From positions 209,591 through 273,590 of the forward strand of contig JAGCOB010000008.1 in assembly GCA_017645645.1 (NCBI GenBank): a DNA stretch of 64,000 nucleotides. Reading direction: 5' to 3'. How positions within the stretch are numbered: position 1 is the first letter of the stretch; the number at the start of each line of letters is the position of its first letter. Under the pieces are notes generated by a model. That model did no database searches, was not told where the DNA came from, and was given only the letters and a program-made list of their open reading frames with translations. A program made the position numbers and the translations under genes. Positions 1-64,000 of this stretch are shown here, one piece after another. This DNA is from Prevotella sp. (GTDB taxonomy: Bacteria > Bacteroidota > Bacteroidia > Bacteroidales > Bacteroidaceae).

Positions 1-1507
1 TCCTATCAGTGACAGTTATCAGACACTGATGGCGGAGCGTGTGGAGGTACTACGCGGTCCAGCCTCTATGCTCTATGGCTCGAATGCGATGGGTGGTGTG
101 ATTAATATCGTGACCCGCCGTCCTCCAGTAGGTCGCGACTTGATCACGACAAACATCAACCTCGGTGTAGGCAGTTGGGGCACCGTACAGGCAGACGCTA
201 CCAATCAGATTCGCAGCGGCAAGTTCAGCAGTACCGTTGCCGCTCAGTATGAGCGTACTGACAACCACCGTCCCCGCATGGGCTTTGAGCAGTATGGCGG
301 TTACCTGAAACTGGGTTATGACTTCAATGCCCATTGGAATGCCTATGTTGATGCGAACATCACCCATTTCAATGCCAGCTATCCTGGCTCTACCGAGAAA
401 CCGATGTATGATGCCGACCAGTGGATTACCCGAGGTGTGGTATCAGCAGCTATGGAGAACCATTATGGCAAGACCAGTGGTGCGCTGAGTGTCTATACGA
501 ACTTCGGTCGCCATAAGATTGACGACGGTACAACTGATCCCGCTAAACCTACACAACGTTATTTCCGTTCGAAGGATGCGCTAACGGGCATCTCCTTGTA
601 TCAGAGTGTCCAGCTCTTTGAGGGAAATCGTGTGACAGTCGGTATCGATTATCAGCATATCTACGGTTATGCCTATTATACCTCAAAAGAGACTGGTGAA
701 ACATTGGATACCCCCAACAAGCAGAGTGGAAAGTCCTACCGTAATGAGATAGCAGGCTATGTGGACTTCCGTCAGGAATTGGCAGAGTGGTTAACCCTCG
801 ATGCAGGTATTCGTCTCGACCATCACTCCATCACGGGGACGGAATGGATACCGCAGGCAGGTGTCGTCGTTCGTCCCATCAGTACGGGTGAGATCAAGGC
901 AATGGTCAGCAAAGGTTTCCGTAATCCCACGATGCGTGAGATGTACCTCTATCCACCCTCGAATACCGACTTGAAGCCAGAACGCTTGTGGAACTATGAG
1001 TTATCATGGCGGCACCGTCTCTGTCACTTTTCTTATGGTATGAACCTCTTCTACCTCAAGGGTAATAATATGATACAGACCGTCCCTGTCGATGGTAAGC
1101 CCCGTAACGTGAATACGGGAGAAATCGAGAATTATGGTGCCGAACTGGAGGCAGCTTACCGTATTGACAGTCATTGGAGCGTGAACACAAACCACTCTCT
1201 GTTGCACATGAAGAATAAGATCATTGCTGCTCCGGAATACAAAGGTTATCTCGGCGTTGACTATCGTACCCGTCGACTGACTGTCAATCTGGGACTGCAA
1301 TACCTGGGCGGTCTCTATACGCAGGTAGGTGATGATGAGAAGAAGGAGAACGTCTGCCTACTGAGTCTCGCAGCCACTTATGTTGTCACGAAAAACCTTA
1401 GCCTCTGGGCTCGTGGGGAGAACCTGCTCGCACAGAAGTACGAGATCAACCTCGGCTATCCCATGCCCCGTGCGACGTTCATGGGCGGTATCAGTGTGAA
1501 TTTCTAA
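1..1507 (+). CDS. TonB-dependent outer-membrane receptor, 5' end outside window
   Basis: The reading frame is already open at base 2, so the gene starts before the window; the first internal Met (base 29) is not the start. The visible part opens inside the plug domain (VEVLRGPASMLYG, then GGVINIVTRRP), the typical end of a TonB plug, followed by about 440 residues of beta-barrel ending in an aromatic residue (GGISVNF), as outer-membrane barrels do. It should take up a siderophore, cobalamin or similar ligand using TonB energy. It lacks the features of SusC-type receptors and resembles the CirA/FepA class. The ligand cannot be told from this part. An epimerase gene follows after 28 bp. Confidence 0.9.
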   Translation, partial: PISDSYQTLMAERVEVLRGPASMLYGSNAMGGVINIVTRRPPVGRDLITTNINLGVGSWGTVQADATNQIRSGKFSSTVAAQYERTDNHRPRMGFEQYGGYLKLGYDFNAHWNAYVDANITHFNASYPGSTEKPMYDADQWITRGVVSAAMENHYGKTSGALSVYTNFGRHKIDDGTTDPAKPTQRYFRSKDALTGISLYQSVQLFEGNRVTVGIDYQHIYGYAYYTSKETGETLDTPNKQSGKSYRNEIAGYVDFRQELAEWLTLDAGIRLDHHSITGTEWIPQAGVVVRPISTGEIKAMVSKGFRNPTMREMYLYPPSNTDLKPERLWNYELSWRHRLCHFSYGMNLFYLKGNNMIQTVPVDGKPRNVNTGEIENYGAELEAAYRIDSHWSVNTNHSLLHMKNKIIAAPEYKGYLGVDYRTRRLTVNLGLQYLGGLYTQVGDDEKKENVCLLSLAATYVVTKNLSLWARGENLLAQKYEINLGYPMPRATFMGGISVNF

Positions 1508-1535
1508 AATAGTAATAATGTAATATAGTTCGAGG

Positions 1536-2579
1536 ATGAAGATATTAATGATAGGTGGTACGGGTACTATCAGTAGTGCCATCACCAGACAACTGGCAGA
1601 GAGCGGTCACGACTTGTGGCTGCTGAATCGCGGCACTCGTAAGAACGAGGTGCCTGCAAGTGTGAAACAAATTATTGCTGACATCGACGATGAGGCTAAG
1701 GTACTTGCCAGTTTACCTGACGAGCCCTTCGATGCCATCTGTGAGTTTATCGGTTTTCTACCCTCTCAGGTCGAGCGTGATATCCGGCTCTTCAGGGGAC
1801 GTACACGTCAGTATGTCTATATCTCGTCTGCCTCGGCATATAACAAGCCTGCTGCGAATCATGTCATCACGGAGGGTACTACCCTCGCCAATCCCTACTG
1901 GGAGTATTCACGGAATAAGATTGTCTGTGAGGAACTGCTGTTACGGGAATATCGTGGAAACGGCTTCCCTGTCACCATCGTCCGCCCCAGTCATACGTAT
2001 TGTGAACGGGGCGTACCTGTCAGTGTTCATGGACTAAAGGGCAGTTGGCAGGTGTTGAAGCGTATGATGGAGGGTAAGCCCGTCCTCGTACAGGGTGACG
2101 GTACTTCGTTATGGACACTTACATGGAATGAGGATTTTGCCCGTGGTTTCATCGGTCTGTTAGGTAATCCGAAGGCGATTGGTGAGGTGTTCCAGATTAT
2201 GAGTGATGAGCAGTTGACGTGGAATCAGGTTTATGGGTGTGTTGCCAACGCACTCCACACAACGGTCAACCTCTATCATGTCTCCTCTGATTTCCTTGCT
2301 GCTGTTGCTCCCAAAGAATGGGACTTCACCGGTAACCTCCTTGGCGACAAGTCTTTGACGGTCATCTTCGACTGTACTAAACTGAAGCGTGCCGTCCCAG
2401 GGTTCTGTGCCACCACCCGCTTTGACGAGGGTGTTCGTCGTTGTGTCGATTATATCCTCAGTCATCCGGAGCTACAAGTGGAAGACCTCGAGTTTGATAC
2501 CTGGTGCGATCAGGTTATCATGGCGCAGGAAGAAGCTAAAGCGAGATTAGTATGCAACGCAGTAGCAAATAAAGAGTAA
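1536..2579 (+). CDS. NAD(P)-dependent epimerase/dehydratase family protein
   Basis: A 347-aa protein of the extended SDR type. The N-terminus has the Rossmann glycine motif GGTGTISSAITRQL (about residues 7-20). A conserved YISSASAY stretch lies near residue 95, and a YSRNK segment that may be the catalytic YxxxK lies near residue 128. It then runs through a substrate-binding half as in nucleotide-sugar epimerases and related reductases. GAGG just before the ATG may be the ribosome site. It follows the TonB receptor by 28 bp and may be co-transcribed with it. The substrate is not known; an NDP-sugar or a flavin/isoflavone-like ligand are both possible. Confidence 0.8.
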   Translation: MKILMIGGTGTISSAITRQLAESGHDLWLLNRGTRKNEVPASVKQIIADIDDEAKVLASLPDEPFDAICEFIGFLPSQVERDIRLFRGRTRQYVYISSASAYNKPAANHVITEGTTLANPYWEYSRNKIVCEELLLREYRGNGFPVTIVRPSHTYCERGVPVSVHGLKGSWQVLKRMMEGKPVLVQGDGTSLWTLTWNEDFARGFIGLLGNPKAIGEVFQIMSDEQLTWNQVYGCVANALHTTVNLYHVSSDFLAAVAPKEWDFTGNLLGDKSLTVIFDCTKLKRAVPGFCATTRFDEGVRRCVDYILSHPELQVEDLEFDTWCDQVIMAQEEAKARLVCNAVANKE

Positions 2580-2623
2580 AAGGAACATTGGTCTTTTTGA
2601 CCCAAGAAATTCGGAGAAATTTC

Positions 2624-2655
2624 TTTGGTTATTTCCGGATTATTCCCTATCTTTG
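2624..2655 (+). promoter_or_regulatory. Bacteroidetes promoter for the CsgG-like gene
   Basis: TTTG at 2624-2627 and TATCTTTG at 2648-2655 are separated by 20 bp, matching the -33/-7 consensus of Bacteroidetes sigma-ABfr. The gene start lies 27 bp downstream of the -7 box. Confidence 0.8.
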
Positions 2656-2681
2656 CCGTCTAACACAAGTAAAAATGCAAT

Positions 2682-3572
2682 ATGATGGAAAAATTAAGAA
2701 AACTTTGGATGTCTGCTGTCATCCTTTGTTGTGTGATTACGGTCTCAGCTCAAGAAGTCCAGAAGGACAGGAACCGTACCTATCGGATTACGTTGGGTGA
2801 AGTAGAATATGCCCACCACAATGAGAAGATGTCAACAGGTGAAGCTGTGGGGCAGGTATTGTCTGGTGTGTTGACAGGAAAGACCTCCATTGAGGCCACC
2901 AAGTATGAGGATGATGTGAAGAGCAGTATCATCAAGGGACTCTCTGGTGCCCATCGCTATCGGTACAATGACGGTCTGCTGCAGTTGAAAGACGTTGTGG
3001 AGGAGGGTCATGTCGTGGTCGATGCCCTTATTACCAACATCAATGCCAGCTCAAGCAGTAATACATGGAAAGACAAAGACGGTAAGACGCAGGTGACAAC
3101 AACGTATACGGGGTTGGTCGAAGTGGTGCTCACTATGAAGGATGCGAAGACAGGTGAGATAATAGACAATACCTCATTAAGAAGTCGGGGGCTGGGCAGT
3201 TCTTCATTCTCCACCTCTGACAAAGCCATCCATGATGCCATTGACGGACTCTCCAATAATATTACAGCCTGGCTTAACAAGAAAGCACCGTTGCAGGCCA
3301 ACATCATCGAAGGTGCCGCTGTCAAGAAAGACAAACAGAAGGAGGTCTATATCGACTTGGGCAGCAGTGAGGGAGCATACAAGGGACTTCACATGGGTGT
3401 CTATGAGGTAAAGACCATTGCCGGTCGTGAGGCTAAATCGCAAATCGGCAAGTTGAAGATAGAAGAGGTAGAAGGCGATGATATCAGTCGCTGCAAGGTA
3501 CAGAGCGGTGGCAAGGATATTAAGGCTGCTCTTGATGCCGGTCAGCAACTGCGGGTCATGAGCATCGACTAA
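2682..3572 (+). CDS. Secreted CsgG/FlgT-like protein of unknown role
   Basis: A 296-aa protein with an N-terminal signal peptide (hydrophobic residues 8-23, likely cleavage after VSA). Residues about 30-205 look like a CsgG-type fold: a long stretch with A/G-rich turns, a V..V.ALITNIN strand and a helix near DAIDGLSNNITAWL. The last 80 residues (YIDLGSSEGAYKGLHMGVYEV) resemble the C-terminal beta-domain of FlgT-like proteins, often read as a CsgG companion domain. There is no lipobox. It has its own promoter and terminator, so it is a single-gene unit. Two ATGs are adjacent (2682, 2685); either may be used. Periplasmic location is likely; function is inferred from fold resemblance only. Confidence 0.6.
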   Translation: MMEKLRKLWMSAVILCCVITVSAQEVQKDRNRTYRITLGEVEYAHHNEKMSTGEAVGQVLSGVLTGKTSIEATKYEDDVKSSIIKGLSGAHRYRYNDGLLQLKDVVEEGHVVVDALITNINASSSSNTWKDKDGKTQVTTTYTGLVEVVLTMKDAKTGEIIDNTSLRSRGLGSSSFSTSDKAIHDAIDGLSNNITAWLNKKAPLQANIIEGAAVKKDKQKEVYIDLGSSEGAYKGLHMGVYEVKTIAGREAKSQIGKLKIEEVEGDDISRCKVQSGGKDIKAALDAGQQLRVMSID

Positions 3573-3582
3573 GACAAAGAAT

Positions 3583-3616
3583 AAAGCGGCAAGTAACACT
3601 TGCCGCTTTGCTTTTG
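3583..3616. terminator. Hairpin terminator between the CsgG-like gene and tRNA-Pro
   Basis: Perfect 11-bp stem 3583-3593 / 3599-3609 (AAAGCGGCAAG and its complement) with loop TAACA, then GCTTTT. The minus strand also has a T-rich tail past the stem, so it can serve both convergent units. Confidence 0.8.
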
Positions 3617-3690
3617 GTCGGGATGAGGCGACTCGAACGCCCGACCCCTACGTCCCGAACGTAGTGCGCTACCAACTGCGCTACATCCCG
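3615..3690 (-). tRNA. tRNA-Pro (anticodon CGG), CCA encoded
   Basis: On the minus strand the 7-bp acceptor stem is CGGGATG/CATCCCG. The anticodon arm is CTACG-TTCGGGA-CGTAG, giving anticodon CGG for codon CCG. The T-arm has GGGCG-TTCGAGT-CGCCT. The 3' CCA is encoded (3615-3617). The D arm contains AGTTGGTA. Confidence 0.95.
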
Positions 3691-3726
3691 CCTTTGCAGA
3701 CGATTTTTTCAAATCGACTGCAAAGG
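3691..3726. repeat. 36-bp hyphenated palindrome at the tRNA-Pro 5' end
   Basis: Arms CCTTTGCAG-a-CGATTT (3691-3706) and AAATCG-a-CTGCAAAGG (3711-3726), with one A:A mismatch and a TTTC loop. It overlaps the tRNA -7 box and abuts the mature tRNA 5' end. Confidence 0.7.
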
Positions 3727-3728
3727 TA
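3721..3728 (-). promoter_or_regulatory. -7 box for tRNA-Pro
   Basis: TACCTTTG on the minus strand, 31 bp upstream of the mature tRNA. Its -33 region is occupied by the GAGAAAT array at 3741-3768. Confidence 0.7.
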
Positions 3729-3740
3729 GTATAATTTAAT

Positions 3741-3768
3741 GAGAAATGAGAAATGAGAAATGAGAAAT
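3741..3768. repeat. Heptamer array, GAGAAAT x4
   Basis: Four perfect copies of GAGAAAT between the end of the 671-aa gene (3791) and the tRNA-Pro promoter, 12 bp upstream of its -7 box. Confidence 0.9.
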
Positions 3769-3790
3769 TTCTATTTTTAACATTTACTTA

Positions 3791-5806
3791 TTATTTGTTC
3801 CGATTGATGAATGTCTTATAGACATCACAGTTGGAGACTACGGCACTTACACCGTTCTTGTTGGATTTCTCAAACTCCTCCAAGGCAAGCAGAGCCTTGA
3901 ACTGTTCTGACTGCGGTTTATAGACAATCTCGAAACGGGAGTTCTCGTCGCTCCACTCAGACTCATACCACGGGGTGGGGTTGAGGTAGTAGTAGCACAT
4001 ACCGAAAAGTGCCTTCTCCTTTAGCACAGGGTCTTTGGTCTGACTTGCCTTCTGCAGCAGTTGCTTGGCAATCAGTCCAAAGTTCGCCTCGTTGACTTCC
4101 ACGGAGTCTGTACAACTCTTGCTATAACGGGTAAGGTACCAGCAGTCGCCGGAATAGGAGGCCTGTGAATAGCGAATGGCGAGGTCGTAGTAACGCTGAC
4201 ACTGTGCCAGTCCCTTCATAATGGCAGCCTCTTTCTCCATCGCCAGCATCTCCTTGGCGAAGTCGAGCTTGTAGTTGCTCTTCAGCTTCTGTTTCTCGTT
4301 GCTATACTCCACCTCGTCACTCAGCCACTGACGCGTAATCCAAGGCTCAATGGTCCATGTACGATTGACGGCATAGACGACCTGTGTCTGTTCAGCCATG
4401 TAGGAAACAGGAACCTGCTGCAACCAGTTGATGGCTTGCTCCCACTGACAGACACGAAGGTGCTTGGTGCCGATCAGTTCATACATTTGCGTAGGACTGA
4501 CCTTCATCTGTCCTTTCAGATACTCGTCCAGTTCGTTGTCGGAAGGAGACTTTGTATAAGTGAAGAAATCCTCCAGACGCTCCACCTTCATCGAGTTGAG
4601 ACGAGCTTCAAAGGCATAGTTGTTGGTGACGTTAAGCAGGGCGTTGGTAGTGAAGTCACGTCCGGCTTTGTCATATTTGTCGACAAGCTGTTGGTTGATG
4701 GTACGTGTCAGTGCTCCACCCTTGAAGCCCCCGTAAGGTTCCTCACCACCGTTAATCCATTGCAGTTCGCTGCTCAACCACTTATCGAAAGCATTGTTCA
4801 GCGGAGCCACATCCGACTTGATATAGAAGTGGATAACACGCGCACTGGTCTTCGCCCACTCTGTTCCGTCCATATTCAGTGCCTGTTGGATGTCGTCATA
4901 GCCCTGTTTCTTCTGTCCGAAGAGATATTCGATCCAGCCCTGGGCGGCTTTCCACATGACAGGGTTGTTGGTCTTACCCTCTCTGACTACCTGTCCTGCA
5001 AACTGTGCCATCTGCATCGCCTCGTCCTGTTTGATGTCACGAACGAAGAGTTTGCCTTCTATATCCTGGTCAATAGCCTCCTGAGCGTTGTTCACGAAGT
5101 CTTGCAACAGGAACGGCAGTACGCCTGTATTGGGGTTACGAAGGTACTCCTGACGGATGGCAGCGAAGGAACGACGCTTGTAGAACTGTGTCATCAGACT
5201 GTTATAGTCGCCCATCTCTGCAAAAAGTTCTCCAGCCTCGGCATCCTTACCTGTCTTGTACAGGGCACCGGCATAGATGTTCTTCATCATGTCCTTATAG
5301 ACCGTCTCGATGAACTGACTGGCAGTCTTCTCCCAGAATTCTACATTCTCGCGGTTCAGACCGAGTACCATGTTACAGCGCATATAGAGCAGGGCATGCT
5401 GGGAGCGCAGTTTCGTCTTGATCTTGCTAAGGGCATAAGCCTGTACGTCACGGAGAATCTGGTTACGCTTAGCAAGCTCCTCCTTGGTAGGATAGTTCCA
5501 CGAGTCGTCCCTGACACTGGAACAGACATCAAGGTAACGTTTCAGGTTCTTCACGTAGCTGACCATCAAGGCATCACCTTTCTGCTGGGCAGCCTTAATA
5601 ATCTCGTCGGCATTGAACCAGTAATAATCTTGGTCAAGTCCGAGATAGGCTTTCCAATTGTCGCGTGTGATCTTGTCGACACGCTCACTGAATTCATCAC
5701 TGTCGTACAAACGGAACAGGTAGATGTTGTCTGTTCCATACCAACCGCATGCCATCGTCGGCAGACTGAGCACGACAAGCAGGCTAATGAGAATAGATTT
5801 TTTCAT
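3791..5806 (-). CDS. Exported helical-repeat protein of unknown function
   Basis: A 671-aa protein starting with a clear signal peptide (MKKSILISLLVVLSLPTMAC); TMAC could be a weak lipobox, otherwise cleavage is after MA. The rest is rich in aromatic and charged helices spaced about 35-40 residues, with phrases such as LYKTGKDAEAGELFAEMGDY and AAQGWIEYLFGQKKQGYDDI that look like degenerate TPR/Sel1-type repeats. No catalytic motif is seen. Its start overlaps the upstream lipoprotein gene by 23 bp, so translation is probably coupled. It is the last gene of the murF operon. Function unknown; a periplasmic or outer-membrane scaffold is a guess. Confidence 0.7.
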   Translation of the reverse strand: MKKSILISLLVVLSLPTMACGWYGTDNIYLFRLYDSDEFSERVDKITRDNWKAYLGLDQDYYWFNADEIIKAAQQKGDALMVSYVKNLKRYLDVCSSVRDDSWNYPTKEELAKRNQILRDVQAYALSKIKTKLRSQHALLYMRCNMVLGLNRENVEFWEKTASQFIETVYKDMMKNIYAGALYKTGKDAEAGELFAEMGDYNSLMTQFYKRRSFAAIRQEYLRNPNTGVLPFLLQDFVNNAQEAIDQDIEGKLFVRDIKQDEAMQMAQFAGQVVREGKTNNPVMWKAAQGWIEYLFGQKKQGYDDIQQALNMDGTEWAKTSARVIHFYIKSDVAPLNNAFDKWLSSELQWINGGEEPYGGFKGGALTRTINQQLVDKYDKAGRDFTTNALLNVTNNYAFEARLNSMKVERLEDFFTYTKSPSDNELDEYLKGQMKVSPTQMYELIGTKHLRVCQWEQAINWLQQVPVSYMAEQTQVVYAVNRTWTIEPWITRQWLSDEVEYSNEKQKLKSNYKLDFAKEMLAMEKEAAIMKGLAQCQRYYDLAIRYSQASYSGDCWYLTRYSKSCTDSVEVNEANFGLIAKQLLQKASQTKDPVLKEKALFGMCYYYLNPTPWYESEWSDENSRFEIVYKPQSEQFKALLALEEFEKSNKNGVSAVVSNCDVYKTFINRNK

Positions 5807-6650
5807 AGGTTTCTGGTTTATATCTGTTAATATTATCTGTTGCTAAGTCATAGGTGAGAATGCAATGTTTCAGTTCCTCACGTTCTTTCTCTACGGCATT
5901 TTTGACTTTAAGGATTTCTTCCGCCGTAGCCACATGCTCGATATCCACCCCATGGATGATACGATGCCAGAGGAAGACGGGATAGGCTGCTGCCAATGGC
6001 AGGTCATAGTCTTCGAGATGGCGCAGGTAAGGTGCCACATCACGGATGTCGAGGATAGGGTTACGCTCCATGAATTTCATCGGATGTCCTGTGTTATAGA
6101 GCATCAACACACCATAGTCCACAGGAGGTACCTTCATCGACAACTGATGCAGGCGGATGGTGGTGGAGAGACGCATGCCATGTGCCTTTACCTCTTTCCT
6201 CACTTCCTCCAAGAACTGATAGTAGAACATACGACTTCGTGCCGTATAGTCACAGTCTATCTGTATCTCCTTCACACCCATGATGTCGTTCGTCTCGTTC
6301 ATCTGTATGATGCGGTCGACGAGTTTTTTTGCAAGTCCTTCCGGTTTTTGGTGCATGCAATTCTCGACGATAAAGACGGTAGGAATCATCTCGATGCCTT
6401 GAGGCAGGGTGTCACTGAAGGTGATGGTAGCATTGGGCATCGGACCTAGACTGTCACTCATCACCACATCGAAATAGCGGCAGTACACCTTGTTGATATG
6501 ATACTGTTTCAGGAAGGCACGCTCTGTGGAGTCGAGTCGCAAGTCCGTGCGCCAATAATAGACAGCGTTTTCCTCCTCCATAGGCGATTGCTTGCCTTGA
6601 CAGGCAAGTAATAAGAATATGGTTGAGAAGAGTAGCAGTCTTTTTGTCAT
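5784..6650 (-). CDS. Lipoprotein with probable TIM-barrel (glycosidase-like) fold
   Basis: A 288-aa protein with a lipoprotein signal (LFSTIFLLLAC, Cys17). The segment VKEIQIDCDYTARSRMFYYQ (around residue 140), followed by LRLSTTIRLHQL-like and YGVLMLYNTG segments, alternates strand and helix like the beta/alpha barrels of DUF3142-type and GH18-like proteins, where a QIDxD strand is characteristic. This family assignment is by eye and tentative. It overlaps murF by 4 bp (start inside the murF stop region) and the next gene by 23 bp, so the three genes form one translationally linked operon. Linkage with murF hints at, but does not prove, a role in envelope polymer turnover. Confidence 0.6.
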   Translation of the reverse strand: MTKRLLLFSTIFLLLACQGKQSPMEEENAVYYWRTDLRLDSTERAFLKQYHINKVYCRYFDVVMSDSLGPMPNATITFSDTLPQGIEMIPTVFIVENCMHQKPEGLAKKLVDRIIQMNETNDIMGVKEIQIDCDYTARSRMFYYQFLEEVRKEVKAHGMRLSTTIRLHQLSMKVPPVDYGVLMLYNTGHPMKFMERNPILDIRDVAPYLRHLEDYDLPLAAAYPVFLWHRIIHGVDIEHVATAEEILKVKNAVEKEREELKHCILTYDLATDNINRYKPETYEKIYSH

Positions 6651-8011
6651 AGCAGTTCTGGCAGTTGGAAGAGTTTATTACTATTCGAACCTTTAATAAG
6701 GATGTATTTATCGGTTAGTGTTTGGCGGTTAGAGGTTATCGCTTCTTTAACTTCCTCGACATCCTTGAACTTACGGAAGTTACAGGGGATGTTTTGGAAC
6801 TCGTCACCCACCAGCCATACTTCTTCGAAGTTGGCAGCAGCAAGCATGTCCACGACCTTCTGGTGTTCCTCCTCAACAACATCACCCAATTCACCCATCT
6901 TTCCGATAATCGCCATTTTATGAGGAACATCCATCAGTTTGAAGTTGTCGATGGCTGCCTTCATACTTGTCGGATTGGCGTTATAGGCATCCACGATGAG
7001 ATGGTTATGTTCCGTGACGGTCATCTGACTGCGGTTATTCGAAGGCACATAATTCTCTAATGCGTGGTTGATCTGCTCAAAAGGTATGTTATTGACATAG
7101 CCGATAGTGATGGCAGCCAACATATTATCGAGGTTATAGGCTCCGATGAGATGCGTCTGTACTTCCATCCACTCACTCTGATAACCAGCCTCATAGTCTT
7201 GCTCACGCCAACGGAACTTCAGGAAGGGAGTACAACTGATGACCTCGCCACGAATCAAGATGTCGTTCGAGTCACTTTGTCCATAGTAGTAGATGTCGGG
7301 CAGTTGGCCATTAGCTGTTAGCTGTTGGCTTATCATCTTCATCAAATGTTCGTTGTCACGATTGACAAAAACAGGGCACTCATGGGCTTTAAGGAAATCA
7401 TACAACTCACCTTTGGTCTTGCAGACACCCTCAAAGGAACCGAAACCCAACAGATGGGCACGTCCAACATTCGTGATAAGTCCACTAGTCGGCTCGGCCG
7501 TTTCTACTAATGTCTTGATATCGCCAGGATGTGAAGCTCCCATCTCAACGACGGCAATGTCGTAGTCGTCATTCAGACGGAACAAAGTCTTAGGCACTCC
7601 CACATCGTTGTTGAAGTTGCCCTCTGTAGCCATGACGTTGTAGCACTCCGAGAGGACGGCACGAATCAGTTCCTTTGTCGTCGTCTTACCATTGGTGCCT
7701 GTAATGCCGATGACAGGGATATTGAACTGTCTGCGATGCTCTCGTGCCAAGTCCTTATAGGTTTGCAGGCAGTCGTCGACAAGGATGATTTTTTTCTCTA
7801 GATGTTCTAGATTCTCTAGATTATCTAGAATTCCTGCTTCATCTACTATCGCATAGGCGCAGCCCTTTTCAAGAGCCTGCAGGGCAAACAGATTGCCATT
7901 AAACGTCTCACCCTTCAAGGCAAGGAAGATACTATCCTTGGGACAGTCACGGGAGTCTGTCGTAATACACGGATGCTGCTGGTAAAGTTTATAGATTTCC
8001 TTGATATCCAT
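6647..8011 (-). CDS. murF: UDP-N-acetylmuramoyl-tripeptide--D-alanyl-D-alanine ligase
   Basis: A 454-aa cytoplasmic Mur ligase that adds D-Ala-D-Ala to the UDP-MurNAc-tripeptide, the last cytoplasmic peptide step of peptidoglycan synthesis. The ATP loop GITGTNGKTTTKEL lies near residues 102-115, VVEMGASHPGDI near 160, and the Mur C-terminal domain has IVDAYNANPTSMKAAIDNF. Start 8011 (MDIKEIY) is chosen because the upstream in-frame ATG at 8035 falls inside the -7 box. Two short tandem arrays lie in frame: nonamers encode the ILDNLENLEHLE stretch and heptamers encode QLTANGQLPD; both sit in likely surface loops. First gene of an operon with two exported proteins. Confidence 0.97.
   Translation of the reverse strand: MDIKEIYKLYQQHPCITTDSRDCPKDSIFLALKGETFNGNLFALQALEKGCAYAIVDEAGILDNLENLEHLEKKIILVDDCLQTYKDLAREHRRQFNIPVIGITGTNGKTTTKELIRAVLSECYNVMATEGNFNNDVGVPKTLFRLNDDYDIAVVEMGASHPGDIKTLVETAEPTSGLITNVGRAHLLGFGSFEGVCKTKGELYDFLKAHECPVFVNRDNEHLMKMISQQLTANGQLPDIYYYGQSDSNDILIRGEVISCTPFLKFRWREQDYEAGYQSEWMEVQTHLIGAYNLDNMLAAITIGYVNNIPFEQINHALENYVPSNNRSQMTVTEHNHLIVDAYNANPTSMKAAIDNFKLMDVPHKMAIIGKMGELGDVVEEEHQKVVDMLAAANFEEVWLVGDEFQNIPCNFRKFKDVEEVKEAITSNRQTLTDKYILIKGSNSNKLFQLPELL
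7304..7331. repeat. Heptamer array inside murF (TTGGCCA, TTAGCTG x2, TTGGCTT)
   Basis: Four consecutive heptamers of the TTRGCYN family, translated in murF as part of QLTANGQLPD. Related arrays lie at 18022, 18356, 22692 and 55435. Confidence 0.85.
7795..7830. repeat. Nonamer array inside murF (nnTCTAGAT x4)
   Basis: TCTCTAGAT, GTTCTAGAT, TCTCTAGAT, TATCTAGAA: four 9-nt units, so the reading frame is kept and each unit encodes a near-identical LEN/LEH tripeptide. Confidence 0.9.
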
Positions 8012-8032
8012 CTTTTTTATAGTTTTATGGCA

Positions 8033-8040
8033 CAAAGGTA
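8033..8040 (-). promoter_or_regulatory. -7 box for the murF operon
   Basis: TACCTTTG on the minus strand, 21 bp upstream of the chosen murF ATG. It faces the folP promoter across the heptamer array at 8048-8075. Confidence 0.75.
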
Positions 8041-8047
8041 TAAAAAA

Positions 8048-8075
8048 GTTTAGAGTTTAAAGTTTATAGTTTATA
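8048..8075. repeat. Heptamer array between divergent murF and folP promoters
   Basis: GTTTAGA, GTTTAAA, GTTTATA, GTTTATA. It lies 7 bp from the murF -7 box and 9 bp from the folP -7 box, so it fills the -33 region of both. Confidence 0.85.
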
Positions 8076-8084
8076 GTTTTTTCG

Positions 8085-8092
8085 TATCTTTG
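8085..8092 (+). promoter_or_regulatory. -7 box for folP-cdaA
   Basis: TATCTTTG ends only 8 bp before the folP ATG. With a start site 4-7 nt downstream of the box, the leader would be a few nucleotides at most. Confidence 0.75.
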
Positions 8093-8100
8093 CAAAAATT

Positions 8101-8907
8101 ATGGATTACACACTAAATTGTAACGGGCGGTTATTGGACCTCAGTACGCCGCAAGTGATGGGTATCCTGAATGTGACACCCGACTCTTTCTATGCAGATA
8201 GTCGCCAGCAGACGGAGGAAGATATTGTCCTGCGTACCCGACAGATTCTGCAAGAGGGAGGAAGTATGATCGATGTGGGAGCCTGTTCTACGCGTCCAGG
8301 CAGTGAGCCAGCCACAGAGGCAGAGGAGTTGGAGCGTTTGCGCTTTGCCCTGTCTCTGATTCGTCGTGAGGCTCCAGATGCGGTGGTTAGTGTTGACACG
8401 TTCCGTCCTGCGGTGGCCCGCATGGTCGTGGAGGAGTTTGGTGTGGATGTCATCAACGATGTATCGGAAGGGGCTGATGCAAAAATATTCCGTACGGTGG
8501 CCCGTCTGGGGGTACCTTATATCCTGATGTCTGTGCAGCCCACTATGCGTGAGATGCTCCTGCATTTTGCACGGGAGGTGGATGAGCTGCGTTCATACGG
8601 GCAGAAGGATATCATCCTCGACCCAGGCTTCGGCTTCGGCAAGACGCTGGAGCAAAATTATGAGGTGATGCGTGAGATGGAGCAGTTGGAGATGCTGCAC
8701 CTGCCGGTATTGGTGGGTGTCTCTCGTAAGTCGATGATATATAAGCTGCTGGAGACAGATCCGTCGCAGGCATTGAATGGTACTACCGTCTTGAATACTA
8801 TAGCCTTGACAAAGGGTGCCAGTATCCTGCGTGTCCATGATGTCAAAGAGGCGGTGGAAGCTGTCATGTTAACCGCTAAATGCCAATCGCTAATTGCTAA
8901 TTGCTAA
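8101..8907 (+). CDS. folP: Dihydropteroate synthase
   Basis: A 268-aa cytosolic enzyme that condenses 6-hydroxymethyl-dihydropterin pyrophosphate with p-aminobenzoate in folate synthesis; it is the sulfonamide target. Signature MGILNVTPDSFY begins at residue 20; IDVGACSTRPGSEP, VINDVSEG, ILDPGFGFGKTLEQNYEVM and VGVSRKSMI follow in the order of the family TIM barrel. The C-terminal residues AKCQSLIANC come from a heptamer array, so the tail is repeat-derived. The start is fixed by the family N-terminus and lies within about 8 bp of the -7 box, suggesting a nearly leaderless mRNA. cdaA follows after 4 bp. Confidence 0.97.
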   Translation: MDYTLNCNGRLLDLSTPQVMGILNVTPDSFYADSRQQTEEDIVLRTRQILQEGGSMIDVGACSTRPGSEPATEAEELERLRFALSLIRREAPDAVVSVDTFRPAVARMVVEEFGVDVINDVSEGADAKIFRTVARLGVPYILMSVQPTMREMLLHFAREVDELRSYGQKDIILDPGFGFGKTLEQNYEVMREMEQLEMLHLPVLVGVSRKSMIYKLLETDPSQALNGTTVLNTIALTKGASILRVHDVKEAVEAVMLTAKCQSLIANC

Positions 8908-8909
8908 GG
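8875..8909. repeat. Heptamer array at the folP 3' end
   Basis: GCTAAAT, GCCAATC, GCTAATT, GCTAATT, GCTAAGG. It encodes the last residues and stop of folP and supplies the AAGGA in front of cdaA. Confidence 0.85.
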
Positions 8910-8911
8910 AT

Positions 8912-9685
8912 ATGCTTTTTGAATTTGGATTAAAAGATATTATTGATATTGCCCTTGTCGCCGTGATGTTGTATTACATCTATCGGTTGATGAAGGAGTC
9001 ACGTTCCTTAAATGTGTTCATAGGTATCATGTTTTTCGTGGTACTGTGGCTGATCGTCTCACAGGTGTTGGAGATGCGGTTGCTGGGGTCTATCATGGAC
9101 AAACTGGTCAGTGTGGGCGTGATTGGTTTGATCGTCTTGTTCCAGGAGGATATCCGTAAGTTCCTGTTTAACTTGGGAGCCCATGAACGGATGCGTATCA
9201 TTACCCGTTTGTTCGGTAAAGACAAGGCTCATGACAAGGAAGCGTTGAAACAGATCATTATGCCGATTGTGATGGCATGTCTGAATATGAGTAAGCGTAA
9301 GGTAGGTGCCTTGATAGTCTTGGAGCGTAATATGCCGTTGGATGATATTGTGGTCACCGGTGAACGGATAGATGCCACAATCAGTCAACAGTTGATTGAG
9401 AATATCTTCTTCAAGAACTCACCCTTGCATGACGGAGCGATGATTATCTCCAACAAGCGGATCAAGGCAGCCGGTTGTATCCTGCCTGTCAGTCATAACC
9501 TGGATATCCCCAAGGAACTCGGTCTTCGCCACCGTGCCGCCCTCGGTATTTCCCAGGAGTCTGATTGTGTGGCTATCGTGGTGAGTGAGGAGACGGGCGG
9601 TATCACGGTCGCTATTAAGTCTGATTTACAGATTCGTCTGTCGGCAGAGAAACTGGAGAGTATCCTGACCAAGGAAATGATGTAA
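8912..9685 (+). CDS. cdaA: Membrane diadenylate cyclase (c-di-AMP synthase)
   Basis: A 257-aa protein that makes cyclic di-AMP from two ATP. Three N-terminal membrane helices (about residues 10-75) are followed by a DisA_N catalytic domain with NSPLHDGAMII (DGA motif, about residue 175) and LGLRHRAALGIS (RHR motif, about residue 205), both needed for ATP and metal binding. Start 8912 (MLFEFGLKD) is preferred over the upstream in-frame ATG at 8894, which lies in the repeat tail of folP. It is co-transcribed with folP, an arrangement seen in other Bacteroidetes. c-di-AMP usually controls potassium and osmotic balance; that role here is inferred. Confidence 0.93.
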   Translation: MLFEFGLKDIIDIALVAVMLYYIYRLMKESRSLNVFIGIMFFVVLWLIVSQVLEMRLLGSIMDKLVSVGVIGLIVLFQEDIRKFLFNLGAHERMRIITRLFGKDKAHDKEALKQIIMPIVMACLNMSKRKVGALIVLERNMPLDDIVVTGERIDATISQQLIENIFFKNSPLHDGAMIISNKRIKAAGCILPVSHNLDIPKELGLRHRAALGISQESDCVAIVVSEETGGITVAIKSDLQIRLSAEKLESILTKEMM

Positions 9686-9689
9686 ATAA

Positions 9690-9724
9690 AGTTTAAAGTT
9701 TAGCGTTTAGAGTTTAAAGTCGAA
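9690..9724. repeat. Heptamer array upstream of the pta promoter
   Basis: AGTTTAA, AGTTTAG, CGTTTAG, AGTTTAA, AGTCGAA: five heptamers ending 9 bp before the pta -7 box. Unit and position match the array at 8048-8075. Confidence 0.85.
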
Positions 9725-9733
9725 AGTTTTTCG

Positions 9734-9741
9734 TATCTTTG
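9734..9741 (+). promoter_or_regulatory. -7 box for pta
   Basis: TATCTTTG, followed by a 43-nt leader to the pta ATG. No TTTG is seen at the -33 position, which is taken by the heptamer array. Confidence 0.75.
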
Positions 9742-9784
9742 CATTTCAGTATATATCTTAAAACTAATTATAATAAAACAAACT

Positions 9785-10795
9785 ATGGATTTATTAAGTC
9801 AAATCGTAGCGCGTGCTAAGGCTAATAAGCAGCGCATCGTGCTTCCTGAAGCAGAAGAGGAACGCACCCTTTGTGCAGCCGATAAGGTGTTGGCTGACGA
9901 CATTGCAAAAATTATTCTGATTGGTAATCCTGACAAGGTACATGCCCTTGCCAAGGAGAAGGGACTGACCAATATTGACAAAGCTGTCCTTATCGATCCG
10001 GAGAACTATGAGAAGAGCGAGGAACTTGCAGAGAAACTGGCAGAGCTCCGTAAGTCGAAAGGAATGACCATCGAGGAGGCTCGCAAACTAGTGAAGAATC
10101 CCTTGTATCTCGGTTGTATGATTATCAAGACAGAGGGTGCTGACGGTCAGATCAGTGGTGCCCTTTCCACAACTGGTGACACCCTGCGTCCTGCCTTGCA
10201 GATTATCAAATGTGCCCCTGGCATTACCTGTGTCAGTGGAGGTATGTTGCTGATTTCCAAACAGGCCCAGTATGGTGAGAATGGTGTTCTTGTTATCGGT
10301 GACGTTGCTGTTACTCCTATGCCGGATGCTGCGCAGTTGTCACAGATCGCAGTTTGTACCGCTCAGACCGCTAAGTCGGTGGCTGGTTTTGCAGACCCCA
10401 GGGTGGCTATGCTGAGTTTCTCGACGAAGGGCAGTGCCAAGCATGAGGTGGTCGACAAAGTGATAGAGGCTACGCGTCTCGCCAAAGAGCTTGATCCGTC
10501 CTTGAAGATTGACGGTGAGTTACAGGCTGATGCTGCCCTCGTTCCTTCTGTAGGCAGCAAGAAGGCTCCCGGCTCTGACATTGCCGGTAAGGCCAATGTG
10601 TTGGTATTCCCCAACCTGGAGGTGGGTAATATTGGTTATAAACTCGTACAGCGTCTGGGTGATGCCATCGCTATCGGTCCGATTCTGCAGGGTATTGCCC
10701 GTCCGGTCAACGACCTCTCCCGTGGCTGTTCTGTGGATGATATCTATTATATGGTTGCCATCACCGCTTGTCAGGCGATGGACGCGAAAAAGTGA
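9785..10795 (+). CDS. pta: Phosphate acetyltransferase
   Basis: A 336-aa enzyme converting acetyl-CoA and phosphate to acetyl phosphate, which acetate kinase uses to make ATP in acetate fermentation. The full PTA_PTB domain is present: VLPEAEEERTL (residues 20-30), DGQISGALSTTGDTLRPALQ (about 120), VGSKKAPGSDIAGKANVLVFPNLEVGN-type core (about 260-290) and the end ARPVNDLSRGCSVDDIY. It is the short form without the N-terminal regulatory DRTGG region. ackA follows, separated by an inverted-repeat element of 138 bp rather than the usual short spacer. Confidence 0.97.
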   Translation: MDLLSQIVARAKANKQRIVLPEAEEERTLCAADKVLADDIAKIILIGNPDKVHALAKEKGLTNIDKAVLIDPENYEKSEELAEKLAELRKSKGMTIEEARKLVKNPLYLGCMIIKTEGADGQISGALSTTGDTLRPALQIIKCAPGITCVSGGMLLISKQAQYGENGVLVIGDVAVTPMPDAAQLSQIAVCTAQTAKSVAGFADPRVAMLSFSTKGSAKHEVVDKVIEATRLAKELDPSLKIDGELQADAALVPSVGSKKAPGSDIAGKANVLVFPNLEVGNIGYKLVQRLGDAIAIGPILQGIARPVNDLSRGCSVDDIYYMVAITACQAMDAKK

Positions 10796-10933
10796 TTCTA
10801 TGCCCCCTAAGTTAGGGGGCGATAAGGGGTCTGAACAGGCGCAGACTCTATATAATCGAAGTGAAACAATTAATGGAGGGGTTGATATGTCGCTTGTTCA
10901 GACCCCAACCCCCTAACTTAGGGGGCATAGAAT
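10796..10933. repeat. Nested inverted-repeat element (MITE-like), copy 1
   Basis: Left arm ATTCTATGCCCCCTAAGTTA... through GGGGTCTGAACA (to 10837) and right arm TGTTCAGACCCC (from 10895) through the mirrored CCCCCTAACTTAGGGGG and CATAGAAT. The loop is about 57 nt. Each arm contains its own 17-bp palindrome CCCCCTAAGTTAGGGGG. It fills the whole pta-ackA gap; ackA starts 5 bp after it. The second copy is at 22314-22426. Confidence 0.9.
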
Positions 10934-10937
10934 AATT

Positions 10938-12128
10938 ATGAAGATATTAGTATTGAATTGTGGTTCGTCATCTATCAAGTACGCCTTGTACAATATGGAC
11001 GACAAGAGTGTGATGACATCAGGTGGTGCCGAGCGTGTAGGCTTGGACGGTGCCTTTGTGAAGGTGAAACTCGCCAATGGAGAGAAGAAGCAGATTATGC
11101 ACGATATTCCCGAGCATACCGAGGGCGTGAAGTTTATCTTCTCCCTGTTGACAGACCCTGAGATTGGTGTCATCAAGTCACTCGACGAGATTGATGCCGT
11201 TGGTCACCGTATGGTGCATGGCGGTGAGAAATTTAACAAGTCAGTAATACTGACGGATGAGGTACTGAAGGCTTTCGAGGAGTGTTCCGACCTTGCCCCG
11301 CTGCACAACCCAGCCAACCTGAAGGGTGTGAATGCCGTGAAGGAACTGATGCCGGGACTGCCTCAGGTGGGTGTCTTTGATACCGCTTTCCACCAGACGA
11401 TGCCACCGAAGGCATATATGTATGCCATTCCTTATGAGTTGTATGAGAAGTACGGCATTCGCCGTTATGGTTTCCATGGCACCTCTCATCGTTATGTGTC
11501 TCAGCGTGCCTGTGAGTTCCTGGGTATTCCTGCCGAGGGAACAAAGATGGTGACTTGTCACGTGGGTAACGGCGGCTCTATCGCTGCTGTCGTGGACGGT
11601 AAGTGTATTGATACTTCTATGGGTCTCACCCCGTTGGAGGGACTGGTCATGGGAACTCGTGCCGGAGATATTGACGGTGGTGCCGTGACCTTCATTGAGA
11701 AGAAGCTGGGCTTGGATGCTGACGGCATGTCGAACCTGCTCAATAAGAAGAGTGGTGTAGCCGGTCTGACAGGTGGTAGCAGTGATATGCGTGATGTGGA
11801 AAGTGCTGCCAAGGAAGGTAATGAGCGCGCCAAACTGGCTCAGGATATGTATTTCTACCGTATCAAGAAGTATATTGGTGCCTATGCTGCTGCCATGGGT
11901 GGTCTGGATGTTGTCGTCTTCACTGCCGGTGTCGGTGAGAACCAGATCAGCATGCGTTCTGAGGTCTGCAAGGACATGGAGTTCCTGGGTATCAAGTTTG
12001 ACGAGGCAAAGAACAAGGTGCGCGGCGAGGAAGCCGTCATCTCTGCAGACGACTCCAAGGTGAAGGTCGTCGTCATTCCTACTGACGAGGAACTGATGAT
12101 TGCCACCGATACGATGAATCTGTTATAA
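10938..12128 (+). CDS. ackA: Acetate kinase
   Basis: A 396-aa ASKHA-fold kinase making acetate and ATP from acetyl phosphate. N-terminal VLNCGSSSIKY, VGHRMVHGGEKF, VFDTAFHQTMPPKAYMY, YGIRRYGFHGTSHRYVS, CHVGNGGSIAAV, MGLTPLEGLVMGTRAGDID and FTAGVGEN are all present, covering both acetate_kinase signatures and the catalytic Arg/His residues. Length is typical. It is paired with pta. It ends 5 bp from the convergent sugar-kinase gene with no terminator hairpin between them. Confidence 0.98.
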   Translation: MKILVLNCGSSSIKYALYNMDDKSVMTSGGAERVGLDGAFVKVKLANGEKKQIMHDIPEHTEGVKFIFSLLTDPEIGVIKSLDEIDAVGHRMVHGGEKFNKSVILTDEVLKAFEECSDLAPLHNPANLKGVNAVKELMPGLPQVGVFDTAFHQTMPPKAYMYAIPYELYEKYGIRRYGFHGTSHRYVSQRACEFLGIPAEGTKMVTCHVGNGGSIAAVVDGKCIDTSMGLTPLEGLVMGTRAGDIDGGAVTFIEKKLGLDADGMSNLLNKKSGVAGLTGGSSDMRDVESAAKEGNERAKLAQDMYFYRIKKYIGAYAAAMGGLDVVVFTAGVGENQISMRSEVCKDMEFLGIKFDEAKNKVRGEEAVISADDSKVKVVVIPTDEELMIATDTMNLL

Positions 12129-12133
12129 GATTA

Positions 12134-13192
12134 TTATTCAATCGTCTTATAGAGGGTCGTGGGATTATAGCGACTTTCCATAACATCGAGGATTTCATCT
12201 TCGGTCGACAGGTTGAAGTCACCGGGGATCGTGTTTTTCAGAGCGGCAGCAGCTAACGAGTAGTTTAGCTGCTGTTGCCGTTTATTGGGAAAGATGCTGA
12301 TGGCATGGAGCCAGCCACCCACAAAAGCATCACCAACACCTACGGGGTCTACCACATCGGGGATGTCTATGATAGGTGCTTGCAGCAAGTTACCGTCAGT
12401 CCAGAGCAGGGCGGTCAGTGTGTGGTGATTGGAACTGACGATATTGCGCATACCCATCATCCAGTGTTTCACCCGTGGGTACTGGGTATGCAGTTCGTCA
12501 AACCATTCGCCGTACTCCTTCATTTGCATCTGGAAATGAGAGCTGGTGGCAGTGAAGGGGGGCTGCGGATGTTGTGAGAGCCAGTCGAACTCGATGGCAT
12601 CTCCAAACATCATGTCGCAACGTGACAACATTCTACTGAGTATCTGACGAGGTTCGGCACCTTCGTATTTCCAAAGGTTCTTACGGTAGTTGATGTCGAA
12701 ACAGACGGTAACTCCCAGTTCGTCAGCAATATCGAGTGCCTCGAAGGTGGCGTTGGCAGCCTGTGGCGATATCGCTGCGGTGATGCCAGACACATGAAAA
12801 TAGGCACAGTCCCTTAGTATCTCGCGCCAGGGAATCATGCCTGGTTTCAAGTCATAATAGGAAGAACCGGAACGGTCGTAGATGACTTTGGCTGCACGCA
12901 TGCCGGCAGCTGGTTCAAAGTAATAGGTACCGATGCGCTCCCCGCCATAGAGTACCTGACTGGTATCAACACCCAGTTGTGCCAGACTCATGGCTCCAGC
13001 ATGACCTACGGGGGTGTCAGGCAATCGGGTGATATAGGTGACGTTCTCACCTTGCGCAGCCAATGATACGGCTACGTTGGCTTCACTGCCGCCATATTTG
13101 CTGGTGAACAAGTCGCCCTGCGTCAGTCGCAGGTGTCCTGGTTTCGAGAACCTGAGCAACAACTCACCGAATGTTACAATCTTATTTCCCAT
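12134..13192 (-). CDS. kdgK: PfkB-family sugar kinase, probably 2-keto-3-deoxygluconate kinase
   Basis: A 352-aa ribokinase-fold kinase. The N-terminus TFGELLLRFSKPGHLRLTQ and KYGGSEANVAVSLAAQG match KDG kinases, as does VCFDINYRKNLW. The C-terminal signature is DVVDPVGVGDAFVGGW: the catalytic Asp is kept, but the usual GAGD reads GVGD, a variation in the anion hole turn. Product would be 2-keto-3-deoxy-6-phosphogluconate in uronate breakdown. It is third in a minus-strand run after the sufT-like gene and lpxH. No uronate genes lie nearby, so substrate assignment rests on similarity by eye. Confidence 0.75.
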   Translation of the reverse strand: MGNKIVTFGELLLRFSKPGHLRLTQGDLFTSKYGGSEANVAVSLAAQGENVTYITRLPDTPVGHAGAMSLAQLGVDTSQVLYGGERIGTYYFEPAAGMRAAKVIYDRSGSSYYDLKPGMIPWREILRDCAYFHVSGITAAISPQAANATFEALDIADELGVTVCFDINYRKNLWKYEGAEPRQILSRMLSRCDMMFGDAIEFDWLSQHPQPPFTATSSHFQMQMKEYGEWFDELHTQYPRVKHWMMGMRNIVSSNHHTLTALLWTDGNLLQAPIIDIPDVVDPVGVGDAFVGGWLHAISIFPNKRQQQLNYSLAAAALKNTIPGDFNLSTEDEILDVMESRYNPTTLYKTIE

Positions 13193-13237
13193 AACATCTT
13201 ACTTCCTACATCCAACAGCTTACTTCTTTTTCTTCTT

Positions 13238-14002
13238 CTATGGCTGGCTCTCACCTTCCACATATTCCTCCAGGAACATGTGTTCGCCGTCGAAGACGGC
13301 ATAGGTGAACTGGCTGATCCAGTCGCCGAGGATCATCAGACGGGTGTGACGTGCCAGTTTGATGTCGAGTTCGATGTGACGGTGTCCGAAGATGAAGTAG
13401 TCGATGTTCGGATGGTCTTCAATATAGTCTTTGGCGAAGAGTACCAGATGTTCCTTGTCTTCCCCCATATAGTGTACATCGTCCGTTTCCTTATGCTTGA
13501 TATAGCTGTGTTTTGCCCAAGTGAGTCCGAGTGCCATGCTCCATCGGGGATGGAGGTTGGAGAGAAACCATTGGCAAATCTTGCTGTGGAAGAGATAGCG
13601 TAGGAACTTGAAGGATTTGTTAGGGTCACCCATCCCGTCACCATGGGCGAGGAAGAACTCCTTGCCATAGATCTCTGTCGTCTCCTCTTTCTTATGTAGA
13701 ATGACGCCGCACTCCTTTTCCAGATAGCCATAGGTCCAGATGTCATGGTTGCCCGTGAAGTAATGTATCTCAACACCCATGTCCGACAACTCAGAGAGTT
13801 TTCCCAAGAAACGGGTAAACCCTTTAGGTACTACGTATTTGTACTCATACCAGTAATCGAACATATCGCCCAGCAGGTAGATGGCGGCAGCTTTCTCCTT
13901 GATACTGTCGAGAAAACGCACTAATCGCCGCTCTTGCATCCGCTGGTGGGGTATGGCAAGGGAACCCAGATGGGCATCGGAAAGGAAATAGACATTCTTC
14001 AT
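13238..14002 (-). CDS. lpxH: UDP-2,3-diacylglucosamine pyrophosphohydrolase (LpxH type)
   Basis: A 254-aa calcineurin-like metallophosphoesterase. Metal-binding motifs are in order: FLSDAHLGS (residues 5-13), LLGDMFDYWYEY (about 45), YFTGNHDIW (about 80), FFLAHGDGMGD (about 115) and FIFGHRHIE (about 205). These match LpxH-type hydrolases that form 2,3-diacylglucosamine 1-phosphate in lipid A synthesis at the inner membrane. It lies in a run with the sufT-like gene upstream, with an octamer array filling most of the 66-bp gap, and a sugar kinase downstream (45-bp gap). Confidence 0.85.
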   Translation of the reverse strand: MKNVYFLSDAHLGSLAIPHQRMQERRLVRFLDSIKEKAAAIYLLGDMFDYWYEYKYVVPKGFTRFLGKLSELSDMGVEIHYFTGNHDIWTYGYLEKECGVILHKKEETTEIYGKEFFLAHGDGMGDPNKSFKFLRYLFHSKICQWFLSNLHPRWSMALGLTWAKHSYIKHKETDDVHYMGEDKEHLVLFAKDYIEDHPNIDYFIFGHRHIELDIKLARHTRLMILGDWISQFTYAVFDGEHMFLEEYVEGESQP

Positions 14003-14017
14003 ATTCTTCGGTGTTAC

Positions 14018-14065
14018 GGGATAACGGAATACCGGGATGCCGGGATGCCGGAAAGCCGGTATAAC
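14018..14065. repeat. Octamer array between the sufT-like gene and lpxH
   Basis: GGGATAAC, GGAATACC, GGGATGCC, GGGATGCC, GGAAAGCC, GGTATAAC. Six 8-nt units of the same family as those at 21256, 55964, 60289 and 61144; it ends 3 bp before the upstream gene's stop codon. Confidence 0.85.
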
Positions 14066-14068
14066 GAC

Positions 14069-14389
14069 TTAATCGAAGCCCAGTTCGACTCTTGCTTCTT
14101 CCGACATCATCGACTGGTCCCATGCTGGCTCGAAGACGAGATTGACGTTCGCGCCCTTGATACCGTCGACACTCTCTATCTTTGTGCGTACATCTTCTAA
14201 TATAAAGTCGGCGGCAGGACAGTTGGGTGCCGTGAAGGTCATATCAAGGTCTACGGAGGCATCCTCCTGCACGTCTATTTTGTAGATCATGCCGAGGTCA
14301 TAGATATTGACAGGAATCTCCGGGTCATAGACGGTCTTCAACACATCCACGATCCGTTCTTCCAGTTTCGTTTTCTCTTCTTGTGTCAT
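14069..14389 (-). CDS. MIP18/DUF59 iron-sulfur assembly protein (SufT-like)
   Basis: A 106-aa protein. The DUF59 core is clear: VYDPEIPVNIYDLGMIYKI near residues 22-40 and MTFTAPNCPAADFILEDV with the conserved Cys. Such proteins act in Fe-S cluster assembly or delivery (SufT, PaaD, MIP18). Start 14389 (MTQEEKTK) is chosen because a -7 box (14399-14406) begins 9 bp upstream; the longer in-frame extension would start before the promoter. The leader is then only a few nucleotides. First gene of the run with lpxH and the sugar kinase. Confidence 0.88.
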   Translation of the reverse strand: MTQEEKTKLEERIVDVLKTVYDPEIPVNIYDLGMIYKIDVQEDASVDLDMTFTAPNCPAADFILEDVRTKIESVDGIKGANVNLVFEPAWDQSMMSEEARVELGFD

Positions 14390-14398
14390 AACTGGGGA

Positions 14399-14406
14399 CA
14401 AAGATA
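14399..14406 (-). promoter_or_regulatory. -7 box for the sufT-like/lpxH/kdgK run
   Basis: TATCTTTG on the minus strand, 9 bp before the start codon; implies a very short or absent leader. Confidence 0.75.
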
Positions 14407-14494
14407 GTGCAAAATTTCGAGTAAGTGAAAAAAATGAGAATGTATTTTCATTTTTGAGCGTGAGAAATTTATCCAAATTGAGAGAAATACCCAA

Positions 14495-16486
14495 TTATTT
14501 TGAGTATTTTAATGCCCTCATGGCGTTAAGAACGGCAAGGACGGTGACACCGACGTCTGCAAAGACAGCCATCCACATGGTGGCGAGACCAAAGGTTGCA
14601 AGGATGAGTACGGCGACTTTGACACCAATGGCAAACCATACGTTCTGACGGGCGATAGCTAATGTGCGACGTGCGATACGGATGGCAAGGGCAATCTTCG
14701 ACGGATGGTCGTCCATCAGTACAACATCCGCTGCTTCAATGGCGGCATCACTACCCAGTCCACCCATGGCAATGCCGATATCGGCACGGGCAAGGACAGG
14801 CGCATCGTTGATACCATCACCGACGAAGGCGATAACATGATCTTGTTTTTTTATTTCATTATTACGGGATGACGTTATACCATTATTACGATAATCCTCA
14901 AAGAATTTCACTTTGTCGGCAGGGAGGAGTTCGGTATGGTATTCGTCCAATTGTAACTGTCGGGCGACATGTTCGCCCACTTCCTTGCGGTCGCCCGTCA
15001 ACATGATGGTCTTATTGATACCTAATTGCTTGAGTTGCCGTATCGCTTCGGTACTGTCATCCTTGATCTTGTCGTTGATGACGATATGGCCGGCATAGAC
15101 TCCGTCGATGGCGACATGGATGATAGTTCCCGTAACGGAATGATGTTCATGTCCGCAAAGTGGACAGTCATGCCATTTAGCACCAATAGCATCCATCATC
15201 TTTGTATTACCCACACAGACAATCTTTCCTTCAACCTTTGCACGAATGCCATGTCCGGCAATCTCTTCTACATCAGAGAGTCTACAACCATCGGTGGCTT
15301 CATCAGGGAAAGCATCACGCAGGGCAGCCCCGATGGGGTGCGTGGAGAAGTGTTCCACATGGGCGGCGAGATGCAAGAGCTGGTGCTCGTTACATGTTTC
15401 CGGGTGAACAGCCTCCACGGCAAACTGTCCGTGTGTCAGCGTTCCTGTCTTGTCGAAGACAACAGTATCAATCTTGGCAAGTACATCCATATAGTTGGCA
15501 CCCTTGATGAGGATACCTTTACGAGAGGCACCGCCGATACCTCCAAAGAAGGTGAGGGGTACGCTGATGACCAAGGCACAGGGACAACTGACGACTAAGA
15601 ACATCAGCGCACGATACAACCATGTGACGAAGTTACCACTAAAGAGTGGGGGGATGATGGCGATGGCAATAGCGGCACAGACGACGATGGGGGTGTAGAC
15701 ACGGGCAAATCTGGTGATGAAGGTCTCACTTTGTGATTTATGTTCACTGGCATGCTCTACCAGTTCGATAATCTTTGAAGCGGTGCTCTCTCCGAAAGAC
15801 TTGGTCGTACGTACCTTGATAACACCAGAGAGGTTGACACAGCCCGAGATCACTTCGTCTCCCATGTCAATATCTCTGGGTACACTCTCACCTGTCAGTG
15901 CTACGGTGTTAAGGGCAGACTTTCCTTCGATGACGACACCGTCCAACGGCACTTTCTCACCAGGACGGATGACGATGATGGAGCCGACCTCTACTTGTTC
16001 TGGAGAAACAGCTCTTACCTCTTCCGTCTTACCTCTTATCTCTACATGAGCGATGTCAGGACGGATATCCATGAGGTGGGCAATACTCTCGCGGCTCTTG
16101 CCTTCTGCATAGCCTTCAAAGAGTTCACCCACTTGGAAGAACAGCATGACGAAGACCGCCTCAGGAAATTGTGTCTCGGCACCGGGTAGGAAACCGATAC
16201 AGAGAGCACCGATAGTGGCTACCGACATCAGGAAATGCTCGTTGAAAGCATCTCCGTGGACGATGCCCTCTGCGGCTTCCTTCAGTGTCTCATGTCCGAT
16301 CAGCAGGTAGGGGACGAGATAGACGAGTAGGAGTTGCCAGACGGATAGCTGGAAGCTCTTCTCGATAACGACAGCACCAATCAGTAAGATGGCCGTTATG
16401 ATAATCAATGTCAATTGTTCTTTCAGACTGTGCTCATGCTCATGTTCACAGCACTCATGTTCGTGATGATGATGTTCGTGTGACAT
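14495..16486 (-). CDS. Heavy-metal (Zn/Cd/Pb-type) P1B ATPase exporter
   Basis: A 663-aa membrane pump. It begins with a His/Cys-rich tail [19 protein letters not shown] in place of a classic HMA domain; this probably binds zinc. Paired helices follow, then the CPC metal site in [11 protein letters not shown], the phosphorylation site DKTGTLTHG, the [20 protein letters not shown] hinge and two final helices. CPC plus the His-rich tail fits the ZntA/CadA group (P1B-2). The in-frame extension to 16579 would begin at TTG inside an operator and upstream of the -7 box; 16486 has AAAAAGG before ATG. It lies downstream of radC but has its own promoter and a twin palindromic operator. Confidence 0.93.
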
Positions 16487-16516
16487 ACCTTTTTCTTTTT
16501 TTTCGTTTTCTGAGTG

Positions 16517-16524
16517 CAAAGGTA
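16517..16524 (-). promoter_or_regulatory. -7 box for the metal ATPase gene
   Basis: TACCTTTG on the minus strand, 30 bp upstream of the ATPase start. The -33 region overlaps the palindrome at 16536-16552. Confidence 0.75.
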
Positions 16525-16535
16525 TGGAAAGCGTT

Positions 16536-16552
16536 TTGCAACCTGGTTGCAA
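16536..16552. promoter_or_regulatory. Probable metalloregulator operator, site 1
   Basis: Perfect 17-bp palindrome TTGCAACC-T-GGTTGCAA covering the -33 region of the ATPase promoter. Size and symmetry fit a dimeric repressor such as a Fur/Zur-type protein. Confidence 0.65.
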
Positions 16553-16573
16553 CAGGAGGAAAAGTGTTGTTTT

Positions 16574-16590
16574 CTGCAACTGGGTTGCAA
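16574..16590. promoter_or_regulatory. Probable metalloregulator operator, site 2
   Basis: CTGCAACTGGGTTGCAA matches site 1 in 14 of 17 positions; centre-to-centre distance is 38 bp. It ends 3 bp before the radC stop codon. Confidence 0.6.
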
Positions 16591-16593
16591 AAG

Positions 16594-17280
16594 TCAGAGT
16601 ATTCCTTCCTCGTGATAGCTATAATAATGTCCGTCAGTCACGATGACGTGGTCGAGAAAGTGGATGCGCATGATGTCACAGGCCTTCTTAATGTTTTGGG
16701 TCAGATGGTTGTCCTGTTCACTGGGGTGCAGGTTGCCTGAAGGGTGGTTATGGCAGACGGCGAGGATGGTGGCACTGGCAAGGATGGCTTCGCGCAGGAT
16801 GATACGGATATCGACAGCCACCTCAGTGATGCCACCGTGGGCGATACGCAGTTTCTTGATGAGCTTGTAGTTCTGGTTCATCAATAATACCCAGAATTCC
16901 TCTACGTCCAAGTCTTGCATGATGGGACGCATATGGTTGTAGATACGTGTGGCCGTTCCACAGTCAGGGCGTTCCTCTGCTGTCTCCATCTGTCGCCGCT
17001 TGCCTAACTCACAGGCGGCGAGAATGGTGATGGCCTTGGCCTCACCGATACCGTTATATTCGCAGAGTTCGCAAATACTTTTCTTTCCCAGGGTATTCAG
17101 GTTGTTGTTACAGTCGCTGAGTATCCGTTTCATCAGGTCGACGGCACTCTCCTTCGGGGAGCCAGAGCCGATGAGGATGGCAAGCAGTTCTGCACTGCTC
17201 AGGGCTTCTGCCCCAAGATGCATCATTTTCTCACGTGGGCGATCTTCTTCAGCCCATTGGTTGATACTTAATTTATCCAT
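16594..17280 (-). CDS. radC: RadC/JAB-domain protein
   Basis: A 228-aa protein. The N-terminal helix-hairpin-helix region ([39 protein letters not shown]) is followed by the JAMM metalloprotease-like domain with [16 protein letters not shown], which has the H-x-H-x10-D metal ligands. Start 17280 ([18 protein letters not shown]) matches the family N-terminus; the longer in-frame ORF runs into the upstream gene. RadC was once linked to DNA repair, but its real activity is unsettled. Third gene after efp and a glycosyltransferase. Confidence 0.92.
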
Positions 17281-17308
17281 TGTTGATAGTTGATAAATTA
17301 AAGGATGA

Positions 17309-18355
17309 TTATTGATAGAATGTTTTCTCAAAAGCCTGGAACTCATCTTTTCCTTGTACACATCGCTTCCACCATGCTTCGATAAAGCCGCAGCCATAGC
17401 CCATCAGTTGGGTGAAGGCGGCAGGAATGCTGAGCAGTCCGACTTTCAGACTTTTATTCTGAATGGTTGAGTCGATGAGGATGATGAGGCTGTATAATAG
17501 AATCGGTAACCACGGGGCGAAGCACATCCAATAGAACTGGTCGTGGTCGACGTAGTGCATGAGGGCACGACCGATAGCGGAGACGAGGATGAGTCCAATG
17601 ACTCCTACCGTGAATACCATCGGCAACAGATGAACGAGTTTCATTGTACCAGGATGACGCTTCTCTAAGTTGATACGGGCAATACCACTGTTATAGACCT
17701 GTCGGAAGAACTTACGGAAGTCCGTACGACGCTTGTGCCATACCCATGCGTCCGGGAATAACAGGGGCTGATAGCCTGCTTCCACCATGCGATAGCTGAA
17801 ATCAATATCCTCACCGAACCGCATCTTCGAGAAGCCGCCAAGTTGCAGGTAGACATCCCGACGGATACCCATATTGAAAGAACGGGGATAGAACTTGTCG
17901 AGTTTCTTCTTACCTCCCCGGATACCACCGGTCGTGAAGAAGGAGGTCATGGAATAGCTGATGGCTTTTTGGACTGGCGTAAAGGAAGGATGGGAGGCAT
18001 CGGGACCGCCCCAAGCGGCTATTGGCCTTTGGCCGTTAGCTGTTAGCTCTTTCTCTGTTGCCTCTATATACCCTTCGGGAAGGACGACATCACTGTCGAG
18101 GATGATGACATACTCACCTTTGGCACGTTCCACGCCATAGTTACGGCTCTGTCCGGGACCGCTGTTGTCCTTATAGTAATAATGCAAATCAAGGATGTCT
18201 GCGTATTTGTCGCAAACATCCTTGCATGGTTTCTTCGATCCGTCCTCCACAATCACTACCTCGAAGTCCTTAAGCGTTTGGGAGCAGAGGCTCTCAAGCA
18301 ACTCGTCCACTTCGTCGGGGCGATTGAATACCGGAACAACGATGCTATAGTTCAT
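17309..18355 (-). CDS. Family 2 glycosyltransferase with C-terminal membrane helices
   Basis: A 348-aa inner-membrane enzyme. The GT-A fold begins at once (MNYSIVVPVFNRPDEVDELL); EYVIILDSDVVLPEGYI supplies the metal-binding DSD near residue 90, and FGEDIDFSYRMVEAGY the ED motif near 205. Two or three hydrophobic helices occupy residues 255-330. It probably adds a sugar to a lipid-linked or surface glycan; donor and acceptor are unknown. Start 18355 is chosen since the upstream in-frame segment is pure repeat. A heptamer array is translated in frame as ELTANGQRPIA in the loop after the DSD motif. Confidence 0.88.
   Translation of the reverse strand: MNYSIVVPVFNRPDEVDELLESLCSQTLKDFEVVIVEDGSKKPCKDVCDKYADILDLHYYYKDNSGPGQSRNYGVERAKGEYVIILDSDVVLPEGYIEATEKELTANGQRPIAAWGGPDASHPSFTPVQKAISYSMTSFFTTGGIRGGKKKLDKFYPRSFNMGIRRDVYLQLGGFSKMRFGEDIDFSYRMVEAGYQPLLFPDAWVWHKRRTDFRKFFRQVYNSGIARINLEKRHPGTMKLVHLLPMVFTVGVIGLILVSAIGRALMHYVDHDQFYWMCFAPWLPILLYSLIILIDSTIQNKSLKVGLLSIPAAFTQLMGYGCGFIEAWWKRCVQGKDEFQAFEKTFYQ
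18022..18049. repeat. Heptamer array inside the GT2 gene
   Basis: TTGGCCT, TTGGCCG, TTAGCTG, TTAGCTC: four heptamers encoding ELTANGQRPIA. The murF array at 7304 encodes almost the same peptide (QLTANGQLP) in an unrelated protein. Confidence 0.85.
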
Positions 18356-18411
18356 AGCTTTTGGTCTTTGGCTTTTGGCTAATAGCAAATAGCTAACAGC
18401 CAATTGCCATC
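18356..18411. repeat. Heptamer array filling the efp-GT2 gap
   Basis: Eight heptamers (AGCTTTT, GGTCTTT, GGCTTTT, GGCTAAT, AGCAAAT, AGCTAAC, AGCCAAT, TGCCATC) occupy exactly the 56 bp between the GT2 start codon and the efp stop codon. Confidence 0.85.
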
Positions 18412-18978
18412 TTACTCCTTTGCACGTGCCAGATAGCTACCGTCACGGGTATCAACCTGAATCAGGTCACCCTCGTTGATGAACAAGGGAACACGTACTT
18501 CCACACCGGTCTCCAACGTAGCGGGCTTCAGGGTGTTGGTGGCTGTGTCGCCCTTGATGCCAGGCTCGGAATGAGTCACGCGGAGGATGGTCTTCACAGG
18601 CATTTCGGCAAAGAGGACAGTACCGTCGGTGGTATCACTGACAACAGAAACGACATCACCTTCCTTCATATACTCATGACCGATGACGAGGTCGTTGGCG
18701 ATAGGAATTTGCTCAAAAGTCTCCTGGTTCATGAAGATACGACCTTCCTGATCCTCATAGAGGTACTGATAGTCACGGTGCTCAATGACAACGTCCTCGA
18801 GTTTCTCACCGATGTTGTAACGACGCTCCAGTACACGACCGTCAGTCACGTTCTTCAACTTGATGTTCATGATGGTGTTGCCCTTTCCCGGCTTACGGTG
18901 CTGGAAATCGATGCAAACCCAGATAGCACCATCCATACGGATAGCGGTTCCTTTCTTAATGTCTTGTGAGTTAATCAT
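18412..18978 (-). CDS. efp: Translation elongation factor P
   Basis: A 188-aa, three-domain beta protein that relieves ribosome stalling at polyproline. The KOW-like N-terminus has HRKPGKGNT with the Lys32 tip that carries the modification in many bacteria; the OB domains follow, ending GDLIQVDTRDGSYLARAKE. Length is standard. Start 18978 (MINSQDIKKG) matches the family; the in-frame extension runs through the promoter. The -7 box is at 19015-19022 with a heptamer array in its -33 region. First gene of efp-GT2-radC. Confidence 0.98.
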   Translation of the reverse strand: MINSQDIKKGTAIRMDGAIWVCIDFQHRKPGKGNTIMNIKLKNVTDGRVLERRYNIGEKLEDVVIEHRDYQYLYEDQEGRIFMNQETFEQIPIANDLVIGHEYMKEGDVVSVVSDTTDGTVLFAEMPVKTILRVTHSEPGIKGDTATNTLKPATLETGVEVRVPLFINEGDLIQVDTRDGSYLARAKE

Positions 18979-19014
18979 ATAAATATAAATAATGTATTTT
19001 GTTATTTTCGGGTG

Positions 19015-19022
19015 CAAAGGTA
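19015..19022 (-). promoter_or_regulatory. -7 box for efp
   Basis: TACCTTTG on the minus strand, 36 bp before the efp start codon. An AGTGAAA array begins 8 bp further upstream. Confidence 0.75.
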
Positions 19023-19030
19023 CGAAAAAT

Positions 19031-19058
19031 AGTGAAAAGTGAAAAGTGAAAAGTGAAC
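19031..19058. repeat. Heptamer array, AGTGAAA x4, upstream of efp
   Basis: AGTGAAA three times then AGTGAAC, located in the -33 region of the efp promoter. Confidence 0.9.
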
Positions 19059-19073
19059 AATTTAGGTAGAAAC

Positions 19074-19104
19074 TTGCACAATTCGAATTAATTATGTAAT
19101 TTTG
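19074..19104 (+). promoter_or_regulatory. Promoter for rpmH
   Basis: TTG at 19074-19076 and TAATTTTG at 19097-19104, 20 bp apart. The leader to the rpmH start is about 125 nt. Confidence 0.8.
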
Positions 19105-19235
19105 CACCCCGAAACTCTATTTTCGGAGTGCGAAGACAGGCTACACCTCAGCAAAAAGCGAGCTTTCTGCGTTCGGTTTGCACTGTCTTAATCAGCCCGA
19201 ATTGACGAATAATAACAATAAAATAAGATAAGACA
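19105..19235 (+). promoter_or_regulatory. Structured 5' leader of rpmH
   Basis: Three helices can be drawn: a 10-bp hairpin 19105-19114/19121-19130 (one mismatch) right at the expected transcript 5' end, a long-range stem AAGACAG/CTGTCTT (19133-19139/19183-19189), and inside it GCA-AAAAGC-GA-GCTTTC-TGC at 19151-19170. This may be an autoregulatory or processed leader; no known Rfam family is claimed. Confidence 0.5.
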
Positions 19236-19391
19236 ATGAAAAGAACATTTCAGCCACACAATCGCCGCCGCGTGAACAAGCATGGTTTCCGTGAGCGTAT
19301 GGCATCAAAGAATGGTCGTCGCGTACTGGCTTCTCGCCGTGCAAAGGGTCGTAAGAAGTTGACCGTATCTGACGAGCATCACGGAAAATAA
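19236..19391 (+). CDS. rpmH: 50S ribosomal protein L34
   Basis: A 51-aa basic protein, [20 protein letters not shown] onward, with the L34 core [22 protein letters not shown]. It has the usual length for Bacteroidetes. The leader upstream is long and structured, and a terminator follows at 19424-19459. It is not next to rnpA or dnaA here, unlike in many bacteria. Confidence 0.98.
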
Positions 19392-19423
19392 TCTCCGTTT
19401 GAAGAAGGAGTAAAGGAAGAATG

Positions 19424-19459
19424 TCGGGAGTAGGCGAAAAGTCAGCTCTCGATTTTTTT
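19424..19459 (+). terminator. Rho-independent terminator after rpmH
   Basis: Stem TCGGGAG (19424-19430) with CTCTCGA (19446-19452), one G:U pair, followed by seven Ts. Confidence 0.75.
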
Positions 19460-19468
19460 AGTCTATTA

Positions 19469-19500
19469 TTTGGTGTTGTCGATAATTCTTTGTACTTTTG
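19469..19500 (+). promoter_or_regulatory. Promoter for the PASTA protein-rluD-ddl operon
   Basis: TTTG at 19469-19472 and TACTTTTG at 19493-19500 with a 20-bp spacer; 33 bp before the start codon. Confidence 0.8.
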
Positions 19501-19533
19501 TCGTTTAGATAATTCAGTACTTATAATATAATA

Positions 19534-20208
19534 ATGAACGCAAAGGAATTCATGGGCAAGATAGCCAGTCATTATATCCTCCTCCATCTGCTTGCCATGG
19601 CAGTGGTGATCGTCTTGTTATGCGTTGGTGTCAAATACGGATTAGACCTTTATACGCATCATGGAGAGGGTATTGACGTACCCGAGTTAAAGGGGATGAC
19701 CTACCTGAAGGCGAGACTCCTGTTGGATGAGGAAGGACTGAATATTGTGGTTAGCGACTCCGGCTATGTGAAGACCCTGCCAGCCGACTGTATCCTTGCT
19801 CAGACCCCTGGTAAAGGCACGAAGGTGAAGTCCGGACACACCATCTATGTGACTGTCAACTCTCCCTCATCTCCCACTTTTGCCATTCCTGACATCGTGG
19901 ACAACTCCAGTTATCGGGAGGCAGAGGCGAAACTGATGGCGATGGGCTTTAAGTTGACACCACCCCAGCAGGTCGTCGGGGAGAAAGACTGGGTCTATGG
20001 TATTATCTGCCGTGGACGCAGGGTATCGAATGGCGACCGTATCCCTATTGACTATCCGTTGACACTGATGATTGGCAAGGGAAACTATGACGAGTCGGAG
20101 GGTATGGAATTTGTGGACCCGACCTACAGTCCTGATATGGTAGACCAGCAACCGACTGAGGTGGACGATTTCGAGGAGGTTACTATTCCTCCCGTAGGTA
20201 GTGAATAG
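19534..20208 (+). CDS. Membrane-anchored PASTA-domain protein
   Basis: A 224-aa protein with one membrane helix (residues 15-40) and two PASTA repeats: IDVPELKGMTYLKARLLLDE... to YVTVNS (about 49-110) and FAIPDIVDNSSYREAEAKLM to LMIGKG (about 116-190). PASTA domains bind peptidoglycan fragments or beta-lactams. No kinase or transpeptidase domain is attached, so it may be a periplasmic cell-wall sensor or scaffold. The acidic C-terminus (about 35 residues) is probably unstructured. rluD follows after 6 bp and ddl further on, a linkage common in Bacteroidetes. Confidence 0.88.
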   Translation: MNAKEFMGKIASHYILLHLLAMAVVIVLLCVGVKYGLDLYTHHGEGIDVPELKGMTYLKARLLLDEEGLNIVVSDSGYVKTLPADCILAQTPGKGTKVKSGHTIYVTVNSPSSPTFAIPDIVDNSSYREAEAKLMAMGFKLTPPQQVVGEKDWVYGIICRGRRVSNGDRIPIDYPLTLMIGKGNYDESEGMEFVDPTYSPDMVDQQPTEVDDFEEVTIPPVGSE

Positions 20209-20214
20209 AATGAT

Positions 20215-21276
20215 ATGACAGAGAAACTGGATGACATACTCCTGGAGGAAGAGGACGAAGGACAGGGGGAGCTTTACGAGCACCTGCGTCTGGAGATCGA
20301 CCGTGGACAGGTACCTGTCCGTATCGACAAGTATATGTCGGAACATGTCCAGCACTCCTCGCGTAATAGGATCCAGAAAGCGGCGGATGCCGGTTTTATC
20401 CAGGTCAACGGCAAACCCGTTAAGAGCAACTATAAGGTGCGTCCCGGGGATGTCATCACCCTGATGCTCGACCGTCCGCACTATGATACGACCATCGAAC
20501 CGGAGGAGATGCCACTGGATATCGTCTATGAGGACGACCAGTTGATGGTCATCAACAAACCGGCAGGTCTGGTGGTGCATCCTGGATGTGGGAACTTCCA
20601 TGGAACTCTGGTCAATGCCGTTGCGTGGCATCTGCGTGACTTGCCAACCTACGATCCCAATGACCCTTCTGTGGGACTGGTACACCGCATCGACAAGGAT
20701 ACTAGTGGTCTACTGGTCATTGCCAAGACACCCGAGGCGAAGACAGAGTTGGGTGCCCAGTTCTTCAACCACGATACGCATCGCAGCTATCATGCCTTGG
20801 TATGGGGAAACTTCACGGAGGATACGGGACGTATCGAAGGGAATATCGGACGCGACCCGAAAGACCGTCTGCGCATGGCTGTCTTCCCTCCTGGTTCAGA
20901 GACAGGAAAGTCTGCCGTCACGCATTATAAGGTGTTGGAACGGTTTGGTTACGTGACGTTGGTGGAGTGTCGCTTAGAGACAGGACGTACCCACCAGATC
21001 CGTGCCCACATGAAACATATCGGACATCCGCTGTTCGGGGACGAGCGCTATGGAGGAACAGAGATTCTGCGCGGTGAGCGTACCGCCTCCTATAAAGCCT
21101 ATATCCAGAACTGTTTTAAGCTCTGTAACCGTCAGGCACTGCATGCTAAGACATTGGGCTTCGTTCATCCCGTGACAGGACAGCAGATGGACTTCACCTC
21201 GGAACTGGCGTCGGATATGGCAGCGTTGCTTGAGAAATGGAGAAATTATAGCCGGCCTCCCGGCATCCCGGAATAA
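20215..21276 (+). CDS. rluD: 23S rRNA pseudouridine synthase, RluD type
   Basis: A 353-aa RNA-modifying enzyme. After a 30-residue acidic tail comes an S4 RNA-binding domain (RIDKYMSEHVQHSSRNRIQK...VNGKPVKSNYKVRPGDVI, about 37-85) and the RluA/RluD catalytic domain with GLVVHPGCGN, VHRIDKDTSGLLVIAKT (catalytic Asp near 160) and RTHQIRAHMKHIGHPLFGD. Family role is pseudouridine formation in helix 69 of 23S rRNA. The last residues (SRPPGIPE) come from an octamer array that spans the stop codon, so the C-terminus is repeat-derived. Confidence 0.93.
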   Translation: MTEKLDDILLEEEDEGQGELYEHLRLEIDRGQVPVRIDKYMSEHVQHSSRNRIQKAADAGFIQVNGKPVKSNYKVRPGDVITLMLDRPHYDTTIEPEEMPLDIVYEDDQLMVINKPAGLVVHPGCGNFHGTLVNAVAWHLRDLPTYDPNDPSVGLVHRIDKDTSGLLVIAKTPEAKTELGAQFFNHDTHRSYHALVWGNFTEDTGRIEGNIGRDPKDRLRMAVFPPGSETGKSAVTHYKVLERFGYVTLVECRLETGRTHQIRAHMKHIGHPLFGDERYGGTEILRGERTASYKAYIQNCFKLCNRQALHAKTLGFVHPVTGQQMDFTSELASDMAALLEKWRNYSRPPGIPE

Positions 21277-21295
21277 CGGCATCCCGGCATAACGA
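21256..21295. repeat. Octamer array across the rluD stop codon
   Basis: CCTCCCGG, CATCCCGG, AATAACGG, CATCCCGG, CATAACGA; the TAA stop at 21274-21276 is inside the third unit. Confidence 0.85.
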
Positions 21296-21320
21296 AATAA
21301 TAATAAAAAAAAAAGAAAAT

Positions 21321-22310
21321 ATGAAAAACTTAAAACGTGTCATTGCCATCGTTTGTGGTGGCGACTCTTCGGAGCACGATGTGTCATTGCGCTCCGCTCA
21401 AGGTATCTATTCGTTCTTCGACAAGGAACGATATGATGTGTATATCGTGGATGTGAAAGGTCAGGACTGGAACGTCGAACTGCATGACGGTACGACGGCA
21501 CGCATCGACCGTAACGACTTCTCGTTTGTCGAGGACGGTGAGGCAAAGCGTTTTGACTATGCCTATATCACCATTCATGGTACACCGGGTGAGAATGGTA
21601 TCATGCAGGGTTATTTTGATCTGGTAAGAGTACCCTACAGCACCAGTGGTGTGTTGGTGGAAGCAATGACCTTTGATAAGTTCGTGCTCAACCAGTATCT
21701 GCGTGGCTATGGCATCGCCGTTGCCGACTCGCTGTTGATCCGCAAGGGCTATGAGGAATTGGTGAGCGACGAGGAAATAGAACGTCGTATCGGAATGCCT
21801 TGTTTCGTCAAGCCTGCTGCTGACGGCTCATCTTTCGGTGTGTCGAAGGTGAAGGAGGCCGACCAACTCGCTCCAGCCATCCGTAAGGCGATGATGGAAA
21901 GTCCTGAGGTAATGGTGGAGCAGTTCCTGGAGGGTACGGAGATCACGATGGGTATCTATAAGACCAGGGAGAAAGCGGTGCTGTTGCCGATTACCGAGGT
22001 GGTGACCCAGAATGAGTTCTTCGACTATAACGCGAAATACAATGGTCAGGTCCAGGAGATTACGCCGGCCCGTATCTCGGAGGATACTGCCCGCCGTGTC
22101 CGTGAGATTACCAGTCATATCTATGACATCCTGCATTGCAACGGTATCATCCGTATTGACTATATCATCTCGCCGAAAGGCAAGATTACGATGCTGGAGG
22201 TCAATACTACCCCGGGAATGACGGCTACCAGCTTCATCCCCCAGCAGGTGAAGGCTGCCGGACTCTCCATGACCGACGTACTGACAGAGATCGTAGAAAA
22301 CCAGTTCTAA
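21321..22310 (+). CDS. ddl: D-alanine--D-alanine ligase
   Basis: A 329-aa ATP-grasp ligase that makes the D-Ala-D-Ala dipeptide used by MurF. The N-terminus VIAIVCGGDSSEHDVSLRSA has the family G-G-x-S-x-E-H/D-VS motif; AYITIHGTPGENGIMQGYFD (about 75-95), CFVKPAADGSSFGVSKV (about 160) and the C-terminal IRIDYI and MLEVNTTPGMTATSF close the active site. It sits in the PASTA-rluD-ddl-acyltransferase run. A MITE-like inverted repeat begins 3 bp after the stop codon. Confidence 0.97.
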   Translation: MKNLKRVIAIVCGGDSSEHDVSLRSAQGIYSFFDKERYDVYIVDVKGQDWNVELHDGTTARIDRNDFSFVEDGEAKRFDYAYITIHGTPGENGIMQGYFDLVRVPYSTSGVLVEAMTFDKFVLNQYLRGYGIAVADSLLIRKGYEELVSDEEIERRIGMPCFVKPAADGSSFGVSKVKEADQLAPAIRKAMMESPEVMVEQFLEGTEITMGIYKTREKAVLLPITEVVTQNEFFDYNAKYNGQVQEITPARISEDTARRVREITSHIYDILHCNGIIRIDYIISPKGKITMLEVNTTPGMTATSFIPQQVKAAGLSMTDVLTEIVENQF

Positions 22311-22313
22311 ATT

Positions 22314-22426
22314 GCCCCCTAAGTTAGGGGGATGGGGGTCTGAACAAGACTCCTGTTACATATAGTTTGTAAGATATGGAAGACAATCAACATCGTTCAG
22401 ACCCCCACCCCCCTAACTTAGGGGGC
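22314..22426. repeat. Nested inverted-repeat element (MITE-like), copy 2
   Basis: GCCCCCTAAGTTAGGGGG (22314-22331) and GGGGGTCTGAAC, then a 50-nt loop, then the mirror image ending GGGGGC at 22426. Same arms as the element at 10796-10933, different loop. The next gene's start codon (22376) is in the loop. Confidence 0.9.
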
Positions 22427-23608
22427 TTTGAGGAGTTTGATGAGATACGGCCTTACGAGGTCGGGGAGATGAAACAGGCGTTTGAGGAACTGATTAACGA
22501 CCGTCAGTTCTCGCTGTTGCTGAAAGGTTTTGTGCCCTGGCTTCCTAAATCGATACGCAATGGTCTGTTGCGTCTTGCCTTCATCGGTGTGAAGACTCCA
22601 CTGGATTTCCAGTTGCGTTTCATGAAACCTATCGTCTGGTATTTCGTCCGTAAATACACTGATGGTCTTAGTTTCGATGACGCTACACTTCGCCAACAGC
22701 CAACAGCCAACAGCCAACAGCCAGAAGACCGTTACACGTTCGTCTCCAACCACCGTGACATCGTGCTTGACTCCGCCTTCCTCGATGTCCTGCTCAATAA
22801 GCATGACTATCCGACAACGGTAGAAATCGGTATCGGTGACAACCTGCTGATTTATCCGTGGATTAAACGACTGGTACGGATGAATAAGGCATTCACCGTG
22901 CGCCGTGGACTGACGGCTCATGAGATGATGAAGAGCAGTCAGTTGATGAGCCGTTATATCCACTATGCCGTCACTCAGAAGAAGGAGAATATCTGGATAG
23001 CCCAGCGTGAGGGTAGGGCGAAAGACTCGGATGACCGTACCCAGGACTCAGTATTGAAGATGCTGGCGATGGGAGGCGAAGGTGAAATGGCTGACAAACT
23101 CCGCGAGCTGAACATCGTGCCTCTTACCATCAGTTACGAGTATGATCCCTGCGACTACCTGAAGGCACAGGAGTTTCAACAGAAACGGGATAATCCTGCC
23201 TTTAAGAAAAGCAAGCAGGACGACCTTGATAATATGAAGACGGGTATCTTCGGTTATAAGGGACGGGTGCATTATCATTGCGGAACCCCTGTCAACCAGT
23301 GGCTCGACGAACTGAACGACCTGCCCAAGAACGAGTTCTTCAAGGAGGTGGCACACCGCATGGACACGGAGATCCATCGCCACTACAAACTCTATCCCTG
23401 CAACTATATCGCCCTGGATCTTCTAGATGATTCTAGAGCATCTAGATATTCTAGTCATTATTCAGAAGCAGACCAACAGCGCTTCGAGTCCTATCTCTCC
23501 CAACAGCTTGCGAAGATCAATATTCCCAACAAGGATGAGGCTTTCCTCCGTGAGCGGATGCTGACGATGTATGCTAACCCCCTCCGTAACTATCTTGCCG
23601 CCCAATGA
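22376..23608 (+). CDS. PlsC-like acyltransferase with repeat-derived N-terminus
   Basis: A 410-aa protein related to 1-acyl-glycerol-3-phosphate/glycerol-3-phosphate acyltransferases. FVSNHRDIVLDSAFLDVLL (about residue 122) has the NHxxxxD catalytic motif, and WIAQREGRAKD (about 205) resembles the second acyltransferase block. It probably transfers an acyl group to a lipid precursor at the inner membrane. Residues 1-20 (including HRSDPHPPNLGGFEE) are encoded by the right arm and loop of the inverted-repeat element; the conserved-looking FDEIRPYEVGE follows at once. The next in-frame ATG is 22469, which would lose that segment. A perfect GCCAACA x4 array and a nonamer array are also translated in frame. 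Confidence 0.8.
   Translation: MEDNQHRSDPHPPNLGGFEEFDEIRPYEVGEMKQAFEELINDRQFSLLLKGFVPWLPKSIRNGLLRLAFIGVKTPLDFQLRFMKPIVWYFVRKYTDGLSFDDATLRQQPTANSQQPEDRYTFVSNHRDIVLDSAFLDVLLNKHDYPTTVEIGIGDNLLIYPWIKRLVRMNKAFTVRRGLTAHEMMKSSQLMSRYIHYAVTQKKENIWIAQREGRAKDSDDRTQDSVLKMLAMGGEGEMADKLRELNIVPLTISYEYDPCDYLKAQEFQQKRDNPAFKKSKQDDLDNMKTGIFGYKGRVHYHCGTPVNQWLDELNDLPKNEFFKEVAHRMDTEIHRHYKLYPCNYIALDLLDDSRASRYSSHYSEADQQRFESYLSQQLAKINIPNKDEAFLRERMLTMYANPLRNYLAAQ
22692..22719. repeat. Heptamer array GCCAACA x4 inside the acyltransferase gene
   Basis: Four perfect heptamers, read as QQPTANSQQP just before the catalytic NHxxxxD motif; the reverse complement is TGTTGGC, the TTRGCYN family. Confidence 0.9.
23422..23458. 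repeat. Nonamer array inside the acyltransferase gene
   Basis: TCTAGATGAT, TCTAGAGCA, TCTAGATAT, TCTAGTCAT: one 10-nt and three 9-nt units sharing TCTAG, read as LLDDSRASRYSSHYS. Core matches the murF array at 7795. Confidence 0.8.
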
Positions 23609-24267
23609 AGAAGTTTTTGTATGCAGCCATTTTATGGCTGCCCGTATTGACAGCCTGTACCACCGACAGCTACGAAAAGGGTGAGGGCAAGTATTCCCTG
23701 ATGCAGGCAGAAATGGTCGACCTGAGCATTAATGGACAGAAAGAGGCTGCCGCCTTTTTCCTGGACGATGGTAGCCGTTTCACGCTGACCCCTCCTGTCA
23801 CCGCCAAGTGGATAGAGACGGCAGACACGGTATACCGTGCCGTGCTGTATTTCAACAAACTCAGTGAGACGACGGCGGAAGCAGTGTCGCTAGGTGCCGT
23901 ACCCACCCTCCGTGCCGTCAAGCACTGGCAACTGAAAGTGCAGCCAGAGGATCCTACGGGTATCGAGAGTGCCTGGCTAAGCAAGAACGGTAAGTACCTC
24001 AACCTCGCCCTGTTGCTGAAGTCCGGACAGGCAGACGATAATGATGGGATCCAGACCGTAGGACTCGCCCAGGATACCATCCGTAAGAATGACGACCATA
24101 CCTGCACGGCGTGTTTCCGTCTGTTGCACGACCAGTGCGGTGTCCCCCAGTATTATACCATCCGTCGTTACATCAGCATCCTCCTTCCCGACACTGTCGC
24201 ATTAGACACCATCCGCCTGACCATTCCCACCTACGAGGGCAAGAAGGAACGGGTGTTTATTCCGTAA
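23605..24267 (+). CDS. Lipoprotein, possibly NigD-like
   Basis: A 220-aa exported protein with lipobox LPVLTAC (Cys18). It overlaps the acyltransferase gene by 4 bp (ATGA), so it is co-translated. Residues 30-85 form a small beta domain (MVDLSINGQKEAAAFFLDDGSRFTL) and 100-220 a beta-sandwich-like region (WLSKNGKYLNLALLLKSG, IQTVGLAQDT). This two-part layout recalls NigD-like lipoproteins of Bacteroidetes, named from a bacteriocin-linked gene but mostly of unknown role. Assignment is by eye. A palindromic element follows as a likely terminator. Confidence 0.6.
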   Translation: MKKFLYAAILWLPVLTACTTDSYEKGEGKYSLMQAEMVDLSINGQKEAAAFFLDDGSRFTLTPPVTAKWIETADTVYRAVLYFNKLSETTAEAVSLGAVPTLRAVKHWQLKVQPEDPTGIESAWLSKNGKYLNLALLLKSGQADDNDGIQTVGLAQDTIRKNDDHTCTACFRLLHDQCGVPQYYTIRRYISILLPDTVALDTIRLTIPTYEGKKERVFIP

Positions 24268-24310
24268 GTCATTTCTTACCAGACACTACAGAAGTTTTTT
24301 CATTGAATTT

Positions 24311-24373
24311 AATGTCACTAATGTCATAAATGCCCTGTTTATGGGCATTTTTTAGTGACATTAGTGACATTGA
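24311..24373. repeat. Island boundary palindrome, left copy (also a terminator)
   Basis: AATGTCACTAATGTCA, then ATGCCC-TGTTTAT-GGGCAT-TTTTT, then TGACATTAGTGACATT: nested palindrome with a terminator-like core. The 54 bp from 24320 to 24373 recur in reverse orientation at 27518-27571. Outer TTTCTTACCA/TGGTAAGAAA arms (about 24272 and 24384) extend this copy. Confidence 0.85.
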
Positions 24374-24405
24374 GGATCTGTTTTGGTAAGAAAATGGGGA
24401 AAAAG

Positions 24406-24436
24406 TTGCAAAATTGAAAAATTTTTTGTATCTTTG
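24406..24436 (+). promoter_or_regulatory. Promoter for the island's first gene
   Basis: TTG at 24406-24408 and TATCTTTG at 24429-24436, 20 bp apart; leader about 45 nt. Confidence 0.75.
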
Positions 24437-24484
24437 CACGTGATTTCAAAACAAAATATTAATCAACTAATTAACTTAACAACT

Positions 24485-24931
24485 ATGATTTCAAACTGTC
24501 TTGTTTTTAAGGAGATTCCGAGAACGTTCATGCTGTGCTTCAACGGTGAGTGTGCCATGCGTGAGAACTGTCTACGTTTTCAGGCAGGTATTCAGGCGAG
24601 TCGACAATGGGATTGGGGAACTGCCGTCTTCCCGTCAGCCCTGAAAGACGGGCAGTGCCCCTACTACCGGAAGGTAGAGGAGGTACAACTTGCCTATGGC
24701 TTCCATGGGCTGTATATAAATGTACCCAGGTATGAGCGTTCCATGATGCGCAAAATGGTCACCGACTATATCGGTTCTGTAGGCGGTTATTACCGCTACC
24801 ATTACGGAGAACGGCTGCTGACTCCGAAACAGCAACAAACCATTCTGCGTTTCTTCACATCTCGCGGCTATGGAGAGGGAATCTTCTTCGACCACTATGA
24901 AACAGCCTATAACTTCGAGGAACATGAGTAA
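24485..24931 (+). CDS. Small island protein of unknown function (DUF6078-like?)
   Basis: A 148-aa protein. The N-terminal part has FMLCFNGECAMRENCLRFQA with three cysteines spaced like a small metal site, and a further Cys in QCPYYRKV. The C-terminal half (SMMRKMVTDYIGSVGGYYRYHYGERLLTPKQQQTILRFF, residues about 80-120) looks like a basic helical domain that could bind nucleic acid. It resembles Bacteroidales proteins listed as DUF6078, but this is from memory. Start 24485 is used because upstream in-frame sequence contains the promoter. It heads the island and precedes the phased TGGAAC array and the primase-like gene. Confidence 0.6.
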   Translation: MISNCLVFKEIPRTFMLCFNGECAMRENCLRFQAGIQASRQWDWGTAVFPSALKDGQCPYYRKVEEVQLAYGFHGLYINVPRYERSMMRKMVTDYIGSVGGYYRYHYGERLLTPKQQQTILRFFTSRGYGEGIFFDHYETAYNFEEHE

Positions 24932-24970
24932 TCCCTCGTCGGGATGCCCCCTGACACCTGTTACACGACA

Positions 24971-25064
24971 TGGAACGGTGTGTTCCATAAGGTGGAACTA
25001 GTTGTTCCATGGCATGGAACAAAGTATTCCATAGGGTGGAACAAGTCGTTCCCATGGCTGGAAC
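24971..25064. repeat. Array of nine TGGAAC half-sites at exact 11-bp period
   Basis: TGGAAC and GTTCCA alternate with 5-nt spacers: 24971, 24982, 24993, 25004, 25015, 25026 (ATTCCA), 25037, 25048 (GTTCCC) and 25059. Spacers differ in sequence but never in length. It can be read as 22-bp palindromic units repeated 4.5 times, on one face of the helix, or as four RNA hairpins with 5-nt loops. No -7 box lies between it and the primase gene. Confidence 0.95.
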
Positions 25065-25117
25065 GACCAAGAGGGGCAATTCCTAAACGCTATTAACTTA
25101 TCAACTCATATAAAGAC

Positions 25118-26971
25118 ATGAAACTATCATTGATCAGAACAGACAAGAACAACCGTCAACATCTGAAGATCGTTCCCATGGAACAGGTAATGCAGGCGGT
25201 AGTGAGAGACAACGGTAACAACGACATCGACGAATTTCGTAATTTCGTCCGGTGGGCAGAGTCATGGATGACCTTCCGCAAGCTTCACCGCTACCCAGTG
25301 GTCTATCCCTCCGTGGAACTCAAGAACGACCAGGAAAGTGGTTTCCAAGTCGTCCGTTTCAACGGACTGCTGACACTGACCGTCGGTACCCTGCATGACA
25401 AGGAGGAAGGAGAAAACGTGAAGCGCATGGCAGCTATCCTGCCCTGTACGGAAGCGGCACTGTTGGGCAGCAGCGGTAAGACGGTGAAGATCCTGGTACG
25501 TATCGCCCGTCCTGACGACCATCTCCCTAAGGACGAGGACGAGATGGAGGCATTCTGCAGACAGGCATATCCTATTGCCTGCCGCCTCTACGAGACGGTC
25601 ATCCCCATGGCATATACCGGTGAAAGACTGACTATCGCCCCTGCCATGCGTGACAAGGAGCCACGACTGCTGATGACCGGTTTCCGCCAGACAGTCGATC
25701 CGCACCCCTACTATCATACGGCAGCGGCACTTAGGATTCCTGAAACACTCTCCATGGAGGACATCGAATTCATCACCCACCAATCGGATGAGGTTGATGA
25801 CAGATCGTCTGCGGCTGTCTCAACAGGTACCCGCCAGTTGATCAACCTGTTGGAGAGCCGCTATGCCTTCCGCCAGAACATTGTCATGGGGTATGTGGAA
25901 TACCGCCCCAAAGAGAAATGGCACCTGGGATGGCGACCCGTGGATGAGCGGGTGCAGAACGGTTTTGCCATGGAGGCACGGCTCGCAGGACAAAATGTGT
26001 GGGACAAGGATATCCAACGCTATCTGAGGTCAGACATGGTACGTGCGTACAATCCTGTGCATGAATATCTCTGGAGTCTGTGCAACAAATGGGACGGACG
26101 GGACCATATCGGTGCTCTTGCCAAGACCGTTCCCACGAAGAATTCTCATTGGGGAAAGTGGTTCCGCACATGGTTCCTGGCGATGGTCGAACAATGGCTC
26201 GGGATGAAGCGTAACTACGGCAATGCGATGGTTCCGCTACTGATCTCCAAACAGGGGTATAACAAATCGACGTTCTGTAAGTCTCTGATTCCCATAGACT
26301 TACAATGGGGTTACACGGACAGTCTCTTCCTCTCCGAAAAGAAATCTGTCCTACAGGCGATGAGCCAGTTCCTGCTCATCAACCTCGACGAGTTCAACCA
26401 GATATCGCCTGATGTCCAGCAGGGATTCCTGAAAAACCTCATACAACTGGCTTCCGTCAAGGTGAAACGCCCATACGGAAAACATGTCGAGGAGTTTCCG
26501 CGCCTCGCCTCCTTCATCGCCACCAGCAACGTGACGGATATCCTTGCCGACCCCACAGGAAGCCGCCGTTTCATCGGCATAGAATTGACAGGACCCATCA
26601 ACGTGTCTAAGAAAATCAACTACGACCAGCTCTATGCACAGGCAGTAACCTTGCTCGACCAGGGAGAGCCTACGTGGCTGGACGAGGAACAGACCCGCTT
26701 GCTGATGGAGTCCAACAGCCAATTCCAGTTGCGGTCTTCCGAGGAACTGTTCTTCTGGGAGTGCTTCCGTATTCCTGAAAAGGAAGAGGAGGGACAATAT
26801 ATGAGTACCACCGCCATCTTCACCGTCATCAAGAAGAAAGCAGGTACTGCCATCCGGAACGGCAATCTCCGTTTATTTGGCAGATTCCTCTCCAATATCA
26901 AGCATATCAGGAAACGACGTACCAGTTATGGAACAGAATATCTCGTTTCTCCACTTGAAAAAGCGGAATGA
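25118..26971 (+). CDS. BT4734-type primase-like / VapE (VirE) P-loop protein
   Basis: A 617-aa protein of mobile-element type. Residues about 40-200 match the BT4734-like N-terminal domain (LLTLTVGTLHDKEEGENVKRM-type strand, then GKTVKILVRI), regarded as a divergent archaeo-eukaryotic primase fold. Residues about 320-560 are the VapE/VirE superfamily 3-like ATPase: KWDGRDHI, a Walker A variant in ISKQGYNKSTFCKSLIP, and Walker B in LLINLDEFNQIS, then ATSNVTDILADPTGSRRFIGIE. It may act as a primase-helicase in replication of an integrated element. No integrase or capsid gene is in the island. The last codons recur as a remnant at 27486. Confidence 0.85.
   Translation: MKLSLIRTDKNNRQHLKIVPMEQVMQAVVRDNGNNDIDEFRNFVRWAESWMTFRKLHRYPVVYPSVELKNDQESGFQVVRFNGLLTLTVGTLHDKEEGENVKRMAAILPCTEAALLGSSGKTVKILVRIARPDDHLPKDEDEMEAFCRQAYPIACRLYETVIPMAYTGERLTIAPAMRDKEPRLLMTGFRQTVDPHPYYHTAAALRIPETLSMEDIEFITHQSDEVDDRSSAAVSTGTRQLINLLESRYAFRQNIVMGYVEYRPKEKWHLGWRPVDERVQNGFAMEARLAGQNVWDKDIQRYLRSDMVRAYNPVHEYLWSLCNKWDGRDHIGALAKTVPTKNSHWGKWFRTWFLAMVEQWLGMKRNYGNAMVPLLISKQGYNKSTFCKSLIPIDLQWGYTDSLFLSEKKSVLQAMSQFLLINLDEFNQISPDVQQGFLKNLIQLASVKVKRPYGKHVEEFPRLASFIATSNVTDILADPTGSRRFIGIELTGPINVSKKINYDQLYAQAVTLLDQGEPTWLDEEQTRLLMESNSQFQLRSSEELFFWECFRIPEKEEEGQYMSTTAIFTVIKKKAGTAIRNGNLRLFGRFLSNIKHIRKRRTSYGTEYLVSPLEKAE
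26937..26964 (+). repeat. 28-bp direct repeat, copy 1 (3' end of primase gene)
   Basis: The stretch encoding EYLVSPLEKA at the end of the primase gene; 26 of 28 bases recur at 27486-27513. Confidence 0.8.
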
Positions 26972-27021
26972 TGTATAGAAGTCAACAATCACGATATAAA
27001 ATAAAAATTTAAGGTAAATTA

Positions 27022-27053
27022 TTTGGTTATTAGTACTAAATATAGTACCTTTG
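27022..27053 (+). promoter_or_regulatory. Promoter for the hicA remnant
   Basis: TTTG at 27022-27025 and TACCTTTG at 27046-27053, spacer 20 bp; ATG 15 bp downstream. The promoter is intact although the operon is broken. Confidence 0.8.
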
Positions 27054-27068
27054 CAAAGATTAATATTT

Positions 27069-27329
27069 ATGGAATCAAAGGAAAAGCTAAGGGAGCGTTT
27101 CAAGAGGAAACCGAAGGACTTTACGTTTGAGGAAACAATTACGCTATTATCAGGTTTTGGTTATCATATCCATCATAAAGGAAAAACGTCAGGATCACGT
27201 ATCCGTTTTATGAATGAAGAAAAAGGTATCTACATAGATATACACAAACTGAAGATGGTGTTGACAGCTATCTTGAAGCCTGTAAGGCAGACGGAGTGGA
27301 ACCTGCAAAGCCTTATAGTGGCAGGTTAA
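27069..27329 (+). pseudogene. hicA: hicA toxin remnant, deleted and run into hicB
   Basis: Residues 1-60 follow HicA mRNA-interferase toxins closely: KEKLRERFKRKPKDFTFEET, ITLLSGFGYHIHHKGKTSGSRIRF and the IDIHK of the RNA-binding strand. After about base 27250 homology stops: the HicA C-terminal helix is missing and the frame passes into hicB sequence out of register, ending in a meaningless tail (ILKPVRQTEWNLQ). The catalytic His region (YHIHHKGK) is kept. The 86-aa product is probably non-toxic, but that is not tested. Confidence 0.8.
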
Positions 27330-27454
27330 ACCTTCGTATGTCATCGGAACTGCATTCTCGTGTGGCTGCAGCAGTATCTGCGACGGGTACTACTATTAAT
27401 GACTTCATCAACAAGGCTATTACAAATGAGTTGAAGCACATAGCAATACTCTAA
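27254..27454 (+). pseudogene. hicB: hicB antitoxin remnant (C-terminal DNA-binding half)
   Basis: In another frame from hicA, codons from 27254 read DGVDSYLEACKADGVEPAKP, then YSGRLNLRMSSELHSRVAAA and TGTTINDFINKAITNEL, the classic HicB C-terminal ribbon-helix-helix domain. The HicB N-terminal RNase-H-like half, its start codon and the end of hicA are absent. A deletion of a few hundred bases between hicA and hicB explains both genes. The fragment could only be expressed from an internal start such as the ATG at 27339. Confidence 0.8.
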
Positions 27455-27485
27455 TTTCATCTGATATTTATGCAAATAATTCATA

Positions 27486-27513
27486 AATATCTCGTTTTTC
27501 CACTCGAAAAAGC
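27486..27513 (+). repeat. 28-bp direct repeat, copy 2 (orphan primase 3' end)
   Basis: Reads YLVFPLEKA followed by TAG in frame; 26/28 match to the end of the primase gene at 26937-26964. The hicAB scar lies between the two copies. Confidence 0.8.
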
Positions 27514-27517
27514 ATAG

Positions 27518-27590
27518 TCAATGTCACTAATGTCACTAAAAAATGCCCATAAACAGGGCATTTATGACATTGTGACATTAGTGACATTGA
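27518..27590. repeat. Island boundary palindrome, right copy (inverted)
   Basis: Reverse complement of the element at 24311-24373, identical over 54 bp, with further similarity outward (ACACTAC and GTTTTTTCA motifs). It closes the 3.3 kb island. Confidence 0.85.
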
Positions 27591-27836
27591 AAAAACTTTT
27601 TGGTAGTGTGTAGTGTACTGAATAAGTGCCAATACTTACCATATTGTCGTTTTTACACTTATTAGCAGGAATGGGGACTTTTTGTTAACAAATGAGCGTA
27701 AAAAAGAGAAAAATGCAGGGAAATATCAAAATTTGTCAATAAAAAATAATGAAGTTTCACAAATTTGTATTATTTTTGCGCCGAAATGTAGCATGGCTCA
27801 CAACTACTAATTAATATTATACAATAACAAAACCGT
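27591..27836 (+). other. Intergenic region and 5' leader of the PUL
   Basis: No gene is seen. A-rich sequence with an inverted repeat AATAAGTG (27621-27628) / CACTTATT (27656-27663) that might be an operator, then a possible -7 box at 27771. The leader from there to susC is about 55 nt. Confidence 0.4.
27771..27778 (+). promoter_or_regulatory. Probable -7 box for the first susC operon
   Basis: TATTTTTG followed by GCG; no clear TTTG lies 20 bp upstream, as expected for a promoter that needs an activator. Confidence 0.55.
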
Positions 27837-30800
27837 ATGAATCTATTTTGCAGTAAGAAAACTCTGCTAGCGGGATTATGTAGCATATTCCTGCTGGGAT
27901 TCTCGTCACAAGCGTATGCCGGGGGGGGAGAGTCTCCGCTTCCTGCTGTACAGCAGACGAAGAAGATTACCGGTACCGTATCGGATGCACAAGGTCCGAT
28001 TATCGGTGCGAGTGTAGTAGTGAAAGGAACGTCAAACGGTGTTGCCACCGACTTCGACGGAAACTTCACGCTGAACGTCAGCCAGGGACAGACTATCGTG
28101 ATTTCCTACATCGGATATCTCACGAAGGAGTTCAAGGTGGACAGTCGCAGTCAGTACGACATCACCCTCGAGGAGGACAAGAAGATGCTCGACGAGGTGG
28201 TGGTCGTAGGTTATGGTACGATGAAGAAGAGTGACATCTCCGGTGCCTCCGTCTCTCTGGGCGAGAGTGCCGTGAAGGGATCAATCATCACTTCTCTCGA
28301 CCAGTCACTGCAGGGTCGTGCAGCCGGTGTGACCGCCGTATCGACTTCTGGTGCCCCTGGCTCCTCATCCGCTATCCGCGTCCGTGGTACTGCCACTATC
28401 AACGCCAATGCCGAGCCGTTGTATGTGATTGACGGTGTGCCCATTCAGAGTGGTGGTAAGTCAGGTGCCGACTATGGTCTGGGCGATGCCCTGGGTAACG
28501 GTGCCGTTTCCACGATCTCTCCGTTGTCTACCATCGATCCTGCAGATATCGTCAGCATGGAGATCCTGAAGGATGCCTCCGCCACCGCCATCTATGGTGC
28601 CCAGGGTGCTAACGGTGTTGTGCTGATCACCACCAAGCGTGGTAAGGCAGGTGATGCCAAGTTCAACTATAACGGTATGGTAGCCTGGAACCGTCAGACT
28701 AAGCGTCTGGATCTGATGAATCTCCGTGAGTATGCAGATTATTATAATTCTTATGCTAATGTCGGCGAAGCTTCCTATGTAGGAAACTACTCCGATCCTT
28801 CCATTTTGGGAAAGGGTACCAACTGGCAGGATGCCGTCTTCCAGACCGCTTTCCAGCATTCTCACCAGATCAGTGCCAACGGTGGTTCCGAGAAGATACA
28901 GTATTATGTCAGTGGAAGTTACATGGACCAGCAAGGTACCATTATTGGTTCTGAGTTCAGACGTATGTCATTCCGTGCCAACCTGGATGCCCAATTGAAG
29001 AAATGGTTGAAGATGAGTGTGAGTGTCACCTATTCTGATACCAAGGATGACCTGAAACTCGCTGACTCTGACGAGGGTCTGATCGGTTACTCACTGACTA
29101 CGATACCCTCTATACCTATTTATAATGTAGACGGTTCCTATTCTTCTGTATCTCAGGAAGGCTATACGAACCCGAACCCCATTGCCATGGCGATGATGGA
29201 TGATATCATCCTCAAGCGTCAGAAACTGAACGGTAACGTGTTCTTCGAGGTGACTCCTATTGAGAACCTGGTATGGCACGCCGAACTGGGCTTCGACTTC
29301 GGCTGGAACCGTGCAGAGACCTATGAGCCGATGGTGGACCTCGGTACCTGGAAGCGTGCCAGCAACGAGAGCCGCATCCAGAAGAACAGCAGCAAGTTCT
29401 GGCAGTTGAAGAACTACCTGACCTACAGCCGTACCTTCGGCAAGCACTCTGCTACCGCCATGCTCGGACAGGAGTGTTGGGAATCGAAATATGACTACAC
29501 CTCTGTCTATAATACGGGACTGCCCTCTGACGAGGTACATAACCCTGCACTGGGAACAGGTACGCCGCAGATCGGTGCCGGCTTCGGCAGCAGTTCGATG
29601 GCTTCGTTCTTCACCCGTTGGACCTATAGCTATGACAACCGCTACAATGCTACCTATACCTACCGTTACGACGGTAGCTCTAACTTCGGTCCCAACAAGC
29701 GTTGGGCAGGCTTCCACTCTATTGCCGCCTCTTGGCGCTTCTCCAACGAGAAGTTCATCGAGAGCTGGGCAGGCAAGTGGTTGAGCAACGGTAAGCTGCG
29801 TGTCGGCTGGGGCCAGACAGGTAATGCTGCTATCGGTGGTTACAAGTGGGGTTCTCCGCTCTCCAAGATGGAGACGGCACTGGGTGTGAGCTATCGTCCT
29901 GCCCAGATTGCCAATAAGGATATCAAGTGGGAGAGTCAGGAACAGTGGAACATCGGTATTGACCTCGGTTTCCTGAACGACCGTATCAACCTGACCATCG
30001 ACTGGTATAACAAGGAGTCAAGGGACATGCTGATGCAGATGCAGCTTCCATCCTATATGGGTACCAGCGGTAACGGCTCTTCTGCCCTTGCCGCACCTTG
30101 GGGTAACTTCGGTCATATCCGTAACACCGGTGTCGAGATTTCGTTGAATACCCATCCGCTCATCGGTAAGTTCCAGTGGGACTCTGAGCTCCAGTTCTCT
30201 ATCAATAAGAACAAGCTGATTGCCCTTACTGACGGTACTGAGACTGGTCAGTTGATTGGTTACGGTCAGTGGACGGATGTCGTCAGCCGTACCCTGGTCG
30301 GCGAGAGCCTCTATAATTTCTATGGCTATGTCTGTGACGGTGTCTACACCTCCCTGGAGGATATCGAAACCTCACCGAAGCCTGCAGCCTATCCGTCCAA
30401 CGGTGTATTCACTAAGAACTCCACCGTCTATGTCGGCGATATCAAGTACAAGGACCTGAACGGTGACGGTATCATCGACGAGAACGACCGTACCAACATC
30501 GGTTCTCCACTGCCTAAGTGGACATTCGGTTGGAACAATACCTTCCGTTGGAACAACTTCGACCTGAATATCTTTATCAACGGTTCTATCGGTAACAAGG
30601 TAGGTAACTATCTGAAGATGAAGATGACCCATATGAACTCTACATGGACCAACCAGCTCGTGGATGTCAGAGACCGTGCCATCCTGGAGCCTATTGACCC
30701 GAACAAGGACTACTCAGGAGGTATTGACCGTGGTGACGGCCAGTTGATCTACAACTGGTACGACGATATCCACAATGTTCGTCTGAAGAATCCTACTACT

Positions 30801-31115
30801 TCCATGCCTCGTGCGTCCATCAACGACCCGAACGACAACGACCGTTGGAGTGACCGTTATATTGAGGACGGCACCTATGTTCGTCTGAAGAACATCTCCT
30901 TAGGATACAACTTCCCCAAGAAGTGGATATCCAAGTTGGGACTTGAGAGCCTGCGTGTATATGCCAACTTCCAGAATCTGCTGACCATTACCAAGTATAG
31001 TGGCTATGATCCTGAAATCGGTGTCAGCACACAGAGTGCTAATGTAATGGGATTGGACAACGCCCGTTATCCTTCTCCTACTACCTATTCATTCGGTCTT
31101 AATGTATCCTTCTAA
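27837..31115 (+). CDS. SusC/RagA-family TonB-dependent glycan transporter (first)
   Basis: A 1092-aa outer-membrane importer. Signal peptide (residues 1-28, ending SSQAYA), carboxypeptidase-D-like regulatory domain (KKITGTVSDAQGPIIGASVV, FDGNFTLNV, about 40-120), TonB box region DEVVVVGYGTMKKSDISGAS, plug with IRVRGTATINANAEPLYVIDGV and DIVSMEILKDASATAIYGAQ, then the barrel to the final SFGLNVSF. It takes up oligosaccharides bound by its SusD partner (next gene, 21 bp). Linked GH5 and GH26 enzymes point to beta-mannan or glucomannan fragments. No PUL regulator is seen beside it. Confidence 0.97.
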   Translation: MNLFCSKKTLLAGLCSIFLLGFSSQAYAGGGESPLPAVQQTKKITGTVSDAQGPIIGASVVVKGTSNGVATDFDGNFTLNVSQGQTIVISYIGYLTKEFKVDSRSQYDITLEEDKKMLDEVVVVGYGTMKKSDISGASVSLGESAVKGSIITSLDQSLQGRAAGVTAVSTSGAPGSSSAIRVRGTATINANAEPLYVIDGVPIQSGGKSGADYGLGDALGNGAVSTISPLSTIDPADIVSMEILKDASATAIYGAQGANGVVLITTKRGKAGDAKFNYNGMVAWNRQTKRLDLMNLREYADYYNSYANVGEASYVGNYSDPSILGKGTNWQDAVFQTAFQHSHQISANGGSEKIQYYVSGSYMDQQGTIIGSEFRRMSFRANLDAQLKKWLKMSVSVTYSDTKDDLKLADSDEGLIGYSLTTIPSIPIYNVDGSYSSVSQEGYTNPNPIAMAMMDDIILKRQKLNGNVFFEVTPIENLVWHAELGFDFGWNRAETYEPMVDLGTWKRASNESRIQKNSSKFWQLKNYLTYSRTFGKHSATAMLGQECWESKYDYTSVYNTGLPSDEVHNPALGTGTPQIGAGFGSSSMASFFTRWTYSYDNRYNATYTYRYDGSSNFGPNKRWAGFHSIAASWRFSNEKFIESWAGKWLSNGKLRVGWGQTGNAAIGGYKWGSPLSKMETALGVSYRPAQIANKDIKWESQEQWNIGIDLGFLNDRINLTIDWYNKESRDMLMQMQLPSYMGTSGNGSSALAAPWGNFGHIRNTGVEISLNTHPLIGKFQWDSELQFSINKNKLIALTDGTETGQLIGYGQWTDVVSRTLVGESLYNFYGYVCDGVYTSLEDIETSPKPAAYPSNGVFTKNSTVYVGDIKYKDLNGDGIIDENDRTNIGSPLPKWTFGWNNTFRWNNFDLNIFINGSIGNKVGNYLKMKMTHMNSTWTNQLVDVRDRAILEPIDPNKDYSGGIDRGDGQLIYNWYDDIHNVRLKNPTTSMPRASINDPNDNDRWSDRYIEDGTYVRLKNISLGYNFPKKWISKLGLESLRVYANFQNLLTITKYSGYDPEIGVSTQSANVMGLDNARYPSPTTYSFGLNVSF

Positions 31116-31136
31116 ACCAACAAAAGACTTCAAAAT

Positions 31137-32903
31137 ATGAAACTATCAAATATTAAATACATGGCAGTTGCGACGTTGCTGGGATTCTCCCTGGCATCCT
31201 GCTCTGATTTCCTGGACAGACCGAATGAGGACGGTTACAACGTTGACAACTATTACAAGACGGACGAGCAGTGCTATTCTGGCGTCAACTATCTGTACAA
31301 CTCACCATGGTATGACTTCCAGCGTGGATTCATCAAGGTCGGTGAGGTGTTATCTGGAAACTACTACTGGGGATCCTCTCCCTATCTGAACTTCTCGGTG
31401 AATGGCTCAGACCAGGACTTGGTCAATATGTCGTACTCCCTGTGGGCAGTCATCGGTCATGCCAACACCGTCTATAACAACCTGAAGGGTGCGTCAGCTT
31501 CACAGGAAGCCATCGACCAGTGTATGGGTGAGTGTCTGACTTGGAAGGCTTTTGCCTATTTCTTCCTGGTCCGCTCCTTCGGTGATGTGCCCATCATCCA
31601 TGACAATGCTGAAGAATTGGTCTCAGGCTCTTATATTACCGCCAAGAAGGTAAAGCGCTCTGATGTCTATGAGTATATCATCATGACCCTTGAGAAAGCG
31701 ATGGAACTCTTGATGAAGAAGGCTCCGCAGTCAGGACGTATCGACTACTACGCTGCTGAGGCCCTGCTCGCCAAGGTTTATCTGACAAGGGCTGGTGTGA
31801 CAGGTGCGCTGAATGCCAGTGACCTTGCCAATGCCGCTAAGTATGCCAAGGATGTCATCGAGAATTCCGGACGCTCCCTGCTGGAAAACTACGGTGATGT
31901 CTGGAAACTGTCGGAGAGCCTGAACGAAGAGAGCCTTATCGCATGGCGCTGGACGGTCGGTGCTAACTGGACCAGCCAGAACACCCTGCAGAGCGACCTT
32001 GCCATGGAAGGCATGGATGAGTTCGGTGACTGCTGGGGCGGATGGAACGGTCTCTCCGTGGACATCCAGGAGGCCTTTGGTATCAAACTGTTGGAGAACC
32101 AGCCGGATGCTTGGTTGAACAATGTGGATTCTCGTCTGAAGGCTACCATGTTCCTGCCGGGTTATGTCTATGACTATCTGTGGGCAGACCATGGTGGATA
32201 TGACTATCTGAAATTTATCTATGACAAGGATTATAACGAGGCTGCAACAGGTACGCTGCAAGCTCCGACAGGTGCTAACTGTGCGAAGCACCTCTATGGA
32301 AACACTGCCGACCACGTGGCTGCCTTGAACATCTCTCCGGCTCGTATGTCATACGCTTTGCCGACTCATATCCTGCGTCTGTCAGATGTCTATCTGATCT
32401 ATGCAGAGGCTTTGCTGGGTACCGGCCGTGCCACTTCCACCAATTCTGAAGTGCTGGATGCTTTCTACGCTGTCCATCATCGTGCCGTGCCTTCCAGTAA
32501 CTATCCCACCAGCGTATCTTGGGAGGATATCTGGAAGGAGCGTCGCCTGGAGTTTGCCATGGAGGGTGACCGCTGGTATGACTTTGTACGTGTCAGCTAT
32601 TATGATCCCGCTTATTGCGTACAGGAATTGACCGCTCAGAAGCGTAACGCTTACTGGGGACTGGACGCCTTGTATAAGGCTTATTACCAGACAGGCTCTT
32701 GGAAGGTAGACTCTTCTAAGCAGGGCTATGACGGCTCTGTGGCTCCTCCCAACGTCATCGTGATGCTGCGTCAGGACTCTGAGGTGCCTAACATGGGCTA
32801 CTTCGCACTGCCGATGTGTGCAGAGGATGTCCTCTTCAACCCGAACCTCGGTTCTAACGTGGAGGGTGAGCATGTGAATGTCCGCGAAACATACAGTTAT
32901 TAA
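31137..32903 (+). CDS. SusD/RagB-family surface lipoprotein (first)
   Basis: A 588-aa outer-membrane lipoprotein; lipobox GFSLASC (Cys22), then SDFLDRPNEDGY, the usual SusD start. TPR-like helices carry CLTWKAFAYFFLVRSFGDVP and YYAAEALLAKVYLTRAG; the C-terminal part has LRLSDVYLIYAEALLGTG and EDIWKERRLEFAMEGDRWYDFVR, both SusD signatures. It forms the lid of the SusC channel and helps capture the glycan. Spacing of 21 bp from susC and 23 bp to the next gene shows one operon. Confidence 0.96.
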   Translation: MKLSNIKYMAVATLLGFSLASCSDFLDRPNEDGYNVDNYYKTDEQCYSGVNYLYNSPWYDFQRGFIKVGEVLSGNYYWGSSPYLNFSVNGSDQDLVNMSYSLWAVIGHANTVYNNLKGASASQEAIDQCMGECLTWKAFAYFFLVRSFGDVPIIHDNAEELVSGSYITAKKVKRSDVYEYIIMTLEKAMELLMKKAPQSGRIDYYAAEALLAKVYLTRAGVTGALNASDLANAAKYAKDVIENSGRSLLENYGDVWKLSESLNEESLIAWRWTVGANWTSQNTLQSDLAMEGMDEFGDCWGGWNGLSVDIQEAFGIKLLENQPDAWLNNVDSRLKATMFLPGYVYDYLWADHGGYDYLKFIYDKDYNEAATGTLQAPTGANCAKHLYGNTADHVAALNISPARMSYALPTHILRLSDVYLIYAEALLGTGRATSTNSEVLDAFYAVHHRAVPSSNYPTSVSWEDIWKERRLEFAMEGDRWYDFVRVSYYDPAYCVQELTAQKRNAYWGLDALYKAYYQTGSWKVDSSKQGYDGSVAPPNVIVMLRQDSEVPNMGYFALPMCAEDVLFNPNLGSNVEGEHVNVRETYSY

Positions 32904-32926
32904 TCCATCTAAAGGAAGATTATAAT

Positions 32927-34366
32927 ATGAATAAGATCAATCAATATACAAAAGGGTTGCTTTTCGCGGCACTTGCCGTGGCAGGACTGACATTGTCTTC
33001 CTGTAAGGATCAGCCCGATGCCTACGAGGTAGCAGACGGAACACCTTCTGTTTACTACATACGCTGCCTCTCGACAGAGGTACAGAACTACAATGATGCG
33101 TCAGATGTCCATTACACCAATGGTGAGTTGGTGGAGAAGGCATCTCCTCAGAGCACCCTGTGTCTGGTAGGTGATAACCTGCGCAGTGTCTATGAGCTTT
33201 ATTTCAACGACTGTAAGGCGGTGCTGAATACCAGCTATATCACAGACAATACCCTGATTGTGGATGTTCCTAAGAGTGTGCCCAAGGAGGTGACCAATAT
33301 GATCTATATGGTGACCCGTGACGGAGCTGTCGTAGAATATCCCTTCAGTGTGGTGATACCTGCTCCGAATATCTCTGAGATGTCGTTGGAGTATGCCAAA
33401 ATCGGTGATCGTGTGACCTTCCAGGGTGACTACTTCGTGGATTATGAGGATTTCCCATTGGAGGTGTACTTCACGGATGCCGCCGGCAACCTGATTCCTG
33501 CAGAGATCAACAGTATTGCTGAAGACTATACTTCTGTGGAAGTAACGATTCCTGAGGGTGCTGCCGAAGGTCCGGTTTCCATGACTTCTATTTATGGAAC
33601 CTCTACCTCTGCCTTCCATTATCAGGACAGCCGCGGTATCATGTTCAACTTCGACAACGGTCGTATCGACCAGGGCTGGCATGCTCGTATCATTGCCAGC
33701 GAGGGCGGTATCGACGGCAACTACATGCAGCTCGGTGACGGCACTGCCACGATGACTGAGGACGGAGACTGGGATGACAGCAACTTCTCGTTCGAGTACT
33801 GGCCAGGTGATCCTAGCTGGAGTACGAATGGTTATCCCAGTCCCCAGGGTATCCGCCTGTTCGACATTGAAGGTGTTGATATGTCGAAGCCCGAGAAGAT
33901 GATTCTCAAGTTCGAGATGTGTATCCCTGCCGGCAATGCCTGGAAGGCTGGTGCTATGCAGATCATCTTCGCTCCGACAAACTATGTTCATCTTACTGGG
34001 ACAAGTCCTGATGTCTATGGCGACGAGGTGCATGGTGCCAACAACATCTTCTTCCGCTGTCCGGGACTTAAAGATGACCCATGGGAGAAAGATGATTATT
34101 TCAAGGACAAGGAGCCGTTGCCACGTGCCCTCTATCGTCCTTGGACGACGACAGGTTCTTATGACACAGGTGGTCAGTGGAAGACAGTGACTATTCCTAT
34201 CGCATCCAGCTTCGTCTATTCTTTTGACGGTTCTGGTCTGACTTTCAACCTGAAGAAGAAGGACTTTGCCAGCCTGACGATGTTCATCGTCGGTGGCGGT
34301 GTCAAGGGAAAAGAGTGCCAGCCGCTCATCAAGATTGACAATATCCGTGTAATTCCGAATAATTAA
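32927..34366 (+). CDS. Surface glycan-binding lipoprotein (SGBP-B-like, IPT/TIG)
   Basis: A 479-aa lipoprotein (LTLSSC, Cys26). Two TIG-type beta domains (about 40-130 and 135-225) precede a C-terminal domain of about 240 residues rich in Trp, Tyr and Asp (GRIDQGWHARII, FSFEYWPGDPSWSTNGYPSP, WTTTGSYDTGGQWKTVTIPI), which resembles the glycan-binding domain of SGBP-B proteins from xyloglucan and mannan loci. Exposed aromatic residues would bind the polysaccharide. Third gene of the operon. Confidence 0.8.
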   Translation: MNKINQYTKGLLFAALAVAGLTLSSCKDQPDAYEVADGTPSVYYIRCLSTEVQNYNDASDVHYTNGELVEKASPQSTLCLVGDNLRSVYELYFNDCKAVLNTSYITDNTLIVDVPKSVPKEVTNMIYMVTRDGAVVEYPFSVVIPAPNISEMSLEYAKIGDRVTFQGDYFVDYEDFPLEVYFTDAAGNLIPAEINSIAEDYTSVEVTIPEGAAEGPVSMTSIYGTSTSAFHYQDSRGIMFNFDNGRIDQGWHARIIASEGGIDGNYMQLGDGTATMTEDGDWDDSNFSFEYWPGDPSWSTNGYPSPQGIRLFDIEGVDMSKPEKMILKFEMCIPAGNAWKAGAMQIIFAPTNYVHLTGTSPDVYGDEVHGANNIFFRCPGLKDDPWEKDDYFKDKEPLPRALYRPWTTTGSYDTGGQWKTVTIPIASSFVYSFDGSGLTFNLKKKDFASLTMFIVGGGVKGKECQPLIKIDNIRVIPNN

Positions 34367-34381
34367 ATAATGTATATAGAC

Positions 34382-36853
34382 ATGAAAAAGATCAAGAATA
34401 TATTCGCACTGTTGGTGGTAGCCCTCGTTGGGCTATCCCTGACAGGCTGTAGCAGCGATGACTTGGACACCAACCAGTATCAGGGCGGTGTCAGTCTCAA
34501 CGCATACGGTCCTAACCCCGTGATGCGTGGCGGTCAGTTGCGCTTCGTGGGCAGCAACCTCGATCAGATTGCCAGCGTCACCATTCCGGGTATCCCTGAG
34601 ATTACGAGTATTGATGTTGTCAAGGCAGGTGTCCCCAGTGAGATTCGTGTCACGGTACCGAAGGACGGTCCTGAGGTGGGCTATGTGACCCTGAAGACAA
34701 AGACCGACCAGACGATTACCACGAGGACTCAGTTGGAGTACATCGAGGGTATCGAGATTACGAAGATTCCTGAGGAGGTCGTGATGCCAGGTCAGACCAT
34801 CAAGATTGAGGGTGACTACCTGAACCTGATCTACTCGATGGCGTTTGCTGACGGTGTACTGGTTTCTTCCAACGACTTCGTATCACAGGACCGCTACTTC
34901 ATCGAGGTGGTTGTTCCTGAGGAGGCTAAGACCGGTAAACTGGAATTCTACACGGCTGACCTGACGATCCAGCGTACGGCAAAGGAGGAGGATGAGCTGA
35001 CCTATCAGACCATCATCAGTGACGAAGCCCTGACCGTCGGTCTGCCTACCACCACCAAGATTACCACTCCGCGTGGAGAAACTGAGCCGGAGGGTGTGAT
35101 TACCGCTAAGGCTGGTGAGGAGATCAAACTGACCGGTGAGTATTACAATGTCATCAGTGCCATTAAGTTCGGCGAGGTAGAGGTTACTGACTTCATGATG
35201 AGTGAGGATGGTACATCGTTGATCTTCAACCTGCCTGCCGAGGCTCCTGACGGTGAGATGATTCTGGTATGTAAGTCTGGCGAGGAAGTTCCCGTATGTA
35301 CCTTGACAACGGTGAAGCCCAGCAACTGCCAGGTTGCCCCGAAACCAGTGAAGGCCAATACCGCCCTGACAATCAGTGGTCAGGATATGGATGTGGTGAC
35401 TGGCGTACAGTTCCCCGGTGCTGATATCGTCACGGGTGACAACCTCAACGTGTCTGCCGACAAGGTCGTTGTGGCACTCGTTCCCGAGACGGCTACAGAG
35501 GGTAAGCTCCAACTCGTCATGGCAAACGGTGCAACGGTAGACGTTGACTTCGAACTTGTGAAGCCTGTTGCTACCGCCTATAGCTCCAATCCTGTGAGTG
35601 CCGGTGGACAACTCCGGATTACAGGTACTGACCTCGACCTCGTGAAGAGTGTTGTCTTCGGTGAGGCTGCCTATACACTGGAGACAGCTGACTATAGTGG
35701 TACGACGATTATCAATGTGACCGTTCCGATGGAGGGTAAGTCCGGCAAGCCCCAACTCGTTCTTGCCAACGGTACCTTTGTCGAGGCTCCTGATCTGACC
35801 ATCGATGAGGCAGTGTTCTGTTATGCTGTCACAAAGCCTTGGGAGGAAGAAGGTGTTGAACTGAAGGCAGGTTCTTCCATGACCCTCATCGTCGCCAATG
35901 GTGACAAGTTGACTGGCGTGGAGATGAACGGTGAGACTTGTCAGTGGATTCTGACCGGTGAGGATAAGAACCAGTTGATTATCGGTATTCCTGAGACTGC
36001 CTCTGCGAAGTCTACATTAAGACTGGTTTCCTCTAACGGTGAGATCTCCTATGAAATTACTGTGATTCCTGCCACATCGGTTAATAAGACCATCTGGACA
36101 GGCCTGATAGAACTTACTTGGAATGATGGTGGACGTGTCGGTGTTCCTGCCGCATCCTTCGAGGGTGTTCCCGCAGGTGCCATCCTGACGTTCTGCTATA
36201 CCCAGAAGGATCAGGTATGGGGTCAGGCGCAGGTCAACTATCTTGACTGGAGCGGTATCAACTTCAACCAGGCTGGCGAGGACGTGGTGACCTTCAACCA
36301 GACGCTGATACCTACCGATATCTATGGCTGGTTCCAGGACGGTATCCTGAATCGTGAGACTTCTGTCATCCTTACACAGGAGATTCTCAGTAACATCCTG
36401 GCCAAGAAGGGTGACTATGAAGGTAAGACCTGCGGCATCGTCATCCAGGGTCAAGACCTCATCTTTACGAAGCTCACCTTGTCATGGGAGATATCCCTGG
36501 AGATTGATCTGGCAACAAAGGTCAGTAATATGAACGGTACCCCGATTACCTATCCGTATACATTTACTTGGGATGACACAGGCCGATTCAACCTGTCTCA
36601 AGACTTGTTGCTGAATGATATCGGTGTCAAGAAGGGCTCTAAGATGTTCTTCTATAAAAATGCATCAGAATCAGGACAAATTCAAATCAACAACTCATCA
36701 TGGAGTGCCATTACTTATCTTACTGACTGGAGTGAAGGAAAGGATGTCTTGGAACTTGAATTTGATGATGCGATTATGGAAGCTGTGAATAATGGTGGTC
36801 TTGTCTTACAGGGGGCTATCAGTGGTATTACAAAGATGACAATTCTTCCTTAA
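34382..36853 (+). CDS. Multi-IPT/TIG-repeat surface lipoprotein
   Basis: An 823-aa lipoprotein (SLTGC lipobox, Cys23). It is built from successive TIG-like beta-sandwiches of about 75-90 residues, each starting with a phrase like NPVMRGGQLRFVGSNLDQI, EEVVMPGQTIKIEGDYLNLI, AKAGEEIKLTGEYYNVI, KPVKANTALTISGQDMDVV or NPVSAGGQLRITGTDLDLV. Two tandem C-terminal domains repeat a W-N/D-D-G-R pattern (TWNDGGRVGVPAASF and FTWDDTGRFNLSQD), likely carbohydrate-binding. Start 34382 is chosen over the ATG at 34370 since the signal peptide begins there. It probably extends a glycan-binding head from the cell surface. Confidence 0.78.
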   Translation: MKKIKNIFALLVVALVGLSLTGCSSDDLDTNQYQGGVSLNAYGPNPVMRGGQLRFVGSNLDQIASVTIPGIPEITSIDVVKAGVPSEIRVTVPKDGPEVGYVTLKTKTDQTITTRTQLEYIEGIEITKIPEEVVMPGQTIKIEGDYLNLIYSMAFADGVLVSSNDFVSQDRYFIEVVVPEEAKTGKLEFYTADLTIQRTAKEEDELTYQTIISDEALTVGLPTTTKITTPRGETEPEGVITAKAGEEIKLTGEYYNVISAIKFGEVEVTDFMMSEDGTSLIFNLPAEAPDGEMILVCKSGEEVPVCTLTTVKPSNCQVAPKPVKANTALTISGQDMDVVTGVQFPGADIVTGDNLNVSADKVVVALVPETATEGKLQLVMANGATVDVDFELVKPVATAYSSNPVSAGGQLRITGTDLDLVKSVVFGEAAYTLETADYSGTTIINVTVPMEGKSGKPQLVLANGTFVEAPDLTIDEAVFCYAVTKPWEEEGVELKAGSSMTLIVANGDKLTGVEMNGETCQWILTGEDKNQLIIGIPETASAKSTLRLVSSNGEISYEITVIPATSVNKTIWTGLIELTWNDGGRVGVPAASFEGVPAGAILTFCYTQKDQVWGQAQVNYLDWSGINFNQAGEDVVTFNQTLIPTDIYGWFQDGILNRETSVILTQEILSNILAKKGDYEGKTCGIVIQGQDLIFTKLTLSWEISLEIDLATKVSNMNGTPITYPYTFTWDDTGRFNLSQDLLLNDIGVKKGSKMFFYKNASESGQIQINNSSWSAITYLTDWSEGKDVLELEFDDAIMEAVNNGGLVLQGAISGITKMTILP

Positions 36854-36860
36854 TTAAAAT

Positions 36861-38426
36861 ATGATGATTATGAAACTGAATAAAATATTTAATACACTGT
36901 CAATCGCAGCTGTGGCACTCTTCGCCACAGCCTGCGCTGACACGGATGCCAAGTATGAGATTCCTGTGGTGGGTGCACCGGAGTTCGTCTCTATCACACC
37001 TGCTGAAGACGGAGTGTTGCTCTTTGGCGAGAAAACGATTAAGGTGAAGTTCGACCGCAGGGTCTTTTTCATGTCAGAGGATGCCAGTCTGATTACGTTG
37101 AACGGTGTTCCTGTGAAGAAAGCACTGGTCTTGGGTCCTGACTCCGCACTGACCATTACGGCAGATGTCAGCTTTGAGAAGAGTCAGAACCTGGTGATTC
37201 CCGCAGGTTTGATTACCGGTTCTCAGGGCGATCCTTACGATGAGGAAATCAATGTGACATGGACAATCAACCCCCTGCCCAGCAACACAGCTACGGCGAT
37301 GACCGAGAAGTTAGGCTGGGGTTGGAACCTCGGTAACCACTTCGATACCAGTAATATGGAGTGGGGCTATTGGGACGGTGTTGATGTGATATCTGCTGCA
37401 CCTTTCCAGACCTTGTCAACCGCCGGTGCCAAGACACTGCGTCTGCCAGTCACCTGGACGAACCATATGGATGAGAATAACGTCATCGATGCCGCCTACC
37501 TGGATGAGGTTGCCGGTGTTGTTGACAAGGCAATAGCCGCTGGTATGAATGTGATTGTGAACACGCACCACGACAGTTTTGAGACTGATCTTGGAAATGC
37601 TGCCGTAAGTACGGAAGTAGGCGAGAAGTACGAAGCCTTGATTACCACATTGTGGACACAGGTGGCAACCCGTTTTGCCGACTATGGTGACCAGCTCATG
37701 TTCGAGACCTTTAATGAGGTTCATGCAGGTGATGACTGGAGTACTGGTTCTGACGCCCAGTTTGCAACGTTGAATAATTGGAACCAGATTGCAGTGGATG
37801 CCATCCGTGCTACGGGCGGCAATAACGCTACCCGTTGGATTGGTGTCGCTGGCTATGCTGCCAATATCGACCTGACGATTGCCCATCTGAAACTGCCGAT
37901 CGATCCAGCCAACCATATTATGGTAGCAGTACACTGCTATGACCCATATAACTTCTGTTTGCATCCAATGGATGATAAAAACGAAAAGGTAGTTTATAAC
38001 AGTTGGGGACATAATGCTGATCCCAAGAAGTCTGTAGCAGGTGCCAATGAGGACTATGTCATTGAGCAACTCTACAAACTGCGTACTGCCTATATCGAGA
38101 AGAACATCCCCTGTTACTTGGGTGAGTACGGTTGTGTATGGCAGACAACGGATGTGGCGAACGCCTTCCGTAAGTACTATCTGGAGTTCTATTGCCGTGC
38201 CGCCAACCTGGCAGGTATCCCGATGTTCATTTGGGACAATAACGCTAAGGATGCCGGCAACGAAGCCAATGGTTATCTTGACCATGCCAACGGTAACTGG
38301 CTGAACGACAGTGAGACCACCGTTCCAATGATGATCAGGGCCTGCACCAGCACAGATACCTCTTACAGCTTTGACGTTATCTGGACACATTCTCCTGCTC
38401 AACCACCTTCGGAAGATGAAGAGTAA
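36861..38426 (+). CDS. GH5 endo-beta-glucanase/mannanase-like lipoprotein
   Basis: A 521-aa lipoprotein enzyme (lipobox FATAC, Cys25). An N-terminal Ig-like domain (about 35-135) is followed by a GH5 barrel: GWGWNLGNHFDTS, TLRLPVTWTNHM, MNVIVNTHHDSF, acid/base Glu near 286 in LMFETFNEVH, HCYDPYNF, nucleophile Glu near 422 in YLGEYGCVW, and FIWDNNA. The motifs resemble subfamily GH5_4 (endoglucanase, xyloglucanase, glucomannanase), which is an eye judgement. It would cut glucan or glucomannan chains at the cell surface. The first codons include two Met options (36861, 36870). Confidence 0.88.
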   Translation: MMIMKLNKIFNTLSIAAVALFATACADTDAKYEIPVVGAPEFVSITPAEDGVLLFGEKTIKVKFDRRVFFMSEDASLITLNGVPVKKALVLGPDSALTITADVSFEKSQNLVIPAGLITGSQGDPYDEEINVTWTINPLPSNTATAMTEKLGWGWNLGNHFDTSNMEWGYWDGVDVISAAPFQTLSTAGAKTLRLPVTWTNHMDENNVIDAAYLDEVAGVVDKAIAAGMNVIVNTHHDSFETDLGNAAVSTEVGEKYEALITTLWTQVATRFADYGDQLMFETFNEVHAGDDWSTGSDAQFATLNNWNQIAVDAIRATGGNNATRWIGVAGYAANIDLTIAHLKLPIDPANHIMVAVHCYDPYNFCLHPMDDKNEKVVYNSWGHNADPKKSVAGANEDYVIEQLYKLRTAYIEKNIPCYLGEYGCVWQTTDVANAFRKYYLEFYCRAANLAGIPMFIWDNNAKDAGNEANGYLDHANGNWLNDSETTVPMMIRACTSTDTSYSFDVIWTHSPAQPPSEDEE

Positions 38427-38451
38427 ATATATATTATATATATAATAAGGT

Positions 38452-39609
38452 ATGAGAAAAACACTTCATATCATTGCCGCCGCACTGGTCTTTGCCTCGT
38501 GCGGCGGCAATCAGCATAAGGCGGAGGATCCGCTGGCTGATAGTGGAAGAACACAGCGGACGGAGAATCTGCTGACGAACCTGAAAATGTTAGGCGACAG
38601 TAGTGTCTATCTCTTCGGACATCATGACGATACCGTCTATGGTATCGGATGGGAAGGCGACGAAGACCGTTCTGACGTGAAGAGCGTCTGCAACGACTAT
38701 CCTGCCCTCCAGAGTTTTGACCTCGGACATCTTGAACTGGGCGATACTGCCAACCTGGACGGTGTCCCTTTCAACCGTATCCGTCAGGAGATCATCAAAC
38801 AGTATGACCGGGGCGGTATGGTGACACTGAGCTGGCACCTGGACAATCCGCTGAGCGGCGGTACCTCATGGGTGGCTGACTCCTTGAAGGAGATAGAGGT
38901 GAAGACGGTGGCTGCCGTCCTAGAGGGGGGCGAGAAACATGAACTGTTCCTCTCATGGCTTGACAAGGTGGCTGACTTCCTCAACTCCCTGGAGACACCC
39001 TACGGTGTCAAGGTGCCGGTCTTGTTCCGCCCCTGGCATGAGCATACTGGCTCGTGGTTCTGGTGGGGACAGGACCTCTGTACTGCCGATCAGTACAAGG
39101 CACTGTGGAAGATGACCGTCAGCCGTCTCAAGGAGAAGGGGGTGACAAATGCGCTGTATGCCTATTCGCCAGGTACGGAGCCTGACGGTGACGAGGCAAA
39201 GTATCTGGAACGCTATCCGGGTGACGAAATTATCGACCTGATGGGACTGGACTGCTATTGCTGGGCTCCCGAGGCTGATACCACACAGATTGCCCAGTAT
39301 GCTGTCACACTCGACAAGAACCTGGCCATGGTCTGCGCCGTGGCGAAGAAACATGAAAAGGCGGTGGCTCTGACGGAAACGGGCTATGAGTGTATCAAGA
39401 CGAAAGACTGGTGGACGGCCACACTGGCACCTGTCCTTGCCAAGCATCCCATCAGCTATGTCCTGGTTTGGCGCAATGCCTATAACCGACCTCATCACTA
39501 TTTCGCCCCCTATCCGGGACAGCAGTCTGCCGCTGACTTTGTTCGTTTCTATAACGACAAAAATACTTTATTTAGAGGAGACCTTAATGGGCTGTATTTA
39601 ACACATTGA
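38452..39609 (+). CDS. GH26 endo-beta-1,4-mannanase-like lipoprotein
   Basis: A 385-aa lipoprotein (VFASC, Cys17). The GH26 pattern is clear: YLFGHHDDTVYGIGW, MVTLSWHLDNP, acid/base Glu near 197 in LFRPWHEHTGSWFWWG, YSPGTEPDGDE, DLMGLDCYCW and nucleophile Glu near 309 in VALTETGYE. GH26 enzymes from Bacteroidetes are mostly beta-mannanases, some releasing mannobiose. With the GH5 protein it gives the locus its likely substrate. Last gene of the first PUL operon. Confidence 0.92.
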   Translation: MRKTLHIIAAALVFASCGGNQHKAEDPLADSGRTQRTENLLTNLKMLGDSSVYLFGHHDDTVYGIGWEGDEDRSDVKSVCNDYPALQSFDLGHLELGDTANLDGVPFNRIRQEIIKQYDRGGMVTLSWHLDNPLSGGTSWVADSLKEIEVKTVAAVLEGGEKHELFLSWLDKVADFLNSLETPYGVKVPVLFRPWHEHTGSWFWWGQDLCTADQYKALWKMTVSRLKEKGVTNALYAYSPGTEPDGDEAKYLERYPGDEIIDLMGLDCYCWAPEADTTQIAQYAVTLDKNLAMVCAVAKKHEKAVALTETGYECIKTKDWWTATLAPVLAKHPISYVLVWRNAYNRPHHYFAPYPGQQSAADFVRFYNDKNTLFRGDLNGLYLTH

Positions 39610-39953
39610 AATAACACTTATGGTACAAAAGACAAAGAAAAAGTAAGACTTTTTGTTACATGTTACAAAAAATAAAGTTTTTGTTACACTATTTATGAAT
39701 AGAATACAAAAAAGTGTTTAAATTTGCACCGTGAAAATGTGGATACACTCGAACTATATATATTATTAACATATTAACATATTAAAAGTATAATTAAAAT
39801 TTTAACCAAAAACTATGCCTTAAAAAGGAAAGAAACTAACTGCCATCGCGGGTCCCAGGGGCTTGGCATGGAAGGGGATTTAACCGAGTCTCCACTCAAA
39901 ATTAAGTAGCTATAAATGTATTTATCCAAATCAATCTAGTAAAATACTTTAGT
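39610..39953 (+). other. Intergenic leader before the second susC
   Basis: No gene is seen. It holds two direct copies of TTTTTGTTACA (about 39652 and 39680), the first inside an imperfect palindrome with TGTTACAAAAA, a -7 box at 39719-39726, and a GC-rich stretch at about 39840-39896 in AT-rich surroundings. The leader to susC is about 220 nt, long enough for RNA-level or antisense control. Confidence 0.5.
39719..39726 (+). promoter_or_regulatory. Probable -7 box for the second susC operon
   Basis: TAAATTTG followed by CACC; the -33 region lacks a clear TTTG. Confidence 0.6.
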
Positions 39954-42900
39954 ATGAATCAAAAAATCAGAAAAACAGCGCTGCTGATGGGTGCATGCTC
40001 TTTATTGGGTGTGTACTCTCCTGTGATGGCTGCCAATCCCGAGACATCGGTAGAGGCCGTCCAGCAGACAACGAAGAAGATTACGGGTACCGTCAGTGAC
40101 TCACAGGGTCCCGTGATTGGTGCGAGCGTAGTTGAAAAAGGTACCAGCAACGGAACGGTGACCGATTTCGACGGAAACTTTACCCTCAACGTGAAGCCGG
40201 GAGCAACTTTGGTGATCTCCTACATCGGCTTTGAAACTCAGGAAATTGCTACTGGTAACCAGTCTAGCTTCAACGTAACCCTGCAAGAGGACAACAACTC
40301 ACTGGATGAGGTTGTCGTTGTAGGTTATGGTGTCCAGAAGAAAAAGTTGGTGACCGGTGCTACCGTTCAGGTAAAGGGTGAGGACATCGCCAAGCTGAAC
40401 ACCACCAACGCCCTCGAGGCCATGCAGTCAAGTACTCCTGGTGTACAGATCACCCAGAGTTCTTCACAGCCAGGTAAGGGTTACAAGGTGTATATCCGTG
40501 GTATCGGTACCACAGGTAACTCTGCACCTCTTTATGTAATCGACGGTGTAGCCGGCGGTAGCCTCGACGGTATCAACCCCAACGATATCGAGAGCATCGA
40601 CATTTTGAAGGATGCTGCATCGGCAGCCATCTACGGTGCCCGTGCTGCTAACGGTGTTATCTTGGTTACTACCAGACAGGGTAAGGAAGGCAAGGTTGAG
40701 GTCAGCTATAACGGTGCCATTGGTTGGTCCAATGTCTACAAGCGTCCGCAGCTGCTCAATGCCAGCCAGTACATGAAGATCATGGACGAATACACCTTCA
40801 ATACTTCCGGTCAGACGATGGACTGGGCCGGCTTCGTTCCACAGGATATTCTTTCCAAGGTTAACAGCGGCTGGACAGGTACAGACTGGTGGGGTTCGTT
40901 CGTTAACAAGAATGCCGTTCAGCAAAATCATTCTGTAACGCTGACCGGCGGTACGGACCGTTCGAAGTTCATGATGTCCTATGGCTATACCGGCAATGAG
41001 GGTATCATGGGTGCCGACAAGGCTTCTTACTACAAGCGTCATACCATCCGCTTGAACAGTGACCACGTACTCTTGAAAGTAAAGGATTTCGATGCCATCA
41101 CCATCGGTGAGAACGTTTCTATCAGTTACGTTAAGAACCACGACCTGGCTGAGGATGGTATGTACTGGAGCTATATTCACAGCTTGCTTCAGACTTCTCC
41201 GCTCATGCCACAGTACGCTGAGAACGGTGAGAACTATACCTATCAGGATTTCAACGGTAATGTTACCTATGGTAAAGGCTGGAACTCTTCTTTGTTCAGC
41301 AACCCATGGGAGAACCTCGAGAAGGGTGGCTTCAACTCTATGGCAGAGAGCCGTAGCGTTAACACCAGTGCTACAGCTTTCTTGGTAGTTCAGCCTATCA
41401 AGGGTCTGAGATGGCGTTCCCAGTTCAACTACTGGTGGGGTTCCGGTTCCTATCGTAGCTACGGTGAACCGCGTTCTTCTGGTTACGGTAATGCCACCTC
41501 TACTACTTATACTGCCAGCCAGAGTGCTTGGCTGAATACTTCATGGTCTATTGAGAATACCATTACCTATGATATTCCCATCTTCTCCGGTCACAAGATT
41601 ACCGCTATGGTCGGTCAGAGCTTCCAGAGCAGTGCTTGGAGCTTTAATGTCGGCGGATCTAATAAGGTGAACTGGGGCGAGCAGCTCGCAACCTTGAAGG
41701 GTTGGGATTCTGCCTGGCTGTCAAACTTCAAACTTGAGAATATTACCGATGTTTCCCTGACCGGTAACCCGAATGATGAGGAGTATCTTTCTTCTTGGTT
41801 CGGTCGTGTTTCTTGGGACTGGAATGAGACCTACATGGCTACGGTAACTCTCCGTTATGACGGTTCAAGTATTTTCACTGACGGTAAGCGTTGGGGTTGG
41901 TTCCCCTCCTTCTCTGCAGGTTGGGTAGTCACCAACGAGAAGTTCATGGAGAAGACTAAGAGCTGGCTCGACTTCTTCAAGATCCGTGCATCTTGGGGAC
42001 AGAACGGTAACAAGGATATCTCCAAGTACCAGTATCTTGCTACGATCGCCCTTTCCGGCACAGCAAACGACAGCGGTTACAAGTTTGGCTCTGATATAGA
42101 GACTTCTACCTCCGGTACTCCGAAAACCGGTGCCTATGCCAACATCGTACCTAACCCTGACCTGACTTGGGAGACCTCCGAGCAGTGGGACTTAGGTTTC
42201 GACGCTCGCTTGCTCAACAACCGCTTGGGCGTGAACTTCGACTGGTATACAAAGAAGACGAAGGACTGGCTGATCGGCGGTCAGATGGTTTCTATCTACG
42301 GTACCAATCCTGCTGCCATCAATGGTGGTGACGTGAAGAACACTGGTATCGAGCTCGCCCTCAGTTGGAATGACAGAATTGGTAAGGACTTCCGTTACAA
42401 CGCTAGTGTGAACTTTACCACTCAGAGCAACAAGGTAACCCGTATTGCAAACGACAACGGTTATATCAACGGTCCTAGCAGCGTTCTCTCACAGGGTACT
42501 GAGTACATCTACCGTGCGCAGGAAGGCAAGCCCATCGGCTACTTCTACGGTATGTCATACAGCGGTATCTGGCAGAATCAGGATCAGATTGAACAGGCAC
42601 GTAAGGAAGGCAAGGCCGTCCTTGACGGTGCACAGCCCGGTGACTGTATCTGGGACGACTGGAACGGCGACGGTGTGATTACTTACGCAGAAGGTGAAAC
42701 TTGTGACCGTCACGAGATCGGTAACCCGAACCCGGACGTGCTCCTCGGTGTCAACCTCGGTTGCTCTTGGAAGGGCTTTGACTTTGCTATCAACGGTGCC
42801 GGTGCATTCGGTCAGCAGATCATGCGCTCTTACCGTTCATTCAGTGATGCTCCTTACCAGAACTATGACACTACGATTCTGGAGCGTTGGCATGGTGAGG

Positions 42901-43226
42901 GCACCTCAAACTCTCAGCCTCGTATTACAAGTACTGGTAGCGAGAATACCAACTGGGTATCTACCCGTTACATGGAGGATGCCGACTACTTCAAGATCAA
43001 GACCGTGACTCTCGGTTACGACTTCAAGCATCTCTGGAAGGCTTGTCCGTTCCAGCAGCTCCGCTTCTATCTGCAGGTACAGAACCTCTACACCTTCACC
43101 GGTTACAAAGGCCTCGATCCTGAGGTGGGTAACTCTGCAGGTGGCGATGGTTGGGCTTCCGGTATCGACCTCGGTCTGTATCCGCCCGCTCGTACTTTCC
43201 TGATTGGTGCAAGTATTAAATTCTAA
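39954..43226 (+). CDS. SusC/RagA-family TonB-dependent glycan transporter (second)
   Basis: A 1090-aa outer-membrane importer with signal peptide (to about residue 26), regulatory domain KKITGTVSDSQGPVIGASVV and FDGNFTLNV, DEVVVVGYGVQKKKLVTGA, plug IRGIGTTGNSAPLYVIDGV and DIESIDILKDAASAAIYGAR, and barrel ending FLIGASIKF. The N-terminal 130 residues are close to those of the first SusC, while the barrels differ clearly, so it probably takes a different oligosaccharide of the same polymer. susD follows after 14 bp. Confidence 0.97.
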   Translation: MNQKIRKTALLMGACSLLGVYSPVMAANPETSVEAVQQTTKKITGTVSDSQGPVIGASVVEKGTSNGTVTDFDGNFTLNVKPGATLVISYIGFETQEIATGNQSSFNVTLQEDNNSLDEVVVVGYGVQKKKLVTGATVQVKGEDIAKLNTTNALEAMQSSTPGVQITQSSSQPGKGYKVYIRGIGTTGNSAPLYVIDGVAGGSLDGINPNDIESIDILKDAASAAIYGARAANGVILVTTRQGKEGKVEVSYNGAIGWSNVYKRPQLLNASQYMKIMDEYTFNTSGQTMDWAGFVPQDILSKVNSGWTGTDWWGSFVNKNAVQQNHSVTLTGGTDRSKFMMSYGYTGNEGIMGADKASYYKRHTIRLNSDHVLLKVKDFDAITIGENVSISYVKNHDLAEDGMYWSYIHSLLQTSPLMPQYAENGENYTYQDFNGNVTYGKGWNSSLFSNPWENLEKGGFNSMAESRSVNTSATAFLVVQPIKGLRWRSQFNYWWGSGSYRSYGEPRSSGYGNATSTTYTASQSAWLNTSWSIENTITYDIPIFSGHKITAMVGQSFQSSAWSFNVGGSNKVNWGEQLATLKGWDSAWLSNFKLENITDVSLTGNPNDEEYLSSWFGRVSWDWNETYMATVTLRYDGSSIFTDGKRWGWFPSFSAGWVVTNEKFMEKTKSWLDFFKIRASWGQNGNKDISKYQYLATIALSGTANDSGYKFGSDIETSTSGTPKTGAYANIVPNPDLTWETSEQWDLGFDARLLNNRLGVNFDWYTKKTKDWLIGGQMVSIYGTNPAAINGGDVKNTGIELALSWNDRIGKDFRYNASVNFTTQSNKVTRIANDNGYINGPSSVLSQGTEYIYRAQEGKPIGYFYGMSYSGIWQNQDQIEQARKEGKAVLDGAQPGDCIWDDWNGDGVITYAEGETCDRHEIGNPNPDVLLGVNLGCSWKGFDFAINGAGAFGQQIMRSYRSFSDAPYQNYDTTILERWHGEGTSNSQPRITSTGSENTNWVSTRYMEDADYFKIKTVTLGYDFKHLWKACPFQQLRFYLQVQNLYTFTGYKGLDPEVGNSAGGDGWASGIDLGLYPPARTFLIGASIKF

Positions 43227-43240
43227 ATCGACAAAAATCT

Positions 43241-45145
43241 ATGAAGAAATATATTTTATCATCGTTGGCTGTCTTGGCAGCAACCTTGTTTATTTCCTGT
43301 AATGACGCGCTGGACACTGAACCGCGTGTGACAGAAATGACCGGGGCAACATTCCCTGGTAAGCCTGCTGATGTGGAGGCGTTGTTATCAGCAACCTACA
43401 GTATCATGTGTACGATGGGTGGCGGCGATAACAGTGGTATCTTGAACAATCCTTTCTACTGGTGGAGTCTTATGTCGGACGACTGCTACGGAAGCGGCGG
43501 TCTGCAGGACAACGTTGCAAAGTCACTGCATCACTTCACCACGGCAAGTTCTAACCAGTATGAGTATGACTTCACCCTGCTATATGGTGGTATCTCACGT
43601 GCCAACAACATCATCGAGACCATCGACAACGTGCCCTGGACTGCTGACCAGCAGGCAACTCGTAACCAGCTTCTCGGTGAGGCCTTCTTCATGCGCGGTC
43701 TCTATTACATGTGGCTCTCCCAGTTGTACGGTGATGTGCCCCTGATCACCTCTACCGTTATTACTGACGATATGCAGCAGCAGGTGAGCGCTGACGAGTT
43801 CATCTATCCTCAGATTATCTCCGACTTCGTTTCTGCAAAGAACCTGATGAAGCCTGAGAGAGCCAACGGTTCCGGTCATGCGGACAAGTACTGTGCCGAG
43901 GCTTTCCTCGCCCGTGCATATATGTTCTGGGCAGGTTTCTACCAGAAGGCTGGCGAGCTTAAGAATGGTGCTCCTGACATTACCTTGGTAGAAGGTCAGG
44001 AAGGCTGCCCAGGCGGCAAGCTCACCAAGACGGATGTCGTCAACGGCTTGAGGGATATCGTTGCAAACGGCGGTTATAAACTCCGTCCGGACTTCCGCTC
44101 ACTCTGGCAGTACTCCAACAGCTATCTGTTGGCTGAGGCACTTGACGGTAAAAATCATGCCTATAAGTTCATTGCAGACATGAACAAGGCGGACTGCTTC
44201 GACCAGCCCGGTAACGGTAACGGCAACACGGAGGAACTCTTCCAGATTCAGTTCATGAATGCCTCCAGCTGGAACATCGGCGGTACCTATTGCAACCCGC
44301 GTATGTATTCAAACTACCTCTCTTGTTTCTGGGGTCTTCGTAACGGTGCCACCAATGACAACGGTAAGCGTGACAAGACCTATCCGTTCAACCAGGGCTG
44401 GGGTCAGGGTACTCCTTCTCGCAATATCTGGGTCGACTGGACGGCTGCAGAGGAAGCAGGCGGCTATACAGACCTCCGTAAGAAGGCTTCTCTGATTGAT
44501 CTCAATGATAAGGATGAGGTTGCCTCCTATACCTTCGAGAAGGACGACTGCGAGGAGTCCGGCTATGCTGTCAAGAAGTATGCCGACGTGAACCTGGATG
44601 CCAATCCTTCAGATAATGACTCATGGTGGAAGCAGGCTCCCGGTTATTCCTCCAGTTCGCTTGACAATCCGCAGCAGGGTGACCACTTCGAGGACTACTA
44701 CCTGATGCGTTATTCCGACGTGCTGCTGATGCTTACCGAGCTTACCGGTGAGGCTTCCTACATGAACCAGGTTCAGAAGCGTGCCGGCGTTCCTCAGACC
44801 GCATACTCTCTGAAGGCCGTTCAGGACGAGCGTCGCTGGGAGTTTGCATTGGAGGGAATCCGTTTCAACGACATGCGTCGCTGGTCAGGTATCGACTCCG
44901 GTGAAGGTTCCTACGCTGCCAAGGCCCTACAGGCTCAGAGTGGTCAGGTGATTACATATCTTGGCAACAAGACAAAGCCTATGGAACACATGACCTGTTC
45001 CTGGTCGAAGCGCTATGCTGCTACCAACGGTTTCCTGCCCAAGCCTCAGTCTCAGATTAATCTGATGAAGGGTGCTCTGACGCAGAATCCGGGATGGGAT
45101 GAGAATACTCCTGCCAATGAGTACACCTATAAAGTAATTTATTAA
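43241..45145 (+). CDS. SusD/RagB-family surface lipoprotein (second)
   Basis: A 634-aa lipoprotein (LFISC, Cys20; NDALDTEPRV after it). SusD traits are AFFMRGLYYMWLSQLYGDVPL, CAEAFLARAYMFWAGFY, YYLMRYSDVLLMLTEL and the C-terminal ERRWEFALEGIRFNDMRRW. Many Trp/Tyr residues in the middle fit a glycan site. It pairs with the second SusC. Confidence 0.96.
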   Translation: MKKYILSSLAVLAATLFISCNDALDTEPRVTEMTGATFPGKPADVEALLSATYSIMCTMGGGDNSGILNNPFYWWSLMSDDCYGSGGLQDNVAKSLHHFTTASSNQYEYDFTLLYGGISRANNIIETIDNVPWTADQQATRNQLLGEAFFMRGLYYMWLSQLYGDVPLITSTVITDDMQQQVSADEFIYPQIISDFVSAKNLMKPERANGSGHADKYCAEAFLARAYMFWAGFYQKAGELKNGAPDITLVEGQEGCPGGKLTKTDVVNGLRDIVANGGYKLRPDFRSLWQYSNSYLLAEALDGKNHAYKFIADMNKADCFDQPGNGNGNTEELFQIQFMNASSWNIGGTYCNPRMYSNYLSCFWGLRNGATNDNGKRDKTYPFNQGWGQGTPSRNIWVDWTAAEEAGGYTDLRKKASLIDLNDKDEVASYTFEKDDCEESGYAVKKYADVNLDANPSDNDSWWKQAPGYSSSSLDNPQQGDHFEDYYLMRYSDVLLMLTELTGEASYMNQVQKRAGVPQTAYSLKAVQDERRWEFALEGIRFNDMRRWSGIDSGEGSYAAKALQAQSGQVITYLGNKTKPMEHMTCSWSKRYAATNGFLPKPQSQINLMKGALTQNPGWDENTPANEYTYKVIY

Positions 45146-45162
45146 TATATAAGTGAAACAAT

Positions 45163-46260
45163 ATGAAAAAGATATTTTTGTTATTTGCCGCAGTAGGTGT
45201 GCTCATTGCCTGCGATCCCGTTCATGAGAAAATCAATAACGGCAGTCACATCTCTGTTGAGGAACTCATAGCTCAGTCCTCAGTCATTGTTGACAAGGTC
45301 AATCAGATTGCGGGCAAGAATACCTATACGGCTGTCAAAGGTACGCCCATTGCCTTGATAGAGGGTATCGATGTTACAGACTGCGACGGTGTCACCGTCT
45401 ATTTCGATGCAAATACTGTTTCCGATGCCTATTGGACAATTTCTGTTGATGGCGGAGATCCGGAGAAGATTCTAAGAAATGCCGGTTTCTTCAGGTACAA
45501 GGTTCCCGACGGGAAAACCAGCGTGTCTAATATCGTTTTAACGCATACCGAAAACACTGAGACGAACACCATCACCGTCAATGGCATTTACAAGACCTTC
45601 GGTGCCAAGGTGGCTCCCTTCAAGGAAGGTGAATACGGTAACGTGATTACCTGTGAGACCTCTGCTCCCGTCAATGCAAAGTGGGATATCGGTGGCAAGG
45701 AGTTCCTCGGAAACTTTGCAACGAAGAAGATGAAGGTTAATAATGATAACGGTGCTTATTATGAAACTCCTTATGTCGTTACGCTCACTGCCCTTTGTCC
45801 TGACGGCACAAAGCTTGTTGCTGAATATCCTGTCCAGTGTGACAAAATCTCTGACCCGCTTGTGAAGTACTATATCTATGGTGATCCCAACAGGACAGAC
45901 GATGAGAAGGCAGAAGATCCGCAAGAGCCGTTCACACCAGGTGCCTGGGATGCTGCAGCCATGCGTTTCAGCTCTACTGAAGGTGCACACCTGCCCACCA
46001 TTCCTGATGATGTCTACTTCGGTCTGAAGACCCTGATCTTTGACGTATCAGATGTGACTGCCGATTTCGATTTGAAGGTCATGAACGGTTGGTGGTCTAA
46101 TACCTATTACGACCATGTGAAGTGGAAGGATGGCTTGAACGAGCTCCCGATCACTCAGACAATGGCTAACGAGTGCGCCAAGGGTGGCGAAGGCCGTGAC
46201 CTCGACCTCATGCTGTATAGCGGCTCTATGCTGCTCAAGACTGTTTACTATGAGGAATAA
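45163..46260 (+). CDS. PUL lipoprotein of unknown function (SusE/F position)
   Basis: A 365-aa lipoprotein (GVLIAC, Cys17). It is mostly beta: residues about 35-130 and 130-235 look like two Ig-like domains (DGVTVYFDANTVSDAYWTIS; APVNAKWDIGGKEFLGNF), and the C-terminal 110 residues (MNGWWSNTYYDHVKWKDGLN) are rich in exposed Trp/Tyr, as in glycan-binding domains. The position right after susD is that of SusE/F or SGBP proteins. No family is recognised with certainty. Confidence 0.65.
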   Translation: MKKIFLLFAAVGVLIACDPVHEKINNGSHISVEELIAQSSVIVDKVNQIAGKNTYTAVKGTPIALIEGIDVTDCDGVTVYFDANTVSDAYWTISVDGGDPEKILRNAGFFRYKVPDGKTSVSNIVLTHTENTETNTITVNGIYKTFGAKVAPFKEGEYGNVITCETSAPVNAKWDIGGKEFLGNFATKKMKVNNDNGAYYETPYVVTLTALCPDGTKLVAEYPVQCDKISDPLVKYYIYGDPNRTDDEKAEDPQEPFTPGAWDAAAMRFSSTEGAHLPTIPDDVYFGLKTLIFDVSDVTADFDLKVMNGWWSNTYYDHVKWKDGLNELPITQTMANECAKGGEGRDLDLMLYSGSMLLKTVYYEE

Positions 46261-46297
46261 TCAGTTCTTATATGTATAATATTAAAACATCGCTATA

Positions 46298-47587
46298 ATG
46301 AAAAAATTAATGAATTTAAGTAAGCTCGCAATTGCCGCACTTGTTACGTCAAGCCTGTTCGTGGCTTGTAGTGAGAAGATTAGCGAAAATACTGTGGACA
46401 CCAAATATACAGCACAGACGGGTAACCTCGGTAATGCCGGCCAGGCTGTAGACTTGGGACTCCCCAGTGGTACGCGGTGGGCTAATAAGAATGTTGGTGC
46501 ATCTGATGAGTATGACAATGGCGCTCTCTTCATCTGGGGAGATGCAACCGGAAGGAAGATTGATGCAAACAATGAGGTAACATACACAGATGTAACAGAG
46601 ATTACGTCTTTTGACGAGTTGTTTAACCACTTCTCAAATTCCACGGTGAACGAAGGCGTCATTTGTGACACCACCAAGATTGTCCAGACCGAGCAGCCCA
46701 AGCTTATTAACACATCCGGCATCACTGAAGATGCACAGATCAGGGCAGCCATTGTTGACTTCTTAAAGGCTAAGCTGGTTGAGGCCGAAGCTTCTTCTAC
46801 TGGAGGACTCCTTGAGGCAACTCTTGTAAATGATGAAAGCATGACGGTCATCTTGAACCTGGATGGAGGTGAGTATATCGAGAGACTTCCGTCAGATGTC
46901 AAAGAAGAAGACAAGGATAAGTACTATGCAACTTATAAATACGAAAAGGTCTCCAGACTCGTTATTGAGGAGATTAATAAGACAGCAGTTACGTATTATG
47001 TCTCCGACTGGGCTAACGGTAATAACAATTATGCTGAAATAAAGGACATCTTCGGCACGGTGGTTCGTAAGGACTACATCGGCGGTACCATTGGTAATTC
47101 CATCAAGGATATCACTGACGACGGGAAGAAATATAACCTGACCTTCGTTCCTGCATATTATATCACTGGAGATGCCGACTATGATGCCGCTACGGCAAAC
47201 TGGGGCGGCGCCTGGAGAATGCCGACGACCGAACAATTGGCAGAGTTGCTGAACTACTGCGAATGGGATGCTGTTGACGGCGGATATATCGTAACCGGTC
47301 CTAATGGAAACTATATCTTCCTGCCTGCTGCCGGCTACCGCTATGGAGACAAGATGTATGGTAACGGCAATTCCGGCTATTATGCCAGCGGTGAGATTAT
47401 CGGTACCTACTCTTACCCCTCTATGGCTGCTCAGGATGGCGGCTCAAAGGGAGACTACAGCAGCAAGGAGAACATGCCCAGCGTGCTGATGTTCCAGCAA
47501 GGCCAGTATAATACCATAGGTGTCTACAACAACATGAGTGCCAGCTACGGATTCTCCATCAGACCTGTAGCTACTCTCCTGAAATAA
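46298..47587 (+). CDS. FISUMP-domain lipoprotein
   Basis: A 429-aa lipoprotein (SSLFVAC, Cys25). It begins with AVDLGLPSGTRWANKNVGAS and ends with WRMPTTEQLAELLNYCEW, YIFLPAAGYRYGDKMYGNGN and YGFSIRPV, the two ends of the Fibrobacter succinogenes major paralogous (FISUMP) domain. About 210 residues (100-310) are inserted between the WGD and WGGAWRMP parts, an unusual length. FISUMP domains are surface-located with unknown ligand. Last gene of the second PUL operon; a strong terminator follows. Confidence 0.82.
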   Translation: MKKLMNLSKLAIAALVTSSLFVACSEKISENTVDTKYTAQTGNLGNAGQAVDLGLPSGTRWANKNVGASDEYDNGALFIWGDATGRKIDANNEVTYTDVTEITSFDELFNHFSNSTVNEGVICDTTKIVQTEQPKLINTSGITEDAQIRAAIVDFLKAKLVEAEASSTGGLLEATLVNDESMTVILNLDGGEYIERLPSDVKEEDKDKYYATYKYEKVSRLVIEEINKTAVTYYVSDWANGNNNYAEIKDIFGTVVRKDYIGGTIGNSIKDITDDGKKYNLTFVPAYYITGDADYDAATANWGGAWRMPTTEQLAELLNYCEWDAVDGGYIVTGPNGNYIFLPAAGYRYGDKMYGNGNSGYYASGEIIGTYSYPSMAAQDGGSKGDYSSKENMPSVLMFQQGQYNTIGVYNNMSASYGFSIRPVATLLK

Positions 47588-47652
47588 AGATGGATGTAAG
47601 TGCTTTATACAACATTATTTGAATGAAGTAGGGCACAAGATAATTAATAATA

Positions 47653-47682
47653 GGCTGACTCAATCAAATGAGTCAGCCTTTT
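47653..47682 (+). terminator. Rho-independent terminator of the PUL
   Basis: Perfect 10-bp stem GGCTGACTCA/TGAGTCAGCC with loop ATCAAA, followed by TTTTA. Confidence 0.9.
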
Positions 47683-47694
47683 ATAACAAAAAAC

Positions 47695-49485
47695 ATGACG
47701 AATAAAAACAAACTGTCCGCTGCCGTCCTTTATGTAAGCCTGCTGGCTTTCATATTATTTGCCGTATACATATTATATATTAACCAGGAGGTGTTCTATA
47801 CGGCACACGACCGCTCCGAATTCCTCTACGGGGCACCCTTCTTCCATGCTCTCCTGTCGAAGCCGTTCGGCCTGATGCAGTATGCCGGTGCCTGGCTCAC
47901 GCAGCTCTTCAGCCGTCCTGCCGTCGGTACGGGTGTGCTGGCTGCTGTCTGGACGCTCGTCTTCCTGCTGGGTGTGAAGGTCTTCCGGTTGCAAAACGGT
48001 GCTGTTGCGCTGATGCTTCTGCCTGTCGCCTGCCTGCTTACCTCGGTTGTCGACGTGGGCTACTGGATCTATGTCTCAACCATCAGGGGCTACTGGTTCT
48101 CGCAGTCAATAGGCTATCTCGTCATGCTGCTGCTATTGTGGGCAGCCCGCTCCACTCCGCGCAAATGGCATCCTGTCTGGTATCTTTTAGGTTTCTGTGT
48201 CTATCCGGTGCTGGGATGGTTCGCCCTGCTTTTCATCCTGTGTCTGGTATTTGTCGACAAACTCACCTGGCGTGAACTGACCGGCATTGTCCTGCTTCTC
48301 TTTACCGCCGCCGTCTGGCGTACGCTGCTCTATTCGAACCTGAGACCTGACGATGTCATACTGGCAGGTCTTCCCCGTTTCATCACGCCAAGTGACAGTA
48401 GCGAGCATCTATCCGTTCCGTTCTGGGTACTCGGTGCTGTCTCCATCCTCATGTCGTTGGGTGGCAAGTATTTGAACCGGCCGAAGGTAACGGCGTTCAT
48501 TCCGGTAGTGTGTGCCGCAGCAGGTATTGTCTTTACCCTGTCATTGATGTTCCGTGACAGGAACTATATCGACGAGATGCGCATGGTGCGCTGTGCCGAG
48601 GACGACAACTGGCAGGAGATCCTCCGTATGGCGGAGGAGAACAGGAGGCCTACCACTACGATGGTGTTCCTCAAGAACATTGCTCTGATGAACGAGGGCG
48701 GTCTGCTCGACCGTTCGTTCAAGCTGGGCAACGACGGCGAGAATATCACTAACCCGGACTCGCTCCATGTCAGTCTGCTGGACATCGCATCGCCGCTGGT
48801 CTACTATAACTACGGTATGATGAACGAGGCCATCCGCCTGAACTTCGAGAATGCCATACAGGCAGGTTTCTCGCCTTTTTACCTGAAGGTGCTCTCCCGC
48901 TGTGCCCTTGCCAAGGGAGACAAGGAACTGGAGGAACGCTATACGACACTGATACACCGTCTTCCGTTCTACGGTGACTGGCAGCCGGCTCCAGTTACGG
49001 AAAAGGTCAAGGAACTGGAGAATGCCTACTCTGATGAACTTACCGGTGTCGAGAATAGCGACAGCTATGTCGTCAACACCATCAGTCTCTGGTCTGACTC
49101 CGTCAGTAAGGCGGCATCGGAACAGGCACTGTTCTATGCCATGCTGCGCTGCGACTCACACCGTTTCTGGCCGTCGCTGCGCAACTACGTGAAGACACAC
49201 ATGGACGAGGAATTCCCCCTGCATGCACAGGAGGCCTATATCCTGTTCATGGACAAGGCTCCGGAAAAGAAGCGTATGATGCTCCCCGTCCAGCAGGACG
49301 TCTATGACCGCTACCTGAAGTTCTGGGATGCGCTGAAGAGACTGGGGAGACCCGGTGCGACCCTAAGGGAGGTCGGCGAGCAGATGCGCGGTGAATTCGG
49401 AGACACCTACTGGTGGTACAACATCTTTGGAAGAAAGATTTTTGTTATCAATAACGGCAATTTCGGTCATGAAGTACAATCATAA
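47695..49485 (+). CDS. Multi-spanning membrane protein with C-terminal helical domain (module A)
   Basis: A 596-aa protein. About eight membrane helices lie in residues 10-290 (VLYVSLLAFILFAVYILYI, VAVLLMLP-like, LGFCVYPVLGWFALLFILCL), then a soluble part of about 300 residues (DDNWQEILRMAEENRRPTTT, FKLGNDGENITNPDSLHVSL, YLKVLSRCALAKGDKELEER) with TPR-like helices. It may belong to a Bacteroidales membrane family listed as DUF6057; I am not sure. Start 47695 is used because the longer ORF starts inside the terminator. It is paired with the CxxCH/PD40 lipoprotein gene (7-bp gap), and the pair is duplicated just downstream. Confidence 0.75.
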   Translation: MTNKNKLSAAVLYVSLLAFILFAVYILYINQEVFYTAHDRSEFLYGAPFFHALLSKPFGLMQYAGAWLTQLFSRPAVGTGVLAAVWTLVFLLGVKVFRLQNGAVALMLLPVACLLTSVVDVGYWIYVSTIRGYWFSQSIGYLVMLLLLWAARSTPRKWHPVWYLLGFCVYPVLGWFALLFILCLVFVDKLTWRELTGIVLLLFTAAVWRTLLYSNLRPDDVILAGLPRFITPSDSSEHLSVPFWVLGAVSILMSLGGKYLNRPKVTAFIPVVCAAAGIVFTLSLMFRDRNYIDEMRMVRCAEDDNWQEILRMAEENRRPTTTMVFLKNIALMNEGGLLDRSFKLGNDGENITNPDSLHVSLLDIASPLVYYNYGMMNEAIRLNFENAIQAGFSPFYLKVLSRCALAKGDKELEERYTTLIHRLPFYGDWQPAPVTEKVKELENAYSDELTGVENSDSYVVNTISLWSDSVSKAASEQALFYAMLRCDSHRFWPSLRNYVKTHMDEEFPLHAQEAYILFMDKAPEKKRMMLPVQQDVYDRYLKFWDALKRLGRPGATLREVGEQMRGEFGDTYWWYNIFGRKIFVINNGNFGHEVQS

Positions 49486-49492
49486 GAAAACA

Positions 49493-50989
49493 ATGAAAAG
49501 ACATATCCATCCCTGTTTACTGTTCCTGGCGGCAGCCCTGCTGCTGTTGTCATCGTGTGCAAACCATCCCGATGTGCCTTCCTCATCCAGGGAAGCGGGG
49601 TGTCTGCCAGCCATCTTCCCCGACTACTGTAACGTCACGGTGCCCTGCAACATCGCACCGCTCAACTTCATGCTCCCTGCCGGTGAGTACGGGGAATGCG
49701 TGGCACGCCTCACTACGCCCGACGGTCAGCAACAGACCTATGGCGACGGTGTGAAGGTGCAGATACCCCTGTCGGAATGGCACGCCATGCTCGACGCTGC
49801 AAAAGGCAGGAGCATCAAGGTGGAGGTCTGGGGCAGGAAAGAGGGGGAGTGGCTGAAGTTCACCCCGTTTGAGATACATATCGCCAAGGAACCTATTGAC
49901 GAGTATGTGTCGTACCGCCTCATCGAGCCTTCGTATGTCGCATGGACCTACATGGAGATTGCCCAGCGCAACCTCACCACATTCGAGGAGTCTCAGATAT
50001 TCAACAATGAGATTACCATGAATAACAGGAAGATAGGCCAGTGTATCAACTGCCACAGCTATCAGAACTACAAGACCGACAACATGCTCTTCCATGTGCG
50101 TCTCTCCAATTCCGGCACCGTCATCGTGAACGACGGCAAGGTGTCGAGGGTCAACATGAAGCGCGACTATACCATTTCCGGCGGTGTCTACCCGTCCTGG
50201 CACCCGACGGAGAAGCTGATAGCCTTCTCGACCAACAAGACACGGCAGGGGTTCCATACGCTGAACCCCAACAAGATCGAGGTTTACGACCTTGCCAGTG
50301 ACCTGATTCTCTACGACGTGGAGACCGATTCGGTGCAGGTTGTCAGCAATGACTCCACGCTCCTGGAGGTCTATCCCACCTGGTCGCCCGACGGCAAGTA
50401 CCTTTATTACTGCAAGACCGTGCCCCTTCCTGAGGAGATGCGCGACAAGGATATCAGGACCACTTACCCGAAGGTACAGTACAACCTCTACCGCCGCTCG
50501 TTCGATGTGGCAACGCATAACTTCGGCGAGGAGGAACTGGTGTTCGACGCGGTCTCAATGGATAAGAGCGCGACCCTGCCGCGCATCAGTCCCGACGGAC
50601 GCTACCTGCTGTTTGCCCTGGGACAGTACGGCTGTTTCCATATCAGGCACAATGACGGCGACATCGTCTGTATGCCGCTTGATGAGGAACTCCCGCTGAC
50701 TAAGACTGTCGACCTCACCAAAGTGAACAGCGAGGGCCGTCCGGACAGTTACCCGAGCTGGTCGAGCAACGGACACTGGATCATGGTTGCCAGCCGCCGC
50801 GACGACGGCAACTACTGCCGCATCTATTTCTCCTACTTCAACGACGGGAAGGCGGAGAAAGCCTTCCTCATGCCGCAGGAGGACCCGGAGTTGAACACCT
50901 TCCTCCTGAAGAGCTATAACCGTCCCGAGTTCATGGTGGAACCTGTCAAGATCAGTGTCGAGGAGTTCAGTCGCGTGTTCGATAAGTAA
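49493..50989 (+). CDS. PD40-propeller lipoprotein with CxxCH motif (module A)
   Basis: A 498-aa lipoprotein (LLLLSSC, Cys21). Residues 22-160 form a beta-rich N-terminal domain. CINCH at about 184-188 is a canonical c-type haem attachment site. From about 225 on, WD40-like PD40 repeats of the TolB type follow: YPSWHPTEKLIAFSTN, YPTWSPDGKYLYYCKT, LPRISPDGRYLLFALG and YPSWSSNGHWIMVASRRDDG. It would sit in the outer membrane facing the periplasm or outside. Haem binding is inferred from the motif only. Start 49493 is at the signal peptide. Confidence 0.8.
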   Translation: MKRHIHPCLLFLAAALLLLSSCANHPDVPSSSREAGCLPAIFPDYCNVTVPCNIAPLNFMLPAGEYGECVARLTTPDGQQQTYGDGVKVQIPLSEWHAMLDAAKGRSIKVEVWGRKEGEWLKFTPFEIHIAKEPIDEYVSYRLIEPSYVAWTYMEIAQRNLTTFEESQIFNNEITMNNRKIGQCINCHSYQNYKTDNMLFHVRLSNSGTVIVNDGKVSRVNMKRDYTISGGVYPSWHPTEKLIAFSTNKTRQGFHTLNPNKIEVYDLASDLILYDVETDSVQVVSNDSTLLEVYPTWSPDGKYLYYCKTVPLPEEMRDKDIRTTYPKVQYNLYRRSFDVATHNFGEEELVFDAVSMDKSATLPRISPDGRYLLFALGQYGCFHIRHNDGDIVCMPLDEELPLTKTVDLTKVNSEGRPDSYPSWSSNGHWIMVASRRDDGNYCRIYFSYFNDGKAEKAFLMPQEDPELNTFLLKSYNRPEFMVEPVKISVEEFSRVFDK

Positions 50990-51019
50990 GGAGTTAAGGA
51001 GTTAAAGGAGTTAAGGAGT
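50987..51019 (+). repeat. Octamer array TAAGGAGT x4 in the intergenic gap
   Basis: TAAGGAGT, TAAGGAGT, TAAAGGAGT, TAAGGAGT, then TAATG. The first TAA is the stop codon of the upstream gene, and each unit contains AGGAG, so four Shine-Dalgarno-like cores precede the next ATG at 51022. Confidence 0.9.
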
Positions 51020-51021
51020 TA

Positions 51022-52428
51022 ATGAAGTTGAAGTATCTACATATCCTGTGCACGATACTTTTCGGTACGGCGGTCCTCCTCTTCTTCGGGCTGGCGTACC
51101 CGCACCACCTGCACTATCAGGAGCAGTTCCAGCTCTTCCTCTTCGACGGAGGCTACGTGTGGGATGTCATCAGACACCCGGGCGGCGTCGCCGACCTGCT
51201 GGGACGCTTCTCGACGCAGTTCTTCCTCTATGCCTGGGTGGGGGGCCTCATCATCGCGCTCCTGCTCTCGGCAATACAGCTCCTGACGCTACGACTGTTT
51301 TACGGTCAATGTTCAATGTTCAATGTTCAATGGCTTTACGGTTTGAGCTTCATTCCCTCGTTCCTGCTGTGGCTCTTCCTGCTTGACGAGAATGCACTGA
51401 CGGGTGGCCTCTGGGCTGTCCTGCTCACGCTGCTTGCCCTGTGGCTGTTTGTCACGCTTCCCGGCGGCTGGGTGCGGCGCATCGTGGTTCTCATCACGCT
51501 TCCCGTCCTCTACTGGATGGTGGGACCTGACTGGAACGGCAGCCATTACCATCGCTACCCGACAGTTACTCCTGTGTTGCTCTATGCCGCATGGCTGTCA
51601 GCCGTTCTTCTTCCGCTCCTTGTCCGCATACTTGTTGTCCGTGTCCTACACCGTCCTGCGGTCAATGGTCAATGGTCAATGATCAATGTCCTCTCCTTCC
51701 TCCTGGTTTCCGTCATCATGGGAACGCTCGTATGGAAGAACGCCAACTTCAAGGCGGAGAAGGTGATGCAGTACGACTTCATGGCGCGACACCAGCAGTG
51801 GAACCGCATCCTCGAGGCCATTCATAAAGAGAAACCCAACAACCAGATAGGCGTGACGGTGCAGAACCTTGCTCTGGCGATGCACGGTATGCTTCTGGAC
51901 CAGATGTTCGAATACAACCAGAACGGCATCCTCGGCCTCCTGCCTGATGTCCAGGAGGATGCGACCAGTCCCCTGCCCACCGCAGAGGCATTCTACCAGT
52001 TGGGGATGGTCAACGTCGCCCAGCGGACGGTCTTCGAGGCGCAGGAGGCGATACTCGACTTCCAGAAGAGCGGCAGGTGCTACAAGCGGCTGGCGCAGAC
52101 CAACCTCATCAACGGCGACTATGAGGTGGCACGCAAATACCTCACGGCATTACAAAAGACGCTCTTCTACCGTGAATGGGCCAATGAGACGCTGCCGCTG
52201 CTGGGCGACGAGGAGGCGATAGCCCGCCATCCCGAATACGGACGGCTGCGCCGATGGGCCTATAAGGAGGACTATTACTTCAGCGACCATGTGACCTCGG
52301 AGATGCTCAGGGATCTCTACCTTGGCAGCACCGACAACCAGATGGCCTACCAGTACCTGTTGGCGTACTATATGCTGACGGGCGACCGCGAGGGCTATGC
52401 AGAATTTCAAAATTTAATAATGAAATAA
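51022..52428 (+). CDS. Multi-spanning membrane protein with C-terminal helical domain (module B)
   Basis: A 468-aa protein with the same plan as the gene at 47695: membrane helices over residues 8-240 and a soluble helical region (KANFKAEKVMQYDFMARHQQWNRIL, FYQLGMVNVAQRTVFEAQEA, YKRLAQTNLINGDYEVARKY). Sequence identity between the two is low but motifs such as the WNRIL/WQEIL helix and DFMAR/MVRC step agree. Two 4x7 GGTCAAT-type arrays are translated in frame (GQCSMFNVQW and NGQWSMINV) in loops between membrane helices. Confidence 0.72.
   Translation: MKLKYLHILCTILFGTAVLLFFGLAYPHHLHYQEQFQLFLFDGGYVWDVIRHPGGVADLLGRFSTQFFLYAWVGGLIIALLLSAIQLLTLRLFYGQCSMFNVQWLYGLSFIPSFLLWLFLLDENALTGGLWAVLLTLLALWLFVTLPGGWVRRIVVLITLPVLYWMVGPDWNGSHYHRYPTVTPVLLYAAWLSAVLLPLLVRILVVRVLHRPAVNGQWSMINVLSFLLVSVIMGTLVWKNANFKAEKVMQYDFMARHQQWNRILEAIHKEKPNNQIGVTVQNLALAMHGMLLDQMFEYNQNGILGLLPDVQEDATSPLPTAEAFYQLGMVNVAQRTVFEAQEAILDFQKSGRCYKRLAQTNLINGDYEVARKYLTALQKTLFYREWANETLPLLGDEEAIARHPEYGRLRRWAYKEDYYFSDHVTSEMLRDLYLGSTDNQMAYQYLLAYYMLTGDREGYAEFQNLIMK
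51304..51331. repeat. Heptamer array GTTCAAT x4 in module B membrane gene
   Basis: GGTCAAT then GTTCAAT three times, read as GQCSMFNVQW. Confidence 0.9.
51660..51687. repeat. Heptamer array GGTCAAT x4 in module B membrane gene
   Basis: GGTCAAT three times then GATCAAT, read as NGQWSMINV. Same family as the array 330 bp upstream in the same gene. Confidence 0.9.
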
Positions 52429-52446
52429 TGTAAAAAGGCATACGGT

Positions 52447-53922
52447 ATGAGACGCTATATTTTCTTAATTCTTATTTATATTGCAGCCCTGCTGCTGACG
52501 GGCTGTACCGAGACCGTCAGCGATGCCAGGCAGGAGAATGCGTTGCCGCAGATCTATCCCGACTACACCGGTGTCACCGTCCCTGTGAACATCGCGCCCC
52601 TCGACTTCTGTATGGAGGACGAGAAGGTGCTGTGCATTGATGCAGTTGTTACAGACCGCCACGGCAACAGCCTGCACGCCCAGGGGGAGGAATCGGTGGA
52701 CTTTGACATCGACGGCTGGCATACGCTGCTTGGTCAGAACCATGGGGACTCCCTCAGTGTGACTGTCTCCGCCAAATATGACGACGGCTGGCACACCTAC
52801 CGTCCCTTTTCTCTATATGTGAGTCCCGACAGCATCGACTACGGTATCTGCTACCGCCTGATTGAGCCGGGCTACGAGGTATGGAGCAAGATGGGAATCT
52901 ACGAGCGCGACCTCTCCTCCTTCGACGAGCGTCCGCTGATAGAGAACACGCAGTTCGAGGGATGTGTCAACTGCCACAGCTTCAACCGGGGAAATCCTGA
53001 CGACATGAGCCTGCACATACGCGGACCGCACGGTGCCACGCTGCTGCGTCATGGAGGAGGCTCCTTCACTGCCTACAACACCAAGACGGACAGGACGCTC
53101 GGTTTCTGCGTCTATCCCTACTGGCATCCCTCAGGACGCTATGTCGCCTATTCTACCAACGCCACGAGCCAGTTGTTCCACAGCGCGGGACACAACCGCG
53201 TGGAGGTCTTCGACACTGCCTCCGACCTGCAGGTCTATGATGTTGAGAAGAACGAGCTGCTGCTCTCGTCCCTGCTCAAGCAGGATTCCGTCTATGAGAC
53301 CTATCCCGTATTCTCTGCAGACGGCCGCTCGCTCTATTTCTGTGCCGCAAATGCGCTTCCTGAGGACAGCCACCAACTCGACTCCATCCGTTATAACCTC
53401 TGCCGCATCGATTTTGATCCCGCCACGGGAACTTTCGGTGACCGGATAGACATCATCGTCGAAGCCGCAGCCCAGCATAAGTCGGTATCTTTCCCCCGGC
53501 CCTCCTATGACGGACGCTACCTCTGCTACACGCTCTCTGACTACGGCCAGTTCAGTATCTGGCATCACGAGGCGGACCTCTGGCTGCTTGACCTTGCCAC
53601 GGGGGAGAGCCGTCCCATGGACGGAGCCAACTCCGACGACACGGAGTCGTTCCATAACTGGAGCACTTCCTCGCGATGGATCGTGCTCAGCTCACGACGC
53701 GACGACGGGCTCTTCACGCGGCCCTATTTCTGCCACGTGGACGACAAGGGAAAGGTCACCAAGGCTTTCATGCTGCCCCAGCGGAACCCGCGACGCTTCT
53801 ACCGGGACCGTTTCTTTTCCTTCAACGTGCCCGAGTTCATCATCCGTCCGACCCGCTTCGACGGACGGAAGGAAAGCCACATCATCAACAATGAAGCACG
53901 AAAGAACTTTGGGGTGCGCTAA
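52447..53922 (+). CDS. PD40-propeller lipoprotein with CxxCH motif (module B)
   Basis: A 491-aa lipoprotein (ALLLTGC, Cys20), paralogue of the gene at 49493. Shared landmarks: LPQIYPDYTGVTVPVNIAPL near the N-terminus (LPAIFPDYCNVTVPCNIAPL in the other), CRLIEP-type strand, CVNCHSF at about 173-179, then YPYWHPSGRYVAYSTNATSQ, FDTASDLQVYDVEKNELL, YPVFSADGRSLYFC, FPRPSYDGRYLCYTLSDYG and WIVLSSRRDDGLFTRPYF. Conservation of CxxCH in both copies argues that it matters. It ends 8 bp from the convergent aldolase gene. Confidence 0.8.
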   Translation: MRRYIFLILIYIAALLLTGCTETVSDARQENALPQIYPDYTGVTVPVNIAPLDFCMEDEKVLCIDAVVTDRHGNSLHAQGEESVDFDIDGWHTLLGQNHGDSLSVTVSAKYDDGWHTYRPFSLYVSPDSIDYGICYRLIEPGYEVWSKMGIYERDLSSFDERPLIENTQFEGCVNCHSFNRGNPDDMSLHIRGPHGATLLRHGGGSFTAYNTKTDRTLGFCVYPYWHPSGRYVAYSTNATSQLFHSAGHNRVEVFDTASDLQVYDVEKNELLLSSLLKQDSVYETYPVFSADGRSLYFCAANALPEDSHQLDSIRYNLCRIDFDPATGTFGDRIDIIVEAAAQHKSVSFPRPSYDGRYLCYTLSDYGQFSIWHHEADLWLLDLATGESRPMDGANSDDTESFHNWSTSSRWIVLSSRRDDGLFTRPYFCHVDDKGKVTKAFMLPQRNPRRFYRDRFFSFNVPEFIIRPTRFDGRKESHIINNEARKNFGVR

Positions 53923-53930
53923 TCGTCTTC

Positions 53931-54968
53931 TTACAGTGTTTGATTGAGGATATTTTCCAGTTCTTTTAGTTCTTCCTCTGTCGTTGCCCAACTGGTAACG
54001 AAGCGGCAGATGGTACGGTGCCCGGGAGCCTGTCCCCAGTGGGTGAACTCCATCTTTTGGGAGAGCCGTTCCACTAAGGCATCAGGAAGGATGACAAACT
54101 GTTGGTTGGTCGGAGAGTCGAGCCAGAACTCAAAACCTTTTTGCTGAAAAATGCCCTTCATTCTCATCGCCATCTCTATGGCATGACGGGAGAGGTCAAA
54201 ATAGAGATTGTCGGTAAAGAGTGCCTCGAACTGCAAGCCGATGAGGGCACCTTTGGCAATGACGGCACCATGCTGTTTCTGGATGGAGAAGAAATGCTTA
54301 TGAGCCTGGCGGTTGGTGAAGACGACTGCCTCACCGCACAGGGCACCGATTTTCGTACCACCAATATAAAAGACATCACAATGACGGGCAAGGTAAGGCA
54401 GCGTGATGTCGTTATTTTCTGCCATCAGTCCGTAGCCTAGACGTGCTCCGTCAATATAAAGAGGTATCTCATAGTGCTGGCATACCTGATAAATATCCTC
54501 CAATTCTTTGGCAGTATAGATGGTTCCTAACTCCGTAGGAAAGGTTATATATACCAGACCAGGAAAAACGGCATGGGCATTGTTGCCGTCATGCATGAAG
54601 TCGTCAAGGTATTTGTCAAGCACCTTCGCGTCCATTTTGCCCAGATTGCCTGGCAGTGTGATGATCTTATGTTCCGTAAACTCTACGGCACCAGCCTCAT
54701 GGACATTGATATGCCCTGTCTCTACGCAGATAACACCTTCATACTGATAGAGCATCGAGTCAATGGTGGTGGCATTGGTCTGTGTACCTCCTGTCAGAAA
54801 GAAAATCTGGGCATCAGGCATACCACAAGCCTCCCGGATGCAGTCTTTGGCCCGTTCGCTGAACTCGTCGAAGCCGTAGGGTGTCGGTTTTGCCTCATTA
54901 TATTTAATCAGGTTCTCCAGCACCTTTGTGTGTGCCCCGTTGTTATAGTCGCATTCAAAGGATATCAT
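53931..54968 (-). CDS. ltaE: Low-specificity threonine aldolase family PLP enzyme
   Basis: A 345-aa fold-type I PLP enzyme of the beta-eliminating lyase/threonine aldolase group: FLTGGTQTNATTIDSML, VETGHINVHEAGAVEF, LYIDGARLGYGLMAE (PLP-binding Asp) and DVFYIGGTKIGALCGEAVVF (Schiff-base Lys). It would cleave L-threonine or allo-threonine to glycine and acetaldehyde. Starts 4 bp inside the end of the carbamoyltransferase gene (ATGATA overlap), so it is the last gene of the minus-strand run. Exact substrate is uncertain. Confidence 0.85.
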   Translation of the reverse strand: MISFECDYNNGAHTKVLENLIKYNEAKPTPYGFDEFSERAKDCIREACGMPDAQIFFLTGGTQTNATTIDSMLYQYEGVICVETGHINVHEAGAVEFTEHKIITLPGNLGKMDAKVLDKYLDDFMHDGNNAHAVFPGLVYITFPTELGTIYTAKELEDIYQVCQHYEIPLYIDGARLGYGLMAENNDITLPYLARHCDVFYIGGTKIGALCGEAVVFTNRQAHKHFFSIQKQHGAVIAKGALIGLQFEALFTDNLYFDLSRHAIEMAMRMKGIFQQKGFEFWLDSPTNQQFVILPDALVERLSQKMEFTHWGQAPGHRTICRFVTSWATTEEELKELENILNQTL

Positions 54969-55945
54969 AATGCTTCCAGCATACGCTTGATAACGACAGA
55001 ACAGGATATCTCACGGTTGGCAGCCTCTGGAATCACAATACTGTTAGGGCTCTCAATGACATCGTCTGTAACGATGAGTCCACGGCGGACAGGCAGACAG
55101 TGCATGAACTTACCGTTGTTGGTCCATGACATATGCTCGGTATCTACGGTCCATGACATATCCTTGGAGGTAATCTTACCATAGTCGGCAGGGTTCGTTA
55201 CACCGGGGTTGCTCCAGTTTTTGGCATAGATGAAGTCGGCACCTTCGAAAGCTTTCTTCTGGTCGTATTCCACATAGGCATTACCTACGAACTTCGAATC
55301 CAGCTCATAGCCTTCAGGGTGGGTAATGACAAAGTCGACATCAGCGGCGTTCATCCACTGGGCAAAGGAGTTGGGGACAGCCTGTGGCAGGGCACGGCAG
55401 TGGGGAGCCCAGGTGAGGACGACCTTTGGCTTTTGGTTTTTAGCTTTTAGCTCTTTTTTCCAGTACTCCTCAATAGTTATCAAATCAGCAAAGGCCTGAA
55501 GGGGGTGTACCGTTGCCGTCTCCATGGCAAAGACGGGTTTGCCACTGTATTTGATAAATTGGTTCAGCACTGTTTCGGCATAGTCGTACTCACGGTCGGT
55601 CAGTCCTGCAAAGGAGCGTACACCAATCATGTCACAATAGCAGCCCATGACAGGAATAGCCTCTAACAGGTGCTCACTCTTGTCACCATCCATGATGACC
55701 CCACGCTCTGTCTCTAACTTCCAGGCACCGGCATTCACGTCCAGCACGATGACGTTCATGCCGAGGTTCATTGCTGCCTTTTGGGTTGAGAGGCGGGTAC
55801 GTAGAGAGTTATTGAAGAAGATCATCATCAAGGTCTTGTTCCTACCCAGATGCTGATACTTGAAACGGTTGTTCTTAATCTCTTGTGCTTCGGCGAGGGC
55901 TTTTTCCAGCGGGCCGATATCGGAAACGTTGATGAAGGTTTTCAT
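54965..55945 (-). CDS. argF': N-succinyl/N-acetyl-ornithine carbamoyltransferase
   Basis: A 326-aa transcarbamylase. FFNNSLRTRLSTQKAAMNLG has the carbamoyl-phosphate motif in the S-x-R-T-R form, ATVHPLQAFADLITIEEYW the HPxQ motif, and FMHCLPVRRGLIVTDDV the HCLP loop. The lack of the usual ornithine SMG loop and overall pattern fit the N-acyl-ornithine enzymes; in Bacteroides fragilis the homologue uses N-succinylornithine. Which acyl group is used here is not settled by eye. A heptamer array gives KELKAKNQKPKV in the loop after HPLQ. It sits with proA, proB, proC and argD. Confidence 0.9.
   Translation of the reverse strand: MKTFINVSDIGPLEKALAEAQEIKNNRFKYQHLGRNKTLMMIFFNNSLRTRLSTQKAAMNLGMNVIVLDVNAGAWKLETERGVIMDGDKSEHLLEAIPVMGCYCDMIGVRSFAGLTDREYDYAETVLNQFIKYSGKPVFAMETATVHPLQAFADLITIEEYWKKELKAKNQKPKVVLTWAPHCRALPQAVPNSFAQWMNAADVDFVITHPEGYELDSKFVGNAYVEYDQKKAFEGADFIYAKNWSNPGVTNPADYGKITSKDMSWTVDTEHMSWTNNGKFMHCLPVRRGLIVTDDVIESPNSIVIPEAANREISCSVVIKRMLEAL
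55435..55462. repeat. Heptamer array inside argF'
   Basis: TTTGGCT, TTTGGTT, TTTAGCT, TTTAGCT, read on the minus strand as ELKAKNQKPK. Confidence 0.85.
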
Positions 55946-55963
55946 TTTTTATTATTATTTTTT

Positions 55964-56011
55964 CGTTATTCCGGCATTCCGGGATTCCGGTATCCCGGAA
56001 TGCCGGGATTT
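55964..56011. repeat. Octamer array between proA and argF'
   Basis: CGTTATTC, CGGCATTC, CGGGATTC, CGGTATCC, CGGAATGC, CGGGATTT: six units in the 69-bp gap. Confidence 0.85.
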
Positions 56012-56014
56012 TAA

Positions 56015-57262
56015 TTATGGCCTGGTCTGGCCTTCGCCCTCGATGAGCCATTTATAGGTGGTAATTTCCTCTAATGCCATCGGACCACGCGGACCGAGCT
56101 TCTGGGTGGAGATACCAATCTCGGCACCCAGCCCAAACTGTGCTCCGTCGGTAAAGGATGTCGGGGCATTCCAGTAGACACAGGCTGCATCCACATGTTG
56201 TTGGAACTTGCGTGCCGTTTCCTCATTCTGGGTGATAATCGCCTCACTGTGTCCAGAGCCGTATTGGTCGATGTGGCTCAACGCCTCTTCTAAGGAGGAT
56301 ACCGTTCTGATAGCCATCTTGTAATCCATGAACTCCGTGCCGTAAGAGTCTATCGTGGCAGGACGTAGTAAAATGCTGGGATAGCGTCCTGTCAGCAATT
56401 GGTAAGCTGGACCATCCACATAGAGGGTTACCTTATGGTCCAGCAACGGCTTGACAAGTTCAAACAAGTCACCTAGTCGATTCTCATGGATAATGAGACA
56501 GTCGAGGGCGTTGCAGACGCTGACTCGTCGGGTCTTGGCGTTGCAGATAATCGCCTTACCCATCTCTAGGTCGCCTTCCTTATCGAAATACGTGTTGACA
56601 ACACCAGCTCCTGTCTCGATGACAGGAATACGTGCCGTATCACGGACGAAGTCAATCAGGCGTCTACCGCCACGAGGAATGCAGAGATCAATGTAGCCGA
56701 CGGCATTCAGCATCTCACCGGTAGCCTCATGGGTGGCAGGCAATAATGTGACGACATCAGGGTTTACACCATAACGTTCCAACACCTCATGGATGAGTTC
56801 CACGGAAGCCTGATTCGACAGGTCTGCATCACTGCCACCTTTCAGGACACAGGCATTACCACTCTTGAAACAAAGCGAGAAAACATCATAAGTGACGTTG
56901 GGACGTGCCTCGTAAATCATGCCAATGACCCCAAAGGGGACGGATACCCGACAGAGACGTAGTCCATTTGGTAGTGTCTTCTCTTTTGTAACATGTCCTA
57001 AAGGAGAAGGGAGAGAGGCGACATTGCGCATATCATTGGCGATATCATCCAGTCGTTTCTCCGTCAGTTGCAGACGGTCGTAGAGTGGATTCTTGACATC
57101 CATCTTCGCCAAGTCCCTCTCGTTGGCGACGAGGATACGCTCTTTAAAGTCTACAATGGTATCAGCGACAGCCATCAGGATCTCGTTACGCTGTGCATCT
57201 GTGAGCAAAGCCAGGCTTTTGCTTGCCGTTTTGACGTTCTTAAAGGTTTCTGTCAAGTTCAT
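56015..57262 (-). CDS. proA: Gamma-glutamyl phosphate reductase
   Basis: A 415-aa NADPH-dependent enzyme of the aldehyde dehydrogenase fold, second step of proline synthesis. [37 protein letters not shown] lies near residues 105-140; the family core [12 protein letters not shown] and the catalytic Cys in [14 protein letters not shown] are present, and [19 protein letters not shown]-type end ([17 protein letters not shown]). Length is normal. It overlaps proB by 4 bp. Confidence 0.97.
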
Positions 57263-58035
57263 GATAGATGAGGTTTAAATTCTGTATGTGGGGTTGCTTG
57301 GGGTTTCTCCATCAGGTCAATGAGGATGTTGTCACGCTCTCCATTGGCGATGATGACACGGATGCCTGCCTGAGAGAGTGCGCTTGCCGTTGTGTATTTG
57401 GAGTGCATGCCACCCCGTCCGAAAGCACTCTTTTCCGTCTGGATATATTGGCTGAGGTCGGTACCGGGTTCTACTTCACGAATCAATTGAGAGGCAGGGT
57501 TGTCTGGCTGTCCGGTATAGATGCCGTCGATGTTGGAGAGCAGGATGAGGGTGTCGGCATGCATCATACGCGTTATCAACCCCGATAACTCGTCGTTATC
57601 GGTAAACATCAACTCGGTGACACTCACCGTGTCATTCTCATTGACAATAGGCAGAACACCGTTTTCCAGCATGACGGTCATACAGGCACGCTGGTTTTCA
57701 TATTGCTCACCAGGTTGGAAGTTCTCTTTCATCGTGAGGACCTGTCCGACATGGATATGGAACTCACGGAACAGGTCGTAATAGAGCCCGATGAGTTTGA
57801 CTTGCCCTAAGGCGGAGAACAGTTGTCGCTGTTCTACGGAATCCAAGGAATGCTCAACTTTGAGCTCCCGTCTGCCACAGGCAACGGCTCCAGAGGAAAC
57901 GAGGATGACCTCGTTATTGTTTTTCCTCAACCAGGCAATCTGGTCAACCAATGCTGACATACGGGTGACATCCAGTTTGCCGTCCGGGCGTGTCAGGACA
58001 TTGGAACCAACTTTAACTACGATTCTTTGTTTCAT
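57259..58035 (-). CDS. proB: Glutamate 5-kinase, short form without PUA domain
   Basis: A 258-aa amino-acid kinase making gamma-glutamyl phosphate. [17 protein letters not shown] at the N-terminus, [30 protein letters not shown] and [28 protein letters not shown] are the family markers; [20 protein letters not shown] closes the ATP site. The C-terminal PUA domain of the E. coli enzyme (about 100 residues) is absent, as in several other bacteria. Overlaps proA by 4 bp and the acyl-CoA synthetase gene by 4 bp. Confidence 0.95.
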
Positions 58036-59705
58036 TTCTGTTTGTCTTTGTTCCTGATCTCCACACGACGAATCTTACCGCTGATGGTCTTAGGTAGTTC
58101 ATCAACAAACTCAACGATGCGTGGGTATTTATAAGGAGCCGTCTCCTTCTTGACATGCTGCTGTAACTCCTTGACAAGGTCGTCACCTGCCTTGTCTTTC
58201 CATTCCTTGCCGAGTACGACAGTCGCTTTCACAACCATGCCACGGATATCATCGGGTACACCCGTGATGGCACACTCTACGACGGCAGGGTGGGTCATCA
58301 GGGCACTCTCTACCTCGAACGGACCGATACGGTAGCCACTTGACTTGATGACATCGTCGATACGTCCCTCAAACCAGTAGTAGCCATCCTCGTCACGCCA
58401 TGCCATATCACCGGTATGGTAGATACCATCGTGCCACGCCTCTTTGGTCAACTCTGCGTCACGGTAATATTCCTTGAACAGTCCGATGGGTTTCTTGTCA
58501 CCGATACGGACGACAATCTCTCCTTTCTCACCATCCTCACAGGAGGTTCCGTCAGCACGGAGCAAGTCAATGTTGTATTGGGCATTGGGAATACCCATGC
58601 TTCCCGGTTTTGGCTTCATCCAAGGCATGGTACCTAATGTCATGGTCGTTTCGGTCTGACCGAATCCTTCCATCATCTGAATACCAGTCTTTTCCTTGAA
58701 CTTGTCGAAGACGGCAGGATTCAGTGCCTCACCGGCCGTGGTACAGTATTCTAAGGATGAGAGGTCGTATTTAGAAAGGTCTTCCCGAATCATGAATCGG
58801 TAGATGGTAGGAGGGGCGCAGAAAGAGGTCACCTTATATTTCTCTATTTGACGTAACAGCGTATCAGCATTGAACTTCTCATGGTCGAAGACGAAGACGG
58901 TCGCGCCAGCAAACCATTGCCCATAGAATTTGCCCCATACCGCCTTGCCCCAACCAGTATCAGCGACAGTCAGATGCAGCGAGCCTTCATGTAGGTTATG
59001 CCAAAAGACACCAGTTGTCAGGTGCCCCATGGCATAGAGATAGTCGTGTGCCACCATCTTAGGTTCACCACTAGTTCCACTGGTGAAATACATCAGCATG
59101 GTGTCGTTGTTATTGTTGACAAAAGCTGGGCGTTGGAACTTGGGAGCCTGGTTCCACTCCTTTTTCCATGAATGCCAGGACTCTGAGTTCTCTGAGATCT
59201 CTGAGTTCTCTGAGACTTCAATCACCGATTTCACCGTCGGACTCTCTGGCATAGCCAGCTTAATCTGCTCTGTCACGTAAGGGTCATCCACGCAGATGAT
59301 CGCCTTGACAGAGGCACGGGTATTCCGATATACAATATCATGCTTTGTGAGCATATGGGTGGCGGGGATGACAATGGCACCAATCTTGTGTAGGGCAAGC
59401 ATCACTACCCACCATTCGTAGCGACGCTTGAGGATAAGCATCACAGGGTCGTTCTTGCCGATTCCCAGTGTCTGCAGGTATGACGCAGCCTGATCGGTCT
59501 GCTCCTTCAGCTCCGCAAAGGTAGTGCGGATTTCCTCGCCTTGGTCATTTGTCCATAGCAAAGCAAGTCCGTCGGGTTTCTCCTCAGCCCATGCGTCCAT
59601 GACATCATAGGCAAAGTTGAAGTTCTCTGGAATGATGAACTTCAGATTCTTATTGTAATCCTCTACAGACTCAAAGTGCGTCTGTTTCAAAAATCTCTCA
59701 ATCAT
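58032..59705 (-). CDS. AMP-forming acyl-CoA synthetase
   Basis: A 557-aa adenylate-forming enzyme of the ANL superfamily. LMYFTSGTSGEPKMVAHDY is the P-loop, MMEGFGQTETTMTLG the A5 motif, IYHTGDMAWRDEDGYYWFEGRIDDVIKSSGYRIGP-like end block the hinge, and KTISGKIRRVEIR the C-terminal Lys. Closest type is the medium-chain/aryl acyl-CoA or acetyl-CoA-like ligases. The substrate is open. A 4x9 nonamer array adds EVSENSEISENSES before the WHSWKKEW segment. It follows an XRE-cupin regulator gene, a pairing common in Bacteroidetes. Confidence 0.9.
   Translation of the reverse strand: MIERFLKQTHFESVEDYNKNLKFIIPENFNFAYDVMDAWAEEKPDGLALLWTNDQGEEIRTTFAELKEQTDQAASYLQTLGIGKNDPVMLILKRRYEWWVVMLALHKIGAIVIPATHMLTKHDIVYRNTRASVKAIICVDDPYVTEQIKLAMPESPTVKSVIEVSENSEISENSESWHSWKKEWNQAPKFQRPAFVNNNNDTMLMYFTSGTSGEPKMVAHDYLYAMGHLTTGVFWHNLHEGSLHLTVADTGWGKAVWGKFYGQWFAGATVFVFDHEKFNADTLLRQIEKYKVTSFCAPPTIYRFMIREDLSKYDLSSLEYCTTAGEALNPAVFDKFKEKTGIQMMEGFGQTETTMTLGTMPWMKPKPGSMGIPNAQYNIDLLRADGTSCEDGEKGEIVVRIGDKKPIGLFKEYYRDAELTKEAWHDGIYHTGDMAWRDEDGYYWFEGRIDDVIKSSGYRIGPFEVESALMTHPAVVECAITGVPDDIRGMVVKATVVLGKEWKDKAGDDLVKELQQHVKKETAPYKYPRIVEFVDELPKTISGKIRRVEIRNKDKQK
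59181..59216. repeat. Nonamer array CTCTGAGnn x4 inside the acyl-CoA synthetase gene
   Basis: CTCTGAGTT, CTCTGAGAT, CTCTGAGTT, CTCTGAGAC, translated on the minus strand as repeated SEN/SEI tripeptides. Confidence 0.9.
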
Positions 59706-59727
59706 TTTAATCTTTTTCTTTTTACCT

Positions 59728-60288
59728 TTATTCCACCGTGAAGGCGAGGAACTTCACTGCCTTTTCACCCAGGGCAAGCATACCATGGGGCTTGGTGGAG
59801 TCGAAATAAATACTGTCTCCCTCTTCCAGAACAATGGTCTTTCCACCGATATAGAGTTCCATTTTTCCCTCCAAGATGAGGTTGAACTCCTGTCCGGGAT
59901 GTGAGTTTTTGTAAATGGTACGGGCACCGGGTTTTGGCTCGACAGTCACGATGAATACATCTGCCTTGTGGCCTACAAAGCCACCTACAAGGCTCTGGTA
60001 TTTGTATGCCTTTGTACGCTCAATGGACATTCCTTGTCCTTTGCGTGTCACATAGTACGACTTCATATGAGGTGATTCGGCGAAGATTAGTTCTTCCGTC
60101 GATACGCCGTACTTACTTGCTATCTTCATCAGGTTGGAGATGGTGATATCTATCTCGCCTGCTTCTATCTTTTCATACTTCTCCGTAGAGATACCAATGG
60201 TCTCTGCCATCTCACTGACAGGAATGTCTAACACGTCACGCAGTCCACGCAACCTTTCTCCAATTTGTCTTAACTGTTCGTCAACCAT
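59728..60288 (-). CDS. XRE-family regulator with C-terminal cupin domain
   Basis: A 186-aa protein. Residues 8-65 form an HTH_3/XRE domain (IGERLRGLRDVLDIPVSEMA, ISTEKYEKIEAGEIDITISN). Residues 110-184 are a cupin barrel (HPGQEFNLILEGKMELYIGG, LEEGDSIYFDSTKPHGMLAL), which binds a small ligand. It probably controls the downstream acyl-CoA synthetase gene (22-bp gap) and perhaps the run as a whole; this is inference from position. An octamer array begins right at its start codon. Confidence 0.9.
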   Translation of the reverse strand: MVDEQLRQIGERLRGLRDVLDIPVSEMAETIGISTEKYEKIEAGEIDITISNLMKIASKYGVSTEELIFAESPHMKSYYVTRKGQGMSIERTKAYKYQSLVGGFVGHKADVFIVTVEPKPGARTIYKNSHPGQEFNLILEGKMELYIGGKTIVLEEGDSIYFDSTKPHGMLALGEKAVKFLAFTVE

Positions 60289-60344
60289 AGTTCTTTCGTT
60301 ATGTTGTTCTTTCGTTATGTCGTTATTCCGGTATACCGTTATTC
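60289..60344. repeat. Octamer array between proC and the XRE-cupin gene
   Basis: AGTTCTTT, CGTTATGT, TGTTCTTT, CGTTATGT, CGTTATTC, CGGTATAC, CGTTATTC: seven units starting at the base next to the XRE start codon. Confidence 0.85.
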
Positions 60345-60359
60345 CAAGTCTTTTTCAAT

Positions 60360-61136
60360 TTACTTCGCTCCTGCCTTCAATCCTCTGATGACAGCCGAGG
60401 TGAATCCGGCATGTTCCATCTCGTTAAGTCCTTTGATAGTAACACCGCCAGGGGTCGTCACCAGGTCGATGGCTGCCTCAGGATGCAAACCGCTTGCCTG
60501 CAATAGCTTCACGGCTCCCTTCATCGTCTGCATCACGATCTGTTTAGCCTCGTCAGCCTTAAAGCCCAGTTCTACACCGCCTTCTGAGGCTGCACGGATA
60601 TAGCGCATAGCATAGGCGATGCCGCAAGAGGCGAGGGTAGTGCCTGCCGCCAAGTGCTGCTCGTCAGTAATAATGGTTTTACCCATCTTGTTGAAGATGT
60701 CCTTCACCAGTTGGGTCTGTTCAGATGTGGCTGATACAGGGACGAGGAAAGTCATTGATGCCAGTTGGGCAATAGCGATATTCGGAATCATCAGGAAGAG
60801 GGGAGGACAGTCTGGCAACCACTCCTTGATTTTTGCGGAAGATACACCTGCCGCTATTACGATGAGCAGTTGCTTCTTTGGATCCAACGAGTCTTTGATG
60901 TTTTTCAGGACTTGCTCTACCAACCAGGGCTTTACACAGACACATACGATATCAGCATCCTGTGCAGCCATCTGGTTGTCGGTCGTCACCGACACCCCCT
61001 GTTTGGCAAACTTTTCCACGACCTGTAGGGAGGGGTCTGCCACTGTGATATCCTCATTCTTGAAATACTCACTCTTGATGAGTCCTTCTACCGTTGCGCC
61101 ACCCATGGCGCCGGCGCCTATCATTGCTATTTTCAT
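60360..61136 (-). CDS. proC: Pyrroline-5-carboxylate reductase
   Basis: A 258-aa NAD(P)H-dependent enzyme, last step of proline synthesis. IAMIGAGAMGGATVEGLIKS is the Rossmann motif at the N-terminus, VCVCVKPW and VIAAGVSSAKIKEWLP follow, and the C-terminal dimer domain has GCGIAYA-like SCGIAYAMRYI and VTTPGGVTIKGLNEME, the proC signature. Slightly shorter than the E. coli enzyme. In the argD-to-ltaE minus-strand run. Confidence 0.95.
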   Translation of the reverse strand: MKIAMIGAGAMGGATVEGLIKSEYFKNEDITVADPSLQVVEKFAKQGVSVTTDNQMAAQDADIVCVCVKPWLVEQVLKNIKDSLDPKKQLLIVIAAGVSSAKIKEWLPDCPPLFLMIPNIAIAQLASMTFLVPVSATSEQTQLVKDIFNKMGKTIITDEQHLAAGTTLASCGIAYAMRYIRAASEGGVELGFKADEAKQIVMQTMKGAVKLLQASGLHPEAAIDLVTTPGGVTIKGLNEMEHAGFTSAVIRGLKAGAK

Positions 61137-61143
61137 ATTCTTT

Positions 61144-61175
61144 CGTTATTCCGTTATTCCGGTATACCGTTATTC
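61144..61175. repeat. Octamer array between argD and proC
   Basis: CGTTATTC, CGTTATTC, CGGTATAC, CGTTATTC in the 43-bp gap; same units as at 60289. Confidence 0.9.
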
Positions 61176-61179
61176 CGGT

Positions 61180-62331
61180 TTATAAAACTTTTTTTAATTT
61201 CTCAATAAACTCGTCTGCCTCGGCTTTGGTTAGACAAAGTGGTGGTAACAGGCGTAGGATATTCGTTCCGGCACAACCGGTAAAACAATGTTCCTGATAT
61301 ATCAGGGGTTGACGGATTTCCTTGTGGGGAATATCCAGGTCAATACCAATCATCAGACCGCGACCGCGGATGTCCTGAATATGACTCTTGCCTTCTAACT
61401 TCAATTCTTCAATTCTTAAATTCTTCAATTCTCCGATTAAGTACTCACCCACTTCATGGGCGTTCTCCACCAGTTTCTCTTCCTCGAAAATGTCGAGAAC
61501 GGCAAGAGCTGCGGCACAGGCAAGGTGGTTGCCACCAAAGGTGGTACCTAACTGACCGTAAACGGGTTCGAAGTCTGGTGAGATCAGGACGGCACCCATG
61601 GGGAAACCATTGGCAATACCTTTTGCCACAGTGATGATGTCAGGACGTATGTCCAGCCATTGATGGGCGAAGAACTTACCGCTACGGCCATAGCCGCATT
61701 GTATTTCGTCACAGATTAATACTGTGTGATACTCCTTGCAGAGTTTTTGCAGTCCTTGGGCAAACTCCTTGGTAGCGAGTTTGATACCGCCTACGCCTTG
61801 GATGCACTCTAAGATGATAGCACAGACATCTCCCTTCTGTAACTCCCTCTCCCAAGCGGGCAGGTCGTTCAGGGGCAGATAGGTGACATGCCCATTAGCA
61901 TTAATAGGAGCTATGATCTTCGGGTTATTCGTCACCTCTACGGCGAGACTTGTCCTGCCATGGAAGGCTTTCTCAGCAGAAAGCACACGGGTGCGTCCGT
62001 TGGCAAACGAGGCGAGTTTCAGCGCATTCTCGTTAGCCTCTGCACCACTGTTGATTAAAAACAACTGGTAGTCATCGTAACCACAGATACGTCCTAAGCG
62101 TTCAGCAAGTTCCACTTGCAGTTTGTTGACGACGGAGTTAGAGTAGAATCCTATCTTGTTCAATTGCTCCGTCACTTTCTGAATATAGTGTGGATGGGAA
62201 TGCCCGACACTGATAACGGCATGACCGCCATAGAGGTCCAGGTATTCCTGCCCTTTGTCATCCCATACCTTACAGCCCTGTCCTTTCACGATGTTTACGT
62301 CGAACAGGGGATAAACGTCAAATAGTCTCAT
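61180..62331 (-). CDS. argD: Acyl-ornithine aminotransferase
   Basis: A 383-aa class III PLP aminotransferase of arginine synthesis, acting on N-acetyl- or N-succinyl-ornithine. YLDLYGGHAVISVGHSHPHY, FLINSGAEANENALKLA, AFHGRTSLAVEVTNNP, LICDEIQCGYGRSGKFFAHQ and ITVAKGIANGFPMGAVLIS (PLP Lys) are all present. It heads the run, with a -7 box 32 bp upstream. A 4x8 array gives ELKNLRIEELKLEG near residue 305, a loop region. Confidence 0.93.
   Translation of the reverse strand: MRLFDVYPLFDVNIVKGQGCKVWDDKGQEYLDLYGGHAVISVGHSHPHYIQKVTEQLNKIGFYSNSVVNKLQVELAERLGRICGYDDYQLFLINSGAEANENALKLASFANGRTRVLSAEKAFHGRTSLAVEVTNNPKIIAPINANGHVTYLPLNDLPAWERELQKGDVCAIILECIQGVGGIKLATKEFAQGLQKLCKEYHTVLICDEIQCGYGRSGKFFAHQWLDIRPDIITVAKGIANGFPMGAVLISPDFEPVYGQLGTTFGGNHLACAAALAVLDIFEEEKLVENAHEVGEYLIGELKNLRIEELKLEGKSHIQDIRGRGLMIGIDLDIPHKEIRQPLIYQEHCFTGCAGTNILRLLPPLCLTKAEADEFIEKLKKVL
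61399..61430. repeat. Octamer array CTTCAATT x4 inside argD
   Basis: CTTCAATT, CTTCAATT, CTTAAATT, CTTCAATT, read on the minus strand as LKNLRIEELKL. Confidence 0.9.
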
Positions 62332-62362
62332 TTCCTATACCTTATTATAATAAAAAACGTTG

Positions 62363-62370
62363 CAAAGGTA
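62363..62370 (-). promoter_or_regulatory. -7 box for the argD-proC-proBA run
   Basis: TACCTTTG on the minus strand, 31 bp upstream of the argD start. It may drive all eight minus-strand genes to 53931. Confidence 0.75.
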
Positions 62371-62465
62371 CTAAATTTTCGAGTAAACAAGAACAAAGGA
62401 CATGATTTTCTTTGTTGTGTGAAAGAAAAAAATACAAATTTCGGTGATATATATCCGGAAAAGAA

Positions 62466-62494
62466 AAGAGGCACACCCTTCGGGAATGCCTCTT
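62466..62494 (-). terminator. Terminator after the dockerin-type protein gene
   Basis: Stem AAGAGGCA/TGCCTCTT (62466-62473/62487-62494) with a nested CCC-TTC-GGG helix, followed on the minus strand by TTTTCTTTT. Confidence 0.85.
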
Positions 62495-62513
62495 AACATT
62501 TATGAATGGGACT

Positions 62514-64000
62514 TTAGAATATAAATCCGCTTCTCCGCAGTATACTCATGGCCTCTCGTGTGTTTTGCGTACCATCTTTCATGATGATATTTACCATACC
62601 CACGATGTCTGTCACGTTAACTTCTTTATCGCCATTCACATCAGCGGCCTCAAAGTTGAAATCTGCTGACGGCTTGTTCATGATGTAGTTAACTGTTGCC
62701 ACGATGTCCGTCACATTCACTTGCCTATCACCATTGGCATCGCCTTTGATGAGGGCCAACTTAATTGATACCTTCACGGTCATCTCGCCAGCCTCTGTAG
62801 CACCATAGGTCAAAGCGTAGACGGTTGTTGTAGGCATCTTGATGATAAGGACATCTTTCCCATCGATGGTTTTTGCCTCGGGTGTGAGACGGTTGCCGTC
62901 AGCGTCGAAGAAGTCTATCTTCGCGTCAGTGCCTGTAATTTCCCAATGGAGCGAATCGCCTACAGCACCGTCAAAGCTGAAGCCTTGAATTTGTCCACCT
63001 TGTGGAGTAGCCTTTGTATCGCTTGTCTCGTTGATCAGTGCTATGGCGTTGATGTCAATGTTAAATTCATAGTCCTTTAAAGTCTCCACTACAGCTTCAG
63101 AGCCAACTTCCTCATTGTTGAATACCTGTATGCCGACGGTGACATCCTCGATGGTCTGCACCTTCTGCGTCGTCACGTCAAAGGTATAGTTCTCCATGAT
63201 ACTCCTCGGTTTCAGGTCGTCCAACGGGATGACAACATCATCCTTGTCAATACTTATTTGTGCAGGATCAATGTCGATACGGGTACGTGGTCCGTCATTG
63301 AACCAGTAGTCAATGCCTATTAACTTACCATCACCCTTGATTTTCTTCACCATGAAGTTCTTGAAGATGACCCCAGAGGTATGTCCAGCCTTGTCGGTGA
63401 CGCGGTAGTTGAAGGAATGGAGGCCTTCGTTTAGTGTACTGATGTCAAGGTCAAGCATCACCACTCCGTCAGCAGGAACGTCAGCACTCTGATGTTCACC
63501 GTTGTCTATCCAGTATTCATAGCTGGTCAGGGCATTCTCGCCGTCCTGTTTTTCCAATACCATGAAGTTCTTCACCAAAGCAGAGCTGACTTTACCTGTC
63601 GAATCAATGACACGCATGGTGATATTGTGCAGACCAGGATTCAATGTAGAGAGATCGTAGTCAAATGCTACAATACCTGTTTCTGGCACATCTCCACTCT
63701 TACGCTCGTCAAATTGCTGGTCAATCCAGTACTCGTAAGTCTTCAGCGAGTTATCACCTGTTGGCGTAGTCTCCAGTTTCATGAAGTTCTTCACCAATGC
63801 GGAGCTGACTTTGCCTGTCGCATCGATTACACGAATGGTGACATTATGCAGACCATAGCCCAGAGCTGAAAGGTCCTCATCGAAGTTGACGATTCCTGAA
63901 GCATCGATAGTACCATTTTTGCGTTTGTCGAACTTCTGGTCAATCCAGTATTCGTAAGTTTTCAGCGAGTTATCACCTGTTGGTGTCGTCTCCAGTTTCA
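62514..64000 (-). CDS. Secreted Ig-like-repeat protein with dockerin-type domain, 5' end outside window
   Basis: The minus-strand frame is open to the window edge, so the start lies beyond base 64000. At least four tandem Ig-like units of about 70 residues are seen, each with a YEYWIDxxFD-like strand, a GLHNxTxRVIDxTGKVSSALVKNFM-like end; the two outermost are almost identical. After a beta-rich region (SFDGAVGDSLHWEITGTDAK) the C-terminus carries a dockerin type I-like pair of calcium loops, GDANGDRQVNVTDIVATVNY and ADVNGDKEVNVTDIVGMVNI, and a basic tail. It is likely secreted or surface bound. Partner and role are unknown. Confidence 0.85.
   Translation of the reverse strand, partial: KLETTPTGDNSLKTYEYWIDQKFDKRKNGTIDASGIVNFDEDLSALGYGLHNVTIRVIDATGKVSSALVKNFMKLETTPTGDNSLKTYEYWIDQQFDERKSGDVPETGIVAFDYDLSTLNPGLHNITMRVIDSTGKVSSALVKNFMVLEKQDGENALTSYEYWIDNGEHQSADVPADGVVMLDLDISTLNEGLHSFNYRVTDKAGHTSGVIFKNFMVKKIKGDGKLIGIDYWFNDGPRTRIDIDPAQISIDKDDVVIPLDDLKPRSIMENYTFDVTTQKVQTIEDVTVGIQVFNNEEVGSEAVVETLKDYEFNIDINAIALINETSDTKATPQGGQIQGFSFDGAVGDSLHWEITGTDAKIDFFDADGNRLTPEAKTIDGKDVLIIKMPTTTVYALTYGATEAGEMTVKVSIKLALIKGDANGDRQVNVTDIVATVNYIMNKPSADFNFEAADVNGDKEVNVTDIVGMVNIIMKDGTQNTREAMSILRRSGFIF

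Follow-up and report, generated by a model that had tools for sequence, protein, structure and literature searches.

The described systems closest to the repeats analysed here are the REP/BIME elements and their RAYT partners, in which, according to the portions of two reports available to us (PMC2817692, PMC6006769), palindromes in alternating orientation are dispersed through the genome, each repeat class has one gene, which it flanks, and gene and repeat co-evolve. By the same portions, RAYT (TnpA-REP) is a Y1 HUH transposase with an HxH motif and a catalytic tyrosine, and REP sequences carry a GTRG/CGTC head and usually exceed 100 copies per genome. The BrickBuilt MITE of Porphyromonas gingivalis is described, in the consulted part of its report (PMC4596501), as 19 dispersed and always intergenic copies built of 23-nt direct tandem repeats with a leader, a tail and inverted-repeat ends. 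Rickettsia palindromic elements are single elements of about 150 bp that lie in frame in genes, the consulted part of a review (PMC10969869) mentioning no partner gene. BT4734-like/VapE (VirE) primase-helicase genes are known from mobile elements, and the consulted part of that account (PMC5862659) mentions neither an array, nor DUF6078, nor an island bounded by terminal inverted repeats (TIRs).

We analysed a window of 64,000 nucleotides from a Prevotella genome, in which a phased palindromic array of ten 6-bp half-sites with 5-bp spacers occupies positions 24960..25064 (no strand assigned). Direct reading and a pattern search placed nine good half-sites, TGGAAC and GTTCCA in alternation, at 24971, 24982, 24993, 25004, 25015, 25026, 25037, 25048 and 25059 (24971-25064), with 5-nt spacers and an 11-bp phase. 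Seven of these are exact and two carry one mismatch (ATTCCA at 25026, GTTCCC at 25048), and a tenth, degenerate half-site (GTTACA) stands in phase ahead of them at 24960. A detector independent of the word, which requires at least five hexamers that alternate with their complements at an 11-bp phase, gave 0 arrays when run on 496,910 bases of loci scrambled by a simple base shuffle. The preliminary description of this DNA had correctly read the nine phased half-sites, and had further taken the spacers to be free in sequence and the array to be non-coding. The spacers are not fully free, as alternate ones recur as TAGGG, TGGGG, TGGCA or their complements in this array and in many sister arrays; the array in the window is indeed non-coding, but some of its sister arrays lie in frame inside genes.

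The array is flanked by two genes within a small island. Upstream, ending 29 bp ahead of the first half-site, is a 148-aa DUF6078 gene on the forward strand (24485..24931; PF19555, E 2.6e-33, 115.8 bits against a cut-off of 27), the proposed reader of the array. Downstream, also on the forward strand, is a 617-aa BT4734_N-VapE-DUF3874 primase-helicase-like gene (25118..26971; hereafter VapE), which exceeds the gathering scores of PF08800 (61 bits, 22.4 required) and PF05272 (112.3 bits, 25 required) and the cut-off of PF12990, and matches PHROG DNA helicase/primase families. The left TIR (24292..24384) pairs with the right (27507..27598), neither having an assigned strand, through arms of 65 nt (24320-24384 with 27507-27571, 92%) and outer arms of 27 nt (24292-24318 with 27572-27598, 81%). 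These TIRs of about 93 bp bound an island of about 3.3 kb that encloses DUF6078, the array, VapE and a HicA-like frame, bearing out the earlier claim that the array sits in an island beside a BT4734/VapE gene. Inverted repeats also surround the VapE gene in 10 of 30 fetched VapE loci, and in a reindeer Prevotella MAG (L042) the DUF6078-array-VapE order is repeated inside 105-bp inverted repeats. The HicA-like frame (27069-27329) is below the Pfam cut-off (E 0.0083) and matches a PHROG toxin family (E 1.1e-7); what we take to be a HicB-type tail follows in another reading frame to about 27455, and the region from 27069 to there looks degenerate. Right of the island, positions 27837-39609 presumably hold a polysaccharide utilisation locus, with SusC/SusD-like genes, lipoproteins and glycoside hydrolase-like frames.

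The source genome (2.09 Mb on 29 contigs, 64% complete) contains TGGAAC arrays at 12 places, the one in the window included; one of them (C3:35296) has three sites only. A reversed-pattern control gave 0 matches in this genome. Three of the arrays lie in frame inside genes: in a 355-aa gene (L009), in a 418-aa gene that we take to resemble a methyltransferase (L017), and in a 1029-aa frame that presumably resembles a glycosidase (L018). Of 51 arrays flanked by 400 bp or more of sequence on each side, 8 lay inside a frame open for at least 60 codons on either side, although the frames around L056 and L070 may have arisen by chance. GTDB representatives, scanned for four exact TGGAAC half-sites, yielded 57 stretches, in records named Prevotella, Prevotellaceae, Segatella, Alloprevotella or Paraprevotella, with two from 'Bacteroides sp. 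SIG136'; Prevotella sp. tf2-5 has several TGGAAC arrays. Among 60 genomes (source included) the four-site pattern was present in the source genome and G035 only. Half-sites with other words, TGGGAC/GTCCCA and TGAGAC/GTCTCA, extend some TGGAAC arrays of the source genome in phase (L011, L014, L015, L019), as if two words were joined in one array, and CGAAGG/CCTTCG half-sites extend the TGGAAC array with the same 11-bp phase in rumen Prevotella (L063, L076, L080 and similar). The idea of TGGAAC as a constant element that belongs with VapE was dropped in view of the 11 other places in the source genome and the other hexamers in relatives.

Relatives keep the 6-bp word, the 5-bp spacer and the 11-bp phase while the hexamer differs. 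Homologues of the 418-aa gene, fetched by protein search and hence independently of the half-site pattern, carried a strict array at the corresponding place in 5 of 30 fetched loci and lacked one in the other 25; the words were GTTCCA (G000), ATTCCC or GTTCCC (G035), ATTCCC/GGGACT (G061), GTTTCC (G079) and TTCCGC (G007). For the 355-aa gene, 2 of 30 homologues had a strict array. VapE relatives are present in 132 of 200 genomes of the genus, and 17 of 30 fetched VapE loci had an upstream 11-bp array (at least four sites), with words that include GGGAAT, TTTTCC, GTTTCA and TTACAA. That other species retain the 11-bp phase with a different hexamer supports the earlier suggestion of a helical-phase constraint rather than simple duplication. 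One further VapE locus, with no DUF6078 match (L163, in G104), has a related array of longer period upstream of VapE: from position 3631 onward, the 7-bp words ATTCAGT/AGTGAAT recur nine times at a phase of 12 bp. The comparison of half-site with spacer conservation was set aside as an argument: one gene's orthologous arrays over four species gave 98% versus 51% identity, but these loci were selected by the half-site pattern, hence biased, and spacer identity in other orthologous sets was 94%, 92% and 100%. Insertion boundaries were tried in two array-bearing genes and abandoned, the arrays lying in loops of variable length with ends that could not be set, and a script found no filled and empty site pairs among the fetched loci.

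The usual neighbour of the arrays is DUF6078. Its 63 genes in 24 of 26 chosen genomes had a strict array (6-bp words, at least four sites) within 350 bp on the 3' side in 31 cases and within 350 bp on the 5' side in 5, and 0 of the 63 had one 700-1050 bp downstream; allowing 5-bp words changed these counts to 32, 5 and 1, respectively. Periods of 8-10 and 12-17 bp gave 0 arrays in all three places around the 63 genes, and Markov-resampled 3' regions gave at most 0.05 arrays per period. The strict 3' array was absent for 32 of the 63 genes, and it accompanied 27 of 38 high-scoring DUF6078 genes (at least 100 bits) versus 4 of 25 others. Outside the genus, the detector found an array 3' of DUF6078 in 4 of 7 loci, some with 5-bp words: Bacteroides finegoldii, whose locus has no VapE, and three gut 'phage' contigs, one of them with DUF6078 oriented away from VapE. 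The detector found no array in L210, L212 (Parabacteroides distasonis) and L214; an irregular array is visible by eye in L212, and L214 has VapE with no DUF6078 match. A search for DUF6078 in viral contigs yielded no conserved stretch.

The hexamer also follows the DUF6078 lineage. Across the 31 arrays, distances between DUF6078 sequences correlated with distances between words (Spearman 0.413, 0 of 5000 permutations). VapE, which lies beyond the array, could be used to control for linkage in 22 arrays; there the correlation with the word was 0.38 for DUF6078 (0 of 3000) and 0.03 for VapE (1182 of 3000), with partial correlations of 0.41 for DUF6078 given VapE (0 of 3000) and -0.17 for VapE given DUF6078. 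Linkage could explain part of the correlation between DUF6078 and word. Paralogues of DUF6078 within one genome carry different words (TGGTCA and TTTTCT in G134, five words in G202), and one DUF6078 clade is accompanied by TTTTCT or TTTTCC in five genomes (G105, G079, G134, G181, G202).

To a large extent, the word found beside DUF6078 is dispersed through the same genome. Searching six words in 26 genomes (the first four picked from VapE loci), we found the word elsewhere in the genome in 16 of 18 word-genome cells in which it stands beside DUF6078, whereas the other 138 cells had at least four matches in 12 cases and at least one in 19 (Fisher 1.5e-12 and 1.8e-10, respectively, for cells that are not independent). 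TGGTCA, predicted before the search for G134 only, was found there on five contigs and gave 0 matches in the 25 other genomes. TTACCA, predicted in the same way for G202 and G027, was found on eleven contigs of G202 (two bearing DUF6078 copies) and on five of G027, with one stray match each in G147 and G024, and TTACAR was confined to the two genomes that have this word beside DUF6078, G145 and G177. Three words gave exceptions. GGGAAY was common without an adjacent DUF6078 copy in G007 (56 matches), G177 (26), G061 (17), G145 (16), G105 (14) and G181 (10), with fewer matches in G197 and G134; TGGAAC had 21 matches in G035 and 35 in G080 (62% complete) without such a word beside DUF6078; and in G105 and G061 RGAAAA stood nowhere but beside DUF6078. 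RGAAAA also had 12 matches, maybe another feature, in G066, whose array 3' of DUF6078 reads TGGGCA. A reversed control pattern matched 30 times in G174 and once in each of four other genomes; G174, in which no DUF6078 was found, perhaps has a further AAAAGR-type word.

Among 34 DUF6078 sequences, for which this is the sole Pfam family matching all members, the invariant positions are C18, C23, C29, C58, A70, G72, G108, Q117 and G128, and the nearly invariant ones P50, F73, R89, Y102, Y103, L112, I120 and F135; none of these is a histidine or an acidic residue. A search for solved structures gave no significant relative, the best match being a lambda repressor-like chain (E 0.26). From the associations of gene, array and word, we infer that DUF6078 is probably the reader of the arrays. 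In our best explanation, the array in the window would be the home copy of a family of dispersed repeats, partnered by the DUF6078 gene directly upstream; the protein, whose four invariant cysteines possibly bind zinc, would contact the half-sites in double-stranded form, one in each helical turn and hence along one face. Through such binding DUF6078 may create or maintain the dispersed copies, and the pair would then work like REP and RAYT with an unrelated protein. We place middling confidence in this explanation as a whole, in which DUF6078 both recognises the arrays and spreads or maintains them, binding and mobility being proposed on the strength of those associations.

The same association data would also fit if DUF6078 were a DNA-binding regulator or nucleoid-type protein, autoregulating and acting at fixed sites that do not spread. 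Consistent with this, DUF6078 has no conserved acidic or histidine residues suggestive of a nuclease, and arrays stand at one codon position of one gene in 5 of 30 loci with differing words, as if old sites had been kept. However, sites within genes would be unusual for such a protein, as would arrays that reach 18 half-sites, and the site sets vary between species; we consider the regulator unlikely.

The arrays could alternatively be a self-spreading minisatellite or MITE-like repeat, linked to DUF6078 by shared descent only. Some arrays have this appearance: TIR pieces of some relatives (L063, L077, L071) contain an array but neither DUF6078 nor VapE, and the arrays of L014 and L017 look expanded by a 22-bp duplication. 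The 11 other arrays of the source genome do not, since inverted repeats of at least 16 bp were found within 400 bp of 0 of the 11 and their 40-bp flanks have a mean identity of 29% (with the exception of L011/L019, 31 of 40), which sets them apart from copies of the TIR island. Moreover, paralogues within a genome differ in word, and the word tracks the DUF6078 lineage across species and not that of the equally adjacent VapE, making spread by the repeat alone quite unlikely. A MITE enclosing the array was rejected as a candidate, as it fits some TIR-plus-array pieces in relatives but not the source genome's other copies. Long TIRs with inner palindromes form a family of varied cargo (DUF6078-VapE, an ATPase-like gene, or an array without a long gene), located at 484-588/3152-3256 in L042, 588-701/2982-3095 in L035 and 101-171/790-860 in L063.

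The preliminary description had suggested that the array may be an origin-like iteron array or a cooperative operator, and had asked whether it tracks the 5' side of BT4734/VapE genes. If it served the VapE island in this way, the copies elsewhere would be relics of former islands or decoys. The island is indeed TIR-bounded, the array does lie 5' of VapE in the 17 of 30 loci noted above, and VapE is downstream of 25 of the 31 arrays 3' of DUF6078. Yet the array was present in 16 of 21 VapE loci having a DUF6078 match versus 1 of 9 without (some loci being cut by contig ends). The remaining 6 of the 31 arrays had no VapE match within 1.5 kb downstream, and among the 32 DUF6078 genes without a 3' array, 9 were accompanied by VapE and 23 were not. 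In addition, the word does not track VapE, the 11 other arrays of the source genome have neither nearby inverted repeats nor common flanks, and the repeats are not, as plasmid-type iterons are, confined to a replication gene and following it. An origin or operator of the primase is accordingly very unlikely. Occurrence at many unrelated loci, named in advance as evidence against any link to the primase gene, is what we found, yet the link to the island is also real: VapE would be a passenger, forming with the TIRs an island that often carries the DUF6078-array pair without reading the array.

That the arrays act as RNA, as rows of 6-bp hairpins in transcripts, is highly improbable: the half-sites do remain complementary as the word changes and many arrays would be transcribed along with the genes that contain them (the 8 of 51 in long open frames), but the linkers keep to 5 nt just as strictly as the loops do, a regularity that hairpins would not need, and the sole period 3' of DUF6078 is 11 bp, near one helical turn, so that equal spacers and a single period would better fit a reader of double-stranded DNA.

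The pairing of one word with each version of the DUF6078 gene points to a partnership of protein and repeat, so far undescribed, among bacteria of the gut and rumen. Neither the name DUF6078 nor a description of these phased arrays was found in the literature searched, outside which lie subscription papers and preprints. With DUF6078 as the reader, a family of unknown function gains a testable partner and a readable code, leading from gene to 3' hexamer to genome-wide arrays, and the words TGGAAC, GGGAAY, RGAAAA, TTACAR, TTACCA, TGGTCA and others would provide natural protein-DNA specificity pairs for recognition studies. The partnership may be a second, unrelated solution to the role of REP and RAYT, that of keeping palindromic repeats alive in bacterial chromosomes. 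More tentatively, DUF6078, a small protein with four cysteines, could conceivably be the founding example of a non-HUH class of repeat partners that is new; it would read a hexamer specific to its lineage once in every helical turn and itself seed or rewrite phased arrays chromosome-wide, including in frame inside host genes, such that the words in a genome would equal in number its active DUF6078 lineages.

Set beside the known systems, to the extent that the consulted portions of the reports describe them, the 617-aa gene belongs to BT4734/VapE by Pfam and differs in having an array, DUF6078 and a TIR island alongside. The arrays share in-frame placement in genes with Rickettsia palindromic elements, but are rows of short half-sites with DUF6078 as the proposed partner. 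BrickBuilt, compared by description only, is likewise a dispersed element of Bacteroidota, and its tandem repeats (23 nt) are close in length to those of the arrays; its repeats are direct and intergenic, and no partner gene is mentioned in the consulted part, whereas the arrays here alternate, lie in some cases in genes and have DUF6078 as putative partner. Inverted-repeat ends, a MITE trait, are seen in the TIR-plus-array pieces of some relatives and in 0 of the source genome's 11 other arrays.

The differences from REP and RAYT, as described in the portions available, are several. DUF6078 lacks HUH-like histidines, although conserved tyrosines exist (Y102, Y103), and a GTRG/CGTC head was found at 2 of 144 TGGAAC array ends (background 7.8%). 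The arrays are mostly one-sided (31 of 63 genes 3', 5 of 63 genes 5'), unlike the two-sided inverted repeats of RAYT genes; they occupy 12 places in the 64%-complete source genome, compared with the usual REP copy number of more than 100; and they have a strict 11-bp phase and in some cases lie in frame in genes. By the features tested, neither the arrays nor DUF6078 resembles REP or RAYT, respectively. The likeness lies in the arrangement: as in REP/BIME-RAYT, the DUF6078 arrays are regularly spaced palindromes in alternating orientation, and the cognate repeats are dispersed in the genome of their gene, one class per gene, in 16 of 18 cells, with GGGAAY, TGGAAC and RGAAAA as the exceptions.
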